From NCBI RefSeq assembly GCF_015694725.1, contig NZ_JADQDQ010000002.1:682001-746000 (forward strand): a DNA stretch of 64,000 bases, given 5' to 3'. The notes beneath the pieces were generated by a model. The model was given only the letters and a program-made list of their open reading frames with translations. It did no database searches and was not told the origin of the DNA. Positions 1 through 64,000 of this stretch are shown here, in pieces; position 1 is the stretch's first letter, and each line of letters starts with the position of its first letter. Source of the stretch: Hymenobacter jeongseonensis (GTDB lineage: Bacteria; Bacteroidota; Bacteroidia; Cytophagales; Hymenobacteraceae). A program made the position numbers and the translations under genes.

Positions 1-80
1 AAGAAGGGCAACAGCGGAATCAGGACGTAGAGAAGCGTTGAATAAGGGGCGTTGGCGCCTGGGAGAACAGTTTCTTGCAT
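1..80 (-). CDS. nuoL: NADH-quinone oxidoreductase subunit L, N-terminal fragment
   Basis: Partial gene running off the left edge. An ATG on the minus strand at 80 opens a frame starting MQETVLPGANAPYSTLLYVL and continuing into IPLLPF, a hydrophobic start typical of NuoL, the large antiporter-like proton-pumping subunit of complex I. Only about 26 residues are visible, so the call rests mainly on position: it lies directly downstream of nuoK on the same strand, the usual K-L order. A palindromic repeat (111-201) fills the gap between the two genes. Confidence 0.75.
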   Translation of the reverse strand, partial: MQETVLPGANAPYSTLLYVLIPLLPF

Positions 81-110
81 TGTAGGGCTATGCTAGCGAT
101 ACTAAAAGAA

Positions 111-201
111 CTGTCATCCTGAGCGACGCGAAGGACCTCATCACGCCAGAACGCTAACCGTTCAACTGGCATAAGGTCCTTCGCGCCGCTCAGGATGACA
201 G
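111..201. repeat. Interspersed palindromic repeat, copy 1 (between nuoK and nuoL)
   Basis: Imperfect inverted repeat starting CTGTCATCCTGAGCG and ending with its reverse complement, with an internal GCGAAGGACCT block on each arm and a short loop. It belongs to the same family as copies at 23128, 26204, 30565, 32187 and 40620. It occupies almost the whole nuoK-nuoL spacer, so a transcript crossing it would form a long hairpin. Confidence 0.9.
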
Positions 202-206
202 GATAA

Positions 207-539
207 TTACCACTTCAACCGGCTGAGCAGGTTGACGTCGGTGGTCTGGAAGTTGCGGTAAATCATGACGATAATGCCCAGACCCACCGAAACTTCGGCG
301 GCGGCCACAGCCATGATGAAGAACACGAAAATCTGACCGTTGGGGTCGGCGCGGTAGGCCGAAAATGCCGTGAGCAGAATGTTCACGGCGTTGAGCATCA
401 GCTCGACGCACATGAAAATAATGATGGCATTGCGCCGCACCAGCACACCCGTCACGCCGATGGCAAACAGGGCCGAGGCGAAAAAGACGTAGTACTGCAG
501 CGGAACAGTGCGGATTACTTCAGGAATAGTTTGGTCCAT
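207..539 (-). CDS. nuoK: NADH-quinone oxidoreductase subunit K
   Basis: 110-residue membrane protein with three predicted helices (about 12-32, 36-59, 70-93), the normal NuoK size. Membrane-embedded glutamates are visible in helix 2 (E46 in CVELMLN) and helix 3 (E82 in AAAEVSVG), matching the conserved pair used in proton translocation by complex I. The ATG at 539 was chosen; upstream in-frame sequence is not NuoK-like. A TACCTTTG -7 box lies at 582-589, so nuoK seems to head its own transcription unit with nuoL. The other complex I genes are not upstream, which is unusual; nuoM and nuoN lie at 24.7-27.7 kb. Confidence 0.95.
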   Translation of the reverse strand: MDQTIPEVIRTVPLQYYVFFASALFAIGVTGVLVRRNAIIIFMCVELMLNAVNILLTAFSAYRADPNGQIFVFFIMAVAAAEVSVGLGIIVMIYRNFQTTDVNLLSRLKW

Positions 540-581
540 GCGAAAAGGGCCGGCGGGAGAACAGTGCAGCCGGCCGGCCGG

Positions 582-589
582 CAAAGGTA
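582..589 (-). promoter_or_regulatory. Candidate Bacteroidota -7 promoter box for nuoK-nuoL
   Basis: TACCTTTG on the minus strand matches the TAnnTTTG -7 consensus of the Bacteroidota primary sigma factor and lies 43 bases before the nuoK start. No clear TTG -33 element was found at ideal spacing. It supports independent transcription of nuoKL. Confidence 0.5.
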
Positions 590-622
590 TCCTTGAAAAA
601 GGAAAAACCTGGTCCCTTTTAT

Positions 623-694
623 GTAGCGTGGACTTTGCGAGTCCGCGCGTAGCGGAACGTTCTTCTATGTGCGGACTCGCAAAGCCCGCGCTAC
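623..694. repeat. Second-family inverted repeat upstream of the sigma factor gene
   Basis: Imperfect palindrome: GTAGCGTGGACTTTGCGAG near 623 is answered by CTCGCAAAGCCCGCGCTAC ending at 694, around a loop of about 25-30 bases. The sequence is unrelated to the TGTCAT-type repeats in this window and occurs only once here. It lies between the divergent nuoK and sigma factor genes. Confidence 0.75.
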
Positions 695-751
695 GGGGTG
701 GCCCAAAAAAAGTTAAAGTAAATTCGGGGGGCCTGCGTCTAGTTGTTCAGA

Positions 752-1363
752 ATGGAAACCATGGCTCTTTCGCTCCCCTCCTCCCTTGCCCCGATGACGG
801 CTACGCAGCAAGACCGCCAGATTGCCGATGCCGTGCGGCAGCAGCGGCCGCGGCTGCTGCAGTTTATCCGCCGCCGCATCCCCGACGAAGCCGAGGCCGA
901 AGACCTCCTGCAGGATGTCTTTGCCGAGCTGGTAGAAAGCTACCGGATGCTCAAGCCCGTGGAACAGGCCGCGGCTTGGCTCTTTCGGGTGGCCCGCAAC
1001 CGCATCACCGACCTCTACCGCCGCAAACGCCCGGTGAGTTTGGAAGAAGCCTTCGGTGCGGCCGAGGCTTCCGATGACGGCGAGGGCCTACTGTTGGCCG
1101 ACCTGCTGCCCGCCCCCGACGACTCGCCCGAAAACCGCTTGCTGCGCGAAACCTTGATGGACGCCCTATCCGAAGCGCTGGCTGAGCTGCCGGCCGCCCA
1201 GCGCCAGGTGTTTGTGTGGCACGAGTTGGAAGACAAAACCTTCCGCGAGATGGAAGAAGAAACCGGCGTACCGCTCAAAACCCTCATTTCGCGCAAGCAC
1301 TACGCCGTGCTGCACCTGCGCAAACGGCTACAAAAGCTTTACACCGAATTATTTACTGACTAG
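752..1363 (+). CDS. ECF (sigma-70 family) RNA polymerase sigma factor
   Basis: About 203 residues. Sigma region 2 is seen around residues 28-92 (LLQFIRRRIPDEAEAEDLLQDVF, then AAAWLFRVARNRITDLYRR) and region 4 around 135-190 (LAELPAAQRQVFVWHELEDK followed by a helix-turn-helix with ETGVPLKTL). It should direct RNA polymerase to a stress- or envelope-related regulon. The start is uncertain: ATG codons at 752, 761 and 794 and a TTG at 743 are all in frame. No anti-sigma gene with a zinc-binding domain is adjacent; the next gene is a small membrane protein that might fill that role, which is a guess. Confidence 0.9.
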   Translation: METMALSLPSSLAPMTATQQDRQIADAVRQQRPRLLQFIRRRIPDEAEAEDLLQDVFAELVESYRMLKPVEQAAAWLFRVARNRITDLYRRKRPVSLEEAFGAAEASDDGEGLLLADLLPAPDDSPENRLLRETLMDALSEALAELPAAQRQVFVWHELEDKTFREMEEETGVPLKTLISRKHYAVLHLRKRLQKLYTELFTD

Positions 1364-1489
1364 TAGCTACTCCGTTGCGAATAGCTCGCCGGCAGCCGGC
1401 GTTGAGTTGCATTCCAACAAGCCAAGTTGCCCATTGAAATTGATGACGCAACGGAAAAACTTTTCCTGACCATTAACCTCATCCTCCGA

Positions 1490-1873
1490 ATGGACCGTAA
1501 ATTCTGGCTGCTGCGCGGCCTCCGATTCTTGCTCTTCGCGGCCTTGTTTCTCACGGCGGCCGTTTTCCTGACCCAGTACCTCTGGAACTGGCTGGTGCCG
1601 GAAATTTTCAACGGCCCGGCCATCACGCTGGCCCAAACCTTTGGCTTGCTGGTGCTGAGCCGCATTTTGTTCGGCGGCTGGTTCCGGGGCGGGCAGTCCG
1701 GCGACTGGGCCCGGCGCCGCAAGGCTTGGCAGCAGCGCATGGCTGGCCGGATGGAAACCCTCAGCCCCGATGAGCGCGAGAAATTCCGCCAACAAATGCA
1801 GCAGCGCTGCGGCATGACCTTCATGCGCCGGCCAACGCCCGATGCCCAAGCGGAAACCCGCCAACCGGCTTAG
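1490..1873 (+). CDS. Small two-helix membrane protein downstream of the sigma factor
   Basis: 127 residues from the ATG at 1490 (a TTG at 1427 would give 148). Two hydrophobic segments, about residues 11-29 and 40-62, are followed by a basic, Gln/Arg-rich tail of about 60 residues (ARRRKAWQQRMAGRMETLS). No family recognised. It starts about 125 bases after the sigma factor gene on the same strand and is followed by a terminator, so the two probably form one unit. A membrane-bound modulator of the sigma factor is possible but not shown. Confidence 0.65.
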   Translation: MDRKFWLLRGLRFLLFAALFLTAAVFLTQYLWNWLVPEIFNGPAITLAQTFGLLVLSRILFGGWFRGGQSGDWARRRKAWQQRMAGRMETLSPDEREKFRQQMQQRCGMTFMRRPTPDAQAETRQPA

Positions 1874-1917
1874 CCACTACCGCTACCCAAGAGTATCATT
1901 ACCAACTATATTTTAGC

Positions 1918-1952
1918 TGCGCGGCTCCTTTTCCGGGAGTCGCGCTTTTTTA
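1918..1952 (+). terminator. Rho-independent terminator after the sigma factor unit
   Basis: GCGCGGCTCC, a short loop, then GGGAGTCGCGC followed by TTTTTTA. A GC-rich stem with one G-T pair and a T-run in the plus direction. Confidence 0.8.
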
Positions 1953-1964
1953 TTCCAACTTTAC

Positions 1965-1980
1965 TTAGACATTTGTCTAA
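1965..1980. promoter_or_regulatory. Perfect 16-bp palindrome, probable operator of the SdpR-like repressor
   Basis: TTAGACATTTGTCTAA is a perfect 7-2-7 palindrome ending 16 bases before the start codon at 1997. ArsR/SdpR-type winged-helix dimers bind short palindromes of this kind next to their own promoters, and SdpR is an autorepressor. The assignment as operator is inferred from position and symmetry. Confidence 0.65.
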
Positions 1981-1996
1981 TTAACGAAACATCAGA

Positions 1997-2251
1997 ATGA
2001 ACGCCCTTTTCAAAGCGCTAAACGACCCCACGCGGCGGGCCATATTGGAGCGGCTCCGGAACGGCCCGGCTAGCGCTGGGGCCATTGCCGAGCAATTCCA
2101 TTTTTCTGCCCCTACCATCAGCCACCACCTCGACCTGCTCCGCCAAGCCGACCTTGTGACCAGCCAAAAACAAGGGCAGTTTGTGGTTTATACCCTCAAC
2201 ATGACCGTCTTTGACGAACTACTGGGCTGGCTTTACCAATTCAAGTCCTGA
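1997..2251 (+). CDS. ArsR-type winged-helix repressor, SdpR-like
   Basis: 84 residues, almost entirely one winged-helix DNA-binding domain: ALNDPTRRAILERL at the N terminus, recognition helix in FSAPTISHHLDLLRQADLV (about residues 36-54), wing in QKQGQFVVYTLN. No metal-binding cysteines, as in the autorepressor SdpR subgroup. The gene immediately downstream encodes an SdpI-type membrane protein, the same pairing as Bacillus sdpRI, where SdpI confers immunity to the SDP toxin and sequesters SdpR. A perfect palindrome at 1965-1980 probably is its operator. No sdpABC toxin genes are present. Confidence 0.9.
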   Translation: MNALFKALNDPTRRAILERLRNGPASAGAIAEQFHFSAPTISHHLDLLRQADLVTSQKQGQFVVYTLNMTVFDELLGWLYQFKS

Positions 2252-2283
2252 TTTTTTCTGTTTACGTCGTTCTCGTCTTCCTC

Positions 2284-2949
2284 ATGAAAAAGAACCTGCT
2301 TCCCTGGCAACTCCTGACCCTTGCGGCATTGCTCATGCCGGTGCTATACCTCGCCTATGCGTGGCCGGCGCTTCCCGAGCAAGTGCCCACGCATTTCAGC
2401 GGTTCCGGCAGCGCCAATGGCTACACTAGCCGCGGCAACATGTGGCTGATTGCGTTTGCCTTGCCAGTGGGCATTGCGGCCTTGCTTACCGTGCTGCCGC
2501 GTCTCGACCCCAAGCGACGCTTTGATAACAGCACCGTGAATTTTCAAAAGCTACGCTTGGCTCTGGTAGCCTTCGCTAGCAGCATGGCCGGCTATAGCAT
2601 CTACGCGGCCTTGCATCCGGCCGCTGGCAATGAGCGGGTTGTGCTGGTGTTGGTTGGCTTGTTTTTCGCCTTGCTAGGCAACTACTTTACCACTGTTCAA
2701 CCCAACTATTTTGTAGGAATCCGCACGCCCTGGACGTTGGAAAACTCCACGGTGTAGGCCCGGACTCACCGGGTGGGCGGTTACCTTTTCTTCGGTGCGG
2801 GCTTGCTGCTGGCGGCGCTGGCATTGGTGGTGCCCATGCAATTCATGGAGGCCGTAACGCTGGTGCTCATCATCGGAACGGTGGCTTTTTGCTACGGCTA
2901 CTCGTTTTGGGTATTCCGTCAGGAAGAAAAACTGCGGGAGGCAGCATAA
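2284..2949 (+). pseudogene. SdpI/DUF1648-type membrane protein interrupted by an in-frame TAG
   Basis: The frame opens at ATG 2284 and shows a DUF1648 segment (QVPTHFSGSGSANGY, about residues 35-49), several membrane helices and the SdpI hallmark GIRTPWTLENSTV, then meets TAG at 2755-2757. Beyond it the same frame runs 63 further codons to TAA at 2947-2949, beginning ARTHRVGGYLFFGAG and including one or two more hydrophobic helices. SdpI proteins normally read V-W-x-x-T-H-R here, so the stop sits exactly where tryptophan (TGG) is expected, a single-base change. Full length would be about 221 residues, normal for the family. Either a recent nonsense mutation, a sequencing error, or a truncated 157-residue product. 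Confidence 0.85.
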
Positions 2950-3030
2950 GCGGGCCGCAGCGTGTAGCCAATGAATGCACCCAAGCCAACGGGCCATCTC
3001 CTAACTTGAACCGACTCCTTTCGGAAGCAA

Positions 3031-3060
3031 AAAGCCCCGGCCAAATGTGGCCGGGGCTTT
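3031..3060. terminator. Bidirectional terminator between convergent genes
   Basis: AAAGCCCCGGCC, a 6-base loop, GGCCGGGGCTTT. The T-run and A-run on the two sides allow use in both directions, for the SdpI-like gene (plus) and the ABC permease/M1 gene (minus). Confidence 0.85.
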
Positions 3061-3081
3061 CATATTTTAAGTCACTACTGA

Positions 3082-6000
3082 TTAGAGCTTGACCTCTTTC
3101 ACGTTGTCTTTTTGCACGCGGTCGATGAACTCGTGGTAGGGGTCGACGACGACTTTGGCAGGCTCCTGGTTCACGATGAACTCAAACTTGTTGGTGCCGG
3201 CGCGGAAGCGGCGCTTGGTGAGTAGCAGCGGTGCCACGGGCTTCTTGTCTTTGCCCAACGCGGGGAACACGGCCACGGGCAGGTAGTCGTCGAGCGGGGC
3301 CGGACGCTCGGTGCCGAGGCTATCGGCCACCAGCTTCTTGCTGTCCACGGTCAGGCTAACCTGGAACTTACCGTTGGCTAGTTTCTTCACCGAGGCGTCG
3401 GTAAGGCGGTTTTCGTAGAGCGTGATGCGGTCGAACATATCCGTCACGAGGCCTTGCAGGGAGTCGGGCGTGACCTTGCGGAACTCGGCCACCAGGGCCG
3501 GGGCCGTGGTGTAGGGCGCGGTTTCGAACTTGTGCTGCTCCAGGAAGCTGTGCAGCGCCTTGTTCACGTTGGCCTCGCCGATGTAGTCCTGCAGGGCGTA
3601 CATCACCACCGAACCCTTGCGGTAATGGATATAGCCCTGGTTTTCGACCTTGGACAGCGGCACTTCCTTCTTACGCTCGAAAGCCCGGCCGTTCAGGTAG
3701 CTGTTCAGCTCGTAGTCGAGAAACTTGGCCATGGTGTGGGCGCCGTATTCCTGCTTCATCACCATCAGGGCCGAGTACTGGGCCATGGTTTCGACGAGCA
3801 TGGTTTCGCCCTGCACGTTGGCGCCCGCAATCTGGTGGCCCCACCACTGGTGGGCAATTTCGTGGGCCGTCACGTAGAACGGGTAGTCCACGTCTTCGGG
3901 GTCGTTGGGGTCGACTTTGGCGATAAAGCCGATGCTTTCCGAGAACGGAATGGTGCCGGCAAAACTCTGGGCAAAGCTCTGATATTTTGGAAATTCCAGA
4001 ATGCGCACCTGCGTGTGCTGATACGGCCCGAAGTGCTTGGTGTAGTAGGCAAACGACGCCTTGGTGGCCGCGGCCATGCGCTTGAGGTTGTACTCGTGGC
4101 CGGGCTGGTAGTAGATTTCGATGGGCACCACGCGCCGGCCTGCCGAGTCCACCCACTGGTCCTTATACACCTTGTAGCGGGCCGAGAGGAAGGTGTAGAA
4201 ATTGAGCATGGGCTGCTCCATCTTGTAGTGGAAGTAACGGCGGTCGCCCTTGGTCCAGTCCTTGAGCAGGCGGCCGGGCGCTACGGCCAGCTGGTCGGCG
4301 CTGGTGCTGAGCACGGTTTCGAAGCGAATCCAGTCGGCGTCCTGGCTCAGGCCCATGTTTTGGAGGGCTTTCACGTCGGTGGCCGGAGCTTGGCGGTCTT
4401 TGGGCTTGAGGCCATTGCGCTTGCGCACGTCGTCGTCGCTCAGCTCGGCCCCTTCGCGGTAGCCGAAGCCGGGCAGGTAGGCCTGGCTGTTCATGAAGAT
4501 GCCATTTTCGACAATGCTGGTGTTGGAGCCGGAGTTGGGAAAACCGGTTTCGCCGTAGTGCAGGGTGGCCGTCATTTCCACCGAGTCGCCGGGAGCCAGC
4601 GGCCGGGCCAGGCGGTAGAAGCGGGTGTACAACACGCTGTCATTCAGCAGGAGCTTAGCGGCGGGCTGGCCGATGCTGAGCTGGCGCACCTTGGCCCCAA
4701 TAGGCACGCTGATTAGGATAGAGTCGAGCGCCCGGGCATTGCGGTTTTTCAGCCAGAAGCTGCCCGCAATGTCCACCGAGCGGGTGGCCGGGTAGAGGTC
4801 GGTGCGCAGGTTCACGGCCACGAGCCGGGGCTGCAGCATGTCCTTGTAGCGGCGGTATTTCTGCTCGTAACTCAGTTGTTGCTTTTCCTCCGCTTTGGGG
4901 GTGATGTATTCGTTTTGGATGTTGGTGTTGTAGAAAATGAAGCTACCGGCGCTAAGCATCACCAGCAGGCCCAGGGCGAGGGCCGTCCAGGCGGGGCGGC
5001 CCCAGCGGCGGCTGGCTTCGGCTTGGCGGCGCGTGAAGGCCGAATCGGTGCCGCGCACCCAGAAGATATTGGCGGCCAGGGCCAGCAGCAGCGCGCCCGC
5101 GGCCCAGTACAGCTTGAACCAGGTGAAGCCGGTGATGAAGTGGCCATAGCCATTCATGTCGGAATACGGGGTGCTGGGGCTGCCGCCGTAGTCCAGCAGC
5201 TTGTGGTTGATGCCCAACTGGCTCTGGAAAATGCCGGTCAGGTAATAAATCACCATCACGAAGTGGCCCAGGTACTTGTTGTTCACAATCACCTGTACCA
5301 GCATGGCCAGCACGCACAGCAGCAGATAGTCGACCAGCCGCAAGCCAAACAAGGTTTGGATGTACAGGCCGGGCTCGTACTTGAAGTAGCCCTTCGCGGT
5401 TTGCAGCAGAATGCCGCACACCATGACCACGGCCAGCAGCACCACCTGTACCAAACCCAGGGCCGTGAGCTTGCTCAAAAACGGCACCCAGTTGGGCACG
5501 GGCAGCGAGTCGGTAATCTGGGCCACGCCGGCGTCCCGCTCACGCCACACCAATTCCCCGGCGTAGTAGGTGATAATAATGAGGATGAACAGCGAGAACG
5601 TGCCGCTGAGCAAGGCCACCATTTCGTTGGTAACGGGGTAGGTGGTGGTGTCGTAAACCTTGCCCACCTGCCAGCCGGTTACGAACAGGAACAGGACGCC
5701 TGCGCCCACAATGGCCACAAAATACACGCTGCGCACGATGCCTCGAAACTCCAGCTTGGTGAGGCTCCAGAACTGGCGCAGGTTCATCTCGTTGGTGAAA
5801 AACTGCGTGACGCGCGGCAGCACCAGCCGCCCGCCCATGGGCGCGGCCACCTGCTCGGCCAGCGCCGCTGCGGCCCGCGTTTTCTTGGACGGTGCTTTGT
5901 CCGAAGCAAAAGCCGAGAACTGAAAGCGAGCGTAGCAAAACGCCAGCAGAGCCACCGCCACGCCCAGCCACAGAGCCCGGTTGAGCAGGATATACTGGCT

Positions 6001-6729
6001 CAGGGGCATCAGCAGGGTGTTTTTCTCGGCCGCCGTCCAGTAGCGGGTGGTGTAGTAAATAGCCCCCGAGCCGAAGGCATCGAGCATGGCGGCCAGGGTA
6101 ATGTTGTCGAGGTCGCGCAGGAAGGACTGCGAAATCAGATACGCCACCAACAGCAGCACCGAGCCGATGTAAGTGCTCAGAATATTGCGCGTGAGCGTGG
6201 CCAGTGTAAAAAACACCGCGCCGGTAAACAGCACGTTGGGAATCACAAACAGCAGGTAGGGCCACACGTAGTAGCTCAGGTGGTAGGGGCCGAACTTGGT
6301 AGCGTCCACGCCCGGCAGCACGCCGCCCAGCGCCACGCCCAACGCAATGCCGGTGAAAACCAGCACGCAAATCACGAAAGAGCCCAAAAACCGCCCGCCC
6401 AGGTACCCGGCTTTGGTGATGGGCGTGGTGAAAAACAGCGAATGGGTGCGGTGCTCGAAGTCCCGGTACACCGGGTTGCCCATGATGGCCGAGGTGATGA
6501 GCAGGCCAAAGTAGCTGAGCACGGCAATGGCCCCGCTGATGGAATGCGGCGAGTTGACCTTGACGTGCCCGCCGTCGGCGCTGAGGCTGACGTTGACGCC
6601 GGAGCCAAAAATGCCGCCGGCCGCCGCCGTCACCAGCGCGCCCATGATGAGCAGAATGCCGAAATATATCCACGTGGCCGGGCGGCGCAGGCGGTATTTG
6701 AGTTCAAACAGAAAAATAGGGAGGAACAT
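3082..6729 (-). CDS. ABC transporter permease fused to an M1-type metallopeptidase
   Basis: About 1215 residues from ATG 6729. The N-terminal half (about 1-580) has two sets of roughly six membrane helices with soluble loops, an ABC-2 type permease duplicated in one chain. The C-terminal half (about 620-1180) is an M1-like gluzincin with HEIAHQWWGH near residue 955 and the third zinc ligand in ETMLVETMAQY about 20 residues later. The GAMEN exopeptidase motif of classical M1 aminopeptidases is not seen; the equivalent stretch reads AGTIPFSES. The ATPase gene lies 64 bases upstream on the same strand, so the two form an exporter. The peptidase domain probably faces the periplasm. The transported substrate is unknown. 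This fusion is a recurring Bacteroidota arrangement. Confidence 0.92.
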   Translation of the reverse strand: MFLPIFLFELKYRLRRPATWIYFGILLIMGALVTAAAGGIFGSGVNVSLSADGGHVKVNSPHSISGAIAVLSYFGLLITSAIMGNPVYRDFEHRTHSLFFTTPITKAGYLGGRFLGSFVICVLVFTGIALGVALGGVLPGVDATKFGPYHLSYYVWPYLLFVIPNVLFTGAVFFTLATLTRNILSTYIGSVLLLVAYLISQSFLRDLDNITLAAMLDAFGSGAIYYTTRYWTAAEKNTLLMPLSQYILLNRALWLGVAVALLAFCYARFQFSAFASDKAPSKKTRAAAALAEQVAAPMGGRLVLPRVTQFFTNEMNLRQFWSLTKLEFRGIVRSVYFVAIVGAGVLFLFVTGWQVGKVYDTTTYPVTNEMVALLSGTFSLFILIIITYYAGELVWRERDAGVAQITDSLPVPNWVPFLSKLTALGLVQVVLLAVVMVCGILLQTAKGYFKYEPGLYIQTLFGLRLVDYLLLCVLAMLVQVIVNNKYLGHFVMVIYYLTGIFQSQLGINHKLLDYGGSPSTPYSDMNGYGHFITGFTWFKLYWAAGALLLALAANIFWVRGTDSAFTRRQAEASRRWGRPAWTALALGLLVMLSAGSFIFYNTNIQNEYITPKAEEKQQLSYEQKYRRYKDMLQPRLVAVNLRTDLYPATRSVDIAGSFWLKNRNARALDSILISVPIGAKVRQLSIGQPAAKLLLNDSVLYTRFYRLARPLAPGDSVEMTATLHYGETGFPNSGSNTSIVENGIFMNSQAYLPGFGYREGAELSDDDVRKRNGLKPKDRQAPATDVKALQNMGLSQDADWIRFETVLSTSADQLAVAPGRLLKDWTKGDRRYFHYKMEQPMLNFYTFLSARYKVYKDQWVDSAGRRVVPIEIYYQPGHEYNLKRMAAATKASFAYYTKHFGPYQHTQVRILEFPKYQSFAQSFAGTIPFSESIGFIAKVDPNDPEDVDYPFYVTAHEIAHQWWGHQIAGANVQGETMLVETMAQYSALMVMKQEYGAHTMAKFLDYELNSYLNGRAFERKKEVPLSKVENQGYIHYRKGSVVMYALQDYIGEANVNKALHSFLEQHKFETAPYTTAPALVAEFRKVTPDSLQGLVTDMFDRITLYENRLTDASVKKLANGKFQVSLTVDSKKLVADSLGTERPAPLDDYLPVAVFPALGKDKKPVAPLLLTKRRFRAGTNKFEFIVNQEPAKVVVDPYHEFIDRVQKDNVKEVKL

Positions 6730-6793
6730 GAGTTCGTAGGATTTTGCGCGAAGCCGCGCTTCGCGTATTGTGAACAATTGGATTAGCGGAGGC

Positions 6794-7681
<888 letters not shown>

Positions 7682-7814
7682 GTGTTTTTACAGAAAAAGG
7701 AAACAAAAAGATGAAAGCGAACAGATGCGTGGGTACCCGTGCGGGTTGCCTACTTACTCCTACTGGCCAACTCGCTGGCGAGGCCATGGAGGCAAATTGG
7801 CGTAAGAAAGCTAT

Positions 7815-8975
7815 TTATTTCAGAACTAGCGCCATCCGGCCAGGATTGGAGTCAGTTTGACTCGCCCATTCCAGCGTGTCGTTCAGCCACTCGGCGTAGT
7901 GTTGGGCACTGCCCTGGTCAAGGTTGTTGGGTAGCTCTTGCAGGGCCAGCTGCGCCTGGGCGCGGGCGCGGTCGGCCTCGCCGGCGAAGCGGGCCAGGGC
8001 CGCTTCGACGCGGGCAGGTAGGTCGGCGGGCGTGAAGGACGTGACCTGGGCCTGGGCCTGAAACGCACGGGCCGCCGCCAAGTCGTGCTGGTGGGCGGCG
8101 GCAAAAAAGGCCGATTCGAGCCAAACGCTGGCGTGCATGGCAGTGGGCATCTGGGCCAGTCGGTCGCGGTAGGCTGCTAGGTGGCGGCCAGCCGCTTCGG
8201 TGGCGCCCGCGTCCAGAGCCATCAGGTAGAGGTAATGGTACACGTACAGCTTGAACGGCAGCTCATCGGGCAGGGCCGCGGCAGCTTCCAGCAGCGGGCC
8301 CTGCAGCTCGCGGGGCCGCACGCCGGCGATGGAGCGCACCGTGGCCGCGAGCACTGCCAGCTCGAGCTGTCCGGCGGGGCCGTTGCGCCACAAGGCCACC
8401 GCCCGCGCCCCATCGGTGCTGAAGCCGCCGAGTTGCATGGGCACCAGCGTGAGCACGACCAATAGTCCCGAAATGCCTCCACTGGCGCCTATCGTTCCCA
8501 TCAGCACCTGTCCCGCACCCGGAGCCGCGGGCAGCAGCGCAAATAGTCCTATCGCCACGCCGGCCCACACCAAGCTGGCCAGCGGGCCACCCAGCGCAAA
8601 GGCGATGAAGCGCCGGCGCAGCTCGTGGTCGTCGGGCGGCACGCTCAGGGCCATGCCGCCGGCAGTGTTCAGGTTTTTATTCCACTCAAAACGAACCCGC
8701 CCGGCCTTCTTTTTCCACATAAACGGCCCCACGGCTAGCCAGTAGAACCTAAAGCTTTGCCAGTGCCCGGCCGCCACGTGCCCTAGCTCGTGCAGCAGCA
8801 CGGCCAGTAGCCAAGCCAGCGGCAGCGAGAGCAGTAGCCCCAGCACTTGCCCCCGGCTCCAGGCACCGCCCGGATGCGCCCAGGCCGGCCCGTACCGAGC
8901 CCCCAGCACGCCCACCCCGGCGCCCAACAGCGCACACAAGGCAAAGACAAGCGGTTTGCGGAATTTCTTCATCAA
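7815..8975 (-). CDS. M50-type membrane metalloprotease with C-terminal helical region
   Basis: 386 residues. Two N-terminal membrane helices, the second running into the zinc motif HELGHVAAGH (about residues 63-72), then further hydrophobic segments around 130-150 and 158-180, consistent with an intramembrane site-2-type protease. The second-half motif NPDG of canonical RseP/SpoIVFB is not evident. Residues 190-386 are soluble, alanine-rich and helical, resembling tetratricopeptide-like repeats. It lies 133 bases upstream of the ABC ATPase on the same strand, so co-regulation with the exporter is possible. Confidence 0.8.
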   Translation of the reverse strand: MMKKFRKPLVFALCALLGAGVGVLGARYGPAWAHPGGAWSRGQVLGLLLSLPLAWLLAVLLHELGHVAAGHWQSFRFYWLAVGPFMWKKKAGRVRFEWNKNLNTAGGMALSVPPDDHELRRRFIAFALGGPLASLVWAGVAIGLFALLPAAPGAGQVLMGTIGASGGISGLLVVLTLVPMQLGGFSTDGARAVALWRNGPAGQLELAVLAATVRSIAGVRPRELQGPLLEAAAALPDELPFKLYVYHYLYLMALDAGATEAAGRHLAAYRDRLAQMPTAMHASVWLESAFFAAAHQHDLAAARAFQAQAQVTSFTPADLPARVEAALARFAGEADRARAQAQLALQELPNNLDQGSAQHYAEWLNDTLEWASQTDSNPGRMALVLK

Positions 8976-9060
8976 GCAGGGAAGAGCAGAGTCTTAGAAG
9001 CTAAACCCGAAGAAACGACACGTCATCAACTTTTGCCTCGGCATTTTCTACCCTCACTTA

Positions 9061-9086
9061 TGAAATAACTTTAATCAATTATTTCA
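9061..9086. other. AT-rich inverted repeat downstream of the TonB receptor
   Basis: TGAAATAA and TTATTTCA flank a 10-base spacer in an AT-rich stretch between the receptor and the M50 gene (8976-9158). It could be a weak transcription end or a protein-binding site for the M50 promoter; neither is shown. Confidence 0.35.
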
Positions 9087-9158
9087 CAGCATTTTACCTC
9101 GATTATTTTGCCAGAAGAACGGCATACCAATACTACATAACGGCATTTATATATTGGC

Positions 9159-11639
9159 TTACCCGCCCTGCTTGCTGGCGCCGCCTTTCACGTCGTCGTT
9201 CGAGATGGATTTGCGCCGCTTGCCTTGCTGCTCCTGGCCAAACCGGTAGCCAAAGCTCACGCGAATGCCCCGCTGGAAGCCCCGAAACTCCTGCTGCTCG
9301 CTAAACGACGGGGTGCTCACCGTGGACCGATAGGCCCAGTAGGCGTTGAATGGGTTTGTGACGTTCACCGTTAGGTCGGCTTTGTCTTTCAGCAGGCCCT
9401 TTTTCACGCCCACGGAGTAGTAGAGGTTGGCGGCGCCCCGGCCTTGCAATTCGGGGCTGGGCAGCGAGGCGTAGGCAAACGCCTGCGCCGTGAGGCTCTT
9501 GGGGAGTTTGTACGAAGTATTGAAATTCAGGCCCGCCGTGAAGCCCGTGCGCTCGATGCCCAGCGTGGGGCTGCGGCGCACGATGTACTGCACATCGGGG
9601 CCGCCGCTGATGTCCCAGCCCTTGGCCGGCTTGGCCGACCCGTAGAAGTTGAGCTGGTAATAGGCGTTGGAGGCTACGTTGGCGTAGGTTTCTTCCGTCA
9701 CGCCCACCGTGGCGGTGGCCCGGCGCACGCTCTCGATGGCGTTGTCGGTGCGTCGCACCGAGGCCGACACGTTGAGTGAGCCCGCCTTGCCGTTGGTATT
9801 GAAGCTCAGCTCGTAGGAGTCAGTCAGCTCGGGGTTGAGGTTGGGGTTGCCGAAGGAAATATTCTGCGGGTCGCCCAGGTTGCGGAAGGGGTTCAGGTAA
9901 TAGATGTAGGGCCGGGTGATGCGGCGGCTGTAAGCCAGACGCAGGCTGTTCGATTCGCTGATGGCGTACTGGGCGTTGCCGTTGGGCAGCAGCGACACGT
10001 AGCTGCGCTCGAAACCCGAGTCCGTGGTCTGGAAGTCGGCCGATAAAGCCGTGCGCTCCAAGCGGCTGCCCAGGCTCACGTTGAGCTTTTTGCTGGGGGC
10101 AAACGAGTAAGTGGCGTAGGCCGCCTGCACGTTCTGGTCGTAGCTAAAGTCGGTGGAGCGGCCGGGCAGGCGCACAAAATCAGTGGTTTCGCCCCGGCGC
10201 AGGCCGTCCACGTCGGCCACGGAGCCGGTGCGCCGCCAAATGGCCTTGAGGCCTGTTTCCAAGGTTTGCTTCTCACCAAAAGGCTGCACAAAGTCGGTCT
10301 GGAAGGTGTATTCCGAGCCGGGCGTGCGGCCGCGGCTGCGCTCGCGGTAGTTGGCCTGCCCGCTTTCCAGCGGCACCGTCGAGTTGTCGAACTGGTCGTA
10401 GTCGTAGCCGAAGGTGTTGTCGTTGCGCGAATACTGGCCCAGCACGCTCCATTCACGGCGGGCCTGGGCAAAGGTCTGGGTGTAAGTGCCGGTCACCTCG
10501 GCGTTGAGGCCGCTGAACAGGTTGTCGGTGTTGCGGAAGAACAAGCTGTTTTGCGCGGCGTCGGGCGTCGCAAACCGGCTGGCCAACGAGTTGGTGCTCT
10601 CGCCGCCGTACCCGTTCAGCGAGCCGGCCAGCGAGAAGCTTTTGCGTTCGCTCACGTCGTAGTCGAGGCCCAGGCTGCCGTAGTAGAAGCCGCCGTTGTT
10701 GCGGCCCGCGCTGCTTTGCGTGAGAGTCGAGGCATCCAGCAGGCCGGTTCGCACCCGCTCAAACTCGTTGGGCCCGAACCAGCGCCCCACGCTGCCCGAC
10801 GAGGTAAAGCCGAATTTGCCCTTTTTGAAGTTGAGCGAGGCGTTGGTGTTGGCGCTCCGGTTGCCGCCCGATACGCCTACCCGGCCATTCACGCCGCGGT
10901 CCACCCCTTTTTTCAACACGATGTTGATGATGCCGGCCGTGCCCTCGCCATCGTACTTGGCCGGCGGCGTGGTGATGACTTCGACGCTCTTAATCTGGTC
11001 GGCCGGGATGCTTTTCAGGGCATCGGCCAGGTTGCTGGCCATTGTGGGCGAAGGCTTGTTGTTCACCAGGACTTTGAAGTTGCTAGAGCCACGCATTTGC
11101 ACGTTGCCGTCGCCGTCCACGGCCAGTAATGGGGCTTTGCGCAGCACATCGGCCGCGGTGCCGCCGGTGTTGGTCACGTCCTGCTCGGCGTTGTACACAA
11201 TGCGGTCGGGCCGCACTTCCACCACCGGCTTCGTGCCGATAACCAGCGCTTCATCGAGCGCGGTACCGGCCGTGGGCAGCCGAAACGTGCCAGCGTCGGT
11301 GGCCCCGGCTGTGATGGTGACGGCCCGCGTCTGGGTACCGTAGCCCACGTAGCTGATGCGCAGCCGGGCCGGGCCTGCCACGAGCTTGCTTAGGCTGAAG
11401 CGGCCGTTGTCGTCGGCCGCCACGCCCGTGATGGCCTTGTCGTTGGGCGCGGGGGGCAGCAGCACCACCGTGGCATAGGGCACCGGCTGGCGGTTCAGCG
11501 AGTCGAGCACCACGCCCGTGATGGAACCGGTACCGGCGGGCGGGGCCGCGGGCAAAGCCGGCTGTTGGGCCCAAACCGGTGAAGTGAAAGCAAGCGCGAC
11601 GAGCAAAAACGCCAACAGAAAGCGGTAGGAATAGGCCAT
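9159..11639 (-). CDS. TonB-dependent receptor with carboxypeptidase-regulatory prefix
   Basis: 826 residues from ATG 11639 with a signal peptide ending near VWAQQ. Residues about 35-120 form a carboxypeptidase-D regulatory-like domain (GSITGVVLDSLNRQPVPYAT), 130-240 a TonB plug (DVLRKAPLLAVDGDGNVQMRG and GTAGIINIVLKKG), and the rest an outer-membrane beta-barrel of the OMP_b-brl_3 type. Such receptors bind an outside ligand and import it using TonB energy. No SusD-like partner is adjacent, so this is probably not a glycan-uptake pair. The AraC-type gene upstream on the same strand might control it. Confidence 0.92.
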   Translation of the reverse strand: MAYSYRFLLAFLLVALAFTSPVWAQQPALPAAPPAGTGSITGVVLDSLNRQPVPYATVVLLPPAPNDKAITGVAADDNGRFSLSKLVAGPARLRISYVGYGTQTRAVTITAGATDAGTFRLPTAGTALDEALVIGTKPVVEVRPDRIVYNAEQDVTNTGGTAADVLRKAPLLAVDGDGNVQMRGSSNFKVLVNNKPSPTMASNLADALKSIPADQIKSVEVITTPPAKYDGEGTAGIINIVLKKGVDRGVNGRVGVSGGNRSANTNASLNFKKGKFGFTSSGSVGRWFGPNEFERVRTGLLDASTLTQSSAGRNNGGFYYGSLGLDYDVSERKSFSLAGSLNGYGGESTNSLASRFATPDAAQNSLFFRNTDNLFSGLNAEVTGTYTQTFAQARREWSVLGQYSRNDNTFGYDYDQFDNSTVPLESGQANYRERSRGRTPGSEYTFQTDFVQPFGEKQTLETGLKAIWRRTGSVADVDGLRRGETTDFVRLPGRSTDFSYDQNVQAAYATYSFAPSKKLNVSLGSRLERTALSADFQTTDSGFERSYVSLLPNGNAQYAISESNSLRLAYSRRITRPYIYYLNPFRNLGDPQNISFGNPNLNPELTDSYELSFNTNGKAGSLNVSASVRRTDNAIESVRRATATVGVTEETYANVASNAYYQLNFYGSAKPAKGWDISGGPDVQYIVRRSPTLGIERTGFTAGLNFNTSYKLPKSLTAQAFAYASLPSPELQGRGAANLYYSVGVKKGLLKDKADLTVNVTNPFNAYWAYRSTVSTPSFSEQQEFRGFQRGIRVSFGYRFGQEQQGKRRKSISNDDVKGGASKQGG

Positions 11640-11971
11640 GTGCAACAGAATGGGTAAAACAGGCTAAGTGAAAAGTGTTATTGAAAGAATAAAAAGTATT
11701 GTAAGGAGACTAGAATTAACCTCGTCGTTGCAGGAGGTGCGCTGTATCTTTTCTAGCCAGTTGCAAATCAAGCCGTCAGGTGATGCACCGCTATATATCG
11801 CAGCGATACCTTGAATTATTGTATCAATCCGATATTGAATTGAGTTGCAAATGCCAGCTAGCTCGGCTGCGAGTGTGTTGGGAGCGTCAAGGGTTGCTGG
11901 CAAATGCCGAGGCAAAGGTCGGCTCCTGCCCCGGGCATACCGCCCTGGTTTATGGTTTGAGGCGTCCCAAC
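11640..11971. other. Non-coding gap, 332 bases
   Basis: AT-richer than its surroundings and without a convincing gene. Short frames on both strands lack any recognisable domain. The stretch 11740-11760 contains TATCTTTT, a weak plus-strand -7-like box leading to nothing. The right end (11900-11971) lies just past the AraC-type gene's stop. It probably holds the promoter of the TonB receptor, but no TAnnTTTG box could be placed with confidence. Confidence 0.5.
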
Positions 11972-13270
11972 CTATGATTTGGGCCGTGTCACTTCGCTGG
12001 GCGGGTAGCCCGTCAGCTTCTTAAACACCCGGTTAAAGGTTGACTTTGAGTTGAAGCCGCTCTCCAGGGCCACGCCCACCAACGAGAAATGCGCAAAGCG
12101 CGGGTCTGCCAACTTGCGCTGGGCCTCGGCCACCCGGTAGCTGTTCACAAAGTCGTTGAAATTCTGCCCGCAGCCCGCGTTGATGACTTTCGACAGAAAG
12201 CCGGGGTTGGTACCCAGGCGCTGGGCCAAGTCGGTCAGGGTCAATTCAGGGGCCAGCCAAAGCTGCTCCGCATCCATGCAGGCCAGTAGCTGTGCTCGTA
12301 GCGGTTCCAGGGCCACTGGCAACGGAGTTGCAGCGCGCGCCGCAAGCCCATGCTCAGCGGGTCCAGACGCCGGCAACGCGGATTCGGCATCAAATGGCAC
12401 GGGCACCAGGCCGCCGGCGTGCCCAGCGGCGGGTTCCATCGGCCAATTGGGGTTCGCAGTGCCCGGCCTGGAAGCTACCACGCGCATCCCCAACCGCGGC
12501 ATCGGGCCGGTGGCGGCGTAGCTAGCTTGCAGCCCAACCACCGCCAGTCCAAACACCAGCGCGCCGCGCACGGCAAAGCCGTACCAAATTTCGGGGTTAT
12601 TGAACGGGCCAAACCAGGCATCGAGCGCCACAAAGCTCAGGCCCAGCCCAAACCCGACTATTAGCACGAGCAGCAAAGGGCGCTGGTTAAGAAAGCGGGG
12701 CCGCTCGGCGTCCGAGTAATGGGCAGCCAAGTGCTGCTGGTAGCGGCGGTAGTCGTCCAGCGTCTTAAACCCATAGAGCAAAAGCGACACGTAGCAAACC
12801 AAGGCCAGCGGCGTTACCAGGTAATGCAGCAATTCGGCCGCCGTGCCCGGCCGGCCAAACGGCACCGCTCCTGCTCCGTGCTGGTAGCCCAGCCCCAGCA
12901 CGGCCACGCCCGCAAACAAGCCCACTTGCCCCAACCCCGGCAGCAGGTGCCGCCATGCCCCCGGCTGCCGCAGCGCGGGGTTGGCCAGCACCCGAAAGTA
13001 GAGGTAGCACACCGGCGCCAGCAGTAGTTCGGCTGGCCACGGCACGTAGAGCGGGCCGGGCACGGCGGGGTCGATGGGATTGACGCACCAGCCCGCCGCG
13101 CTGAGCAGGCATTGCGCCAGCAGGAAAGTGGGCACCAACAGCCCCAACGCCAGCAGCAGCCCCGGCACGGCCCGACGCCGGCCGGCACTGAACCCCAGCA
13201 GCACCGCCAAGGCCGCCGCTGGCCCAGCCATGGGCAACAGGAAAACGGAGGAGAACAAAGGAAACAACAT
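11972..13270 (-). CDS. AraC-family regulator with N-terminal membrane sensor
   Basis: About 432 residues from ATG 13270 (an upstream TTG would add 12). Roughly seven hydrophobic segments occupy residues 1-250. The C-terminal 100 residues are an AraC-type double helix-turn-helix: LTLTDLAQRLGTNPGFLSKV and later ALESGFNSKSTFNRVFKKLT ending GYPPSEVTRP. The layout suggests a one-component membrane-bound regulator that senses a signal directly. It precedes the TonB receptor on the same strand, a plausible target. Confidence 0.9.
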   Translation of the reverse strand: MLFPLFSSVFLLPMAGPAAALAVLLGFSAGRRRAVPGLLLALGLLVPTFLLAQCLLSAAGWCVNPIDPAVPGPLYVPWPAELLLAPVCYLYFRVLANPALRQPGAWRHLLPGLGQVGLFAGVAVLGLGYQHGAGAVPFGRPGTAAELLHYLVTPLALVCYVSLLLYGFKTLDDYRRYQQHLAAHYSDAERPRFLNQRPLLLVLIVGFGLGLSFVALDAWFGPFNNPEIWYGFAVRGALVFGLAVVGLQASYAATGPMPRLGMRVVASRPGTANPNWPMEPAAGHAGGLVPVPFDAESALPASGPAEHGLAARAATPLPVALEPLRAQLLACMDAEQLWLAPELTLTDLAQRLGTNPGFLSKVINAGCGQNFNDFVNSYRVAEAQRKLADPRFAHFSLVGVALESGFNSKSTFNRVFKKLTGYPPSEVTRPKS

Positions 13271-13350
13271 CACGGGCCGGGTGCGCCGCCAACGGCCACC
13301 CGGCAAAGGAACTGCCCGGCGGCGAATCGGCGGTGTTTAAGCCCGAGAAT

Positions 13351-13382
13351 TTGCGCGGCGGGAACCGCAGGCCCTACCTTCA
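13351..13382 (+). promoter_or_regulatory. Candidate promoter of the DEDDy exonuclease gene
   Basis: TTG at 13351-13353 and TACCTTCA at 13375-13382, 21 bases apart, fit the Bacteroidota TTG-N17-23-TAnnTTTG pattern. The start codon follows 24 bases later. Confidence 0.5.
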
Positions 13383-13406
13383 TATCCGCTCTCCTCTGCC
13401 CCTGCC

Positions 13407-14243
13407 ATGAACATCCTCCGCAACGTTGACCTGACCCGCGTTTTCTTTGTTGACATCGAAACCGTGCCCGGCCACGCTACCCACGCCGAACTGCCGGCGG
13501 CGCACCAGTCGCTCTGGAAGAAATTCTGCGAGAAGCGCCACGCCCGCGAGCTGGCCGACGGCCAGTCGCACGAAGAGCTGTTTGCCAACGGCGGCCTCTA
13601 CGCCGAGTTCGGCAAGATTGTGTGCATCTCGGTGGGCAAATTCTACCAGCGCGCCGACGAGACGCTCGAGTTCAAGGTAAAGTCCTTTGCCAGCGACGAC
13701 GAGTGCGAGGTGCTACGGGGCTTTGCCCGGGCCCTGGGCGAGGCCAAACCCTACGGCACCAAGCTGCCCACTGCCACCACCACCCGGCAGCACGACGACG
13801 CCAAACGCATCGGCCATTACCTCTGCGCCCATAACGGCCGGGAGTTCGACTACGGCTACCTGGGCCGGCGCATGCTGATTTGCGGACAGGCCATTCCGAC
13901 CATGCTCGACATTGCGGGCTACAAAGGCTGGGACTTACCCCACCTGCTCGACACCATGGACCTTTGGAAATTCGGGGACTTCAAGGGCACCATTTCCCTG
14001 GCCCTGCTGGCCGGCGTATTCGGCATTCCCTCACCCAAAGACGATATCGACGGCTCGCAGGTAGGCCACACGTACTGGACGGAAAAAGACCTCAAGCGCA
14101 TCGTCACCTACTGCGAGAAGGACGTCATCACCACGGCTCGTGTGTTTCTGCACTACCTCGGCCAGCAAGCGCTGTGGCCCGAAGTGCAGCTCACGCACAT
14201 GCCCTGGCCCGCGGTGCCCCTGATGCGCATTGCGGCGGTTTAA
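13407..14243 (+). CDS. PolB-like 3'-5' exonuclease (DEDDy)
   Basis: 278 residues. The three exonuclease motifs are visible: Exo I FFVDIETVPG with D16 and E18, Exo II in AHNGREFDYGYLGRRML, and Exo III YCEKDVIT with the tyrosine four residues before the aspartate, giving the DEDDy type. It resembles the stand-alone predicted 3'-5' exonuclease related to the proofreading domain of family B DNA polymerases. The biological substrate (DNA or RNA) cannot be told from sequence. Transcribed divergently from the AraC-type gene. Confidence 0.9.
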   Translation: MNILRNVDLTRVFFVDIETVPGHATHAELPAAHQSLWKKFCEKRHARELADGQSHEELFANGGLYAEFGKIVCISVGKFYQRADETLEFKVKSFASDDECEVLRGFARALGEAKPYGTKLPTATTTRQHDDAKRIGHYLCAHNGREFDYGYLGRRMLICGQAIPTMLDIAGYKGWDLPHLLDTMDLWKFGDFKGTISLALLAGVFGIPSPKDDIDGSQVGHTYWTEKDLKRIVTYCEKDVITTARVFLHYLGQQALWPEVQLTHMPWPAVPLMRIAAV

Positions 14244-14272
14244 AGCGTCGTTAGCACCCTCTTCTTTTTACA

Positions 14273-14306
14273 TAGAAAGGGCCGCCCGGTGGGTGGTCCT
14301 TTCTGT
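14273..14306 (+). terminator. Probable terminator after the exonuclease gene
   Basis: AGAAAGGGCCGCCC and GGGTGGTCCTTTCT form a stem with G-T pairs. The T-run is poor, so the call is tentative. Confidence 0.5.
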
Positions 14307-14450
14307 GGGCCTGACTGCGAGTTTTGTAATAACACCCACGAGCATTTAATATGATTTAACCACTTTTACATTGAATTAACCTGCCCAAATTCGGGGCTTT
14401 TTTCGTATATTTAGTAGTCCTCCGTCCTACTATTTTATATATTAAAAGCC

Positions 14451-16556
14451 ATGCAGAATATCTTATACTTGCATTTATTCGTGCCCTGCCTACAGGTGCT
14501 GCGGATATTCTGGACCCAGAAAGCCGTGCCCACCACCGGGCTACTTTTCTGCCTGCTCACGGGGTTTGCCCAGCCGGCTGCGGCCGACGCGGGCTTCTAC
14601 AAAGACTTCGTCATCATCAACGGAACGACTTACTACACCATAACGACGCCGTGCAATGGCCCGGCCTGCCCGCGGCCATTTAGCGGGCTGCGCAACATTG
14701 GCAGCTTCGACCGTGGGTCGGGACAGTTGCGGCTGGGCGCCGAAGCCAACACCTTCAATACCAACGGGGACGACGTGCAATCGGTGCAATTATTCTACCG
14801 GGTGTACGCGGAAAATGATGCCCCTGGAACGTTTGTGCCGCTGAACCTGGAATTTCAAGCGGCCGGCGCTGATGGCAGCCTCAACAACAAGCGGTGGACC
14901 AACACCACCACCAGCCCCAACCTGCTGGCCGCCACCAGCGGCCCCGGCCGCTACGTGCTGGAGCTGTACTTCCAGGGCACCGTGATAGCCGGTAACGGCG
15001 CCGCCGACTACGACATTTTCGACCGCGCCCGAAACAACACCACCTACACCACTACCTTCGACGTGACCGGCAGCGTGCCGGTGCAGTGGCTGGGCACCAC
15101 CAACGACAACTGGTTCACGGCCTCCAACTGGTCGACGGGCACAGTGCCTACCGCGACTACTGACGTCACCGTTGGCTACTTCCAAGGCGGGCGCTACCCC
15201 ACCATCCGCAGCGGCGTGGCCCAAGTCCGGACCCTGCGCATTGAGGGCAACAACGGGGTGATGGGAGCGCGCAATTTTCTGCAAGGCGGGGAGTTGCGCG
15301 TGTTTGGCGACTTCCAAGACCCGCACGGTGGTTTTGGGCAAACCGGCGGCGTATTTACACTGGCCGGCGGCACCCAAACCTTCGACGGAGCCGTCTTTCG
15401 CAGCATCCGAATCCAGGGCGGGGGCACCAAAACCCTCACCAACCGCATGGAAGTCACCAACCGCCTCACGTTTGCCGAGCCGGGCGGCGTCCTCGTCACC
15501 CGCACCGACAATTCCATTCTCTACAACGTCGACTTGGGCACCAGTGCGCAGGTAGAGGGCGAAAACGAGGACAATTACGTGCTGGGCATCCTGCGCGCCC
15601 CCGACCGCCGGCTTGAGCGCTTCGAAACCAATTCCTTCGGCAACATCGGCATCAGCCTGATGGCGGAAGGCGGCAGCCCGGGCACTACGCTGGTCACGCG
15701 CCTCACCGGCTTCGTGTACAACGGCGCGGGCAACAGCGTCAGCGTCAAACGGAGCTTCGCCTTCACGCCCGCCAACCCCGACAACCTGGACTTCACCCTG
15801 GGCTTTCGCTATCTGACCGGGGAGCTGAACGGCATTCTGGAAAGCAACCTGGTCTTGTTCCGTTCGCTTACGGGCGGAACGCCGTTCCAGAACCTGTCGG
15901 CCACCACCGTGGCCAGCAATGTGCTCATACGCCGCAATATTCCTGGCACGCTAGCGGCCGTTTTCACCCTCGGCGACCGCACCGTGCCGCTGCCAGTGAC
16001 GCTGACTCACTTTACCGCCGTGGCCCAGGGCCCGGATGCTGTCCTGACCTGGGCCACCGCCCAGGAAACCAACAGCCAGGGCTTCGACGTCCAGGCCTCC
16101 GACGATGGCACCACCTTCCGCAAGCTGGCCTTTATGCCCTCCGCCACGCCAAACAGCAGCTCCGCTCGCACCTACCAGTACCGCGATGCCGAGGCCAACA
16201 AGCCCGGCGTACGCTATTACCGCTTGCGGCAAATCGACCTCGACGGCCAAGAGTATTTCTACGGTCCGAAATCCGTCGCCTTCGGCGCGCCCGCGGCAGT
16301 GGCGCTGCGGGCCTACCCCAATCCATTTGCTTCCACCGTCACCCTCGACCTGCAAACCACCGCCGCCGGCCCGGCCACGGTGAGCTTGCTCGACGAAGTG
16401 GGCCGCCGAGTGCGCCGTTCGCAGCCGACGCTGCCCGCGGGCACCTCCAGCCTGCAACTCGCGGAACTGCAAGGCTTATCCCCCGGCCTCTACGTGGTGC
16501 AGGTACGCTACCACAACGGCCAAACCCGGCACCTGCGGTTATCAAAAGAGCAATGA
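14451..16556 (+). CDS. Secreted protein with type IX sorting domain
   Basis: 701 residues. A long N-terminal region with a hydrophobic stretch (TTGLLFCLLTGFAQPAAADA, about 25-46) probably acts as signal peptide; no internal Met offers a shorter start. The middle (about 210-500) is beta-rich and repetitive, with a stretch resembling outer-surface filamentous proteins (LPVTLTHFTAVAQGPDAVLT just before the end region). The C-terminal 80 residues match the type A sorting domain: LRAYPNPFASTVTLDL, then LSPGLYVVQVRYHNG and a basic end. It should be exported across the outer membrane by the type IX system, whose PorU and PorV are encoded at 48-54 kb. Function unknown. Confidence 0.88.
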   Translation: MQNILYLHLFVPCLQVLRIFWTQKAVPTTGLLFCLLTGFAQPAAADAGFYKDFVIINGTTYYTITTPCNGPACPRPFSGLRNIGSFDRGSGQLRLGAEANTFNTNGDDVQSVQLFYRVYAENDAPGTFVPLNLEFQAAGADGSLNNKRWTNTTTSPNLLAATSGPGRYVLELYFQGTVIAGNGAADYDIFDRARNNTTYTTTFDVTGSVPVQWLGTTNDNWFTASNWSTGTVPTATTDVTVGYFQGGRYPTIRSGVAQVRTLRIEGNNGVMGARNFLQGGELRVFGDFQDPHGGFGQTGGVFTLAGGTQTFDGAVFRSIRIQGGGTKTLTNRMEVTNRLTFAEPGGVLVTRTDNSILYNVDLGTSAQVEGENEDNYVLGILRAPDRRLERFETNSFGNIGISLMAEGGSPGTTLVTRLTGFVYNGAGNSVSVKRSFAFTPANPDNLDFTLGFRYLTGELNGILESNLVLFRSLTGGTPFQNLSATTVASNVLIRRNIPGTLAAVFTLGDRTVPLPVTLTHFTAVAQGPDAVLTWATAQETNSQGFDVQASDDGTTFRKLAFMPSATPNSSSARTYQYRDAEANKPGVRYYRLRQIDLDGQEYFYGPKSVAFGAPAAVALRAYPNPFASTVTLDLQTTAAGPATVSLLDEVGRRVRRSQPTLPAGTSSLQLAELQGLSPGLYVVQVRYHNGQTRHLRLSKEQ

Positions 16557-16576
16557 GGCGCATTTACGACGCTCAG

Positions 16577-16608
16577 AAAAAAGCCCCGTGCCCTGCCCGG
16601 GGCTTTTT
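16577..16608 (+). terminator. Rho-independent terminator
   Basis: AAAAAAGCCCCG, loop, CGGGGCTTTTT just after the first sorting-domain protein. Strong stem with a T-run. Confidence 0.85.
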
Positions 16609-16787
16609 GCGTTTGCCACCGCTCCGCGATGGCGCGCCTATCGAGGGCCGATGCGGCGCCGGCCCTCGGACTGGCCCAAACCGAGCGGAGCCTCAACCCT
16701 GTTGAAATAAAGTTGGAGCAGCGCGCCCCGCGCCCAAGTATGGCCTTTACCTTTGGCGACAAACACTATAACGAAATCTGCCCAGGT

Positions 16788-19355
16788 ATGCGCCTTTTCT
16801 ACACCCTTTTGGTAACGACTCTGTGGTGCTGGGCCGGCTGGCAGTGCGCCGCCCAGCAGCTGGACCCCAGCTTTGCGCCCAGCACGCTCACGGGCCCTGG
16901 CAACGGCATCTTCGCCGCCCTCAAGCAGCCCGACGGCAAGGTGCTCATTTCCGGAAGTTTTCAGCTGATGAACGGGCAGGCTTCGCCGCGGGTGGCGCGG
17001 CTCAATGCCGACGGCAGCCCCGACCTGACATTTCGGGCCCAGGCCGGCAGCGGCCCCAACGGCAACATTACGGCGCTGGCGCTGCAGCCCGACGGCAAGA
17101 TTCTGCTCGGCGCCGAACATTACCTGACCAGTTACAACGGCGCGCCCGCCCAGAGCCTTCTGCGGCTTAATGCCAATGGCAGCCTGGATACCTCGTTCGG
17201 CTCGGGCGGCACCGGCTGGCTGAACGGCGCCATCAGCAGCATTGCCGTGCAGGCAGATGGCCACATCCTGGTGGGCGGCGAGCTGCGCGCCCAGTTCAAC
17301 GGCCAGCCTACCAAGGGCCTCATTCGGCTGCTGCCCGATGGCCGGCCCGACGCCAGCTTCTCGACTGGCAGCGGCTTTGTTAATTCGACGAGGTCCTATG
17401 GCGAAGTGCGAAGAATCATCGTGCAGCCCGATGGCCACATTGTGGCGGCCGGGCAATTTGATAAGGTGGACGGGCAGGCTAGCACGGCCATCGTCCGCCT
17501 CATGCCCACCGGTGCCCGCGATGCTTCGTTTGCTTCGCCCCTCGTCGACAATGCCTTAGTATCCGACATGCTGCGGCAGCCCGACGGCAAAATCCTCGTC
17601 GGAGGCAACACGCTGATGGGACCTGCCAACGGAGCCAGCATGGTGGCCCGCCTGCTGCCAACCGGCGCCCTCGACCCCGCTTTTTCCAGCGTTTCGTTCA
17701 GCGGCGCGGTCCTGGGCCTCGGCCTGCGGGCCGATGGCAGTGTGCTGGTTTCGGGTGCGTTCAACGTTTTTGGCGGGCTCAACCGAAATGGCCTGGCCCG
17801 GTTGAGCCCGGCCGGCACGGTCGATGCCACTTTTGCGACCAATGGCGGTGCTTACGCCATCATGAATGTTGTAGAGCTCACCAATGGCAACTACCTGGCC
17901 GCTGGCTTTTTCACCGATTTTGGCGGGGTGAGCAACAGCGGCTTAGCGCGCCTGCTGCCTAATGGAACGGCCGACGCCACCTATTCCCTACTGCTGGAGA
18001 CCATCGCCAATGCCAAGATTACGCCGCAAAACAACGGCCAGCTCGTGCTGAGTGCCCCCCAAACCACCTTCTTTAACGGGCGGGACGTGAGCAGCCAGAG
18101 CTTTCTGAACTTTCACCGCATCAACGCCAACGGCACCTACAACTCGCCGCTAACACTTCCGCCCGGCTCTCCCCGCCCCAATGGTGGCGAATATTCTTAT
18201 ACCGCCTTCCCGCAGGCCGACGGCACGTTCTACGCCACGTATCAAAACACCGACAGTACCGTGGTGGTGCGCCGCATCCTGGCCGATGGCACTTTCGACC
18301 CGGCTTTTGCCGCAACGGTTCTGCAGTGGAAATACCAGTATCCATTGCTGGGGGCCAGCGTCGCGGTGCATCCGGGCGGCGGCCTGCTGGTGGCTGGCGA
18401 CTTCTATCGGGTGAATGGCCAGCCTCGGAAAATGCTGGCCCGCTTGCAGGCCGATGGCACGCTGAACACGCAGTTTGCGCCGCCGACTTCCGCCGTGTGG
18501 CAGGTGCCAACAGTGGGCACCGGCAATACGGCCGGCTTCCGGCAGCCCCTGGGCTTGGCCAATGGCCAGACCTTGGTGCTGTGGAACGATGCCACCCGCA
18601 GCTACATAGCACGCCTTAGCCTAAACGGCACCGTCGACAATACCTTTTCGATTGGCACGGGGGGCGGCCCAAACTCGTTGTTCAACATCTTGCCCTTAGC
18701 CGGGGGTAAAATTCTGGTTAACGGCGATTTCACCTCTTTCAATGGCCATGCCGCGCCCTTTGGCCTGCTCCGGCTGCTGCCAAACGGCACCCCCGACGCG
18801 AACTTCACGGCGGCCAACGCCGCTTCGACTTTCGCCGAGCAGCCCGATGGTAAGCTGACGGTAGTAGGCCCCGGCGCCACGGCGCAAACCCAACGCCTAG
18901 CTCGCTTCACCGCCACCGGCAGCCTCGACCCGACTTTTCAGCCCGTAGTGGTCGGGAATGAATCGTTCTCGCCCGCGGCAACGGCGGTTTGTCTGCAGCC
19001 GGGCACCAATGCCATGATACTCAGCGGCGACTTCACCAGCGTAGCCGGCCAGCCGCGCTTCGGGCTGGCCCGCCTCATCAACACAGTCTTGGCTACGCGC
19101 GGAGCCGCTACTCCTCCCCTGGTTGAGGCATTTCCCAACCCAACGCATGGCTGGCTGCAGCTACGCCTGTCTGCCCCCCCCACGGGCCCGCTCACCCTCA
19201 CCGACCTGCAGGGCCGGGTGATACGGCGCTGGCTGCCGGCGCAGGTAGGAGCTGGCGTGTCGGTAGCCGGGCTGGCCCCGGGCATCTATGTGCTTCGCAT
19301 CTCCACAGCCGCTGGCACCAGCCAGCAGCGTATTGCCGTAGCGCCGCCGCAGTAG
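16788..19355 (+). CDS. Delta-60 repeat protein with type IX sorting domain
   Basis: 855 residues from ATG 16788, chosen because it starts a signal peptide (MRLFYTLLVTTLWCWAGW, cleavage near CAAQQ); upstream in-frame codons lack one. About 14 delta-60 repeats of 45-60 residues fill residues 25-775, each like ALQPDGKILLG followed by ARLNADGSPDLTF; at least one (near 430) is degenerate. Such repeats probably fold as a beta-propeller or solenoid on the cell surface. The last 80 residues are a type A sorting domain (VEAFPNPTHGWLQLRL, LAPGIYVLRIST). Exported by type IX secretion; binding role inferred only from the repeat type. Confidence 0.9.
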   Translation: MRLFYTLLVTTLWCWAGWQCAAQQLDPSFAPSTLTGPGNGIFAALKQPDGKVLISGSFQLMNGQASPRVARLNADGSPDLTFRAQAGSGPNGNITALALQPDGKILLGAEHYLTSYNGAPAQSLLRLNANGSLDTSFGSGGTGWLNGAISSIAVQADGHILVGGELRAQFNGQPTKGLIRLLPDGRPDASFSTGSGFVNSTRSYGEVRRIIVQPDGHIVAAGQFDKVDGQASTAIVRLMPTGARDASFASPLVDNALVSDMLRQPDGKILVGGNTLMGPANGASMVARLLPTGALDPAFSSVSFSGAVLGLGLRADGSVLVSGAFNVFGGLNRNGLARLSPAGTVDATFATNGGAYAIMNVVELTNGNYLAAGFFTDFGGVSNSGLARLLPNGTADATYSLLLETIANAKITPQNNGQLVLSAPQTTFFNGRDVSSQSFLNFHRINANGTYNSPLTLPPGSPRPNGGEYSYTAFPQADGTFYATYQNTDSTVVVRRILADGTFDPAFAATVLQWKYQYPLLGASVAVHPGGGLLVAGDFYRVNGQPRKMLARLQADGTLNTQFAPPTSAVWQVPTVGTGNTAGFRQPLGLANGQTLVLWNDATRSYIARLSLNGTVDNTFSIGTGGGPNSLFNILPLAGGKILVNGDFTSFNGHAAPFGLLRLLPNGTPDANFTAANAASTFAEQPDGKLTVVGPGATAQTQRLARFTATGSLDPTFQPVVVGNESFSPAATAVCLQPGTNAMILSGDFTSVAGQPRFGLARLINTVLATRGAATPPLVEAFPNPTHGWLQLRLSAPPTGPLTLTDLQGRVIRRWLPAQVGAGVSVAGLAPGIYVLRISTAAGTSQQRIAVAPPQ

Positions 19356-19377
19356 CCGCACGAACGCGCCGGATAAG

Positions 19378-19413
19378 ACAACGCCGGCTTTCCTAGTGGA
19401 AAGTCGGCGTTGT
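19378..19413. terminator. Hairpin between convergent genes
   Basis: ACAACGCCGGCTTTC, short loop, GAAAGTCGGCGTTGT. Lies between the delta-60 gene (plus) and the alcohol dehydrogenase (minus) and could end both transcripts. Confidence 0.75.
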
Positions 19414-19436
19414 GGTTACTTATGCAAGGGGCTGTC

Positions 19437-20486
19437 TCAGTTGTTCAGCGTGGCCAGGTCAATTACGAAACGATACTTCACGTCGCCTTTCAGCATGCGC
19501 TCATAAGCTTCGTTGATGTCCTTGATGTCAATCAGCTCGATGTCGGACATAATGTTGTGCTCGGCGCAGAAGTCTAGCATTTCCTGGGTTTCGGCAATGC
19601 CGCCGATGAGCGAGCCCGCAATGCGGCGGCGCTTCCCGATGAGCAGAAACGCGTGCAGCTGAGGCGCTTCGGGTGGCACGCCCAGCAGAATCATGGTGCC
19701 ATCGCGGCGCAAGAGGCCCACGTACTGGCCCAAGTCGAGCGGAGCCGATACGGTGTTGATGATGAAGTCAAAGTAGTTGCTCACGCTTTTCAACTGCGCG
19801 GCGTCCTTGGTTACCACAAACTTGTGGGCGCCCAGGGCTTTGGCATCGGCTTCCTTGCCGGGCGAGGTGCTGAGCACCGTGACTTCGGCGCCCATGGCCG
19901 CGGCCAGCTTCACGGCCATGTGGCCGAGGCCGCCGAGGCCCATCACGCCCACGCGGTGGCCGGCGCCCACGTTCCACTGCCGCAAGGGCGAGTAGGTGGT
20001 GATGCCGGCGCAAAGCAGCGGAGCAACGCGGGCCGGGTCCAGTTTGTCGGATACTTTCAGGGTGTACTGCTCGTCTACCACAATCTGGTTGGAGTAGCCG
20101 CCGTAGGTGGGCTGGCCGGTGCCTTTTTCGCGGCCGCCGTAGGTGCCCACCATGCCCACTTCACAGTATTGCTCAAGGCCTTCCTGGCAGCTGGGGCAGG
20201 TTCGGCAGGAGTCGACCATGCAGCCCACGCCGGCCATATCGCCCACTTTGAAGTTTTTGACGTGGTCGCCCACTTGCGTGATGCGGCCCACGATTTCGTG
20301 GCCCGGCACCATCGGGAATACGGAGCCGCCCCACTCGTCGCGCACTTGGTGCAGGTCGGAGTGGCACACGCCGCAGAATTGAATGTCGATGAGCACATCG
20401 TGCGGGCCCACGTCGCGGCGCTCAAAATTGAACGGTGCGAGGGGCACGCTGGCGGCCGGGGCCGCGTAGGCTTTGGTAGGAAGCAT
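19437..20486 (-). CDS. Zinc-dependent alcohol dehydrogenase, YahK/cinnamyl-type
   Basis: 349 residues from ATG 20486 (MLPTKAYAA). Catalytic zinc ligands are seen in FCGVCHSDLH and VPGHEIVG; four structural-zinc cysteines in GCMVDSCRTCPSCQEGLEQYC-like spacing; the Rossmann motif GLGGLGHMAVKLA follows. It reduces aldehydes or oxidises alcohols with NAD(P)H, most like the broad NADPH-dependent aldehyde reductases YahK and YjgB of E. coli. Exact substrate unknown. Stands alone on the minus strand. Confidence 0.92.
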   Translation of the reverse strand: MLPTKAYAAPAASVPLAPFNFERRDVGPHDVLIDIQFCGVCHSDLHQVRDEWGGSVFPMVPGHEIVGRITQVGDHVKNFKVGDMAGVGCMVDSCRTCPSCQEGLEQYCEVGMVGTYGGREKGTGQPTYGGYSNQIVVDEQYTLKVSDKLDPARVAPLLCAGITTYSPLRQWNVGAGHRVGVMGLGGLGHMAVKLAAAMGAEVTVLSTSPGKEADAKALGAHKFVVTKDAAQLKSVSNYFDFIINTVSAPLDLGQYVGLLRRDGTMILLGVPPEAPQLHAFLLIGKRRRIAGSLIGGIAETQEMLDFCAEHNIMSDIELIDIKDINEAYERMLKGDVKYRFVIDLATLNN

Positions 20487-20628
20487 TGTAAGAGAAATTA
20501 TTAGTGTTGAATTAGGAGCTGGCACCAAGTCGGCACCGTTGGCGCAAGGCTTGAATACCTAGAAGCAGGAAGTGGGCTAACCGCACCGGTTGGCGAAGGT
20601 TTGCGGGGGAGGCGCCAAAAGCGCGGGG

Positions 20629-20636
20629 TATCTTTG
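20629..20636 (+). promoter_or_regulatory. Candidate -7 box of the DUF3817 gene
   Basis: TATCTTTG, a full match to TAnnTTTG, 24 bases before the start codon at 20661. A TTG at 20601 lies upstream at slightly long spacing. Confidence 0.55.
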
Positions 20637-20660
20637 CGGCAGTATCCTACGCATTGCGCT

Positions 20661-20966
20661 ATGTCCCTTACCCCCGCTCATTTGTTTCTTACCTCGCTGG
20701 GCCGCCTGCGGCTGATTGGTTTTCTGGAAGGAGTTTCGTTGTTGGTATTGCTGGGCATTGCCATGCCGCTGAAGTATCTGGCGGGGCAGCCCACGGCGGT
20801 GCGCTACGTGGGCATGGCGCACGGCGTGCTGTTTGTGCTATACGTGCTGCTGGTCGTTCAGGTGGCCATTCAGTACCGGTGGTCCTTGGGCAAGACGGCC
20901 CTGGCGCTGGTGGCGTCCGTGTTTCCGTTCGGCACCTTTTGGGCCGACCGGCGCCTATTCCACTAA
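20661..20966 (+). CDS. DUF3817 small membrane protein
   Basis: 101 residues with three hydrophobic helices (about 16-37, 50-75 and 76-93). The pattern GRLRLIGFLEGVSLLVL, then RYVGMAHGVLFVLYV and PFGTFWADRRL fits the DUF3817 family of small integral membrane proteins of unknown role. The start at 20661 was chosen because a TATCTTTG promoter box lies between it and the next upstream frame start. Confidence 0.85.
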   Translation: MSLTPAHLFLTSLGRLRLIGFLEGVSLLVLLGIAMPLKYLAGQPTAVRYVGMAHGVLFVLYVLLVVQVAIQYRWSLGKTALALVASVFPFGTFWADRRLFH

Positions 20967-21013
20967 AAACAGCCTTTTGCAGGCAAGCTGAGATTCCTCG
21001 GGAACAGGCCCAC

Positions 21014-21730
21014 TCAGACAGCCGCAGCCGATACGGGCGCAGCGGGTGTGCCCTGCGCCAGCGCCGCGTCCACCATGGTTCGCATTCGCTTCAACGATTC
21101 GCGGGCAAACTTGCGCTGAAGCATCCGCCCAAACAACTTGAAACCAATCCAATAGAACGGGTTGCGAATCTGTCCGGACTGCGACACGGCGTGGATGCGA
21201 AACTGCACCGCGCCGGTGTTCAGGTTTTTGTGAATGGTGAAATCAATCTGCCCGCGCTCGAAGTGGCCTTCGAGGGTGCGGTAGCCGTAGCCCCACACCC
21301 GCTCGGGGCCGTTGGGGGTGTCGCGGGCGGCCTCGTCGGTCACGCCGCTCACCCGCACGCCAAAGTAGAATTTGAAGAACAGGAACTGCGCCCGCAGCAC
21401 CATGATGCGCTTTTCGAGCGGGCCATCGGGTGAGAAAATGCCGGTAATGAGGTCGGGCGGCGGAAAGGCGTAGCGCTGCAACACGTCCTGTGCCGCCGCG
21501 AAGGAGCCGGCCGCGGCGGGCGGTCCAGGGGCTTCGGCCGGCAGGTCGGTTTCGTAGTCATCGAGGCGCCAGCCGGTTTCGGTGGTGTACTCGCTCTGGC
21601 GGCTGAAATCGTAGTTGACTTCGGTGTTGGCGTAGGTCTCGAGGCGGGCTTTCTGCTGCTCCCACAGCGGCGGCGCGGCGCTGGTGACCGGGCCGGGCAC
21701 GGCAGGACTACGCATGGCGCTCGTGGTCAT
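21014..21730 (-). CDS. DUF1990 (UPF0548) family protein
   Basis: 238 residues. The C-terminal part RVWGYGYRTLEGHFERGQIDF followed by a segment ending in QRKFARESLKRM matches the UPF0548 fold found in plants and bacteria (FGYGxGTLxGHLLxGE...). The N-terminal 110 residues are less conserved. No catalytic residues are recognisable and no function is known. It overlaps the preceding gene on the same strand by 23 bases, so the two are translated together. Confidence 0.8.
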   Translation of the reverse strand: MTTSAMRSPAVPGPVTSAAPPLWEQQKARLETYANTEVNYDFSRQSEYTTETGWRLDDYETDLPAEAPGPPAAAGSFAAAQDVLQRYAFPPPDLITGIFSPDGPLEKRIMVLRAQFLFFKFYFGVRVSGVTDEAARDTPNGPERVWGYGYRTLEGHFERGQIDFTIHKNLNTGAVQFRIHAVSQSGQIRNPFYWIGFKLFGRMLQRKFARESLKRMRTMVDAALAQGTPAAPVSAAAV

Positions 21731-22289
21731 GGGAGCCGGTTTCGTTTTGGGTGTGGGTTTCCACGGTCACGTCGCTCAGGGCCTGGCCGCCGCTGGCCGC
21801 CGCCACGCGCCGGCAGAACTCGACCCACGTAGCTTCCTGCACACGCTTGCCGATGCCGGTGGTGTTGTAAGCGAAGGCCACCAGCCCGTCGCGGGAGCGG
21901 GCCCGCGAGCGGATTTCGAACCGCAGCACGTCGGGCGACTCGTCTAGGTAATGCGCCTCAAAATGAATGCGGCCCGCCTCCGGGTGGCCTTCCAGGGTAA
22001 TAAATTCGAAGAACGTGGCGCCTACTTCGGTCACGCGCACGCAGCCATTCCAGGGGCCGAGGATGGTAATTTCAAATTCTTCGCCTACCCGCAGGCCGTT
22101 TTCCGAGCCTTCTTTTTTCTGGAAATCGGCCAGCAGTTCGGGTGCAAACCGGGCGACGTCGGCCTGGACTTCGGCCATCAATTGGGACGGCGTGAGGCGC
22201 GGCCGGGCCACGTCAATGAAGTAACGACGTTCCAGCCACGGCCCGGAACCGGTAGCGGCGGGCTGCTCAGCATGATGGGGATTGGCCAC
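21708..22289 (-). CDS. Uncharacterised DUF1990-like protein
   Basis: About 193 residues from a GTG at 22289 (VANPHHAEQ); earlier in-frame codons give a low-complexity extension reaching into the promoter region of endonuclease V. The segment GPWNGCVRVTEVGATFFEF, then TLEGHPEAGRIHFEAH and an RSRDGL region resemble DUF1990-type proteins but are distinct from the downstream neighbour. Family assignment is tentative. The 23-base overlap with the next gene points to a paired function. Confidence 0.6.
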   Translation of the reverse strand: MANPHHAEQPAATGSGPWLERRYFIDVARPRLTPSQLMAEVQADVARFAPELLADFQKKEGSENGLRVGEEFEITILGPWNGCVRVTEVGATFFEFITLEGHPEAGRIHFEAHYLDESPDVLRFEIRSRARSRDGLVAFAYNTTGIGKRVQEATWVEFCRRVAAASGGQALSDVTVETHTQNETGSHDHERHA

Positions 22290-22421
22290 GGGAAGAGGGA
22301 TAATTTTCGAATGAGGAGGGATGCGTCGGAAGCAAGCACGACTTTCCCGTATACGCCATTTGCCGGCGCCGGGTGGATTTCGCCCCGCCGCATTCTTCAT
22401 ATTTATACCGTTCTCCTCCTG

Positions 22422-23111
22422 ATGGCCTACTACCGCCCGCCCGGCCCCCCACCCGACCCCGTTCTGGTGCAGTCCCTCACCCAGCAGCAGCACGAAATGC
22501 GCCTGCGCGTGCGCGCCGAGCCCCTGGCGCAGGAGCCGCGCCTCATTGCGGGCTGCGATTCGTCGTTTCCCACGCCCGATACCATTCTGTCGGTGTTCGT
22601 GGTGCTAAAATTCCCTTCCCTGGAGTTGGTGGAAAAGGTATACAACTACGGCCCGGTGGATATGCCTTACGTGCCCGGCTTTCTTTCCTTTCGCGAAGCG
22701 CCCAACGTTATTCACACCTTCGCCAAGCTCGAAAATAAGCCCGATGTGATTATGGTGGACGGGCACGGCATTGCACATCCGCGCCGCATGGGCATTGCCG
22801 CGCACCTCGGCGTGTTGCTCGACATGCCCACTTTTGGCGTGGCGAAACAGAAATTGACGGGCACTTTCCAGGAGCCGGGCATCGAGCGCGGCAATATCAT
22901 GCCCCTCACCGACGCCCGAACCGGCGAATTGATTGGCCAGGTTATTCGGAGCAAAGACAAGGTGCTGCCGCTGTTCGTGAGCCCCGGCCATCGCTGCGAC
23001 CAAGCCACTGCCACCCGCCTCACCCTAGCCTGCCTGCGCGGCTACAAACTACCGGAACCCACCCGCCTGGCCGATTATTGGGCCGAGCAAATCAAGAAAG
23101 AAGTGCGGTGA
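22422..23111 (+). CDS. nfi: Endonuclease V (deoxyinosine 3'-endonuclease)
   Basis: 229 residues from ATG 22422 (MAYYRPPG). Catalytic features: D in AGCDSSF (about residue 47), E in PYVPGFLSFREAP (about 92) and D in MVDGHGIAHPRRMGIAAHLG (about 110), all as in E. coli Nfi. Cuts DNA one nucleotide 3' of deoxyinosine produced by adenine deamination; may also act on inosine in RNA. Transcribed divergently from the DUF1990 pair and followed by a palindromic repeat. Confidence 0.95.
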   Translation: MAYYRPPGPPPDPVLVQSLTQQQHEMRLRVRAEPLAQEPRLIAGCDSSFPTPDTILSVFVVLKFPSLELVEKVYNYGPVDMPYVPGFLSFREAPNVIHTFAKLENKPDVIMVDGHGIAHPRRMGIAAHLGVLLDMPTFGVAKQKLTGTFQEPGIERGNIMPLTDARTGELIGQVIRSKDKVLPLFVSPGHRCDQATATRLTLACLRGYKLPEPTRLADYWAEQIKKEVR

Positions 23112-23127
23112 TTTCACCCTATTTATC

Positions 23128-23209
23128 TGTCATGCTGAGCGGAGCGAAGCATCTTATCTCCGAGGAACGATTCGCCTCAACCTGATAAGATGCTCCGCTC
23201 AGCATGACA
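23128..23209. repeat. Interspersed palindromic repeat, copy 2
   Basis: TGTCATGCTGAGCGGAGCGA on the left; the right arm matches except for a 5-base gap where the left reads TTCGC. Internal block is GAAGCATCTTATC. Lies between convergent endonuclease V and the Glu-Q-tRNA synthetase-like gene, so it may also serve as terminator. Confidence 0.9.
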
Positions 23210-23214
23210 AGATT

Positions 23215-24090
23215 TTAGACCAAGTGAATTTGAGGCAATAATGACGTTAACTCCTCGAGTGAGGTAATGGCACTGGGCACGCCACCCAATAGCTTCGCCA
23301 CCGCTTGATAAACGAATTGTGCCCCGCCACCCTGCGCCAGCACACCAGCGTCTAGCGGCAACTGCTGCGACTTGGAGAGTTTCTGGCCCGCGGCATCCGT
23401 CATTAGCGGATGGTGGAAGAACTGAATGCGCGCCGCGTTAAAAGGTGCCGTTTCCGAGAGCTGTCCGGCCAACCAGAGCTGCGCGGCCGTGCTGGGCTGC
23501 AAATCCAGGCCGCGCACCACCAAGGAGGTTCCCAGGCGCAAGTCGTCCACCACCGAGGCTACTTGGTATGCCGCCACGCCATCCTTTTTGCGCACTACAA
23601 AATCTGGCATCAGCGCGCCAAGCGGCACGTTGGCATTTCCCTGCCAGGCATCGGCAATTGATATGATGGTATCCGCTGGTACCCGGGCCCGCCAGGCGGC
23701 GCCAGGAGTTTCGAGCGACACGGGGGCTTCGGGGCCGCCGGTTCGGGTGCGCTGGCTGGCGTGCACGAGGCCGGGTTGCTGCGCCAAGCGGCGCAATACA
23801 GCATTGTACTCAGGCAAGTGCAGGAGTTGGGAATGGTGGCGCAGGAAGTCGTCGGGCCCGGTGGGGCCTTGGTCATAGTCGAGCCCCAGCCAGTCGATTA
23901 CCCGAAAAATATTGTCGAGGTACGCCGGCCGCAGGCGGGCGCGGTCCAGGTCGTCGATGCGCAGGTGCAGCACGCCTCCGGCCTGCCGCGTGAGCAGCCA
24001 GGTGAGCACAAAATTCACGGCGTTGCCCAGGTGCAGGTAGCCGCTGGGCGTGGGCGCCAGCCGCGAGATGACACGGCCTTGCTCAGTCAT
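23215..24090 (-). CDS. Glutamyl-Q tRNA(Asp) synthetase-like protein
   Basis: 291 residues from ATG 24090. A class I aminoacyl-tRNA synthetase core without anticodon-binding domain: HIGH-type motif PTPSGYLHLGN (about 13-23), IDDLDRAR, and KMSKS-type motif KLSKS (about 238-242). This is the truncated GluRS architecture of GluQ (YadB), which attaches glutamate to queuosine in tRNA-Asp. The zinc-binding cysteines of E. coli GluQ are missing: the corresponding stretch reads VHASQRTRTGG, and the whole protein has no cysteine. Function therefore likely but not certain. Confidence 0.8.
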   Translation of the reverse strand: MTEQGRVISRLAPTPSGYLHLGNAVNFVLTWLLTRQAGGVLHLRIDDLDRARLRPAYLDNIFRVIDWLGLDYDQGPTGPDDFLRHHSQLLHLPEYNAVLRRLAQQPGLVHASQRTRTGGPEAPVSLETPGAAWRARVPADTIISIADAWQGNANVPLGALMPDFVVRKKDGVAAYQVASVVDDLRLGTSLVVRGLDLQPSTAAQLWLAGQLSETAPFNAARIQFFHHPLMTDAAGQKLSKSQQLPLDAGVLAQGGGAQFVYQAVAKLLGGVPSAITSLEELTSLLPQIHLV

Positions 24091-24108
24091 TTTCAAATAA
24101 AAAGCATT

Positions 24109-24498
24109 TTACAACGGCCATATACTTTGCTGAAGGACAACCCGGTATCCATCGGGGTCTTCGAAGGTGCGGCCATGCTCGTCCCAATAGGGATTATAGG
24201 AACGCACGGGTGAATAGCCGCTGTCCACCATTCGTTGTACGCCGGCTTGCCAGTCTAAGGCATCGGGGAAATAGAATACCAACAAATTGTCGGCCGTAGT
24301 GGCCCGCCCCACGCGATGGCCAACTTGGTGCGTAAATTCAAAGTGGTAGGGCCAAGCCGGATGACCCAGCATTACGCCGTCAAAGCCGTTGTGCCCGGAA
24401 AAGGAACTTAGGCGCTGCAGCCCCAGACCCTGGCAGTAAAAATGAACTACGGCTGGTAAATCATCGGTGGGCCGGGCCACACGCAGAATTGGAGACAT
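24109..24498 (-). CDS. VOC (glyoxalase/bleomycin-resistance) superfamily protein
   Basis: 129 residues from ATG 24498 (MSPILRVARP). Pattern of two beta-alpha-beta-beta-beta units: VARPTDDLPAVVHFYCQGLGL near the start and RSYNPYWDEHGRTFEDPDGYRVVL near the end, where the E-DPDG motif carries the usual metal-binding or fold-defining position. Substrate unknown. Ends 18 bases before the synthetase-like gene on the same strand. Confidence 0.88.
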   Translation of the reverse strand: MSPILRVARPTDDLPAVVHFYCQGLGLQRLSSFSGHNGFDGVMLGHPAWPYHFEFTHQVGHRVGRATTADNLLVFYFPDALDWQAGVQRMVDSGYSPVRSYNPYWDEHGRTFEDPDGYRVVLQQSIWPL

Positions 24499-24647
24499 CG
24501 GAATGAAACAAGGAAGAAGGTGGTACAAACCTAAACGCTCACACCAAAAGGACACGTTCTATTGGCTATTGAGTCCCGCCAACCCCCTGAAAAGCATTCC
24601 AACGGCAGAAGTTCAAGGAATACAGCGGAGCCTTACCGGTCCGTGCG

Positions 24648-24655
24648 TAAGTTTG
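24648..24655 (+). promoter_or_regulatory. Candidate -7 box of nuoM-nuoN
   Basis: TAAGTTTG fits TAnnTTTG and lies 55 bases before the nuoM start. Suggests that nuoMN have their own promoter. Confidence 0.5.
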
Positions 24656-24710
24656 CGGTCAATTTGCGAGGCGGTTCTCCTGCCCCGCAACGCGCCCAAC
24701 CCGCTCGTTC

Positions 24711-26177
24711 ATGCTGACTGCTGTACTGCTTTTCCTCCCGCTAGCTGCCGCTTTGCTGCTGCTATTCATCAAGGGAGCCGCCGCCCGTGCCCTGGCCCTG
24801 GGCGCTTCGCTTCTCGAATTTGGTTTGGCGGTGTATGCCGCTTTCGCCTTCAAAGCCACCGGCACGGTGGCCTTCAACCTCAACTACGCCTGGATTTCCT
24901 CGGCCGGCATCAACTTCCACCTCGGCCTCGATGGCTTGAGCTTGCTGTTGGTCCTCCTCACCACGTTCCTAGTGCCGCTGATACTGCTGTCGGCATTCAA
25001 GCATAAGTACGACAATCCCTCGACCTTCTACGCGCTGGTGCTGTTCATGCAAACGGGCTTGCTTGGCGTGTTCATGTCGCTCGATGCCTTCCTGTTTTAC
25101 TTCTTCTGGGAAGTCGCCCTGATTCCGATTTACTTCCTGGCTGGCGCCTGGGGCGGCGAGCGCCGTGTGGCCGTCACCCTCAAGTTTTTCCTCTACACCG
25201 TAGTGGGCTCGCTGCTGATGCTGGCCGGCTTCGTGTACCTCTACCTGCAAACCGGACCCGCCGCTGGTTCACTAGCCCAGCACTCTTCGGAGCTGTCGGC
25301 GTTCTACAGCCTTAAGCTGAGCGCGGCCGAGCAGTCGTGGCTGTTCTGGCTGATTTTCGCGGCCTTCGCCGTGAAAATGCCCATCTTCCCCTTCCACACC
25401 TGGCAGCCCGACACCTACACCGAGGCGCCCGCCCCGGCCACCATGCTGCTCTCGGGCATCATGCTGAAAATGGGCATTTACGGCACCATGCGCTGGTTGC
25501 TGCCGGTCCTGCCGCTGGGCGTGAGCCAGTGGGGCTTTCTGGTCGTCATTCTCTCCGTCATCGGCATTATCTACGGGGCCATTATCGCCATCCGGCAGCG
25601 CGATTTGAAGCGGCTCATTGCCTATTCGTCGCTCTCCCACGTGGGCCTGATGGCGGCCGGCGTGTTCTCGCTCACCCAAATTGGCCTGCAGGGCGTTGTC
25701 ATTCAAATGCTGGCCCACGGCGTAAACGTAGTGGGCATGTTCTTCGTGGCCGATGCCATTGAGCGCCGCACCGGCACCCGCTACATCCCGGATTTGGGCG
25801 GCCTTACCCGCCGCACGCCCATCCTGTCGGTGTGCTTTCTGGTGATGCTGCTCAGCACCGTGGCCCTGCCCCTCACCGGCGGCTTCGTGGGCGAATTCCT
25901 GCTGCTGGCCGGCGTGTACCAATACAATGCCTGGGTAGGCGCCGTGGCCGGTCTCACCATCATTTTCTCAGCCGTGTACCTGTTGCGCATGTTTCAGCGC
26001 GTGATGCTCGGCCCCGATTCCGCATTCTCTGAAACCATCACCGACCTCACCGGTAGCGAGCTGTTGATACTCGTGCCACTCATCGCGCTGGTGTTCTGGC
26101 TGGGCCTGTTCCCGAATTCATTTCTGCACATCTCGGAGCCAGCGGTGATTAATCTTCTGTCACTGGTTGGGCGGTAG
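24711..26177 (+). CDS. nuoM: NADH-quinone oxidoreductase subunit M
   Basis: 488 residues, about 14 membrane helices, normal length. Conserved features include LGLDGLSLLLVLLTTFLVPL, the glutamate in FFWEVALIPIYFL, a lysine in VKMPIFPFHTWQPDTYTEAP, and RDLKRLIAYSSLSHVG. An antiporter-like proton-pumping subunit of complex I. It starts a nuoM-nuoN unit on the plus strand; nuoL, its usual upstream neighbour, lies at the left end of the window on the other strand. Confidence 0.96.
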   Translation: MLTAVLLFLPLAAALLLLFIKGAAARALALGASLLEFGLAVYAAFAFKATGTVAFNLNYAWISSAGINFHLGLDGLSLLLVLLTTFLVPLILLSAFKHKYDNPSTFYALVLFMQTGLLGVFMSLDAFLFYFFWEVALIPIYFLAGAWGGERRVAVTLKFFLYTVVGSLLMLAGFVYLYLQTGPAAGSLAQHSSELSAFYSLKLSAAEQSWLFWLIFAAFAVKMPIFPFHTWQPDTYTEAPAPATMLLSGIMLKMGIYGTMRWLLPVLPLGVSQWGFLVVILSVIGIIYGAIIAIRQRDLKRLIAYSSLSHVGLMAAGVFSLTQIGLQGVVIQMLAHGVNVVGMFFVADAIERRTGTRYIPDLGGLTRRTPILSVCFLVMLLSTVALPLTGGFVGEFLLLAGVYQYNAWVGAVAGLTIIFSAVYLLRMFQRVMLGPDSAFSETITDLTGSELLILVPLIALVFWLGLFPNSFLHISEPAVINLLSLVGR

Positions 26178-26203
26178 TTTTTAGTGGATGACCGGTCCAA
26201 CGC

Positions 26204-26308
26204 CTGTCATCTTGAGCTTGCGAAGGACCTTATCAAGCTCACACAGATTTGAAGTAGTAATTCAACGGAGCGGCCTTGATAAGGTCCTTCGCAAGCTCAG
26301 GATGACAG
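26204..26308. repeat. Interspersed palindromic repeat, copy 3 (between nuoM and nuoN)
   Basis: CTGTCATCTTGAGCTTGCG... with arms of about 33 bases and one mismatch, loop of about 35. Internal block GAAGGACCTTATCAA. Fills most of the nuoM-nuoN spacer. Confidence 0.92.
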
Positions 26309-26341
26309 TTTCTCGCTGTTGTTCCGACTCCCAGTAAGCCC

Positions 26342-27742
26342 ATGACCTCCATCATTCTTCTCTCCATCTTCGGCATCCTCAACCTGTTCATGGGCTTCAT
26401 GCGCTCGAACAAGGTGCTGCTGCCCGGCGCCATGCTGCTCTTGCTGGCTGTGTTCGGGGCCAACTTGGCCGACTGGAACGTGGTGCACGCGCCGTATTTC
26501 AACAACATGCTGGTGGTGGACAACTACACGGTGGCCTTCACGGGCATCGTGGTGCTCACGACCATTGTGCTGCTGCCCTTCTCGCGCAGCTACGTGGTGG
26601 CCGGCGAAACCAACCTGGCCGAATACTACGCCCTGCTGCTTTTCTCGCTAGTGGGCGCCGTGATGATGATTGGCTACAACCACCTCATCATGCTTTTCGT
26701 GGGCATCGAAATCCTGAGCATCAGCATGTACGTGTTGGCGGGCTCTAGCAAGCGCGATTCGCGCAGCAACGAGGCCGCTCTGAAATACTTCCTCATGGGC
26801 GCCTTTGCTACGGGGATTCTGCTCTTCGGCATTGCGCTGCTTTATGGAGCTACCGGCACCTTCGTGCTTTCGGACCTGGCCGGCGCAGTGGCCGCGCCCG
26901 AGAATGCCAGCCTGCAGCCGATGCTATACATCGGCATTTTGATGATGATTATCGGTATCGGCTTCAAGGTTTCGGCCGCGCCCTTCCATTTCTGGACGCC
27001 TGATGTGTACGAAGGCACGCCCACCTTCTTCACCGCTTTCATGAGCACCGTGGTGAAGACGGCCGGTTTTGCCGCCTTCCTCAAGCTCTTGGCCGTGGCC
27101 CTGCCCGGTGCCCAGGGCTTCTGGCTGCCTACCATTCAGGCCATGTGCGCCCTCACGCTGCTGCTGGGCAACGTGGGCGCCGCCGTTCAAACCAGCACCA
27201 AACGCATGCTGGCTTATTCCAGCGTGAGCCACGCCGGCTACCTGCTCATCGGCCTCGTGGCCAGCCGGGGCAATCTCACCGGCGATGCCGCCAGCGGCAT
27301 TTTCTTTTACTCTCTGGCTTATTCCATCGCCACCATTGCCGCCTTCGGGGTGCTGAAACTGGTGGCCGACCACCGCCAGCGCGACGACTACGCCGCCCTC
27401 AACGGCCTCGGCAAAACCAACCCGCTGCTAGCTTTCAGCATGACGGTGGCCATGCTCTCGCTGGCCGGCATTCCGCTCACGGGCGGCTTCTTCGGTAAGT
27501 TTTTCCTGCTGGCCGCCGCGGCTGGGCAGGGCTACATTGGCCTCGTGGTATTTGCCGTGATAATGAGCATGGTGGGTTTGTACTACTACCTGCGCCCCCT
27601 CATTGCCATGTACCTGCGCCCTGCTGAAGAAGGCGCCACGCCGGTGCCCGTCGATGGCATCCAGACCGCAACGCTGGCGCTGCTGGCGCTGTTGAGCATC
27701 GTGCTCGGCATTGTTCCTGGCTTCCTGAGCGGCATTCTGTAG
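26342..27742 (+). CDS. nuoN: NADH-quinone oxidoreductase subunit N
   Basis: 466 residues with about 13-14 membrane helices. Diagnostic stretches: FVGIEILSISMYVLAG (with the essential membrane glutamate), FKVSAAPFHFWTPDVYEGTP, TKRMLAYSSVSHAGYL, and LAGIPLTGGFFGKFF. Third antiporter-like subunit of complex I. Last gene of the nuo block here, followed by a long hairpin terminator. Confidence 0.96.
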   Translation: MTSIILLSIFGILNLFMGFMRSNKVLLPGAMLLLLAVFGANLADWNVVHAPYFNNMLVVDNYTVAFTGIVVLTTIVLLPFSRSYVVAGETNLAEYYALLLFSLVGAVMMIGYNHLIMLFVGIEILSISMYVLAGSSKRDSRSNEAALKYFLMGAFATGILLFGIALLYGATGTFVLSDLAGAVAAPENASLQPMLYIGILMMIIGIGFKVSAAPFHFWTPDVYEGTPTFFTAFMSTVVKTAGFAAFLKLLAVALPGAQGFWLPTIQAMCALTLLLGNVGAAVQTSTKRMLAYSSVSHAGYLLIGLVASRGNLTGDAASGIFFYSLAYSIATIAAFGVLKLVADHRQRDDYAALNGLGKTNPLLAFSMTVAMLSLAGIPLTGGFFGKFFLLAAAAGQGYIGLVVFAVIMSMVGLYYYLRPLIAMYLRPAEEGATPVPVDGIQTATLALLALLSIVLGIVPGFLSGIL

Positions 27743-27758
27743 GCCGGGCTCATCTCAA

Positions 27759-27819
27759 CCGCTTAAACGCAAAGAGTCCTCGCTACTTCAAGCAGCGGGG
27801 ACTCTTTGCGTTTAAGCGG
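27759..27819. terminator. Long bidirectional hairpin between nuoN and the SDR gene
   Basis: CCGCTTAAACGCAAAGAGTC followed by more pairing bases and the reverse complement, loop about 7. A stem of roughly 26 base pairs with one mismatch, between convergent genes. Confidence 0.85.
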
Positions 27820-27829
27820 GTTTTTCAGA

Positions 27830-28546
27830 TTACGGATTCGTCGACCACATGCCGGCTTCTTTGATGAAGATACGGCGGTTCAATTTCAATTGCGAAACGA
27901 TGAACTCGGCCAAATCCTCGGGCTGCATCACCTTTTCGGGGTTGCCATCGGTGAGTTTGTTTTCCAGCGCCAGTGGCGTAGCCACAGTGCTGGGTGTGAG
28001 CGCCGACACGCGGATGTTGTGCTTGCGCACCTCCTGCATCAGCGCCTCGGTAAGGCCGAGCACGGCAAACTTTGAAGCGCTGTAGGCACTGCTACCGGCC
28101 GCGGCGCGTTGGCCGGAGGTGGAGGAAATATTGATGATATCACCGGTTTGGCGCGAAATCATGTCCGGCAGCACGGCGCGGGTCACGTAGTAAGTGCCCA
28201 GCACATTCACCTGGATTATGTGCTCCCACTGCTCGGGCTCCATCTCCAAAAACTTCGCGAAGTGACCAATGCCGGCGTTGTTGATAAGGATATTAATCGG
28301 GCCGAGTTCCTTGTGAATTTTGGCCACGGCCACGTTTACGGCGGTGCGGTCGGCTACGTCGGCTACGGCCGTGGCGGCGGTGCCCCCGGCGGCAATGATT
28401 TCGGCGGCGAGTACTTGCAAGTCGCTATCGGTACGGGCCAGAAGGCCCACTTGCACGCCTTCGGCGGCGAGGGCGAGCGCCACGGCGCGGCCAATGCCTT
28501 TGCCGGCACCGGTTACCAGGGCGACTTTTCCTTGCAGAGATTCCAT
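27830..28546 (-). CDS. Short-chain dehydrogenase/reductase (FabG-like)
   Basis: 238 residues. Rossmann glycine motif [14 protein letters not shown] (about 11-24), NNAG (about 87-90), catalytic serine in ISSTSGQ and YxxxK in SAYSASK (about 152-156). Resembles 3-ketoacyl-ACP reductase and the classical SDR family; the real substrate is unknown. It sits at the 3' side of the mrdA-mreDC block where rodA is often found in Bacteroidota, but is separated from mrdA by about 120 bases. Confidence 0.92.
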
Positions 28547-28670
28547 AAATAGTAAAATTGAAGAGAACGAAAGAGGCTCTACAACTTCAATACGCAGGAA
28601 ATGTTAGCGGGGGCGAAAAACAACAACTAAGACACAACACCTCGCTGCTTGACTGCCGTCCAGTTCGCAT

Positions 28671-30527
28671 TTAATTCTTCAGGTGCTTGGTGAAGTCGCC
28701 GTACATCACCCAGTTCTCCCAGTTTTTGCGGTGGGGCGCCACTTTGCCGCGCAGGTACTTTTCAATCATGAGGCCAGCGGCTGGGGCGGCGCTGGTACCG
28801 CCAAAACCGCTGTTTTCAATAAACACGGAGATGGCAATCTGGGGATTATTGACAGGCGCAAAGCCGGCGAACGTGGCGTGGTCGAAGCCGTGGGGGTTTT
28901 GCACAGTGCCGGTTTTGCCAGCCACCGAAATGCCAAATTGGGCCAATGAGGCCAGGTTGCCGGTGCCACCGTTGCCGTCCACCACCTGCATCATGCCGGG
29001 GATGATGTGCTTAAACAACGTGGTATCGACGGCCGTGTAGTGCCGCTCGCGGTACTGCGGCAGCGGCCCGCCGTTGCCGATGCTGCGCACAAAATGCGGC
29101 GTGTAGTACCAGCCGCGGTTGGCGATGGTGGCCAGCACGTTGGCCATTTGCAGACCCGTGATGCCGATTTCGCCCTGCCCGATGCTCAGCGAATACACGT
29201 TGCGGTAGCTCCAACGGTGCTGGCGGTTTTCTTTTTTGTTGAAGAACTTCTTGTCGTAGAATTCCGGCGACGGAATAAGGCCGCGCTTTTCCTGGCTCAT
29301 GTCCACACCCAGTTTTTCGCCGAGGCCGAACGACTTCACCATTTTCTGCCACTGCCCCAGGCCAATACGGGCGTCGTCGTACTTGTTGGGCGCCTGGCCG
29401 CGCACCACTGCCGCCTGCAGCACTTGGTAGAAATACGGGTTGCAGCTTTGCTTGATGGCAATGCTCACGTTGCTGGGCCGCTCGTGGCGGTGCGTGCAGC
29501 GCACCAGCCGCTGGTTGCACTCAAACGGCGTGTAGGGCGTCACCACGCCCAATTGCAGCGCCACCAGCTCATTCACCAGCTTAAACACCGAGCCTGGCGG
29601 GTACGTGGCCATCAGGGGCCGGTCGAACAGCGGCCGGTTGGGGTCGTTCAGCAAGGCCATGTAGCGGTTGCCCGAGCCTTTGCCCGAGAGAAGTTTCGGG
29701 TCATAATGCGGGGCCGATACAAAGGCCAGAATTTCGCCCGTTTTGGGGTCGATGGCCACGATGGAACCGCGCCGCCCGGCCAGCAGCTGCTCTCCGTAGG
29801 CCTGCAACTCAGCGTCGATGCTCAGGTGCAAGTCCTGCCCCGCCACCGACAACGTATCGAATTCCCCATCCCGAAACTTGCCTTTTTCGATGCCGCGCAC
29901 GTTCACCATTTTGTACTGCACGCCGCGCCGGCCCATCAGCGTTTCCTCGTAATAGGACTCCAGGCCCGAAATGCCCACGTTTTCGCCGGGGCGGTACTTG
30001 GCGTATTTCGGTTTTTCGAGGAAGGCGGGCGTGATGGCGCCCACGTAGCCCAGGGCGTGCGCCAGGTTGGGTGTGCGGTAGGCCCGCGCCATGCGCGCCT
30101 GAATGCGAAAGCCCGGAAAGTCGCTCAGCCTATCCGAAATAGCGGCCAAATCCGGCGTGGTCAGGTTCTGTACCACCGGCGACGGCTTGTTGCGGGAGTA
30201 TTTTTTGGCCGCCCGCAGGCTGCTGCGCAAGTCTTCAAGCGGAATTTGCAGCAATTCGCAAAAGCGGGCCGAGTCGAGCTGCTGCACTTCGCGGGGCACT
30301 ACCATCAGGTCGTACACGGGCGTATTCTGCACCAGCAGCTCATTTTTTCGGTCGTAAATCAACCCCCTATACGGCGTTTGCACCAGGCGCTGCAGGGTAT
30401 TTTTATCGGCCGCTAACTTATACGTGCCATCGAGCACCTGCATGAAAAACAGCCGGGTCAGAAAAATGAGGGCCACCACGAGAAATATGCCTTGCACGAC
30501 GTATTTGCGGCCTTCCAGGTATTGCAT
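28671..30527 (-). CDS. mrdA: Penicillin-binding protein 2 (elongasome transpeptidase)
   Basis: 618 residues: one N-terminal membrane anchor (about 9-30), a class B PBP dimerisation domain (about 50-220), and a transpeptidase domain with SxxK in PPGSVFKL (about 318), SxN in KQSCNPY (about 369) and KTG in AGKTGTVQNPHG (about 540). Cross-links peptidoglycan during rod-shape growth together with RodA and MreBCD. Downstream of mreD on the same strand, but a palindromic repeat (30565-30646) lies between them. Confidence 0.95.
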   Translation of the reverse strand: MQYLEGRKYVVQGIFLVVALIFLTRLFFMQVLDGTYKLAADKNTLQRLVQTPYRGLIYDRKNELLVQNTPVYDLMVVPREVQQLDSARFCELLQIPLEDLRSSLRAAKKYSRNKPSPVVQNLTTPDLAAISDRLSDFPGFRIQARMARAYRTPNLAHALGYVGAITPAFLEKPKYAKYRPGENVGISGLESYYEETLMGRRGVQYKMVNVRGIEKGKFRDGEFDTLSVAGQDLHLSIDAELQAYGEQLLAGRRGSIVAIDPKTGEILAFVSAPHYDPKLLSGKGSGNRYMALLNDPNRPLFDRPLMATYPPGSVFKLVNELVALQLGVVTPYTPFECNQRLVRCTHRHERPSNVSIAIKQSCNPYFYQVLQAAVVRGQAPNKYDDARIGLGQWQKMVKSFGLGEKLGVDMSQEKRGLIPSPEFYDKKFFNKKENRQHRWSYRNVYSLSIGQGEIGITGLQMANVLATIANRGWYYTPHFVRSIGNGGPLPQYRERHYTAVDTTLFKHIIPGMMQVVDGNGGTGNLASLAQFGISVAGKTGTVQNPHGFDHATFAGFAPVNNPQIAISVFIENSGFGGTSAAPAAGLMIEKYLRGKVAPHRKNWENWVMYGDFTKHLKN

Positions 30528-30564
30528 TGTCTACTTCCAATAATTATTAAACCGTCGCATCAAC

Positions 30565-30646
30565 CGTCATGCAGAGCGGAGCGAAGCATCTCGCTCGGAG
30601 TAACTAGTGGTGTTACGCGAGATGCTTCGCTCCGCTCTGCATGACG
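30565..30646. repeat. Interspersed palindromic repeat, copy 4 (between mreD and mrdA)
   Basis: Perfect 30-base arms (30565-30594 and 30617-30646) starting CGTCATGCAGAGCGGAGCGA, with GAAGCATCTCGC inside and a 22-base loop. Confidence 0.95.
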
Positions 30647-30685
30647 TTTTTTTGCAACCCGCTGCCTGAGACTGTCTGCTTATCC

Positions 30686-31213
30686 TCAATTCCGTCCACG
30701 GCGCACGGGGAAGAACAGTAACTGCACAATCAACAGCGCGAGGGTGGTAAAGAGTGCGCTGACCAACATTTTTCCCATCGTGAGGCCTAGGTGCCGGAAA
30801 CTACCCAGCTCCAGCAGGAAAAACGCCGCGTGGTGCATCATCACGAGCAGCGCCATGTACACGCTGAACCACTGCCAGCCCATTTGGTGCACGTTCACCG
30901 AATCGGCGCTGTCGTAGCCATCGCGCGGCGTGAGCAGCCGCAGCACCCACGGCCGCAAAAAGCCCAGCAGCACCGCTGCCGCGGCGTGCAACCCGCCCGT
31001 GTCATAAAAAATATCAATGGTGAGCCCCATGGCAAAGGACAGCACCAACTGCACCACGATGGGCGTGCCAATAGGCAAAAACAGCAGAAAGCCCAGGTAG
31101 AAAAAGCACCAGCCCAAATCGAAGAGCACCAGCCGGCTAATCAGCAGCACGTGCACGCCGGCGTAGAGGGCGAAGCGTAATATCTGGACGAGCAAAAACC
31201 GTAATCCACTCAT
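30686..31213 (-). CDS. mreD: Rod-shape-determining protein MreD
   Basis: 175 residues with about five membrane helices (LVLFDLGWCFFYLGFLLFLPIG and following). Short, poorly conserved hydrophobic protein placed directly after mreC with a 4-base ATGA overlap, the classic mreC-mreD arrangement. Membrane scaffold of the elongasome. Identification rests on size, topology and position. Confidence 0.9.
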   Translation of the reverse strand: MSGLRFLLVQILRFALYAGVHVLLISRLVLFDLGWCFFYLGFLLFLPIGTPIVVQLVLSFAMGLTIDIFYDTGGLHAAAAVLLGFLRPWVLRLLTPRDGYDSADSVNVHQMGWQWFSVYMALLVMMHHAAFFLLELGSFRHLGLTMGKMLVSALFTTLALLIVQLLFFPVRRGRN

Positions 31214-32148
31214 GGGCGGGGGGCTCCTTCCCGTGGCACGCCCGCGCGGGCTTCTACGGTGTCGCGCTCGGCTTTGGGCTGGCTGGTCACGACGTATACG
31301 TAGGTAAGATTAGCAAAATTGACTCCCAGTTTCACCCGCACCGTCCAGAAATTTTTGTCGGGTTCCTTGACAAAAGAATCGATGGTCCCGATGAACACGC
31401 CCTCTGGAAATACCGCGTTGTACCCCGACGTCACCACCGTATCGCCTTTCACCAACCGGGTTTCGCGCAGCACGTTGTCGAGAATGGCGTGGGTGGGGTC
31501 ATCGCCCAGCCAGCGGATGGTCCCGAAGGTACCGTCGCGCTTGATTTTCGAAGCCACGCTGGTTTTAGAATTCAGCAAGCTGGTGACCGTGGCGTAATGC
31601 TCGCTCACCACCTTCACGCGGCCCACCACACCGTTGGCCGCAATCACGCCCAAGCCAGGACGCACGCCGTTGGCGCTGCCCACGTTCAACGTGAGGTAGT
31701 TATCCACATTACGGAGCATATTGTTGATAACCCGGGCCGGAATAAGTGGATAACTCGGGTCGCGGGCCGCAATGGGCTGCTGGCCGAGCAGTATGGTATC
31801 CGGCCGGGCGGCGGGCCGCTGGTACCGAATTCGCTTCAACGAATCGGTGCGGACCGGAGGCAGGGCCACCGAATCCGCTTCGCGACCCACCGAATCGGGC
31901 GGGTAAAGCTGCTGGCGCAAGCTGGCATTTTCCACCGCTAATTGCTGGTTCATTTCGGCCAAATGGAAATAGTCCGCAATCTGGGTGCGGCGCTCCAATA
32001 CCACGCCGGCGTATTTATTAGCCGAATTAAAAAACGCCGCCCGCTGGTACGAATTATTGGTAATAAATAAATACAGGCTAATTATTTCCAACAAGCCAAA
32101 TACCAACGCCCCGCGGAAGCGAAATAGAAATAGAAATAAATTCCGCAC
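31210..32148 (-). CDS. mreC: Rod-shape-determining protein MreC
   Basis: 312 residues: N-terminal membrane helix (about 11-29), coiled coil (about 55-85, LAEMNQQLAVENASLRQQL), then a double beta-barrel region with NVGSANGVRPGLGVI and GVVGRVKVVSEHYATVTSLL, typical of MreC. Periplasmic scaffold binding PBP2 and MreD. Separated from mreB by a palindromic repeat at 32187-32278. Confidence 0.94.
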   Translation of the reverse strand: MRNLFLFLFRFRGALVFGLLEIISLYLFITNNSYQRAAFFNSANKYAGVVLERRTQIADYFHLAEMNQQLAVENASLRQQLYPPDSVGREADSVALPPVRTDSLKRIRYQRPAARPDTILLGQQPIAARDPSYPLIPARVINNMLRNVDNYLTLNVGSANGVRPGLGVIAANGVVGRVKVVSEHYATVTSLLNSKTSVASKIKRDGTFGTIRWLGDDPTHAILDNVLRETRLVKGDTVVTSGYNAVFPEGVFIGTIDSFVKEPDKNFWTVRVKLGVNFANLTYVYVVTSQPKAERDTVEARAGVPREGAPRP

Positions 32149-32186
32149 GGGGTTTAATTAATTATCGGAAAGCGTCTGTTAGTAGA

Positions 32187-32278
32187 ACGTCATGCTGAGC
32201 GTAGCCGAAGCATCTCTCCCGCAGTAGTAAATGATTACTAACTCGGTAGAGATGCTTCGACTTCGCTCAGCATGACGT
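32187..32278. repeat. Interspersed palindromic repeat, copy 5 (between mreB and mreC)
   Basis: ACGTCATGCTGAGCGTAGCC opens the left arm, answered by CTCAGCATGACGT on the right. Internal GAAGCATCTCT block with a few mismatches between the arms. Confidence 0.9.
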
Positions 32279-32297
32279 TTTTTCTTCGTACTAAAAA

Positions 32298-33323
32298 TTA
32301 CGTCAGCAACACGCCTTTAAATGCTTGGATGTCCTTAATGGCTTTGCCGGTGCCGCGCACTACGGCGCGCAGTGGGTCCTCGGCAATGTGAATCGGCAGT
32401 TTGGTTTTGGCGGCCAAGCGCTTGTCGAGGCCGCGCAGCAGGGCGCCGCCGCCGGTGAGATGAATGCCGTTTTCGTAAATGTCAGCCGACAATTCGGGCG
32501 GGGAAATTTCCAGCGCTTTCAGTACGGCTTCTTCGATTTTGGCCACTGATTTATCGAGGGCAATGGCAATTTCCGAGAAGGTTACTTTAATTACTTTCGG
32601 AATGCCCGTCATCAGGTCGCGGCCGCGCACTTCGTGGTCGGGCGGCGGCACGTCGAGTTCGGTAAGGGCCGCGCCTACTTCAATTTTGATGCGCTCAGCC
32701 GAACGCTCGCCGATGAGCAGGTTGTGCTGGCGGCGCATGTAGTCCAGAATGTCCTGGTTGAAGACGTCGCCGGCCGTTTTGATGGACTGGTCGCACACGA
32801 TGCCCGACAAGGCGATAACGGCAATCTCCGTCGTGCCGCCTCCGATGTCGATAATCATCGAGCCCACCGGCTGCTGCACGTCGATGCCGATGCCGATGGC
32901 CGCGGCCATCGGCTCCTGAATCATCCAGACTTCTTTGGCCCCGGCGTGCTCGGCGGAGTCCCGCACGGCGCGCTTTTCTACTTCGGTGATGCCCGACGGG
33001 ATGCAGATGACCATGCGGTGCGAGGGCTGAAACAGCCGGTTCCGCGTGTCAATCATTTTAATCATGCCCTTTATCATTTCCTCGGCGGCGTGGAAATCGG
33101 CAATTACCCCGTCCTTCAGCGGCCGGATGGTGCGGATGTTGTCGTGCGTTTTCTCGTGCATCTGCTGGGCCTGGCGGCCCACGGCGATGACTTTATTGGT
33201 GGTGCGGTCTTTGGCGATGATGCTCGGCTCATCCACCACGATTTTGTCGTTGTGAATGATGAGCGTATTAGCCGTACCCAGGTCAATGGCTATGTCGCTG
33301 GTCAGGAAATTAAAGAAACCCAT
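32298..33323 (-). CDS. mreB: Rod-shape-determining protein MreB (bacterial actin)
   Basis: 341 residues from ATG 33323 (MGFFNFLTSD). Actin-fold nucleotide motifs: phosphate 1 IAIDLGTANTLI, phosphate 2 MIIDIGGGTTEIAVIAL, adenosine motif IHLTGGGALLRGLD. Forms membrane-bound filaments that orient cell-wall synthesis. The start is supported by length and by a TACCTTTG promoter box at 33378-33385. First gene of an mreB-mreC-mreD-mrdA series. Confidence 0.97.
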   Translation of the reverse strand: MGFFNFLTSDIAIDLGTANTLIIHNDKIVVDEPSIIAKDRTTNKVIAVGRQAQQMHEKTHDNIRTIRPLKDGVIADFHAAEEMIKGMIKMIDTRNRLFQPSHRMVICIPSGITEVEKRAVRDSAEHAGAKEVWMIQEPMAAAIGIGIDVQQPVGSMIIDIGGGTTEIAVIALSGIVCDQSIKTAGDVFNQDILDYMRRQHNLLIGERSAERIKIEVGAALTELDVPPPDHEVRGRDLMTGIPKVIKVTFSEIAIALDKSVAKIEEAVLKALEISPPELSADIYENGIHLTGGGALLRGLDKRLAAKTKLPIHIAEDPLRAVVRGTGKAIKDIQAFKGVLLT

Positions 33324-33377
33324 TGAGTTAGCTGCAATAAGGCGAAGCCCCGGCGTTAGCCCGGGCAAAATAATGGG

Positions 33378-33385
33378 CAAAGGTA
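33378..33385 (-). promoter_or_regulatory. Candidate -7 box of mreB
   Basis: TACCTTTG on the minus strand, a full match to TAnnTTTG, about 55 bases before the mreB start. Confidence 0.6.
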
Positions 33386-33533
33386 CGGAAGGTTTTGGCG
33401 GGCCCGACGAATGGATTTATGGCATTTTAGGAAGAAGCCAGCTCGGCTTTGCCCGCGCAACCAAGCCAAACGCAGCCGCCCGGCTTTTCATTGTAGCCGG
33501 CTCCGAAAAGTCCTGTATTTTATTTTGAATAAT

Positions 33534-33568
33534 AAAAAGCCCCGACACTAAGCAGCACCGGGGCTTTT
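33534..33568 (-). terminator. Terminator of purH
   Basis: On the minus strand AAAAGCCCCGG, loop, TCGGGGCTTTTT, about 60 bases after the purH stop. It separates purH transcription from mreB. Confidence 0.8.
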
Positions 33569-33627
33569 GATAATTTGGAGTTCCAAGCTGAGCCGTTCTG
33601 CCTCGGCCTGGCAATCCCTGGTTCTAC

Positions 33628-35163
33628 TTAGTGCTTGAAGTGGCGCACGCCGGTCAGCACCATGGCCATGCCCAGCTCGTCGCAGGCCCGGATGCTGTCG
33701 GCGTCCTTGATGGAGCCGCCGGGCTGCACCACGGCGCGGATGCCAGCGGCGCCGGCAATTTCCACGCAGTCGGGAAAAGGGAAGAAGGCATCGGAGGCCA
33801 TCACGGCGCCGTGCAGGTCGAAGCCGAAGGCGCGGGCCTTCTCGATGGCTTGGCGCAGAGCATCGACGCGGGAGGTTTGGCCCATGCCCGAGGCCAGCAG
33901 CTGGCCGGCGCGGGCCAGCACGATGGTGTTGCTCTTGGTGTGCTTGCAGATTTTGCCGGCGAATTCGAGGGCAGCCGTTTCCGCATCGGTGGGCGCCGAC
34001 TGGGTGACGGTGCGGAAATCGGCCGGGCCTTCGCTCTGGCGGTCGGCATCCTGCTCGATGATGCCGTTGAGCAAGGTCTTGACCTGCTTGGCCGGGAATT
34101 GCACGGGCTTTTGCAGGAGTAAAATGCGGTTTTTCTTGCTTTGGAGCACGGGCAGCGCATCCGCAGCGAAGCTGGGCGCAATCAGCACTTCAAAAAACAG
34201 CTGGTTCAATTCGGCCGCGGTAGCCGCATCCACTTCCTTATTGACAATGATAACGCCGCCAAACGCCGAGGTCGGGTCGCAGCTCAAGGCATTCACATAC
34301 GCGTCGCGAAGAGTGGCGGCCTGGGCCACGCCGCAGGCATTGGTGTGCTTGAGGATGGCGCAGGCGGGCTGGCTGTCGGCAAATTCGGCCATCAGCGCCA
34401 CGGCGGCGTCTACGTCCACCAAATTATTGTAGCTGAGCTGCTTGCCGTGCAGCTGGTCGAATAGCGCCGTGAGGTCGCCGTAGAACGTGCCGGCCTGGTG
34501 GGGGTTTTCGCCGTAGCGCAGGGGCGTGGCGGGCTGGGCACTTAGGCGCAGGGCCGTGCCGGCCACGGCGGTGCCTTGGCTGAGGTAGCCGAAAATCTCG
34601 GTGTCGTAGTGCGAGGTGGTGGCGAAGGCGGCGGCAGCGTAGTGGCGGCGGTCTTCGAGGTCGGTGCTGCCGTTTTTGGTGGTCAGCAGCTCGGCCACGG
34701 CTTCGTACTGGTCGCGGCTGCTGATAACCAGCACGTCGCGGTAGTTTTTGGCGGCGGCGCGCAGCAACGAAATGCCGCCGATGTCGATTTTCTCGATGAC
34801 GTCGGCTTCTTCGGCGCCGCTGGCCACGGTTTCTTCGAAGGGGTACAAGTCCACTACTACGAGGTCGATGGGCGGAATGCCGTGCTGCTCGGCCTGGGCG
34901 AGGTCGCCCTCGTCGTGCCGGCGGTGCAGAATGCCGCCGAATACCTTGGGGTGGAGGGTTTTTACGCGGCCGCCAAAGACCTCGGGGAAGCCGGTCAGGT
35001 CTTCCACGGCGGTTACTTCGGCGCCTTCGTCTTCGAGGAACTTCTGGGTGCCGCCGGTGGAGTACAGCGTGACGCCGTGCTGCCGCAGCACCTGCACCAG
35101 GGGCGCCAGCCGGTCTTTATGATACACGGAAAGCAACGCGGCGCGAATAGGGCGTGACGACAT
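33628..35163 (-). CDS. purH: Bifunctional AICAR transformylase / IMP cyclohydrolase
   Basis: 511 residues from ATG 35163 (MSSRPIRAAL); upstream in-frame sequence is not protein-like. N-terminal MGS-like IMP cyclohydrolase (about 1-195; STGGTQKFLEDEGAEVTAV, FGGRVKTLHPKVFGGIL) and C-terminal AICAR transformylase (LRYGENPHQAGTFYG, ILKHTNACGVA, PTSAFGGVI, ending in the KH-type tail). Catalyses the last two steps of purine synthesis to IMP. Upstream of mreB on the same strand, a conserved Bacteroidota neighbourhood. Confidence 0.97.
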   Translation of the reverse strand: MSSRPIRAALLSVYHKDRLAPLVQVLRQHGVTLYSTGGTQKFLEDEGAEVTAVEDLTGFPEVFGGRVKTLHPKVFGGILHRRHDEGDLAQAEQHGIPPIDLVVVDLYPFEETVASGAEEADVIEKIDIGGISLLRAAAKNYRDVLVISSRDQYEAVAELLTTKNGSTDLEDRRHYAAAAFATTSHYDTEIFGYLSQGTAVAGTALRLSAQPATPLRYGENPHQAGTFYGDLTALFDQLHGKQLSYNNLVDVDAAVALMAEFADSQPACAILKHTNACGVAQAATLRDAYVNALSCDPTSAFGGVIIVNKEVDAATAAELNQLFFEVLIAPSFAADALPVLQSKKNRILLLQKPVQFPAKQVKTLLNGIIEQDADRQSEGPADFRTVTQSAPTDAETAALEFAGKICKHTKSNTIVLARAGQLLASGMGQTSRVDALRQAIEKARAFGFDLHGAVMASDAFFPFPDCVEIAGAAGIRAVVQPGGSIKDADSIRACDELGMAMVLTGVRHFKH

Positions 35164-35199
35164 AAAAGAGGGCGAGTAAGCAGGGCACCATTGCCGCCG

Positions 35200-35207
35200 C
35201 GAAGGTA
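35200..35207 (-). promoter_or_regulatory. Candidate -7 box of purH
   Basis: TACCTTCG on the minus strand, 37 bases before the purH start; one mismatch to TAnnTTTG. A TTTTG lies upstream at slightly long spacing. Confidence 0.4.
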
Positions 35208-35349
35208 CGGCCCCGACCCGGCGGGGACCTAGGCAAAACCTTACGGAATTGTGGCTTTGGGAAAACAATGGCGCCGGTTCTGCCCAAACTGAACAATAGA
35301 GGGGGTTTTAGTGTATAGCTTGATTCCACCTCGTCAGTTCCGCAAGTCT

Positions 35350-36567
35350 ATGTCGGCCGCCTTATTTCTCTCCACTAATGCCGAGCCTTGGGCCGCCGCC
35401 GAGCCGACTGATTTAGCGGTTTCATCGGCTCCGCCCCGTCCTTTGGCCAGTCCCGCGCAAGCCGAAGCGGCGGCGGCCAAGCTGGCGCCCCGGCTATTTG
35501 CCCAAGCCGGCGAAACCGATGTCGTCGGCGCGTTTCCAACCCAGGAATTTGACTGGCTGCGCGCGGCGGGCCTGCTCACGGCCGGCCTGCCCGCCAAGCT
35601 GGGCGGGGCCGAGCTGCACACCCCGGCCGCCACGCATTCGCTGCTGAAAACCTTGCAAAACATCGGGCGCGGCAACCTGGCCGTGGGCCGGGTGTACGAA
35701 GGCCATTTTAATGCTTTGCAGCTTATTCAACAGCTCGGCACCACTGCACAGGTAGCGCGCTACGCGGCCGATGCCCGCGCCGGGCACCTGTTCGGCGTCT
35801 GGAATACCGAGAATCCGGCCGAAGGCATGCACCTGGAAGCCTTGCCCAACGGCCGCTACCGCCTGCGCGGCGCCAAAACCTTTGCCTCCGGTGCGGGCCA
35901 CGTGGCGCGGCCCCTCATCACGGGCGCGTTGCCGGACGGGCAGGGTTGGCAGCTGTTTGTACTGCCCGCCGATGCGCAGCCGCCGGTGCTGGATGCTTCT
36001 TTTTGGCGGCCGCTGGGCATGCGGGCGTCGGCCAGCTTCCGGGCCGACCTGACCGGGCTGGAATTGGAACCCGAAGACCTGATTGGGCAACCCAATGCCT
36101 ATTATCGGCAGCCCGCGTTCAGCGGCGGGGCCATCCGGTTTGCCGCCGTGCAGCTGGGCGGTGCCGAAGCGGTGTTTGAGGAAACCCGGGGCTTCCTGCG
36201 CGGCCTGGGCCGCACCGACGACCCTTACCAACGCCAGCGTCTGGGCGAAATGGCCCTTTCCCTGGAAAGTGGCCGCCAGTGGCTACGCGGCGCGGCCGAA
36301 CATGCCAGCCGCCTCGGTGCGGCCACCGATGAAGGAGCCGAAGCTACCGTGGCCTACGCCAACATGACGCGCACGGCCATTGAAACCATCTGCCTCGACA
36401 TGCTGCAAAAGGCCGAGCGCTGCGTGGGCGCCCGCGGCCTGCTTGAGCCCCTCCCCTTCGAGCGCCTGCACCGCGACCTAACGCACTACCTGCGTCAGCC
36501 CGCGCCCGATGGCGCGCTGGCCGATGTCGGCCGGTTTGTACTCGACGGCAAGAATTTCGTAGCCTAA
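35350..36567 (+). CDS. Acyl-CoA dehydrogenase family flavoprotein
   Basis: 405 residues from ATG 35350. Three-domain ACAD outline: helical N-terminal part (LLKTLQNIGRGNLAVGRVYEGH), central beta domain (LFGVWNTENPAEG, then RLRGAKTFASGAGHVARPLI) and C-terminal helices (ARGLLEPLPFERLHRDLTHYLRQP, the FAD-contact region). The usual catalytic glutamate is not obvious. Followed after 21 bases by a PIG-L deacetylase and an overlapping methyltransferase. The same neighbours recur in other bacteria, so this protein probably acts on a small intermediate in that pathway rather than in fatty acid breakdown. Confidence 0.85.
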   Translation: MSAALFLSTNAEPWAAAEPTDLAVSSAPPRPLASPAQAEAAAAKLAPRLFAQAGETDVVGAFPTQEFDWLRAAGLLTAGLPAKLGGAELHTPAATHSLLKTLQNIGRGNLAVGRVYEGHFNALQLIQQLGTTAQVARYAADARAGHLFGVWNTENPAEGMHLEALPNGRYRLRGAKTFASGAGHVARPLITGALPDGQGWQLFVLPADAQPPVLDASFWRPLGMRASASFRADLTGLELEPEDLIGQPNAYYRQPAFSGGAIRFAAVQLGGAEAVFEETRGFLRGLGRTDDPYQRQRLGEMALSLESGRQWLRGAAEHASRLGAATDEGAEATVAYANMTRTAIETICLDMLQKAERCVGARGLLEPLPFERLHRDLTHYLRQPAPDGALADVGRFVLDGKNFVA

Positions 36568-36588
36568 GGTTGGGGACTCCCGTTGCTC

Positions 36589-37347
36589 ATGTCGTCTGAA
36601 ACCGCGCTTCCTTTTTCCGCCTATCCTATTCGTGACGCCAGCTTTGTGGCCAGTCTGGGCGCCACAGTGGTCATCGCCCCGCACCCTGACGACGAAGCCT
36701 TGGGCTGTGGCGGGCTTATGGCACTGTTCCATCATGCGGCAATGCCCGTGGCCGCAGTGCTGGTGAGTGACGGCAGCATGTCGCACCCGGCCTCCCAATT
36801 GTTTTCCGGCCCGGCCCGGCGGGCGGTGCGGGAAGCCGAGTTTCGGCACGCCCTATCCATCCTTGGCACTGATGCCCAGGAGCCACTCCTGCTGGGCTTG
36901 CCCGACGGTCGAGTACCTGCGTCAGCCGAAGAACCTAGTTTTGCAGAAGCAGCGACCCAACTGCGAGAATTTCTGGAGCAATACCAGGCCGCTACCGTGG
37001 TGGTGCCTTGGCGGCGCGACCCGCACCCCGACCACCGCGCCACGAGCCAACTCGTGCAAGCGGCCTTGGCTGGCATGGCGACCGCGCCGCGGCTGCTAGA
37101 ATACGTGGTGTGGGCCTGGGAACGGGCGGCCCCGGCTGATTTGCCTACGGACGCGGATAAGGTAACCGGGTTTCGGCTGGATATCGGGGCCGTGGTGGCG
37201 CAGAAGCAACGAGCCATTGCGGCTCACCGTTCGCAGGTAACGCCTGGGGTTTTCACGGATGACCCGGGCGGATTTCTGCTCTCGGCCGAGATGCTGGCGC
37301 ACTTTAGCAGTCCATACGAAGTCTTTTTTGAAGCCCTCCCGTCATGA
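36589..37347 (+). CDS. PIG-L family N-deacetylase (LmbE-like)
   Basis: 252 residues from ATG 36589 (a TTG two codons earlier is possible). Zinc motif PHPDDEALGCGG (about 31-42), later metal ligand in WRRDPHPDHRATSQLV (about 144-159). The family removes acetyl groups from N-acetylglucosamine-linked molecules, as in GPI anchors, mycothiol and bacillithiol. Overlaps the next gene by ATGA, indicating translational coupling. Confidence 0.93.
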   Translation: MSSETALPFSAYPIRDASFVASLGATVVIAPHPDDEALGCGGLMALFHHAAMPVAAVLVSDGSMSHPASQLFSGPARRAVREAEFRHALSILGTDAQEPLLLGLPDGRVPASAEEPSFAEAATQLREFLEQYQAATVVVPWRRDPHPDHRATSQLVQAALAGMATAPRLLEYVVWAWERAAPADLPTDADKVTGFRLDIGAVVAQKQRAIAAHRSQVTPGVFTDDPGGFLLSAEMLAHFSSPYEVFFEALPS

Positions 37348-37943
37348 ATGAGAACCAGCCCAACACCCTGCCACCGGAGTATTTCGACCAAGTGTATCAA
37401 GCCAACCGCGACCCGTGGGGTTTTGAAAGCAGTCCCTACGAACGCGAAAAGTACGCGGCTACCTTAGCGGCATTGCCCCGTGAGCATTACCCGGAAGCGT
37501 TTGAAATTGGCTGTTCGCTGGGAGTGTTGACAGCTCAACTGGCCCGGCGCTGTGGGCAGCTGCTGGCCGTCGATGTGAGCGAAGCGGCCCTGGCGCAGGC
37601 CCGGCAGCGCTGCGCCAGATTGCCGCACGTAACGGTGCAGCGCATGCAGGTACCCGAAGAACTCACCGACCAGCAGTTCGACCTGATTCTGGTGTCGGAA
37701 GTGGGCTACTACTGGTCGGCGGCGGACTTGGCACTCGCCGCTGACCTACTCCTGGCCCGGCTGCGGCCCGGCGGCCAGCTCCTGCTGGTGCACTGGACGC
37801 CCCCGGTGCACGACTATCCCCTGACGGGCGACGACGTGCACGAATACTTTCTTGCCCGAGCCGGGGAAGCGGGCGACTTGCGCCACCTTGCCGGGCAGCA
37901 GCACGAAACCTACCGGCTCGACCTATTGGAAAAGCGGGCGTAG
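37344..37943 (+). CDS. NodS-like SAM-dependent methyltransferase
   Basis: 199 residues. NodS-type N terminus FDQVYQANRDPWGFESSPYEREKY (in two parts), SAM-binding motif I ALEIGCSLGVLTAQLA-like (here AFEIGCSLGVLTAQLA, about 49-64), acidic loop AVDVSEAALAQAR, and LRPGGQLLLVHWTPP. NodS methylates the deacetylated amino group of chitooligosaccharides, so a PIG-L deacetylase next door makes N-methylation of a freed amine a reasonable guess. Third gene of the operon. Confidence 0.88.
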   Translation: MNENQPNTLPPEYFDQVYQANRDPWGFESSPYEREKYAATLAALPREHYPEAFEIGCSLGVLTAQLARRCGQLLAVDVSEAALAQARQRCARLPHVTVQRMQVPEELTDQQFDLILVSEVGYYWSAADLALAADLLLARLRPGGQLLLVHWTPPVHDYPLTGDDVHEYFLARAGEAGDLRHLAGQQHETYRLDLLEKRA

Positions 37944-37994
37944 TCAGGTCTTTGCCGAAGCGCAATCTGGTGAAGCAGAACCAAATCTGCTGGG

Positions 37995-38002
37995 TAGCTT
38001 TG
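37995..38002 (+). promoter_or_regulatory. Candidate -7 box of the S9 peptidase gene
   Basis: TAGCTTTG matches TAnnTTTG, 88 bases before the start at 38091. No good -33 element seen. Confidence 0.35.
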
Positions 38003-38090
38003 TTGACTTGGCAGCCCTTGCACGGCGGGCGTGGCTTGGGCCACTCTGCCGTCTTTCTTGGGTTGCGTTTCTCCATTGACTGCCTCATTT

Positions 38091-40547
<2,457 letters not shown>

Positions 40548-40619
40548 CAAGCCACGCAAGAATTGAGTAAGTCAAGAATAATTCATCTATCTCAAATATT
40601 TGACAATCAGATTTTTATA

Positions 40620-40718
40620 ATCGCCCGTCATCCTGAGCGCAGCGAAGGACCTTATCATGCTGGAACGACTTGTTCTGACTTGATAAGGTCCTTCGCTGCG
40701 CTCAGGATGACGGGCGAT
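40620..40718. repeat. Interspersed palindromic repeat, copy 6
   Basis: Perfect 38-base arms (40620-40657 and 40681-40718) starting ATCGCCCGTCATCCTGAGCG, 23-base loop, internal GAAGGACCTTATCA. Lies between the convergent S9 peptidase and glycosyltransferase genes. The most regular copy in the window. Confidence 0.97.
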
Positions 40719-40748
40719 TTGAGTTAAGAATTGGCTTGACTCTTTGCG

Positions 40749-42035
40749 CTAGCGCACTGCGTATAGGCTTGATTCGCAGGAAGCGGGCTCTGGGCGGCAA
40801 GCTTCTTGGGCCGGTTTGATGAGTAGCGGTAGTTCCCGCAGGGCCAGCGACAATGGTACCAGCGCCATAACAGCCCGCGGGGCGGTAGCCAACACCATTT
40901 CCCACAGCTCCCCGAAGGTAGCGGCTTGCTTGATTTGGGTCAGCAGCACTGAGGCGGCCAAGCCAAGCCGGACTGCGATGGCGGCCACTGCTTCGCTCTC
41001 CGTCGCAGGGCCGCTGGTCCAATACGTTCGGAGCTGGCGGCGCAGCCGCCACAGTGCGGCTAGTTGGCGCGGGCTTTCCACGTGCGGCTCGCGGTGCAGG
41101 CGGCTCATATTTAGCCACTCGCGCAGCTGCCACGACAAGCCCACTTCCACCCGCCCCTCGCGGCGCGCCGAGGTGAGGACTTGCACGTGGGGACTGTGGC
41201 GGATTAGCAAATCGTGCCGGCGCAGGGCTTGGCACAAAGCCTCGTCTTCCAGAAACCGAACTTCGGGCAAGCCACCCACTAGGCGGTAGGCGCGGACGGT
41301 GAGCGCCAGACTGGCGCCAAAATGCTGGTGGTGGCGCGGCCACGGGTCCACTTGGTTGGGGTCGAGTAAGCCTTCGAGCCGAGCGCACAGCAGGCGGTAA
41401 ACGGTGTCGTGGGTTTGCAGGCGGCGCAACGGCTGCAGTTCTTCTTCCCCACTGATTTCGGTGTGGATGCGGCCGCCCACAGCATCGGCGCCGGCCGCTA
41501 TTTCGGCCTGAATGGCGGCCAGCCAAGCGGGGGCCACGCAGGTATCGGCATCGGTACTGGCGATGATGCCATTCAGGGGGGCACCCACTTGTTCTAAGCG
41601 CGCGCAGGCTTCATCCATGAGCAACCGCCGGGCGCGGCCCACGTGGGCTTTGGCCGCCGAGAGGCACAGCTCGGCTACGTGCAGCGCTACATGGGGGAAA
41701 CGCTGAGCCTGCTGGCGCACCACGGCGGCCGTGGCATCGGTGCAATTATTGGCCAGCACAATCACCTCGAAACAGCCAGCGGGCAAGAGGCGGCCGTGCA
41801 AATCGGTTTGGCTGGCCAATGCCGCCAGGGTGGCGGGCAGGTTTAGCACTTCGTCTTTCGCGGGGATGATGACGCACATTTGCAGCCCGGCGCGGGGTGG
41901 CGGCAACTGCCGATGCAACCGCGCCGCATCGCGCCCGCGGCGCGGGCCCGCAAGGGGGGAGCAGGCCAGTAAAGACGGGGTAGAGGCGGTGGCTTCGTGA
42001 GAGCCAAGAAAGCGGGCAGGCGTAGCGTGATTCAT
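40749..42035 (-). CDS. Family 2 glycosyltransferase
   Basis: 428 residues. GT-A fold: MCVIIPAKDEVLNLPATLAAL (about 53-73), metal-binding DxD in IIASTDADTCVAP (about 150), acceptor region HHQHFGASLALTVRAYRLVGGLP and EDEALCQALRRH. No transmembrane anchor is evident, and the C-terminal 90 residues are unassigned. Together with the ACAD, PIG-L and NodS-like genes at 35-38 kb it recreates a four-gene set seen in other bacteria, though here it is on the opposite strand beyond the S9 peptidase. Donor and acceptor sugars unknown. Confidence 0.88.
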   Translation of the reverse strand: MNHATPARFLGSHEATASTPSLLACSPLAGPRRGRDAARLHRQLPPPRAGLQMCVIIPAKDEVLNLPATLAALASQTDLHGRLLPAGCFEVIVLANNCTDATAAVVRQQAQRFPHVALHVAELCLSAAKAHVGRARRLLMDEACARLEQVGAPLNGIIASTDADTCVAPAWLAAIQAEIAAGADAVGGRIHTEISGEEELQPLRRLQTHDTVYRLLCARLEGLLDPNQVDPWPRHHQHFGASLALTVRAYRLVGGLPEVRFLEDEALCQALRRHDLLIRHSPHVQVLTSARREGRVEVGLSWQLREWLNMSRLHREPHVESPRQLAALWRLRRQLRTYWTSGPATESEAVAAIAVRLGLAASVLLTQIKQAATFGELWEMVLATAPRAVMALVPLSLALRELPLLIKPAQEACRPEPASCESSLYAVR

Positions 42036-42062
42036 CAGAATCGTGTACGTCAGGCCCTATTA

Positions 42063-42070
42063 TAAAGATA
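42063..42070 (-). promoter_or_regulatory. Candidate -7 box of the glycosyltransferase gene
   Basis: TATCTTTA on the minus strand, 28 bases before the start; one mismatch to TAnnTTTG. Confidence 0.4.
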
Positions 42071-42246
42071 GTGTTGCGCTTATTCCCAGCGCGCCGGTTT
42101 CTACTTATTCTCAACCGTGCCAACAGACTTTTGTTCTGAAAGCCAACCGCTTTAAAAAGCGTGAACGGCGCCAAAATATATTACAATCCCAGCAGTTAAA
42201 CAGGCAATAGAACAGCCGAAAGGCAATTATTCAGAGAAGGCCAAAC

Positions 42247-42280
42247 AAAAAAAGACTCCTCTGTAAGCAGAGGAGTCTTT
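42247..42280 (-). terminator. Terminator of the BamA/TamA-like gene
   Basis: Minus strand AAAAGACTCCTCTG, loop, CAGAGGAGTCTTTTTTT. Clean stem with long T-run, about 30 bases after the stop at 42309. Confidence 0.88.
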
Positions 42281-42308
42281 TCGGGAAATATTAGCGACTC
42301 AAGCCGAC

Positions 42309-43532
42309 TTAGAACGCTTCGCCGATGGCGAAGAGAATGCCGGGCTTGCTGCCCGTGCCGCCCGCGTAATCGAGGCGCAGGTTGAGCCGGTCGCGGCGGA
42401 TGAAGTTGAATCGGATGCCCGCCCCGCCGGCGTACTTGGTTTGATTGAGGCTGAATTTGTCGATGTAGTTGCTTACGTTGCCGACGCTGCCAAATACGGC
42501 CCCGTCGATGCGCCAGAACAGTTTTTGGCGCAGCTCGGCCTGGAAGGTTATCATCTGGCGGTCGCGGAAGCGCTGCTCGTAGATGCCGCGCATCAGGTTG
42601 GCGTTGTTGTAGAGCGTGCCGCCCAGATTGGCGCCGACACCGGCTAGCTCCCGGAACGGCACATCACCGGTGTGGAACTGCCCCAGAAACTGCATGGCCA
42701 GGATGGTGCGCTCGGAAAACACCGGCTGGAAGTGGCGGGCATCGAGCTGGTAGCGCACGAACCGGTAATCGGAACCGATGCCGGAGCCGTTGAACATCAC
42801 GCTCGCATCGAGCAAATTACCGCGGAATGCCGCCAAGGGCACGTCGCGGGTGTCATAAGTAATGACCGGGCCCAGGCCCGAAACCCGGGTGTTTTCCCGC
42901 TGGCGGGGCGTCACGCGCGGGTCGCGCAGAAACACGTTTACGTTGGTGCCCACGCCGTCCACCGTTCCGGCGGGGATTTCAAGGTCGCGCAAGCCCGTGA
43001 ATCGGTACTGCGCGCCGAAGAACAGCTTGGGAGCCACTTGCTTCTGCACGCGTTGGTTGACAATAAAGAGCTTGTAGGCCGTTTCCGACTCGTCGTTGCT
43101 GCTGCTACCCGGGCCGGTGCCGTAGTAATAGAGCAAGATGTCGTAGGCGCTGATTTCGCCGTTGAGGTAGAACTTCTCGCCGGGCGTATACACCGTGTGC
43201 ACCAACTGAATGAGCGACTGTTTCTTCTGGGTTTGCCAGTACTGCACCCGGATGTTGGACGGCCGCGTGAGGGTATCGTCGGAGAAACGGCCGCTGAGCA
43301 GGCCGCCCAGGCCGTAGCCCAAGCCGGTTTCGGCCTGGTAGAAGATAACCGGGATGGGCAGGATGGTGAGGCGCTTGGGCTTGCCATCGGCCTGAGGGGC
43401 GCGCAAGCCCACCGGTGGCGCCGGAACCGTAGTAGAAGTGGCGGTAATAACCGAATCCGCGGGCGCGGCCGGTTGGGCAATGGCGGCAAAAGTCAGCCCG
43501 GTCAGCACCAGAGCTGCGAAGGGAAAGCGCAT
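42309..43532 (-). CDS. BamA/TamA family outer-membrane beta-barrel protein
   Basis: 407 residues with a signal peptide (MRFPFAALVLTGLTFAAIAQ). No POTRA domains; the body is a 16-strand-type barrel of the surface antigen D15 family, with NTRVSGLGPVITYDTRD, a YQLDARHFQPVF strand and a terminal strand GIRFNFIRRDRLNLRLDYAGG. Role in outer-membrane assembly or transport is inferred only from family. Ends a minus-strand series ArsR, ferredoxin, barrel. Confidence 0.82.
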   Translation of the reverse strand: MRFPFAALVLTGLTFAAIAQPAAPADSVITATSTTVPAPPVGLRAPQADGKPKRLTILPIPVIFYQAETGLGYGLGGLLSGRFSDDTLTRPSNIRVQYWQTQKKQSLIQLVHTVYTPGEKFYLNGEISAYDILLYYYGTGPGSSSNDESETAYKLFIVNQRVQKQVAPKLFFGAQYRFTGLRDLEIPAGTVDGVGTNVNVFLRDPRVTPRQRENTRVSGLGPVITYDTRDVPLAAFRGNLLDASVMFNGSGIGSDYRFVRYQLDARHFQPVFSERTILAMQFLGQFHTGDVPFRELAGVGANLGGTLYNNANLMRGIYEQRFRDRQMITFQAELRQKLFWRIDGAVFGSVGNVSNYIDKFSLNQTKYAGGAGIRFNFIRRDRLNLRLDYAGGTGSKPGILFAIGEAF

Positions 43533-43647
43533 GTGTAAGGAGTAAAAACTTTGAGTTGAGCTAACAACGCAATACTCCCGTCTACGGTTGGCCTAATGTC
43601 CTGATGCCGTTGGCCAAGTCCTGCATTCCCATTCCCTGTTTCGCTGA

Positions 43648-43965
43648 TTAATCGATGCGCAAGCGCTTTACCACGTGCCCGCGCCCCAGATGCTCTGCCA
43701 CAAGTTCTTCGGCATCGGCGGGACGCACGTTGCCGTACACTGTGCCCTCGGGATACACAATCAGGGCCGCACCCGGGCCTTTTTTGCATTGTTTGCAGAG
43801 GTCCAAACAATTGCAGGTTTGCACGCGCACGCGCTGGCGGTCGCCGCCACTGAGCAGCTTTTTCAGTCCCTGCACTTTCAGCTCCTTCTTCAGGGATTTG
43901 GCCACGGCCTCCCCTACTCCGGATTTCTGATTGGTGCATACAAAAAAACGACGGTCGTTGTCCAT
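43648..43965 (-). CDS. Thioredoxin-like [2Fe-2S] ferredoxin
   Basis: 105 residues from ATG 43965 (MDNDRRFFVC). Cluster ligands: C10 (FFVCTNQ), then cysteines in VQTCNCLDLCKQCKKGPG, followed by ALIVYPEGTVYGNV and ADAEELVAEHL. This is the small thioredoxin-fold [2Fe-2S] ferredoxin related to the NuoE C-terminal domain. Possible electron carrier. Starts 55 bases after the ArsR-type gene on the same strand. Confidence 0.88.
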   Translation of the reverse strand: MDNDRRFFVCTNQKSGVGEAVAKSLKKELKVQGLKKLLSGGDRQRVRVQTCNCLDLCKQCKKGPGAALIVYPEGTVYGNVRPADAEELVAEHLGRGHVVKRLRID

Positions 43966-44020
43966 GAAGCGATAAATAGCGGGCGGGTCGCGGGCGGTTG
44001 CTGTCGGCGGCCACCGCCAG

Positions 44021-44410
44021 TTACTTCCCTCCGTGCCAGTGCCGGTTTTGCAGCTTATACGCGGCCAACTCGCGGTTCGACCACAGCGTTTGGTACACCT
44101 GTTGGTCCTGAAGCAATTGCGGGTCTTTCTCCATAAAGCCAAGCAACTCCTGCAGCAATTCCGCCGCCTCTTCCTTCAGCGAGTAGTACATCCAGTTATC
44201 GAGCCGGCGCACGCTCACCAACCCCGCATTTTTCAAGTACGATAATTGCCTACTCGTTTTGGTCTGGGTGAAATCCAGCACTTGTTCCAGGTCGGCCACC
44301 ACCATTTCGCGGTTGCGCCACAGCAAATGCAGGATGCGCACCCGGCTTTCGTCGCCCAAAGATTTAAAAAGTTGCTGACCAAAAGCAACCGTGAAATGTT
44401 TCAAGCGCAT
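44021..44410 (-). CDS. ArsR-type winged-helix regulator
   Basis: 129 residues. Winged helix about 12-85: LFKSLGDESRVRILHLLWRN, recognition helix in TQTKTSRQLSYLKNAGLVSV, wing RRLDNWMYYSL. No cysteine metal site; a histidine-rich end (NRHWHGGK) is seen. Upstream of the [2Fe-2S] ferredoxin and barrel genes, so it may control them, and it is divergent from the carboxypeptidase-regulatory gene. Effector unknown. Confidence 0.9.
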   Translation of the reverse strand: MRLKHFTVAFGQQLFKSLGDESRVRILHLLWRNREMVVADLEQVLDFTQTKTSRQLSYLKNAGLVSVRRLDNWMYYSLKEEAAELLQELLGFMEKDPQLLQDQQVYQTLWSNRELAAYKLQNRHWHGGK

Positions 44411-44485
44411 CTGCTGTCTGGGAAGGGGCGTAACACCTTCGTTTCTTTCCGTCCAAAGTTACTATCGGCCCCGAACCCGGCGTCG

Positions 44486-44493
44486 TATATTTG
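44486..44493 (+). promoter_or_regulatory. Candidate -7 box of the carboxypeptidase-regulatory gene
   Basis: TATATTTG, a full match to TAnnTTTG, 20 bases before the start at 44514. Confidence 0.55.
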
Positions 44494-44513
44494 TCATACG
44501 CCCCTATTTAAAC

Positions 44514-45203
44514 ATGCCTGATTTCCTGCGCCTTCGTCGCTTCTCCTTATTTTTTGCCGTGGCCTTGCTGGGCGTGCTGCTCTTGGCAGCGCCTGCGGCC
44601 CAAGCCCAGGGCAAGCGCAAGGTCATTCAGTTCACCGGCATTGTGGCCAGCGGCGACAGCCTGCTCGGGGTGCCCGGCGCGAGCATTTACGTGCCCCAGG
44701 CCGGCCGCGGCACGGCGTCCAACGCCTACGGCTATTTCTCGATGGCCGTGCTGGCCGGCGACAGCGTCATCATCCGCTCGCTGGGCTACGCCAACGAAAC
44801 CATTGTAATTCCGGCTGATTTCCAACGCCAGAGCTATTCGGTTATCATTCGATTGCGGGAGGACGCCACCATGCTGGAGGAGGTTCGCGTGTTTCCCTAC
44901 ACCACCGAGCGCGACTTCAAAAAGGCCTTTCTGGCTTTGAACCTGCCCACCGAGCGCGGCAGCGCCGCAGCCGCCAACCTGAACGCCGAATTGATGAACC
45001 GCATTTTCCGGACCCAACCCATGGGCGCGGTGGCCAACTTCCGCCAAACCATGGACCGGCAGCAGTACAGCCACGATTTGCGCATGGGCATGGCGCCCAA
45101 CCAGTATTCCAACAACCCGCTGCTCAACCCCTTCAGCTGGCTGAAGCTAGTGGAGCAGGTGAAAAAAGGGGAATTCAAGAAAAAGAACAACGACGATTAT
45201 TAG
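44514..45203 (+). CDS. Carboxypeptidase-regulatory-like domain protein, exported
   Basis: 229 residues from ATG 44514 (MPDFLRLRRF). Signal peptide to about residue 32 (AAPAAQAQGK), then a CarboxypepD regulatory-like beta domain (about 38-125; IVASGDSLLGVPGASIYVPQ, GRGTASNAYGYFSM). The C-terminal 100 residues have no recognised domain and end in a Lys/Asn/Asp-rich tail. Common Bacteroidota periplasmic or outer-membrane lipoprotein-like module; no lipobox cysteine seen. Function unknown. Confidence 0.85.
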   Translation: MPDFLRLRRFSLFFAVALLGVLLLAAPAAQAQGKRKVIQFTGIVASGDSLLGVPGASIYVPQAGRGTASNAYGYFSMAVLAGDSVIIRSLGYANETIVIPADFQRQSYSVIIRLREDATMLEEVRVFPYTTERDFKKAFLALNLPTERGSAAAANLNAELMNRIFRTQPMGAVANFRQTMDRQQYSHDLRMGMAPNQYSNNPLLNPFSWLKLVEQVKKGEFKKKNNDDY

Positions 45204-45311
45204 GAGTGCGCTGTCGTTTCACATTCGTGGCCGATTAGCTTATATGATTTTTTAGCGGCAACATATTGAGGGCTTTCCGGGTAAAGCAAGGGTTACCTTT
45301 TGCTTTATTTC

Positions 45312-46685
45312 ATGGATACGAACCTTCCCGTTTCGGCTCAGCCGCGCGTGGTTATCATTGGCTGCGGATTTGGCGGCCTGCGTCTGGCCAAATCGTTGCG
45401 CCACGCGCCCGTGCAGGTGGTGGTGGTCGACCGCAATAACTATCACAATTTCCAGCCCCTGCTCTATCAGGTGGCCACCGGTGCGTTGGAGGCAGACAGC
45501 ATTGCCTACCCCATCCGGAAGATTTTTTCGGGCCAGAAAAACTTCTTCTACCGCATGGCCGACGTGCAGCACGTCGACCCAAAAAGCAACACGATAACGA
45601 CCAGCGTGGGCAACATCCGGTACGACTACTTGGTGCTGGCCACCGGCTCGCTTACCAATTTTTTCGGCCTGGAAAGCATCGAGCGCAACGCCATGCAGAT
45701 TAAGAGCATCCCGAATGCGCTGAACCTGCGGAGCTTCATTTTTCAGAATTTTGAAAAGGCGCTGCTCACCGAAGACCCCGCCGAAAAGCAGGCCCTGCTC
45801 AACATCGTGGTGGTAGGCGGCGGGCCCACCGGCGTGGAAATCAGCGGCTCGCTGGCCGAAATGCGCAAGCACGTGCTGCCCAAAGACTATCCGGAGTTGG
45901 ACTTGCGGGCCATGCAGATATTTCTGGTCGAAGCCGGTCCGGCGCTGCTTGGGCCCATGTCGCCCGCCTCGCAGGCCGACGCCAAGCGCTACCTCGACGA
46001 ACTCGGCGTGAAAGTGCTACTCAACACGTCTATCAAGAATTTCGAGCACTGCCGGGCCTATTATTCCGACACGGAGTTTATTCCCACTGAAAACCTGGTG
46101 TGGGCAGCCGGCGTGAACGGTGCCGAAGTACCCGGCCTGCCCGCCGAGGTGGTGACCCGCAACAAGCGCGTGACCGTGAACCAGTGGAACCAGGTGGAAG
46201 GCCACGCCAACATCTTCGCCATTGGCGACCTGGCCAACATGGTGACCGACGACATGCCCCGTGGCCTGCCCATGCTCGCGCCTGTGGCCCAGCAGCAAGC
46301 CGACCAGTTGGCCGACAACCTCCAGCGCCTGCTACGCGGCGAAACGCCCAAGAATTTTGTGTACACCAACAAAGGCTCCATGGCCATTGTGAGCCGCAAT
46401 AAAGCCGTGGTCGACCTTCCCGGCAATGTGCACTTCAACGGCATTTTTGGCTGGGCCACTTGGCTATTTGTCCACTTGATGACCTTGGTGGGCTTCCGCA
46501 ACAAAGTGGTGGCGTTCGTTGACTGGGCCTTCAGCTACTTCAGCTCCGACCAGGCTTTGCGGCTCATCATCCGCCCCTTCAGCCGCCGCGATGTGAAGGA
46601 CGACAAAGGCAAGAAAAGCGCCGAGCACCGCACCGCCACGCCGGAATACAATCCCACGCCCCCAGCTATCCAGACACCGGCGTAG
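45312..46685 (+). CDS. ndh: Type II NADH dehydrogenase (NDH-2)
   Basis: 457 residues from ATG 45312. FAD-binding GxGxxG in VVIIGCGFGGLRLAKSL (about 13-29) and NADH-binding VVVGGGPTGVEISGSLAE (about 171-188), followed by NIFAIGDLANM, all in the NDH-2 order, with a C-terminal amphipathic membrane-attachment region (about 370-420). Passes electrons from NADH to quinone without pumping protons. A non-pumping partner to the complex I genes in the same window. Confidence 0.92.
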   Translation: MDTNLPVSAQPRVVIIGCGFGGLRLAKSLRHAPVQVVVVDRNNYHNFQPLLYQVATGALEADSIAYPIRKIFSGQKNFFYRMADVQHVDPKSNTITTSVGNIRYDYLVLATGSLTNFFGLESIERNAMQIKSIPNALNLRSFIFQNFEKALLTEDPAEKQALLNIVVVGGGPTGVEISGSLAEMRKHVLPKDYPELDLRAMQIFLVEAGPALLGPMSPASQADAKRYLDELGVKVLLNTSIKNFEHCRAYYSDTEFIPTENLVWAAGVNGAEVPGLPAEVVTRNKRVTVNQWNQVEGHANIFAIGDLANMVTDDMPRGLPMLAPVAQQQADQLADNLQRLLRGETPKNFVYTNKGSMAIVSRNKAVVDLPGNVHFNGIFGWATWLFVHLMTLVGFRNKVVAFVDWAFSYFSSDQALRLIIRPFSRRDVKDDKGKKSAEHRTATPEYNPTPPAIQTPA

Positions 46686-46711
46686 TTTTTCCGTGGCAAA
46701 GGCTTCGGAAC

Positions 46712-46748
46712 AAAAAGGCCCGAATCTGTGCAGATTCGGGCCTTTTTA
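46712..46748. terminator. Bidirectional terminator between ndh and the M16 gene
   Basis: AAAAAGGCCCGAATCTG, tiny loop, CAGATTCGGGCCTTTTT. Long perfect stem with A- and T-runs on either side, between convergent genes. Confidence 0.9.
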
Positions 46749-46766
46749 CATTTTTGAGCCTCTCAG

Positions 46767-46792
46767 TTCATGCTGAGCGCAGTCGAAGCATG
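46767..46792. repeat. Half-copy of the palindromic repeat
   Basis: TTCATGCTGAGCGCAGTCGA followed by AGCATG matches one arm of the TGTCAT-type repeats; no matching right arm follows. A decayed or partial copy next to the ndh terminator. Confidence 0.65.
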
Positions 46793-46837
46793 ACTGAAGG
46801 AATCGGGATTTCAGTCAAATCACTTTCAGATAACCTA

Positions 46838-48145
46838 TTAGTCAGCAGGGCCTTCTACCGGGCCAGCAATCACCACCTTCATGGCCGCCGGGGTTAGGTA
46901 CTGCTGAGCCAGCTTTTGTAACGTTTCTGCGTCGGCAGCTTCGGTTTGCTGCACGAACTCCGTGTAGTAGTCGCTGGGCAGATTCATGAAAACTAATGTT
47001 TTGTACTTATCACACTGTTCAAAAACAGTCGATAATTCGTTGGCAAACTTGCCCAACAGGTAGTTTTTCACCGTTTCCAGTTCGTCGGCTGGAATCAATT
47101 CCTCCTGCAAGCGGCGCATTTCCATCTCTATTTCGCGCACCGTAAAGTCGGCGCTTTCGCCTTTCACATCGGTACCGATGATGAGATTGGTGCTCCGCTC
47201 GCGCGGGGCTACGCTGGCGTAGATGCCATAAGTCAGCCCTTTGTCCTCACGGATGTTGCGCATTAGGCGCGAGCCAAAGTACCCGCCAAACACATTCACC
47301 AGCAGCTTCAGGCGGTGGGTGTCGGGGTGGGTAGGCGCGGGCCAATCGCGGCCCATGCGCACCGACGCCTGCAAGCTGCCCGCCACCACCACGCGGTTTG
47401 AGGGCACGTCAACCGCTGTTTCCGCCTCCGTGGCCGCGCTGGCGGCGGGCACCGGAACCACCGTCTCGCCTCCCGCTGGCACCACACTGAACGCATGGGC
47501 AACCAGGGCTTGCTCGGCCGCCACATCGCCGCACAGAAATATTTCCGCGTTGCTCAAGGCATACGCCGTATGGTGAAATTGCTGGGCTTCTGCCGCCGTC
47601 AGGGCCTGGTAGGCATCGCTGTCGAAGGGCTGGCCGTAGGGCGTGTGCGAGCCAAAAAGCAACTCGTTGAATCGTTCGGAGGCCAGGAAGCTGGTTTTCT
47701 GGCGCTCCACCCGCACGTTCTGGATGGTGCGGGTTTTCAGCTGCTCCAACTCGGCCTCGGGGAAAGCAGGGTTGGTGAGCACATCGCTCACCAGGGGCAG
47801 CAGCGCCGGCAGGTGCCGGGTAAGGCAATAAAGCGTGAGCGTGGAGCGGTCGAAGCCCGCGTCGCACTCCAACGAGGCCCCGTAGAAGGCTACCTCGTCG
47901 GCAATTTGCCGAGCGGTCCGCGTGGTGGTGCCTTCCAGCAGCATGCGTGCGGTGAGGGAAGCCAGGCCGGGCCGTGGCTCGGCCGTTTTGCCGGCCCGGA
48001 ATACCAGCTGCAGACGAACTACAGGCTGGGCATTATTGGCCAGCACGTGCAGCCGGGCGCCGCTGGGGAGAGACAATACCTCAGCCGCAGGCAGCGTAAC
48101 GCGGGCCAGCGGCTGAACGGGAGGTGCAACGGTACGGTCGAGCAT
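46838..48145 (-). CDS. M16 family peptidase-like protein lacking the zinc motif
   Basis: 435 residues of two M16 domains. The place of the HxxEH zinc motif reads SLTARMLLEGTTTR, so all ligands (H, E, H) are lost. The C-terminal arginine/tyrosine substrate-clamp motif is present: RNIREDKGLTYGIYAS (about residues 298-313). Paired M16B enzymes use one zinc-bearing and one such R/Y subunit. This looks like the non-catalytic partner; no zinc-bearing partner is adjacent in the window. Confidence 0.88.
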   Translation of the reverse strand: MLDRTVAPPVQPLARVTLPAAEVLSLPSGARLHVLANNAQPVVRLQLVFRAGKTAEPRPGLASLTARMLLEGTTTRTARQIADEVAFYGASLECDAGFDRSTLTLYCLTRHLPALLPLVSDVLTNPAFPEAELEQLKTRTIQNVRVERQKTSFLASERFNELLFGSHTPYGQPFDSDAYQALTAAEAQQFHHTAYALSNAEIFLCGDVAAEQALVAHAFSVVPAGGETVVPVPAASAATEAETAVDVPSNRVVVAGSLQASVRMGRDWPAPTHPDTHRLKLLVNVFGGYFGSRLMRNIREDKGLTYGIYASVAPRERSTNLIIGTDVKGESADFTVREIEMEMRRLQEELIPADELETVKNYLLGKFANELSTVFEQCDKYKTLVFMNLPSDYYTEFVQQTEAADAETLQKLAQQYLTPAAMKVVIAGPVEGPAD

Positions 48146-48216
48146 AAGATTGACTTACTGATTACGTAATGTATTGATTTGCTGCTGCCGAACACCAGCA
48201 AATATGTTGTAAAAAG

Positions 48217-48257
48217 AACGTCATGCCCCGCTTGCCGAAGCAGCGGGGCATGACGTT
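48217..48257 (-). terminator. Terminator of porV
   Basis: Minus strand AACGTCATGCCCCGCT, short loop, AGCGGGGCATGACGTT then CTTTTT. Perfect stem of about 16 base pairs. The outer AACGTCATGC resembles the ends of the palindromic repeats, so it may derive from one. Confidence 0.8.
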
Positions 48258-48299
48258 TCTTGTTTAGTACCTGAGCGCCTTAGCGCCTCAGCAACCAAA

Positions 48300-49523
48300 T
48301 TAGTTGGAGGGGACGTCGCCGCTGGTGCCACCGGCACCGTTCTCGTCGAAGGCTTCGGAGAGCTTGTTCAGGTTGAAGTGCAGGGATATCCGAATGGTTT
48401 GGGCCAAGGGATTATTCTGCGAGTTATTACCGGTAGGAATCAGGTACGTGCCGTCGATGCCGAATACCTGATAGCGCACGCCCAGGCCCAGGCTGGCGTA
48501 CTGGCGGTCGCCCTTGTCGGGGGCTTCGTAAAAGTAGCCGCCGCGTGCGTACAGCAGGTCGTTGTAGTTGTACTCTAAGCCGGTTGAGAGGTTGATTTCG
48601 CGCAACTCCTCTTTGAATCCGCCGGGCGCATCGCCAAACGAGCCCAGGATGCCGCTTACGATGGATTTGTTGGCAATTTCCCGGTTCTTGGCCACAATGC
48701 TGGGGTCGGTCGACAATACACCGTCCTCGTAGTAGGGCGAGGGCACTAGGAGCTTGCTGGCATCAAACACGAGTGTGATTTTGTTGTACTGGTCAATCTC
48801 CCGGGTCAGGGCGGTGCCCAGTTTCAGGGTTGTGGGCAGGAAGCTGGGGTTCTCGGCGTCGTTGTAGGTAATCTTGTTGCCGATGTTCGAAACCGAGGCA
48901 CCAAACGCCAGATTGTACAAGCCGGTGCCAATGGTGGCGTCTTTGGAATAGTAGGCGCCCAAATCGACGGCGGCCGCGTTGCCGGGCCGGGCGTCGTTGC
49001 CGTTCACGGTCCCAACCAAGTTGGAGCGGATGTAGCGCGCCGAGACGCCCACCCCGAAATTATCGGTCAATTGCTGGCCGTAGGACACGGTGAGGGCGTA
49101 TTCTTTGGGGCTGAACGAGCCGGCCGGCAGGTTGCCGCCGGTGCGGTAGTCAATAGTGCCCAAATCAAAGTACATCAGCGAGGCGCCAATGGCGGAACGT
49201 TCGCCAATTTTCCCGTAGCCCGACAAATACGACAAGCTCATGTCGTCGGTGATGTTGCGCAGCCACGGCGAATAAGACGCCGAAGCAGCGTACTTGTATT
49301 GCACAAAGCCCAGCTTGCCCGCGTTGAAATACGCCGAGTTGGCATCAGGCGACGTGGCTACGCCGGCCTCGCCCAGAGCCGAAGCGCGGGAATCGGGGCT
49401 GAGGGTGAGAATGGGCACGGCCGTGGTGATGGTGCTTTGGTTCTGCTGCGCTTGCGCCGTGCCCACCAGGGACATCAGGCCAGCTAGCAGCGCCACGCGC
49501 GAACGGGAAAAGGGAAGGTGCAT
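48300..49523 (-). CDS. porV: Type IX secretion outer-membrane protein PorV (LptO)
   Basis: 407 residues from ATG 49523 with signal peptide (MHLPFSRSRVALLAGL, cleavage near GTAQAQQ). PorV hallmarks: TAVPILTLSPDSRASALGEAGVATSPDANSAYFN (in two parts), then KLGFVQYKYAASASYSPWL and GVGVSARYIRSNL. A FadL-like 14-strand barrel that escorts cargo to the PorU sortase. Directly downstream of porU, gap about 53 bases, with a terminator after it. Confidence 0.95.
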   Translation of the reverse strand: MHLPFSRSRVALLAGLMSLVGTAQAQQNQSTITTAVPILTLSPDSRASALGEAGVATSPDANSAYFNAGKLGFVQYKYAASASYSPWLRNITDDMSLSYLSGYGKIGERSAIGASLMYFDLGTIDYRTGGNLPAGSFSPKEYALTVSYGQQLTDNFGVGVSARYIRSNLVGTVNGNDARPGNAAAVDLGAYYSKDATIGTGLYNLAFGASVSNIGNKITYNDAENPSFLPTTLKLGTALTREIDQYNKITLVFDASKLLVPSPYYEDGVLSTDPSIVAKNREIANKSIVSGILGSFGDAPGGFKEELREINLSTGLEYNYNDLLYARGGYFYEAPDKGDRQYASLGLGVRYQVFGIDGTYLIPTGNNSQNNPLAQTIRISLHFNLNKLSEAFDENGAGGTSGDVPSN

Positions 49524-49576
49524 AGTGAAAGGGAAAGAAGGCCAACCAACGCGGGCCGGGCACAAATAAAAGCGGA

Positions 49577-52500
49577 TTAATTGAGGATGACGAGTTTTTC
49601 GTACTTCGAGGCCGTGGAGCCGTTCTGCCGCGAGCGCACGCTCAGCCGGTACACGTAAACGCCGCGGGCTAGTTGGTCATTGTATTCGTCGCGGCCGTTC
49701 CAGGTAATGCTGCGTTGCTGCGCCTCGGTGCTGGGCACCGTGGCCGTGAGGGTCCGAACCAGATGGCCGGCTACGGTAAAAATCTGGACTTGTACGTCCA
49801 AATTGTCGGGTTGGCCACCGGCTTGGTTGTGTTCGAAGAAGAACGTAGTAGAGTTAGCAAACGGATTGGGGTAGTTTAGCACATGCGTAAGGGCCAGCTT
49901 TGCATCGTTGGCCACAATGAACTCAATGGTTCGTTCCGACGAGTTATTGTACGTGTCCCAGGCTTTGAGGCGCAACGAGTGCGGTCCCGGCGCCAGGTCT
50001 TTGAACGGGTTGTTGACTTTGCCGGAGCGGAAGTCGCCCACGCTCGACACGTAGCTCTCGTTGAGTACCACGAGCTTGCTGGGGTCGTTGTCGAGCACGG
50101 CCGTAATGTCGTGGCCAATGCCCGCGCCGGTGGCATTGATGCCATTATCGTCCATGAGCGTGGCCAGCAACGTGGTGTTCTGCCCCGTAAGTCCCCCAAA
50201 AGCGAACGACTCATCATCCATGAACAAGGTGATAACCGGCGGAATGGTGTCCTGCTCCACGTTGGAAGCCGACCCGCCCACGGGCTTCCGCTGGTAGCCG
50301 TGCGCATCCACCCGGTTGGTACCGTCAAAGGCATACAAACTGATTTTGCCAATGCCTAGGTTGTAATTTATATCCTTGGGCACCACAAACGTGAGGCTGA
50401 AGGCACCGCTTTTCACCTCGGCCTGCCCGGCATAAATCACGTTTTCCTGAATAACCACGGGCCGCGGCGCGTCCCGTGCGTCGCCGGCAACCTCGTTGCC
50501 CAAGGTCATCACGGTGGTCGGCTTGTCATAAATGGTAACCTGCGCCCGGCCGGTGAAAGCCTGATTGGCCACGCCGTTGTTCAGCACGCGGCCATGCATC
50601 TGCACGCGCGCCAAGGCGCGGAGGGTATCGGCTGGCGCACTGACGCCTTTGGTTATTTGCTGCACGCTGTCTACCACCACCGTTTGCCGGGGATAAGCCA
50701 GCGTCATGCTGGGGTCAGCCAGCAGCACGTAGTTGCGGTTGTTGATAACGCCGGGCTGCCCCACGCCGGGGTAATCATTTTTGCTCAGCATGATAACCGT
50801 CCCAATGCTGGGCATCGAACCATTGTATGGCCGTAGCACCCGATTGAAATACGCTTGGTTCAAACTGGCGTTCTGGCCAGCATCTACCACGCGGGTGGTG
50901 GTAAACAGGCCCACGGCGCCGCCCGTTGGGTTATCCGTCAGCGACTCTTCCCCGGCCGAATTAAAATCGGGGTTGTCATACGTGCTGAAATCGCACGTGC
51001 CGGTGGTGAAAAACGTGAGGTTATTGGGGTTGCGAAGGGCTAGCACCGAGGCGTTAGTTACGATTTGCTCATCGGTCCAGCCTTTGGGGCCGCCGTGGCC
51101 CAGGTAGTTCACTATCAACGACCCTTGTTCTATGGATTGGTCGATGGCTCGGCTGGCTTCGGGCGAGCGCTGGCCGGCTGGCACTGCCAGCTGCGGATAC
51201 AAATCGAGGTACACTTTGTGCACGTTGTACTCCGGATGGTTGGTTTCGATGACGCGGCTAATCAACTCCGAACCCTGCCCCACAAACAAGTCCCCGTTGC
51301 CGTCGTCCGATACCAGCGTAATGCGGTTGCGCCACTTGCCATAAGCCGCCGGCGCATCGTAGCTGATGATTTTGTCGACTACCTGCCGTGCCTGGGCCGT
51401 GTTCTTCGGGTCGCCTTTGGGCGTGCGAATCGGCAGGCGGCCCACGCCGATGTCGAGCAACTCACTCCCGGGCCGCTGCTCCTCCCACTCGCCTTCGTTG
51501 TCGTCGAGCAGGGCATAAAAGTCGTCCGAGGAATAGCTGGCCTGGCCATAAGCGCCGCCGTAGAAAGGGGCCAGCGACTCACGCGACTCGTAAGTCGGCA
51601 CGTAGTTTTGATTGTGTGCGTCGAAATCCGTGTCGTTCTTGAATGGCACCCGCTCCCGCCACCACGTTGGCTCGAAGTCCTTGTTGTTGTACGGGTCGGA
51701 TTTGTAATCGAAAGACGCGTCGCCGAACAGCAGCAGCTGCATTTGTTTGCCGGCCGGGGCGCGGTCGTAAAGCTGCTTCATCAGGTCACGAATGGCGCTG
51801 ACGTCCTGCCCGCCCGACCCGTATTCGTTGTACACCTCGGCAGTTGTCACCACGGCCACGCGCAGGTTGTCGTGGCTGGTGCGGTGGTTGGCCAGCCGCA
51901 CCGCTTCCGCTTTAAACGGAGCATAGGTCACAATAACCAAGTCGATTAATGCACTGGGGTCGCTGTTTAGCGCGTGTAGGTTCTGGTTGGCCACCTTGCC
52001 AAAGGCGCGCGGCCGGGCAAAGGCGCCGCCGGGTTGAAAGGCCACGTACTCCCGCAAGGTATCTGAAGTGGCCACGAAGCGGGCGGTGCTGCCTGTCATA
52101 GTCAGGGGCAGCGCGGCGGGCCGGCGGGGGTTGGTTACGTCCCACACCACGGCTCCCGTGGCATTGGCCAGTTCAAATAGGTTAGTGGCCTGCGGGGCGA
52201 TGTTGGACAGCGAGCGAAACTCCAACTGGTCGCCGCTAAGCCGCAACTGCCGCTGCGCCGTGATTTCCAGATAATCCAAGTAGCCGCTGGCGCCGGGGTC
52301 GTTGCTGTTGTAAGTCAGGCCCACCCGCAGTTCTGTGCCGGGGCTGGCCAGCGGCAGCTGCTTCGTGCCCACGCTCACGGTGCCAATGGCGCCAAAATCG
52401 TAGTTCGGCCGCGCATCCAGCGGCTGGCTTCCCAAGGCCGTGCCATTGAGCGTGAGCTGAAATGCACTCGCCGTACTGGACCGCGCCACCACCGAAGCCG

Positions 52501-53620
52501 TGACCCGAACGGGCGTGTTGGGCAGCAGGTCGGGAATATTGCTGAAAGCAAAATCCCGTTGCGCGTTCACGGCGAAGCCTTCGCCCACCCAGTTGCGGCC
52601 CGAACCGCCCGGCCCGGACGTGTGCATGAGGTTCGCCAGGTCGTGCTCGTAAAAGGCCCGGTAGGCGAAGGTGGTGATGGTGGGCGTGGTGCTGGACGCG
52701 GCCAGCGCGGCAGCCGTCGGCACCCGGCGTCCGGCCGTATTGTTCACCGTCACAAAGTAAAAAGTCGTGTCGGTGTAAATGTTGTTCCGATGGCGAAATG
52801 AGCCGCCATCTGCTTCCCAGGTATGCGCGCCCGGCGAGTAGAACAGCACGTATTCGTTGTCATCAAACGAGTTATCGGCGTTGCCAACAAACAGCACGTT
52901 GTTTTCGGCCAAATCATCCGGGCGCGGCGCGGCGTTGGCCTGGGGCAAAATGCCCATGGCGTTGCCGTAAACGTGCAGGTTATTGGGGTTGACTCCTTGC
53001 AAGCTGCTCACGCCCATGATGCTGAGCAGCGCCGTTTTGTCGAGCTTATAAATGCCGCTTTCGCTCACGCCCATCTTGTACCAGTCGCCCGATGCCAGCA
53101 CCGAACTCGTGGCGTGGGGGCGGGTAGTGGCGGTGCGGCGGGCCGCAGTGGTGCTTGCCCCGGCAGTGTAGCGGTAATCGAACGACACCAACCGTTCGGG
53201 CTGGCCGGTTTGGGGGTTGCGGCGCACGGGGCGCAGGCTGAGGTGGGTGACCACCTGCTTCATTTCGGTACCGGACTGTAGCTTGGGCTCCGGGCCAGCG
53301 GGCAGCTTGCTGGCGTTGAACAGCTTGGCATCGGCCGCGGAAAAGGGTTCGTACACCATGTTCACCAGCTCGCCCTGGCCCACGGCACCGTTCAGCCGCA
53401 GGCTATACCAGCCCACTTGGTCGTCCAGCGCCTGGTGGACTTCGTTGAAAGTGGGCACTTTTTGCTTGCGTGAACCCAACGTAGGCACCTCCGTGTAGCC
53501 GCCCCATTTGACAATGCCATGGGCTACAACCGGTCCGCCAGCCTGCGCCTGAGCCGGGATTCTAACGCCAAGTAATAAGCCCGCAAAAGCAATAAAGCGG
53601 AAAAAAGGACGCATACACAT
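49577..53620 (-). CDS. porU: Type IX secretion sortase PorU (C25 family)
   Basis: 1347 residues (or 1345 from a second ATG at 53614), with a signal peptide to about residue 26. The gingipain-type C25 domain carries the catalytic His in NYLGHGGPKG (about 838) and Cys in TGTCDFSTYDNP (about 876). The C terminus has its own sorting-type domain: LNYPNPFANSTTFFFEHNQ then ARGVYVYRLSVRS. PorU cuts off the sorting domain of type IX cargo and attaches the mature protein to lipopolysaccharide. Followed by porV in the same direction, the standard pair. Confidence 0.95.
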   Translation of the reverse strand: MCMRPFFRFIAFAGLLLGVRIPAQAQAGGPVVAHGIVKWGGYTEVPTLGSRKQKVPTFNEVHQALDDQVGWYSLRLNGAVGQGELVNMVYEPFSAADAKLFNASKLPAGPEPKLQSGTEMKQVVTHLSLRPVRRNPQTGQPERLVSFDYRYTAGASTTAARRTATTRPHATSSVLASGDWYKMGVSESGIYKLDKTALLSIMGVSSLQGVNPNNLHVYGNAMGILPQANAAPRPDDLAENNVLFVGNADNSFDDNEYVLFYSPGAHTWEADGGSFRHRNNIYTDTTFYFVTVNNTAGRRVPTAAALAASSTTPTITTFAYRAFYEHDLANLMHTSGPGGSGRNWVGEGFAVNAQRDFAFSNIPDLLPNTPVRVTASVVARSSTASAFQLTLNGTALGSQPLDARPNYDFGAIGTVSVGTKQLPLASPGTELRVGLTYNSNDPGASGYLDYLEITAQRQLRLSGDQLEFRSLSNIAPQATNLFELANATGAVVWDVTNPRRPAALPLTMTGSTARFVATSDTLREYVAFQPGGAFARPRAFGKVANQNLHALNSDPSALIDLVIVTYAPFKAEAVRLANHRTSHDNLRVAVVTTAEVYNEYGSGGQDVSAIRDLMKQLYDRAPAGKQMQLLLFGDASFDYKSDPYNNKDFEPTWWRERVPFKNDTDFDAHNQNYVPTYESRESLAPFYGGAYGQASYSSDDFYALLDDNEGEWEEQRPGSELLDIGVGRLPIRTPKGDPKNTAQARQVVDKIISYDAPAAYGKWRNRITLVSDDGNGDLFVGQGSELISRVIETNHPEYNVHKVYLDLYPQLAVPAGQRSPEASRAIDQSIEQGSLIVNYLGHGGPKGWTDEQIVTNASVLALRNPNNLTFFTTGTCDFSTYDNPDFNSAGEESLTDNPTGGAVGLFTTTRVVDAGQNASLNQAYFNRVLRPYNGSMPSIGTVIMLSKNDYPGVGQPGVINNRNYVLLADPSMTLAYPRQTVVVDSVQQITKGVSAPADTLRALARVQMHGRVLNNGVANQAFTGRAQVTIYDKPTTVMTLGNEVAGDARDAPRPVVIQENVIYAGQAEVKSGAFSLTFVVPKDINYNLGIGKISLYAFDGTNRVDAHGYQRKPVGGSASNVEQDTIPPVITLFMDDESFAFGGLTGQNTTLLATLMDDNGINATGAGIGHDITAVLDNDPSKLVVLNESYVSSVGDFRSGKVNNPFKDLAPGPHSLRLKAWDTYNNSSERTIEFIVANDAKLALTHVLNYPNPFANSTTFFFEHNQAGGQPDNLDVQVQIFTVAGHLVRTLTATVPSTEAQQRSITWNGRDEYNDQLARGVYVYRLSVRSRQNGSTASKYEKLVILN

Positions 53621-53761
53621 TATGTTATTGAACTCCTGCCTCCCCTGCTAAGGCCTGCCACTTGGTGGCCCCGCAACAGCATTGCGCGTCAGCAGGTTCA
53701 CCGGGCGGTGGCTTCTTAACAACCAAATAATGCATTTATTGTGACTGCTAAACTGAAAGTT

Positions 53762-54460
53762 CTACCGCGCCGCCGTTTTGGGCACCGATAGCAACACGTA
53801 GAGGAGCACCACCAGCGGCACCGCCGCCGCACGCAGCCACAGCAACAACACGGCCGCTAGCATCAGAAACAAAAAGCGGCGCCGGTTGTCGCCCCAGCGC
53901 AAGTTTTTAAACTTTAAGGCAAAGAGCGGCAGTTCAGCCACCAACAGGCCCGATAACACCGCCGTGAGGCCCAGCAGCAGGCCGGGATGGAGGATTATCG
54001 ATGCCAGTTCAAATTGGTCGTGGGCCAGAATGAGCGGCAACGACGCCACCACCAGCGTGCAAGCCGGCGTGGGCAGGCCAATAAAGGAAGTGGTCTGACG
54101 TGTGTCGTTGTTGAATTTTGCCAGCCGCAAGGCCGAGAAAATACTCACCGTGAACCCGGCGTAGGGCAACCACTGCAGGACGCCGGTAGCCAGATTGGCA
54201 TCCAACGTCAGCAACTTAAACAGGATGGCCCCCGGCACTACACCGAACGACACCATATCGGCCAGCGAGTCCAAATCCTTGCCAATGGCCGACGACACCC
54301 GCAAGGCCCGGGCCACCAAGCCGTCGGCAAAGTCGGCCACGGCCGCGGCGGCCACAAACCAGGCCCCCAAATCCAGTCGCCCGGCAAAAATGTATGTCAG
54401 CGCCAGACAGCCGCACAGTAGATTAAGGCAGGTAATGGCGTTGGGCAGGTGTCTTTTCAA
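53762..54460 (-). CDS. pssA: CDP-diacylglycerol-serine O-phosphatidyltransferase
   Basis: 232 residues, about six to seven membrane helices. CDP-alcohol phosphotransferase motif D-G-x2-A-R-x8-G-x3-D-x3-D is complete: ADFADGLVARALR then SAIGKDLDSLADMVSFG (about 42-72). Makes phosphatidylserine, precursor of phosphatidylethanolamine. Start MKRHLPNAITCLNLLCG is typical for PssA. Its upstream neighbour is porU in the same direction (gap about 140 bases). Confidence 0.93.
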   Translation of the reverse strand: MKRHLPNAITCLNLLCGCLALTYIFAGRLDLGAWFVAAAAVADFADGLVARALRVSSAIGKDLDSLADMVSFGVVPGAILFKLLTLDANLATGVLQWLPYAGFTVSIFSALRLAKFNNDTRQTTSFIGLPTPACTLVVASLPLILAHDQFELASIILHPGLLLGLTAVLSGLLVAELPLFALKFKNLRWGDNRRRFLFLMLAAVLLLWLRAAAVPLVVLLYVLLSVPKTAAR

Positions 54461-54533
54461 GGGTTGAATGGGGTTAGAAATTTGTGAGCGGGCCGAAAGA
54501 GGACAGCGCGCTTAAGTAGTTGCGGCGGCTGTT

Positions 54534-55175
54534 CTAATTCAAGAACGGATTGCTGCGCCGCTCCTCGCCGATGGTGGTGGCGGGGCCGTGGCCCGGGTAC
54601 ACCACCGTGGCGTCGGGCAAGGTCATCAGCTCGGTTGCGATGCTGTGCAACAGCGTGGCATGGTCGCCACCGGGCAAGTCGGTGCGCCCAATGCTGCGCT
54701 GAAACAACACGTCGCCGCCGATGACGGTGGCCGTGGGCTCGTGGTAGAACACCACGTGGCCCGGGGCGTGGCCCGGCGCAAACCGCACCTCCAACTCCGT
54801 GTCGCCGAAGCGGACGGGCTGGCCGGCCACCAACTCGCCGGTGGGCTCGGCGGGCTGGTACTGCGGGAAGCCGTAGTTGGCCGCATATGTGGGCACGGCG
54901 CGCAGCGTCGCCAAATCGAGCCGGTGCAGCAGAAACGGGGTACCCGGCCAGGTATTCAGCACAAACTGATTGCCCAGAACGTGGTCGATGTGCGCGTGCG
55001 TATTGAGCAGCAGCGCTACCTGTAAGTCATTGGCTTCAACGTATTCGCGCAGGGCCTGCTGCTCGGCTTGCGCGTAGCAGCCGGGGTCCACAATGGCGCA
55101 CTGGCGGGTGGCTTCGTCAATCAGCAGGTAGGTATTTTCGGAAAAAGCGTTGAAGGTAAAACCGGCGACAGTCAT
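54534..55175 (-). CDS. MBL-fold metallo-hydrolase (glyoxalase II-like)
   Basis: 213 residues from ATG 55175 (MTVAGFTFNAF). Metal motif HxHxDH in LNTHAHIDHVLGNQ (about 57-62), GHAPGHVVFY, a second aspartate in IGGDVLFQRSIGRTDLPGG, and a final HG in YPGHGPATTIGEER. All seven metal ligands of the glyoxalase II/persulfide dioxygenase-like group appear present. Hydrolyses a thioester or similar bond; substrate unknown. Confidence 0.92.
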   Translation of the reverse strand: MTVAGFTFNAFSENTYLLIDEATRQCAIVDPGCYAQAEQQALREYVEANDLQVALLLNTHAHIDHVLGNQFVLNTWPGTPFLLHRLDLATLRAVPTYAANYGFPQYQPAEPTGELVAGQPVRFGDTELEVRFAPGHAPGHVVFYHEPTATVIGGDVLFQRSIGRTDLPGGDHATLLHSIATELMTLPDATVVYPGHGPATTIGEERRSNPFLN

Positions 55176-55405
55176 GTGAAATAGAGTCTCTGAGCAATGC
55201 GGCAAGGTACGACGCTGCGTCGAATGAAGAATTGACCCGGTCGCTCATGCAAGACAGCAACCCGAACCTTTGCCCACCGCTGCCATCATCGGCCGCGCCT
55301 TTGAATTACAGATACGTGGGCTGCCTACTGCCGGGCCGCCCAGCCACCGTATTTTCTTCCTACCTTGAGAATAGAGTAAGCGCGGCATTCCTTACCTTGC
55401 CAGCC

Positions 55406-56482
55406 ATGACAGACTGTGACTTTCTGGTAGTCGGCCACGGCATTGCGGGCGCTACCCTGGCCTACGTGTTGCGGCAGCGGGGCCACCGGGTGCTGGTGTA
55501 CGACCCCGGCCAGGCCAATTCGGCTTCGAATGTGGCGGCGGGGCTCATGAATCCCGTGGCCGGCAAGCGCTTCGCGCTCACGTGGCGCGGGGCCGAGCTA
55601 CTGCCTTTTGCGGCCGCGTTCTACCGGGAACTGGAGCAGCGTTACGAGCAGTCTTTTTTCAGCGAAACGCCCATTTTCAAACTATTCAGCTCGCTCGAAG
55701 AGCAGAATGCCGTGTTAGCCCGCAGCGCCGACCACCCGTGGGGCGATTTTGTGGCCGGCTTCGATACCACCGACCCGGGCCTGCCCGGCACGCATGCTCC
55801 CTTCGGCGGCGCGTGGCTACAGCACGGCGGCCACGTGGCCGTGCGCGAGTTGCTGGCTGCCCTGGCCGTCGAAGGCACGCGCGCGGGCTGGTTGCGGCGC
55901 GAAACGTTTGACTGGGCGCAACTCGCCACCAGCTCCGACGGCGCCGTTTACGCCGGCCAAGTCCGGGCCCGGCACGTCATCTGCTGCGAAGGCGCGGCGG
56001 CCGTGCGCAACCCCTACTTCCACTGGCTGCCCCTAACGCCCAACCAGGGCGAGGTACTGGACGTGGAGTGCCCCGGCTTGAGTTCGGCGCAGGTGCTTAA
56101 CCGAGGAGCCTACGTGGTGCCTGTGGGCGGGACGCGGTTCCGGGTGGGTGCCACGTACCGATGGCCGCCTTTTGCCGACGGCATTACCGCCGTGGCGCGC
56201 GAGGAACTAGCGGCCCGCTTGTCCGTTATCACCGAGTTGTCGTTCGCCATTGTGGGGCAGCAAGCCGGGGTGCGGCCGGCCGTGCGCGACCGGCGCCCCT
56301 TACTGGGACCCCACCCCACAGTGCCGGCGCTGAGCTTTTGCGGCGGCTACGGTTCGAAAGGCGTGATGCTGGCCCCACGGCTGGCCGTGCTTTTGGCCGA
56401 CTGGCTGGACGGACACGCCGACATCTGGCCCGACGTCAGCTTGCAGCGCTACAACACGCTGCAATCGGTTGGCGTAGCTTGA
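55406..56482 (+). CDS. FAD-dependent oxidoreductase, D-amino-acid-oxidase (DAO) type
   Basis: 358 residues from ATG 55406 (MTDCDFLVVG); an earlier in-frame start at 55232 adds a segment without protein character. FAD motif VVGHGIAGATLAYVLRQRGH (about 7-26), NVAAGLMNPVAGKRF, and a C-terminal FCGGYGSKGVMLAPRLA (about 320-336) for FAD contact. ThiO/glycine-oxidase-like outline; no thiamine genes nearby. Substrate unknown. TACCTTGA at 55361 might be its -7 box. Confidence 0.88.
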   Translation: MTDCDFLVVGHGIAGATLAYVLRQRGHRVLVYDPGQANSASNVAAGLMNPVAGKRFALTWRGAELLPFAAAFYRELEQRYEQSFFSETPIFKLFSSLEEQNAVLARSADHPWGDFVAGFDTTDPGLPGTHAPFGGAWLQHGGHVAVRELLAALAVEGTRAGWLRRETFDWAQLATSSDGAVYAGQVRARHVICCEGAAAVRNPYFHWLPLTPNQGEVLDVECPGLSSAQVLNRGAYVVPVGGTRFRVGATYRWPPFADGITAVAREELAARLSVITELSFAIVGQQAGVRPAVRDRRPLLGPHPTVPALSFCGGYGSKGVMLAPRLAVLLADWLDGHADIWPDVSLQRYNTLQSVGVA

Positions 56483-56681
56483 CGGCCTGTTAGGAAAGCG
56501 GCAGCTACTCAGTTGCCGCTCGTTTGCCTTGCCGACGTATGACTTTGGAACAATTTCGTACCAATTGCCTTTACTTCACCGCTCCTCAGCGGCCCGCAGA
56601 CCGGACTGCAAGCGGCCGGGGACTCGGAATATTTTTAGCGTTTTAGCGGACTAATTTTTGTCTTTGCTCGTTGCTTGTACT

Positions 56682-59600
56682 ATGAACATTCTACTATCCG
56701 CGAAACGCACGCTGGGAGTTCTGGCGCTGCTCTGCCCGTTGCTGGTTTCGCCGGCGGCGCGGGCCCAAACGGCGCAGGAGCCGTTTGGCCGCGTTCGCAT
56801 TCAGCACAAGCAGTTTAGGTGGCAGCAGTTGAGCACCCAAAACTTCAACATAATGTACTACGACGGCGGCGAGCCCAGCGCCCGCCGGGCGGCCGAGTAC
56901 GCCGAGAAAGAACTCCAGCGCATCACGGCGCTCATCGGCTATTACCCCTACTCCAAAACCACTCTGTTGTTTTACAACTCGGTGGGCGACCTGCGGCAAA
57001 GCAACATCGGCCTCACGGCCACCCAGCAGCAGGTGAACGGGGGCGAAACCCCGCTGGCCCGCATGAGCAAGGTGCAAATTGCCTTCGCCGGGCAGGAAAC
57101 CGAGTTCAAGCGCGAGCTCAGCACCCAGATTACGCAGGTGCTGCTCAACGACATGATGTACGGCGGCTCGCTAAAAGAGGTATTGCAAAGCAGCTACTTG
57201 CTACAGCTGCCCAATTGGTTCATCGGCGGGGCTTCCGCTTACGCGGCCGAAGGCTGGAGCGTGGACATGGACGGCTTCATGCGCGACATGAGCAAGCAGC
57301 ACCCCACCGGTACCCGCACGGCCCCGTTTTTCCTGCGCAACTCCACGCTAGCGGGTCAGAGCATCTGGAACTACGTGGCCGAGCGCTACGGCTACACCAC
57401 CATCCAGAACATCCTCAACCTGACGCGCATCACCCGCGACGTGGAAGTGGGCATCAGCTCGTCGCTGAATGTGCCTTTCAAGGTGTTTATGAAGGATTGG
57501 CTGACGTACTACCGAGAGCTCAACGGCCAGCCCGTGGCCACGCTGGTTGAGCCCGACAAAAAATTCAGTCAGAGTGGCCGCAACCGCCACGCCGATGTAT
57601 TCTCCCAGCCCATGCTGAGCCCCAACGGGCAGCAGGTGGCTTATGCCCAAAACGAGCAGGGCCGCTACCGCGTGATGGTGATGAACCGCGACGGCTCGGG
57701 CCGCCACATCATCAGCCGTGGAGGTCACAAAACGCCTGACCAGCAAGTAGAAACCCGGCTACCCGTGGTGGCATGGCGGGGCAATTCCCAGGTAGCCACG
57801 GCCGAAGTGCGGCGCGGCGAAATGGCCCTGCGCCTGCGCGATGCCGACGGCCACGGCTTGGTTACTCGAATTCGGGAAGCCATCCAGTTTTCGCGGCCGG
57901 CGTCGGTGTTTGCCGGGTACGACCAGGTGCTGAGCATGAGCTACGCACCCGATGGCAAAGCTTTGGTATTTAGTGCCGTGCGCAACGGCCAAAATGATAT
58001 TTACCTGTTGCGGGCGGGCAGTCGCAAGCCCGAACAGCTCACCGACGACTTATTCGACGACATCCAGCCCGTGTTTTTGCCCGGTGGCCAGGGGTTGGTG
58101 TTCAGTTCGAACCGCTACCTCGACTCGGCAGGGCAGGCCCGTCCGGCCACGTTCCAGAACGTGGTCAACAACTACGACCTGTTTGTTTACCACCTCGACG
58201 GGCGCCCCACGCCGGTTGAGACGATGGTCAGCACCATTTCGAACGAGACCCGGCCCCGCGCCGTTTCGGACGACGAGGTGCTGTATTTGGGCGAAGAAAG
58301 CGGCGTGCGGGCCCTGTACCGTTACTCGCTGAAGACCAAAGAGCGCACGCTGCTGACCAATTGGTTGCCTAACACCCAAGATTTCGACTACCATCCGCAG
58401 ACCTCGGGGCTGGTGTTTGTGGCGCCGGCCCAGGCCCGCGACATCCTGTATGTGTACCCGACTTACCCGCTGCCCACGGGCTTGCCCCTCACCAAAACGG
58501 CTCGCCAGCAAACCCTAGAAGACCGGTCGGCCGCACCGCGCGCTGCCGTTCCCAAGCCGGCGCCCGTGCCAGCTTCCCCGCTGGTTTCGGATACTGCGGG
58601 TCCGGCTGACTCTGCCGCTGTCCCCCGGCCCGCGGCTCCCAAGGCTGGGCAACCCGTAAACACGAGTGATTATCAGTTTGAGGAAGACGAGCCGACGCAG
58701 CCTTCGCAGACCAAGCGGCGGCGCCTGACGCCCACGGCGGCTTCGGCGGCCGCGCAGGCCAAAGCTGACGCCCCGCTTTCCGGTCCGTTCCGGTACGACA
58801 CCCGCTTTATGGCCGACAACGTTTCGAGCGCGCTGTTTGTAGACCCGCTGCTGGGCATGGGCCTGCAATTCAAGGCTGCCTTGACCGATGTGCTGGAAAA
58901 TCAGCGCATTGATGCCAGTTTGTTCGGGTTGTTTGACCTGCGCACCAGCAACATCCGCGCCTCTTACACCAACCTCACCAAGCGCTACGACTGGGGCGTG
59001 GCTTATCAGAAACAAGCTTATTTCTTTGATATCAACGGCGGCCGCTTCCGCTACGGGCGCCACGAAATAGCGCCCACTATTGCCTACCCGCTCACGCACA
59101 ACTTGAGCGTACGCGGCGGCCCCCGGTTCGTCAACATCTCGCGCACCCGGCTGGGCGATGTGTCGACCGAAGACGACGAGAGCTCCAGCTACATTGGCTA
59201 TAACGGCGAGCTTGTGTTCGATAACAGCATTGCGACCGGCGTGAACATGGTGACCGGCACGCGGCTGAAAGCCAGCGTGCAGCAACAAAACAACCTGGAC
59301 AGTAAGAGCCTCAACTTCGGCAAGTTTGTGATTGACCTGCGGCACTACCAGAAAATCAGCCGTTCGATTGTGTGGGCCAACCGAGCCAGCTACGGGCAGT
59401 TTTTTGGCCCGCGGCAGCAGCTCTTCCGCTTGGGCGGCATGGACAACTGGCTGAACGCCGACTACGAAGACGCCCGCTTTCCGATGAATTATGATGCTCC
59501 GGACCAGGTGTTCAACCAGGACTTTGTAACCAACCTGCGCGGCTTCGATTACAGTTCCCGTAGCGGCCCGCGCTATGTACTGTTCAATAGCGAGTTGCGC

Positions 59601-59933
59601 ATCCCCATTGTGCAGTACTTTTCCCGTAAGCCCATTTATTCCGGCTTCTTCCGCAATCTGCAGCTCACCGGCTTTGTTGATGCGGGCACCGCCTACAGCG
59701 GCACCAATCCGTTTGGCACGGACAACTCGTCGAACACCGAGGTAACCGGCGGCAACGGCAATTTCTTCTCCGCTACCGTTATCAACTTCCGCAACCCGTT
59801 CCTGGTGGGCTACGGCGTAGGCGCACGCTCCACGCTGCTGGGCTTCTATGGCAAAGCGGATGTGGCCTGGGGGCAGGAAAATTATATTACCAAAGGGCCC
59901 AAATTCTACTTCACCCTTGGATACGACTTCTAA
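56682..59933 (+). CDS. Large TolB-like outer-membrane protein with C-terminal barrel
   Basis: 1083 residues from ATG 56682 (a TTG at 56658 is also in frame). Signal peptide to about 37. Residues 40-300 resemble a gluzincin with the zinc motif lost (no HExxH; LPNWFIGGASAYAAEGW keeps the shape of the WLSEG helix). About 300-580 carry TolB/PD40-type beta-propeller repeats (MLSPNGQQVAYAQNEQGRY, SYAPDGKALVFSAVRNGQND, PGGQGLVFSSNRYL). A Pro/Ala-rich linker (about 610-700) leads to an outer-membrane barrel (720-1083) of the BamA/D15 kind ending YFTLGYDF. A recurrent Bacteroidota protein of unknown role. Confidence 0.85.
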   Translation: MNILLSAKRTLGVLALLCPLLVSPAARAQTAQEPFGRVRIQHKQFRWQQLSTQNFNIMYYDGGEPSARRAAEYAEKELQRITALIGYYPYSKTTLLFYNSVGDLRQSNIGLTATQQQVNGGETPLARMSKVQIAFAGQETEFKRELSTQITQVLLNDMMYGGSLKEVLQSSYLLQLPNWFIGGASAYAAEGWSVDMDGFMRDMSKQHPTGTRTAPFFLRNSTLAGQSIWNYVAERYGYTTIQNILNLTRITRDVEVGISSSLNVPFKVFMKDWLTYYRELNGQPVATLVEPDKKFSQSGRNRHADVFSQPMLSPNGQQVAYAQNEQGRYRVMVMNRDGSGRHIISRGGHKTPDQQVETRLPVVAWRGNSQVATAEVRRGEMALRLRDADGHGLVTRIREAIQFSRPASVFAGYDQVLSMSYAPDGKALVFSAVRNGQNDIYLLRAGSRKPEQLTDDLFDDIQPVFLPGGQGLVFSSNRYLDSAGQARPATFQNVVNNYDLFVYHLDGRPTPVETMVSTISNETRPRAVSDDEVLYLGEESGVRALYRYSLKTKERTLLTNWLPNTQDFDYHPQTSGLVFVAPAQARDILYVYPTYPLPTGLPLTKTARQQTLEDRSAAPRAAVPKPAPVPASPLVSDTAGPADSAAVPRPAAPKAGQPVNTSDYQFEEDEPTQPSQTKRRRLTPTAASAAAQAKADAPLSGPFRYDTRFMADNVSSALFVDPLLGMGLQFKAALTDVLENQRIDASLFGLFDLRTSNIRASYTNLTKRYDWGVAYQKQAYFFDINGGRFRYGRHEIAPTIAYPLTHNLSVRGGPRFVNISRTRLGDVSTEDDESSSYIGYNGELVFDNSIATGVNMVTGTRLKASVQQQNNLDSKSLNFGKFVIDLRHYQKISRSIVWANRASYGQFFGPRQQLFRLGGMDNWLNADYEDARFPMNYDAPDQVFNQDFVTNLRGFDYSSRSGPRYVLFNSELRIPIVQYFSRKPIYSGFFRNLQLTGFVDAGTAYSGTNPFGTDNSSNTEVTGGNGNFFSATVINFRNPFLVGYGVGARSTLLGFYGKADVAWGQENYITKGPKFYFTLGYDF

Positions 59934-59950
59934 GCGGTATCAAAGGAGTA

Positions 59951-59997
59951 GAGAAGGTCCCGCTGAGCTTACAGGCTCAGCGGGACCTTCTTTTTTT
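59951..59997 (+). terminator. Strong terminator before the ccm genes
   Basis: GAGAAGGTCCCGCTGAGC, loop, GCTCAGCGGGACCTTCTTTTTTT. Perfect stem with T-run, directly after the TolB-like gene. Confidence 0.9.
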
Positions 59998-60023
59998 CAT
60001 GCCCTTCCGGGCGGGTTCGGTCG

Positions 60024-60031
60024 TATCTTTG
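60024..60031 (+). promoter_or_regulatory. Candidate -7 box of the ccm operon
   Basis: TATCTTTG, full match to TAnnTTTG, placed just after the terminator and 19 bases before the GTG at 60050. It decides against the ATG at 59999, which lies upstream of the predicted transcript start. Confidence 0.6.
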
Positions 60032-60049
60032 CGGCCCGAAACCAAACCC

Positions 60050-60730
60050 GTGCCCGTGCCGCTACTTCGCGAAATCACCACCTTGCTAGCCAAAGACTTC
60101 CGCCTCGAATGGCGGCAGAAGTCGGCCTTGGGCGGGTTGCTGCTGTACGTGGGCAGTACGGTGTTTGTGTGCTTTCTGAGTTTTAGCCTGCGCGGCGGCA
60201 CGCCGCCGGCCCCGGCCTGGAACGCGCTGCTGTGGGTCATCCTGCTGTTTGCGGCCATCAACGCCGTGGCGAAGGGCTTTATGCAGGAAAGTCCCGGCCA
60301 GCGACTCTACTACTACACGCTGGTACGGCCCCAGGCCATCATCCTCGCCAAGATGCTCTACAATGCCCTGCTGCTGGTGGCGGTGGCGCTGCTCGGCTTG
60401 TTTCTCTACACGGTGTTTCTCGGCAATCCCATTCAAGATGCGCCGTTGTTTTTGGCCAATCTGCTGCTGGGCGCCGTGGGCTTTGCCACCACGCTCACGC
60501 TGGTATCCGGCATTGCGGCCAAGGCCGGCGGCAACGGCGCCACGCTCATGGCTGTGCTGGGATTTCCGGTGATGGTGCCCATGTTGCTGCTGCTCATTAA
60601 AGTCAGCAAGAATGCCCTGGACGGGCTGGACCGCAGCGTGAGCCACCAGTCGCTGCTGACGCTTTTGGCGCTAAACATGTTGGTGGGGGCGCTGTCTTAT
60701 GTGTTGTTTCCTTATCTGTGGCGCGGCTAG
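60050..60730 (+). CDS. ccmB: Heme exporter membrane protein CcmB
   Basis: About 226 residues from GTG 60050 (GTG 60056 is equally possible); an ATG at 59999 is rejected because the promoter box at 60024 lies downstream of it. Six membrane helices; LLAKDFRLEWRQKSALGGLLLY at the N terminus and QESPGQRLYYYTLVRPQAIILAK are typical of CcmB. Part of the ABC exporter that releases heme-loaded CcmE. The ATPase gene ccmA is not adjacent. First gene of ccmB-ccmC-ccmD-ccmE-ccmF. Confidence 0.92.
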   Translation: MPVPLLREITTLLAKDFRLEWRQKSALGGLLLYVGSTVFVCFLSFSLRGGTPPAPAWNALLWVILLFAAINAVAKGFMQESPGQRLYYYTLVRPQAIILAKMLYNALLLVAVALLGLFLYTVFLGNPIQDAPLFLANLLLGAVGFATTLTLVSGIAAKAGGNGATLMAVLGFPVMVPMLLLLIKVSKNALDGLDRSVSHQSLLTLLALNMLVGALSYVLFPYLWRG

Positions 60731-60760
60731 TCCGTGGCGCCTGGCCCATAGCTTTCCTTT

Positions 60761-61516
60761 ATGAGTAGTGCAAAAATTATTGGCAGTGTGCTGGGGTTGG
60801 TCTTCACGGTGCTGGGCGTGTGGGGCGGCCAGCGCCTGATTGAGCAGCGCAGCTCGGGCTGGCTCTGGAAGGCCCTGACCGTGGTGCTGCTCGTGGGCGG
60901 CTCGGCGGCTGGCCTGCTCATCAGCGTGCCGCCGCTGCCCATCGTGAACGAGAGCATCCGCAACCTCTTTTTCCACGTGCCCATGTGGTTTTCGATGATA
61001 ATGGTGCTGCTGGTGTCGGTGTGGTATTCCATTCAGTACCTGCGCAACCCCTCGGCGCGGCTCGACATTCTGGCCCACGAATCGGCCAAAACCGGCATCG
61101 TGCTGGGCATGCTGGGGTTGGCCACGGGCAGCCTCTGGGCCAAATTCACCTGGGGCGCCTGGTGGACGCCCGACCCGCGCCTGAACGGCGCGGCCGTGGC
61201 CATGCTGATTTACGGCGCCTACCTGGTGCTGCGCGGCTCCTTCCGCGACGACCAGCAGCGGGCCCGCGTGTCGGCCATCTACAACATCTTCGCGTTTGCG
61301 GCGGTCATTCCGCTGCTCTTTATCCTGCCCCGGCTCAGCGGGCCGTCGCTGCACCCCGGCCAAACCGGCAACCCCGGTTTCAGCCAGTACGACCTCGACG
61401 ATACCATGCGCAAGCTGTTTTATCCGGTCGTCATCGGCTGGATTTTATTCGCCTTCTGGCTCACCCAGGTTAGCAGCCGCTTTGCTTTCCTGCAATTCAA
61501 ACACGATGAAAACTAG
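60761..61516 (+). CDS. ccmC: Heme-handling protein CcmC/CcsA
   Basis: 251 residues with six membrane helices. Tryptophan-rich heme motif WGAWWTPDPRL (about 129-139), flanking periplasmic histidines in NLFFHVPMWFSM (about 68) and in the later GPSLHPGQTG (about 195). Delivers heme to CcmE. Starts 30 bases after ccmB and overlaps the next gene by 11 bases. Confidence 0.94.
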   Translation: MSSAKIIGSVLGLVFTVLGVWGGQRLIEQRSSGWLWKALTVVLLVGGSAAGLLISVPPLPIVNESIRNLFFHVPMWFSMIMVLLVSVWYSIQYLRNPSARLDILAHESAKTGIVLGMLGLATGSLWAKFTWGAWWTPDPRLNGAAVAMLIYGAYLVLRGSFRDDQQRARVSAIYNIFAFAAVIPLLFILPRLSGPSLHPGQTGNPGFSQYDLDDTMRKLFYPVVIGWILFAFWLTQVSSRFAFLQFKHDEN

Positions 61517-61739
61517 CTCTTTCCAGCGTCTGGCTGGCTTTTTCCTGTTGATGCTGTTCTCGGTTACCACGGCGTTCGCGCAGTCGGCCGAAGCGCCCGA
61601 AATGGCCGACGCCCTCCGCGCCAATGGCAAAATCTACGTGGTGGCGGCCGTGGTTGGGGTTATTGTGGCGGGCCTGCTCCTCTACCTCATTTCCCTCGAC
61701 CGCAAAGTGAGCAAGCTGGAGCAGCAAATAAAAAAATAG
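61506..61739 (+). CDS. Small CcmD-like protein
   Basis: 77 residues from ATG 61506. Signal-like N terminus (MKTSSFQRLAGFFLLMLFS to TTAFAQ), one further membrane helix (KIYVVAAVVGVIVAGLLLYL, about 42-61) and a short charged end (DRKVSKLEQQIKK). The single-helix plus charged tail and its place between ccmC and ccmE fit CcmD, which stabilises the CcmC-CcmE complex. Overlaps ccmC by 11 bases. Confidence 0.82.
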   Translation: MKTSSFQRLAGFFLLMLFSVTTAFAQSAEAPEMADALRANGKIYVVAAVVGVIVAGLLLYLISLDRKVSKLEQQIKK

Positions 61740-61831
61740 CCGGGCACCCAATGCCCTCCGCTAGCTGTTGTTAACTTACGGATAGCCCCGATTCTGAATC
61801 GAGTCATTCCCCCATCCGATTATTCCCCGAT

Positions 61832-62257
61832 ATGAAGAAGTCGCACCTTTTTGTTATGGCCATTATTGCGGTGGCTGCTGCTATCATTCTCAGCACCACG
61901 GCCGATGCCAGCGTGTACGTGGGCTTTGGCGAGGCTCGGCAGCGGGCGGCCGAGGGCAATACCACCAAAGTGCACGTGGTGGGCAAGCTGCCCCGTGACG
62001 GGCAGAAGCGCCCAATTGGTTTGGAGTACGACCCGATGAAGGATGCCAGCTATTTCAGTTTCACGCTAATTGACACCTTACAGGTGGCTCAGCGCGTGGT
62101 GTATCTCGAACCAAAACCCCAGGACTTCGACGCTTCCGAGCAGGTAGTAATCACGGGCCAGATGAAGGGCGACGTGTTTCTAGCCGATAAAATCCTGCTC
62201 AAGTGCCCGAGCAAGTACGTGAAGAAGGACTTGGACGGGGCCACGGCCGCTAATTAA
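61832..62257 (+). CDS. ccmE: Heme chaperone CcmE, CxxxY type
   Basis: 141 residues: N-terminal membrane helix (about 6-22), OB-fold beta-barrel (about 45-125; KVHVVGKLPRDGQ, VVITGQMKGDVFLADKILLK). The heme-binding site of classical CcmE is HxxxY; here it reads C125-P-S-K-Y129, the cysteine variant known from archaea, some Gram-positives and sulfate reducers. The short tail ends GATAAN without the extended C-terminal helix of E. coli. Between ccmD-like and ccmF. Confidence 0.93.
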   Translation: MKKSHLFVMAIIAVAAAIILSTTADASVYVGFGEARQRAAEGNTTKVHVVGKLPRDGQKRPIGLEYDPMKDASYFSFTLIDTLQVAQRVVYLEPKPQDFDASEQVVITGQMKGDVFLADKILLKCPSKYVKKDLDGATAAN

Positions 62258-62263
62258 TACAGC

Positions 62264-64000
62264 ATGAATTTATTGATAGGAAACATTGGCCACCTGAGCG
62301 TCATAGTGGCGTTTGCGGCGGCATTGGTGGCGGCTTATAGTTATTTCCAGGCCACGCGGGGCCGGGCGCTCGGCGACGACGATACCAACTGGCTACGCAT
62401 TGCGCGCGGCGCGTTTTTCGTGCACGGCGCGGCCGTTCTCACCATCATCGGGTGTTTGTTCAACATCATCCAGGCCCACCGCTACGAGTATTACTACGCC
62501 TGGAGCCACAGCTCCAACCACCTGCCGGTGGAGTACATGATTTCCTGTTTCTGGGAAGGCCAGGAAGGCAGCTTTCTGCTCTGGATTTTCTGGCACGTGG
62601 TGCTGGGCTTCTTTATTATCCGCTTCAACCGCAAGTGGGAGGCGCCAGTAATGGCCATTTTTAGCGGCGTGCAGCTGTTTTTGGTGAGCATGATTCTCGG
62701 CATCGTCCTCGGCGACGTCAAGATTGGCTCGTCGCCCTTCATCCTGTTGCGCGACTTCATGACCGACCTGCCGGTGTTCAAAATGAACCCCGACTTCGTG
62801 CCCAAAGACGGCACCGGCCTCAACGCCCTGCTGCAGAATTACTGGATGGTGATTCACCCGCCCACGCTGTTCCTGGGCTTCGCCCTCACGCTGGTGCCCT
62901 TCGCTTTCGCCATTGCCGGCCTCTGGAAACGCGAGCTGACGGCTTGGGTGAAACCCGCCTTGCCCTGGACGCTCATCGGCGGCGGCGTGCTGGGCGTGGG
63001 CGTGGTAATGGGCGCCTACTGGGCCTACGAAACCCTGAACTTCGGCGGTTACTGGAACTGGGACCCGGTTGAGAACGCCGTGTACATCCCGTGGCTGGTG
63101 CTGGTGGCCTCGCTGCACGGCATGGTGCTGTGGCAGAAGCGCCGCACCGGTTTGCGCACCTCGTTTGCGCTAGTGGTGGCCACGTTTGTGTTGATTTTGT
63201 ACGCCACTTTCCTCACCCGGAGCGGCGTGCTGGGCAATGCCTCGGTGCATTCGTTTACGGACCTGGGCCTGTCGGGGCAGTTGTTCATTTACATGGCGGT
63301 TTTCTCGGTGCTGGCCATTGCCCTGCTGGTGTACCGCTGGAAGGAAATTCCAATTTCGGAGAAAGAGCTGACGCTGTACAACCCCGAGTTGTGGGTGTTT
63401 GTAGGTGCTACGGTGCTGTGCCTGGGGGCGTTCCAGGTGCTGTTCACCACCAGCATTCCGGTTTATAATTCCTTTATGGGCTTGCTGGGGGTTAAAACCA
63501 ACGTGGCCCTGCCCGCCGACCAAATTGCCCACTACTCCAAAGCCCAGTTGTGGATGGGCGTGGGTGTGGCGCTGCTTTCGGGCATAGCCCAAATCATGTG
63601 GTGGCAGCGCAACGACAAGACGACGCTGGTTAACTCCCTCACCGCTCCTACCCTGCTCACGCTGCTGGGCACGGCGCTGGTGGTGCTGCTGGTGCGCTAC
63701 AATGGCCTCACGATTTCGCCGGCTTACGTGGTGCTCACGCTGGCGGGCCTGTTTGGCGTGCTGGCCAATTTCGGCACCATCTTCACCTTGCTGCGGCGCG
63801 GGGTACGCCTGTCGGGTGGGGCCGTGGCCCACTTGGGCATCGCGCTGATGCTGCTGGGCGTGCTGGCCTCGGCGGGCTACTCCAACATCATTTCGCGCAA
63901 CGTGTCGGGCCTGCTGTACTCGCGCGAATTTGATGAGTCGCTGAACCGCGACAACGTGCTGCTGTGGCGCAACGAAACCACCACCATGCAGAACTACGAC
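62264..64000 (+). CDS. ccmF: Cytochrome c heme lyase subunit CcmF (5' part, runs off the end)
   Basis: 579 codons open without a stop up to the right edge, from ATG 62264, 6 bases after ccmE. Many membrane helices; the tryptophan-rich heme motif is NFGGYWNWDPVENAVYIPWL (about 262-281); preceding EGQEGSFLLWIFWHVVLG and IHPPTLFLGFA also match CcmF. Attaches heme to apocytochrome c. The C-terminal part lies outside the window. No frameshift seen in the visible portion. Confidence 0.95.
   Translation, partial: MNLLIGNIGHLSVIVAFAAALVAAYSYFQATRGRALGDDDTNWLRIARGAFFVHGAAVLTIIGCLFNIIQAHRYEYYYAWSHSSNHLPVEYMISCFWEGQEGSFLLWIFWHVVLGFFIIRFNRKWEAPVMAIFSGVQLFLVSMILGIVLGDVKIGSSPFILLRDFMTDLPVFKMNPDFVPKDGTGLNALLQNYWMVIHPPTLFLGFALTLVPFAFAIAGLWKRELTAWVKPALPWTLIGGGVLGVGVVMGAYWAYETLNFGGYWNWDPVENAVYIPWLVLVASLHGMVLWQKRRTGLRTSFALVVATFVLILYATFLTRSGVLGNASVHSFTDLGLSGQLFIYMAVFSVLAIALLVYRWKEIPISEKELTLYNPELWVFVGATVLCLGAFQVLFTTSIPVYNSFMGLLGVKTNVALPADQIAHYSKAQLWMGVGVALLSGIAQIMWWQRNDKTTLVNSLTAPTLLTLLGTALVVLLVRYNGLTISPAYVVLTLAGLFGVLANFGTIFTLLRRGVRLSGGAVAHLGIALMLLGVLASAGYSNIISRNVSGLLYSREFDESLNRDNVLLWRNETTTMQNYD

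What the first reader, a model, noticed from the sequence alone, without database searches (positions are those of the whole stretch)
2284..2949. Nonsense codon exactly at a conserved tryptophan of an SdpI-like protein
TAG at 2755-2757 interrupts a frame that continues intact for 63 codons with family-like sequence (ARTHRVGGY). SdpI proteins have Trp at this position, so TGG to TAG explains it. The rest of the frame is undamaged, so the change is recent, an error, or tolerated. It also leaves the repressor gene beside it without its usual membrane antagonist.
Basis: partly seen in the sequence, partly recalled or inferred. Interest (0 to 1): 0.55.

Follow-up and report, generated by a model that had tools for sequence, protein, structure and literature searches.

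The report
Recently broken toxin-immunity gene in Hymenobacter
A single stop codon has recently cut short a membrane protein that normally works with the repressor gene beside it; two other species of the genus carry their own separate breaks in the same gene, which looks like ordinary loss of a dispensable gene.

Summary
TAG at 2755-2757 ends an SdpI-family frame after 157 codons; 63 family-like codons follow before TAA. The position is TGG (Trp158) in 29 of 29 fetched relatives of the genus (Hymenobacter) and in 80 of 80 named Bacteroidota loci, six of which are the same genomes. TAG is a normal stop here (94 of 243 long frames), and none of the 40 tRNAs found reads UAG. The predicted fold has six long helices and the stop removes the last two, part of the SdpR-binding half in Bacillus. 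The repressor and a conserved operator-like palindrome are intact. Two more genomes carry separate lesions in this gene. Lesions occur in 3 of 45 genomes with a strong match, against 0 of 112 for a neighbouring sigma factor and 7 of 19 for an accessory M50-peptidase-like gene. None of 46 sdpR-bearing genomes matches the SdpC toxin model. Best reading: recent, tolerated loss of an orphan immunity/signalling gene. Read-through is unlikely; sequencing error is improbable but untested.

The parts
1919..1945 (+). terminator-like hairpin between the upstream genes and the operon
   Evidence: a similar hairpin and T run at the same place in most of the relatives whose sdpR starts with ATG (by eye)
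1965..1980 (.). predicted SdpR operator, palindrome TTAGACA-TT-TGTCTAA
   Evidence: motif TTAGAYATTTDYCTAA, written after looking at the sequences, found within 1200 bases upstream of sdpI (or just after sdpR in G003 numbering) in 32 of 32 loci, the window among them; one good copy in the own genome
1997..2251 (+). sdpR, ArsR-type autorepressor of 84 aa, intact
   Evidence: NF033789 autorepressor SdpR 121.6 bits, cut-off 100; no stops in 46 of 46 genus orthologues
2284..2757 (+). truncated sdpI reading frame of 157 aa (predicted helices 1-4 and the conserved loop)
2755..2757 (+). premature TAG at the codon of Trp158
2758..2949 (+). remainder of the sdpI frame (most of helix 5 and helix 6), 63 codons and TAA; an in-frame GTG lies at 2773-2775
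3031..3060 (+). terminator-like hairpin at the end of the operon

Best explanation
The sdpR-sdpI operon of a Hymenobacter strain carries a recent nonsense mutation in sdpI. Shown: the frame stops at codon 158, where relatives have an invariant Trp; the rest of the gene, the repressor and the operator-like palindrome are intact; TAG is an ordinary stop in this genome; the same gene is broken in other ways in two other genomes of the genus. Inferred: the 157-residue product lacks helices 5-6, cannot hold SdpR at the membrane and gives no immunity, so SdpR represses its own operon permanently. Also inferred: the loss is tolerated because the gene is accessory and the genome encodes no recognisable SdpC-type toxin.
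For: TGG in 29 of 29 fetched genus relatives and 80 of 80 named loci, six shared. AlphaFold model, mean pLDDT 93.4, with six long helices (6-29, 50-74, 85-110, 118-135, 155-182, 185-220), so codon 158 lies at the start of helix 5. Different lesions: TAG at codon 54 in G071 and a one-base insertion near codon 136 in G072, whose copies are otherwise identical at 654 of 657 aligned bases. Lesions in 3 of 45 genomes with a strong match (for the 15 orthologues not fetched, intactness is read from the match table), between a conserved neighbour (0 of 112) and an accessory neighbour (7 of 19). A strong match in 45 of 120 genomes of the genus only (10 more match weakly). SdpC-model matches in 9 of 120 genomes, none of them among the 46 with sdpR. 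Residues changed only in the window number 3 of 62 after the stop, against 7 of 62 changed only in the nearest relative.
Against: Raw reads and sister strains were not available, so an error at one base cannot be excluded. Loss of SdpR binding and of immunity is by analogy with B. subtilis; nothing was measured. dN/dS is somewhat higher after the stop than before it (0.21 against 0.14 versus G073; 0.29 against 0.11 versus G007; the pair G073-G007, without the window, gives 0.18 against 0.21), which could mean some relaxed time since the stop, though the numbers are small and dS is high. The SdpC model comes from Bacillus-type toxins and may miss distant ones; a toxin of other bacteria could be the real ligand.
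Confidence: 0.82

Rival explanations
1. The TAG is a sequencing or assembly error at one base and the gene is intact.
For: Only one codon differs from an otherwise undamaged gene; raw reads were not available.
Against: The genome is rated 100% complete with 0 contamination in 28 contigs, and a strict scan of 464 kb found no other frame broken by a stop. Single lesions of the same gene in two other assemblies make a real lesion plausible, although those could also be errors.
Confidence: 0.08
2. The 157-residue protein is a functional short form, or the two halves are made separately by restarting at the GTG a few codons past the stop.
For: DUF1648 and most of the conserved loop are retained; GTG at 2773-2775 is in frame; shorter SdpI-family proteins exist (C. 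glutamicum TrpP, PMC11995493, passages; many frames of about 110-150 aa in the order-wide search).
Against: The stop falls at the start of helix 5. The short proteins described in PMC11995493 keep the C-terminal helices, the part lost here. The other two lesions lie at other places, and none of the 45 strong matches shows a split at codon 158 except this one (table).
Confidence: 0.06
3. TAG is read through as Trp or another residue.
For: The frame after the stop is intact and coding-like.
Against: TAG ends 94 of 243 long frames in 464 kb; none of the 40 tRNAs found has a CUA anticodon and the one tRNA-Trp found has CCA. The list lacks Ala-TGC and Ile-GAT, which usually lie in rRNA operons (recalled), so it is probably incomplete.
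Confidence: 0.02

Closest known systems
SdpR-SdpI of Bacillus subtilis (autorepressor and immunity/signal membrane protein)
   Same: An SdpR-subfamily repressor upstream of a protein with DUF1648 and SdpI domains; six predicted long helices in the read-through form; an operator-like palindrome in front of sdpR.
   Different: No match to the SdpC toxin model in the genome; SdpI is truncated at the start of helix 5. The Bacillus operator was not compared here.
sdpRI loci without the toxin operon in some B. subtilis strains (PMC6818787, passages)
   Same: The immunity operon is present without its toxin operon.
   Different: No lesion of sdpI is mentioned in the passages seen; here sdpI is broken.
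Recent nonsense pseudogenes of accessory bacterial genes
   Same: One lesion in an otherwise intact frame, patchy distribution, other lesions in relatives.
   Different: No essential difference; the partner repressor and its operator-like site are still conserved.

Membership tests
SdpI/YfhL family (PF13630 with DUF1648) | Match to PF13630 over the curated cut-off | tested here: met
   61.9 bits against 28.2 when read across the stop; each side of the stop alone is below the cut-off, 24.3 and 25.1 bits. No NCBIfam model matched the read-through protein or its G073 relative
SdpI/YfhL family (PF13630 with DUF1648) | N-terminal DUF1648 and six membrane helices, as in B. subtilis SdpI | tested here: inconclusive
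   DUF1648 49.6 bits; the read-through model has six long helices, but the product as it stands would have four
SdpI/YfhL family (PF13630 with DUF1648) | Immunity to an SdpC-type toxin and sequestration of SdpR | not testable with these tools
   No SdpC-model match in the genome; needs experiment
SdpR autorepressor (NF033789) | Score over the curated cut-off | tested here: met
   121.6 bits, cut-off 100
Recoded or suppressed TAG | A tRNA that reads UAG, or TAG avoided as a terminator | tested here: not met
   0 of 40 tRNAs found with anticodon CUA (list probably incomplete); TAG ends 94 of 243 long frames
Pseudogene by a recent single lesion | One disabling change, rest of the frame conserved, intact orthologues in relatives | tested here: met

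The most novel reading that the evidence does not exclude
Loss of SdpI is selected, not just tolerated. In these bacteria an intact SdpI may be a liability (for example a docking site for a foreign toxin or phage, or a cost in laboratory culture), so lineages that keep the repressor and its operator repeatedly discard the membrane partner by separate single lesions, as in G000, G071 and G072.
Probability: 0.1. Interest if true: 0.5.

Novelty: new member of a known kind. Interest (0 to 1): 0.2.

Why it matters
Little depends on this one lesion. Its use is as a natural knock-out: a strain with SdpR and its operator-like site but a broken SdpI, beside relatives with an intact pair, in a phylum (Bacteroidota) for which I know of no experimental work on this pathway (own knowledge; I ran no search on that point).

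Tried and rejected
Suppressor tRNA: not found. Reassigned TAG: rejected. A second SdpI copy as a backup: none found, one PF13630 match and one match to the protein itself. Claim that sdpI breaks more often than sdpR: not supported; 3 of 45 against 0 of 46 gives p = 0.12, and length alone would put all three lesions in sdpI with probability 0.37. Claim that sdpI is unusually prone to breakage: not supported; it breaks more than a conserved sigma factor (0 of 112, p = 0.02) but less than the M50-peptidase-like gene at 7818-8975 (7 of 19, p = 0.005). These orthologue counts were made by hand from the match tables: strong matches only, so the weak ones were dropped (10 of 55 matching genomes for sdpI, 8 of 120 for the sigma factor, 18 of 37 for the M50-like gene). 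The split or partial matches of the M50-like control were not inspected one by one and may include contig ends. No p value is corrected for relatedness. G003 has sdpR but no sdpI match; the place after its sdpR holds a 221-aa membrane-like frame with no Pfam match, which resembles SdpI only by eye, so it may be a replacement or a diverged copy; it is not counted as a lesion. Other stops in the window that passed a looser codon scan (42645, 41595, 55023, 8178) look like frames antisense to genes, by the look of their translations. Foldseek against solved structures gave nothing at E <= 0.001, and no PDB sequence relative was found at E <= 0.01. The 2010 review of the SdpI family (PMC2910880) is not held. 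A paper search for Hymenobacter, pseudogene and nonsense together found nothing. Papers: only passages of PMC11995493 and PMC6818787 were seen; the others were seen as listings.

Corrections made on the way: one search read minus-strand loci on the wrong strand and was replaced; the loose threshold was replaced; the motif was one residue short and was replaced; the Fisher counts (115 and 22) were recounted as 112 and 19.

Full report
What is there. The window lies in a genome of 5.19 Mb in 28 contigs. Its nearest named relatives are Hymenobacter (Hymenobacter sp. IS2118, H. negativus, H. arizonensis, H. rubidus, H. terricola, H. montanus), whose contig lengths equal those of six genomes that the search tool places in the same genus. 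The frame from ATG 2284 stops at TAG 2755-2757 after 157 codons; 63 sense codons follow before TAA 2947-2949. The first part matches DUF1648 and the start of PF13630 (SdpI); the part after the stop matches the rest of PF13630. Read across the stop, the domain scores 61.9 bits against a cut-off of 28.2.

The lost residue. In the 29 relatives fetched from the genus, of 44 other genomes with a strong match, the residue is Trp, codon TGG. The 80 named Bacteroidota loci kept carry TGG too; six of them are contigs of genomes already counted. In a 39-row alignment (the window read through, 22 of the 29 genus relatives and 16 of the 80 named loci) Trp158 is one of 25 invariant positions.

What the truncation removes. 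A model built on that alignment has mean pLDDT 93.4 and six long helices at 6-29, 50-74, 85-110, 118-135, 155-182 and 185-220. The stop therefore removes nearly all of helix 5 and all of helix 6. In B. [quoted passage not shown] Loss of SdpR binding is thus the expected effect, by analogy only.

Not recoded. TAG terminates 94 of 243 long coding frames in 464 kb of the same contig. Forty tRNA genes were found over the Rfam cut-off and none has a CUA anticodon; the one tRNA-Trp has CCA. The list lacks Ala-TGC and Ile-GAT, so it is probably incomplete. Programmed read-through has no support.

Recent. Compared with the nearest relative (G073, 80% identical), dN/dS is 0.14 before and 0.21 after the stop; compared with G007 it is 0.11 and 0.29; the pair G073-G007 gives 0.21 and 0.18. 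Residues changed only in the window number 6 of 157 before and 3 of 62 after, against 10 and 7 changed only in G073. There is no clear decay after the stop, but the ratios do not exclude some relaxation, and G073 is too distant (dS about 0.7) to date the change. A strict scan of 464 kb found no other coding frame broken by a stop; it does not see frameshifts or short frames.

The partner is intact. The repressor at 1997-2251 is an SdpR by the NCBI model (121.6 bits, cut-off 100). A palindrome TTAGACATTTGTCTAA lies at 1965-1980, and the motif TTAGAYATTTDYCTAA lies upstream in 32 of 32 loci examined, the window included; the motif was written after looking at the sequences. Searched in the own genome with up to two mismatches, the form TTTAGAYATTTGYCTAA has two matches: the one before sdpR and a second that is not a good palindrome. 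SdpR therefore probably controls only its own operon, and loss of SdpI should lock that operon off and do little else. That step is inference.

Repeated loss. Of 120 genomes of the genus, 55 match the protein; 45 of these match strongly over most of its length (G072 counted from its two pieces) and 10 only weakly. Of the 45, three are broken: this genome; G071, with TAG at codon 54, where its near-twin G072 and its relative G009 have TGG; and G072, with a one-base insertion near codon 136. G071 and G072 are identical at 654 of 657 aligned bases, yet broken in different ways. The 15 strong matches that were not fetched show no stop in the match table. Among the 80 named loci, one (L107, an uncultured Algibacter) has a TAA at codon 82 of the matched stretch, and one (L123) has a stop near its end. 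A PF13630 search of 390 genomes sampled from the order gave 104 genomes with a match; the only stop inside the domain was the one in this genome.

Is that many? Controls in the same 120 genomes: sdpR, 0 of 46 orthologues with a stop; the neighbouring ECF-type sigma factor, 0 of 112; the gene at 7818-8975, a Peptidase_M50 match of 28.8 bits against a cut-off of 27.2, stopped, split or partial in 7 of 19 (read from the table). The sdpI rate, 3 of 45, lies between them. This fits an accessory gene under weak constraint and does not need positive selection.

Why tolerated. Matches to the SdpC toxin model (TIGR04032, all below the curated cut-off) occur in 9 of 120 genomes, not in this genome and not in any of the 46 with sdpR (p = 0.013, uncorrected for relatedness). 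The operon here thus looks like an orphan immunity/signalling pair without its own toxin, within the reach of that model. sdpRI loci without the toxin operon are also reported in B. subtilis strains (PMC6818787, passages seen).

Verdict. Its suppressor alternative is not supported, and sequencing error remains untested but unlikely. It is an ordinary recent loss of an accessory gene; its mildly interesting side is that three of 45 genomes carry three different lesions in it while the repressor and its operator-like site stay intact.

Noticed in passing
L016 (G071) codon 54 of sdpI; L073 (G072) near codon 136: Two near-identical copies carry different disabling lesions in the same gene, an in-frame TAG and a one-base insertion.
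   Followed up: yes
window 1965-1980 and 31 other loci: A 16-base palindrome-like motif (TTAGAYATTTDYCTAA) lies upstream in all 32 loci examined: a candidate SdpR operator in Hymenobacter.
   Followed up: partly
L180 (G003) 1725-2390: sdpR is followed by a 221-aa membrane-like frame without any Pfam match, in the place where other genomes have sdpI.
   Followed up: partly
window 7818-8975: The M50-peptidase-like gene used as a control appears stopped, split or partial in 7 of 19 genomes of the genus with a strong match.
   Followed up: no
L107 (uncultured Algibacter), codon 82 of the matched stretch: Another single in-frame stop (TAA) in an otherwise intact sdpI, outside the genus.
   Followed up: no
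genomes G005, G014, G015, G016, G023, G036, G039 (and weakly G063, G085): Matches to the SdpC toxin model, all below its cut-off and up to ten in one genome (G016), occur in Hymenobacter genomes that lack this sdpR.
   Followed up: no
L072 538-614 (minus strand): ARAGORN reads a tRNA-Asp with the unusual anticodon ATC, the weakest of the 40 tRNA matches; it may be a degenerate gene.
   Followed up: no
L029 (G049) and L031 (G059): About 370 bases separate sdpR from sdpI in these two; in G059 the gap holds a weak match to the N-terminal part of SdpI, perhaps a second DUF1648 protein.
   Followed up: no
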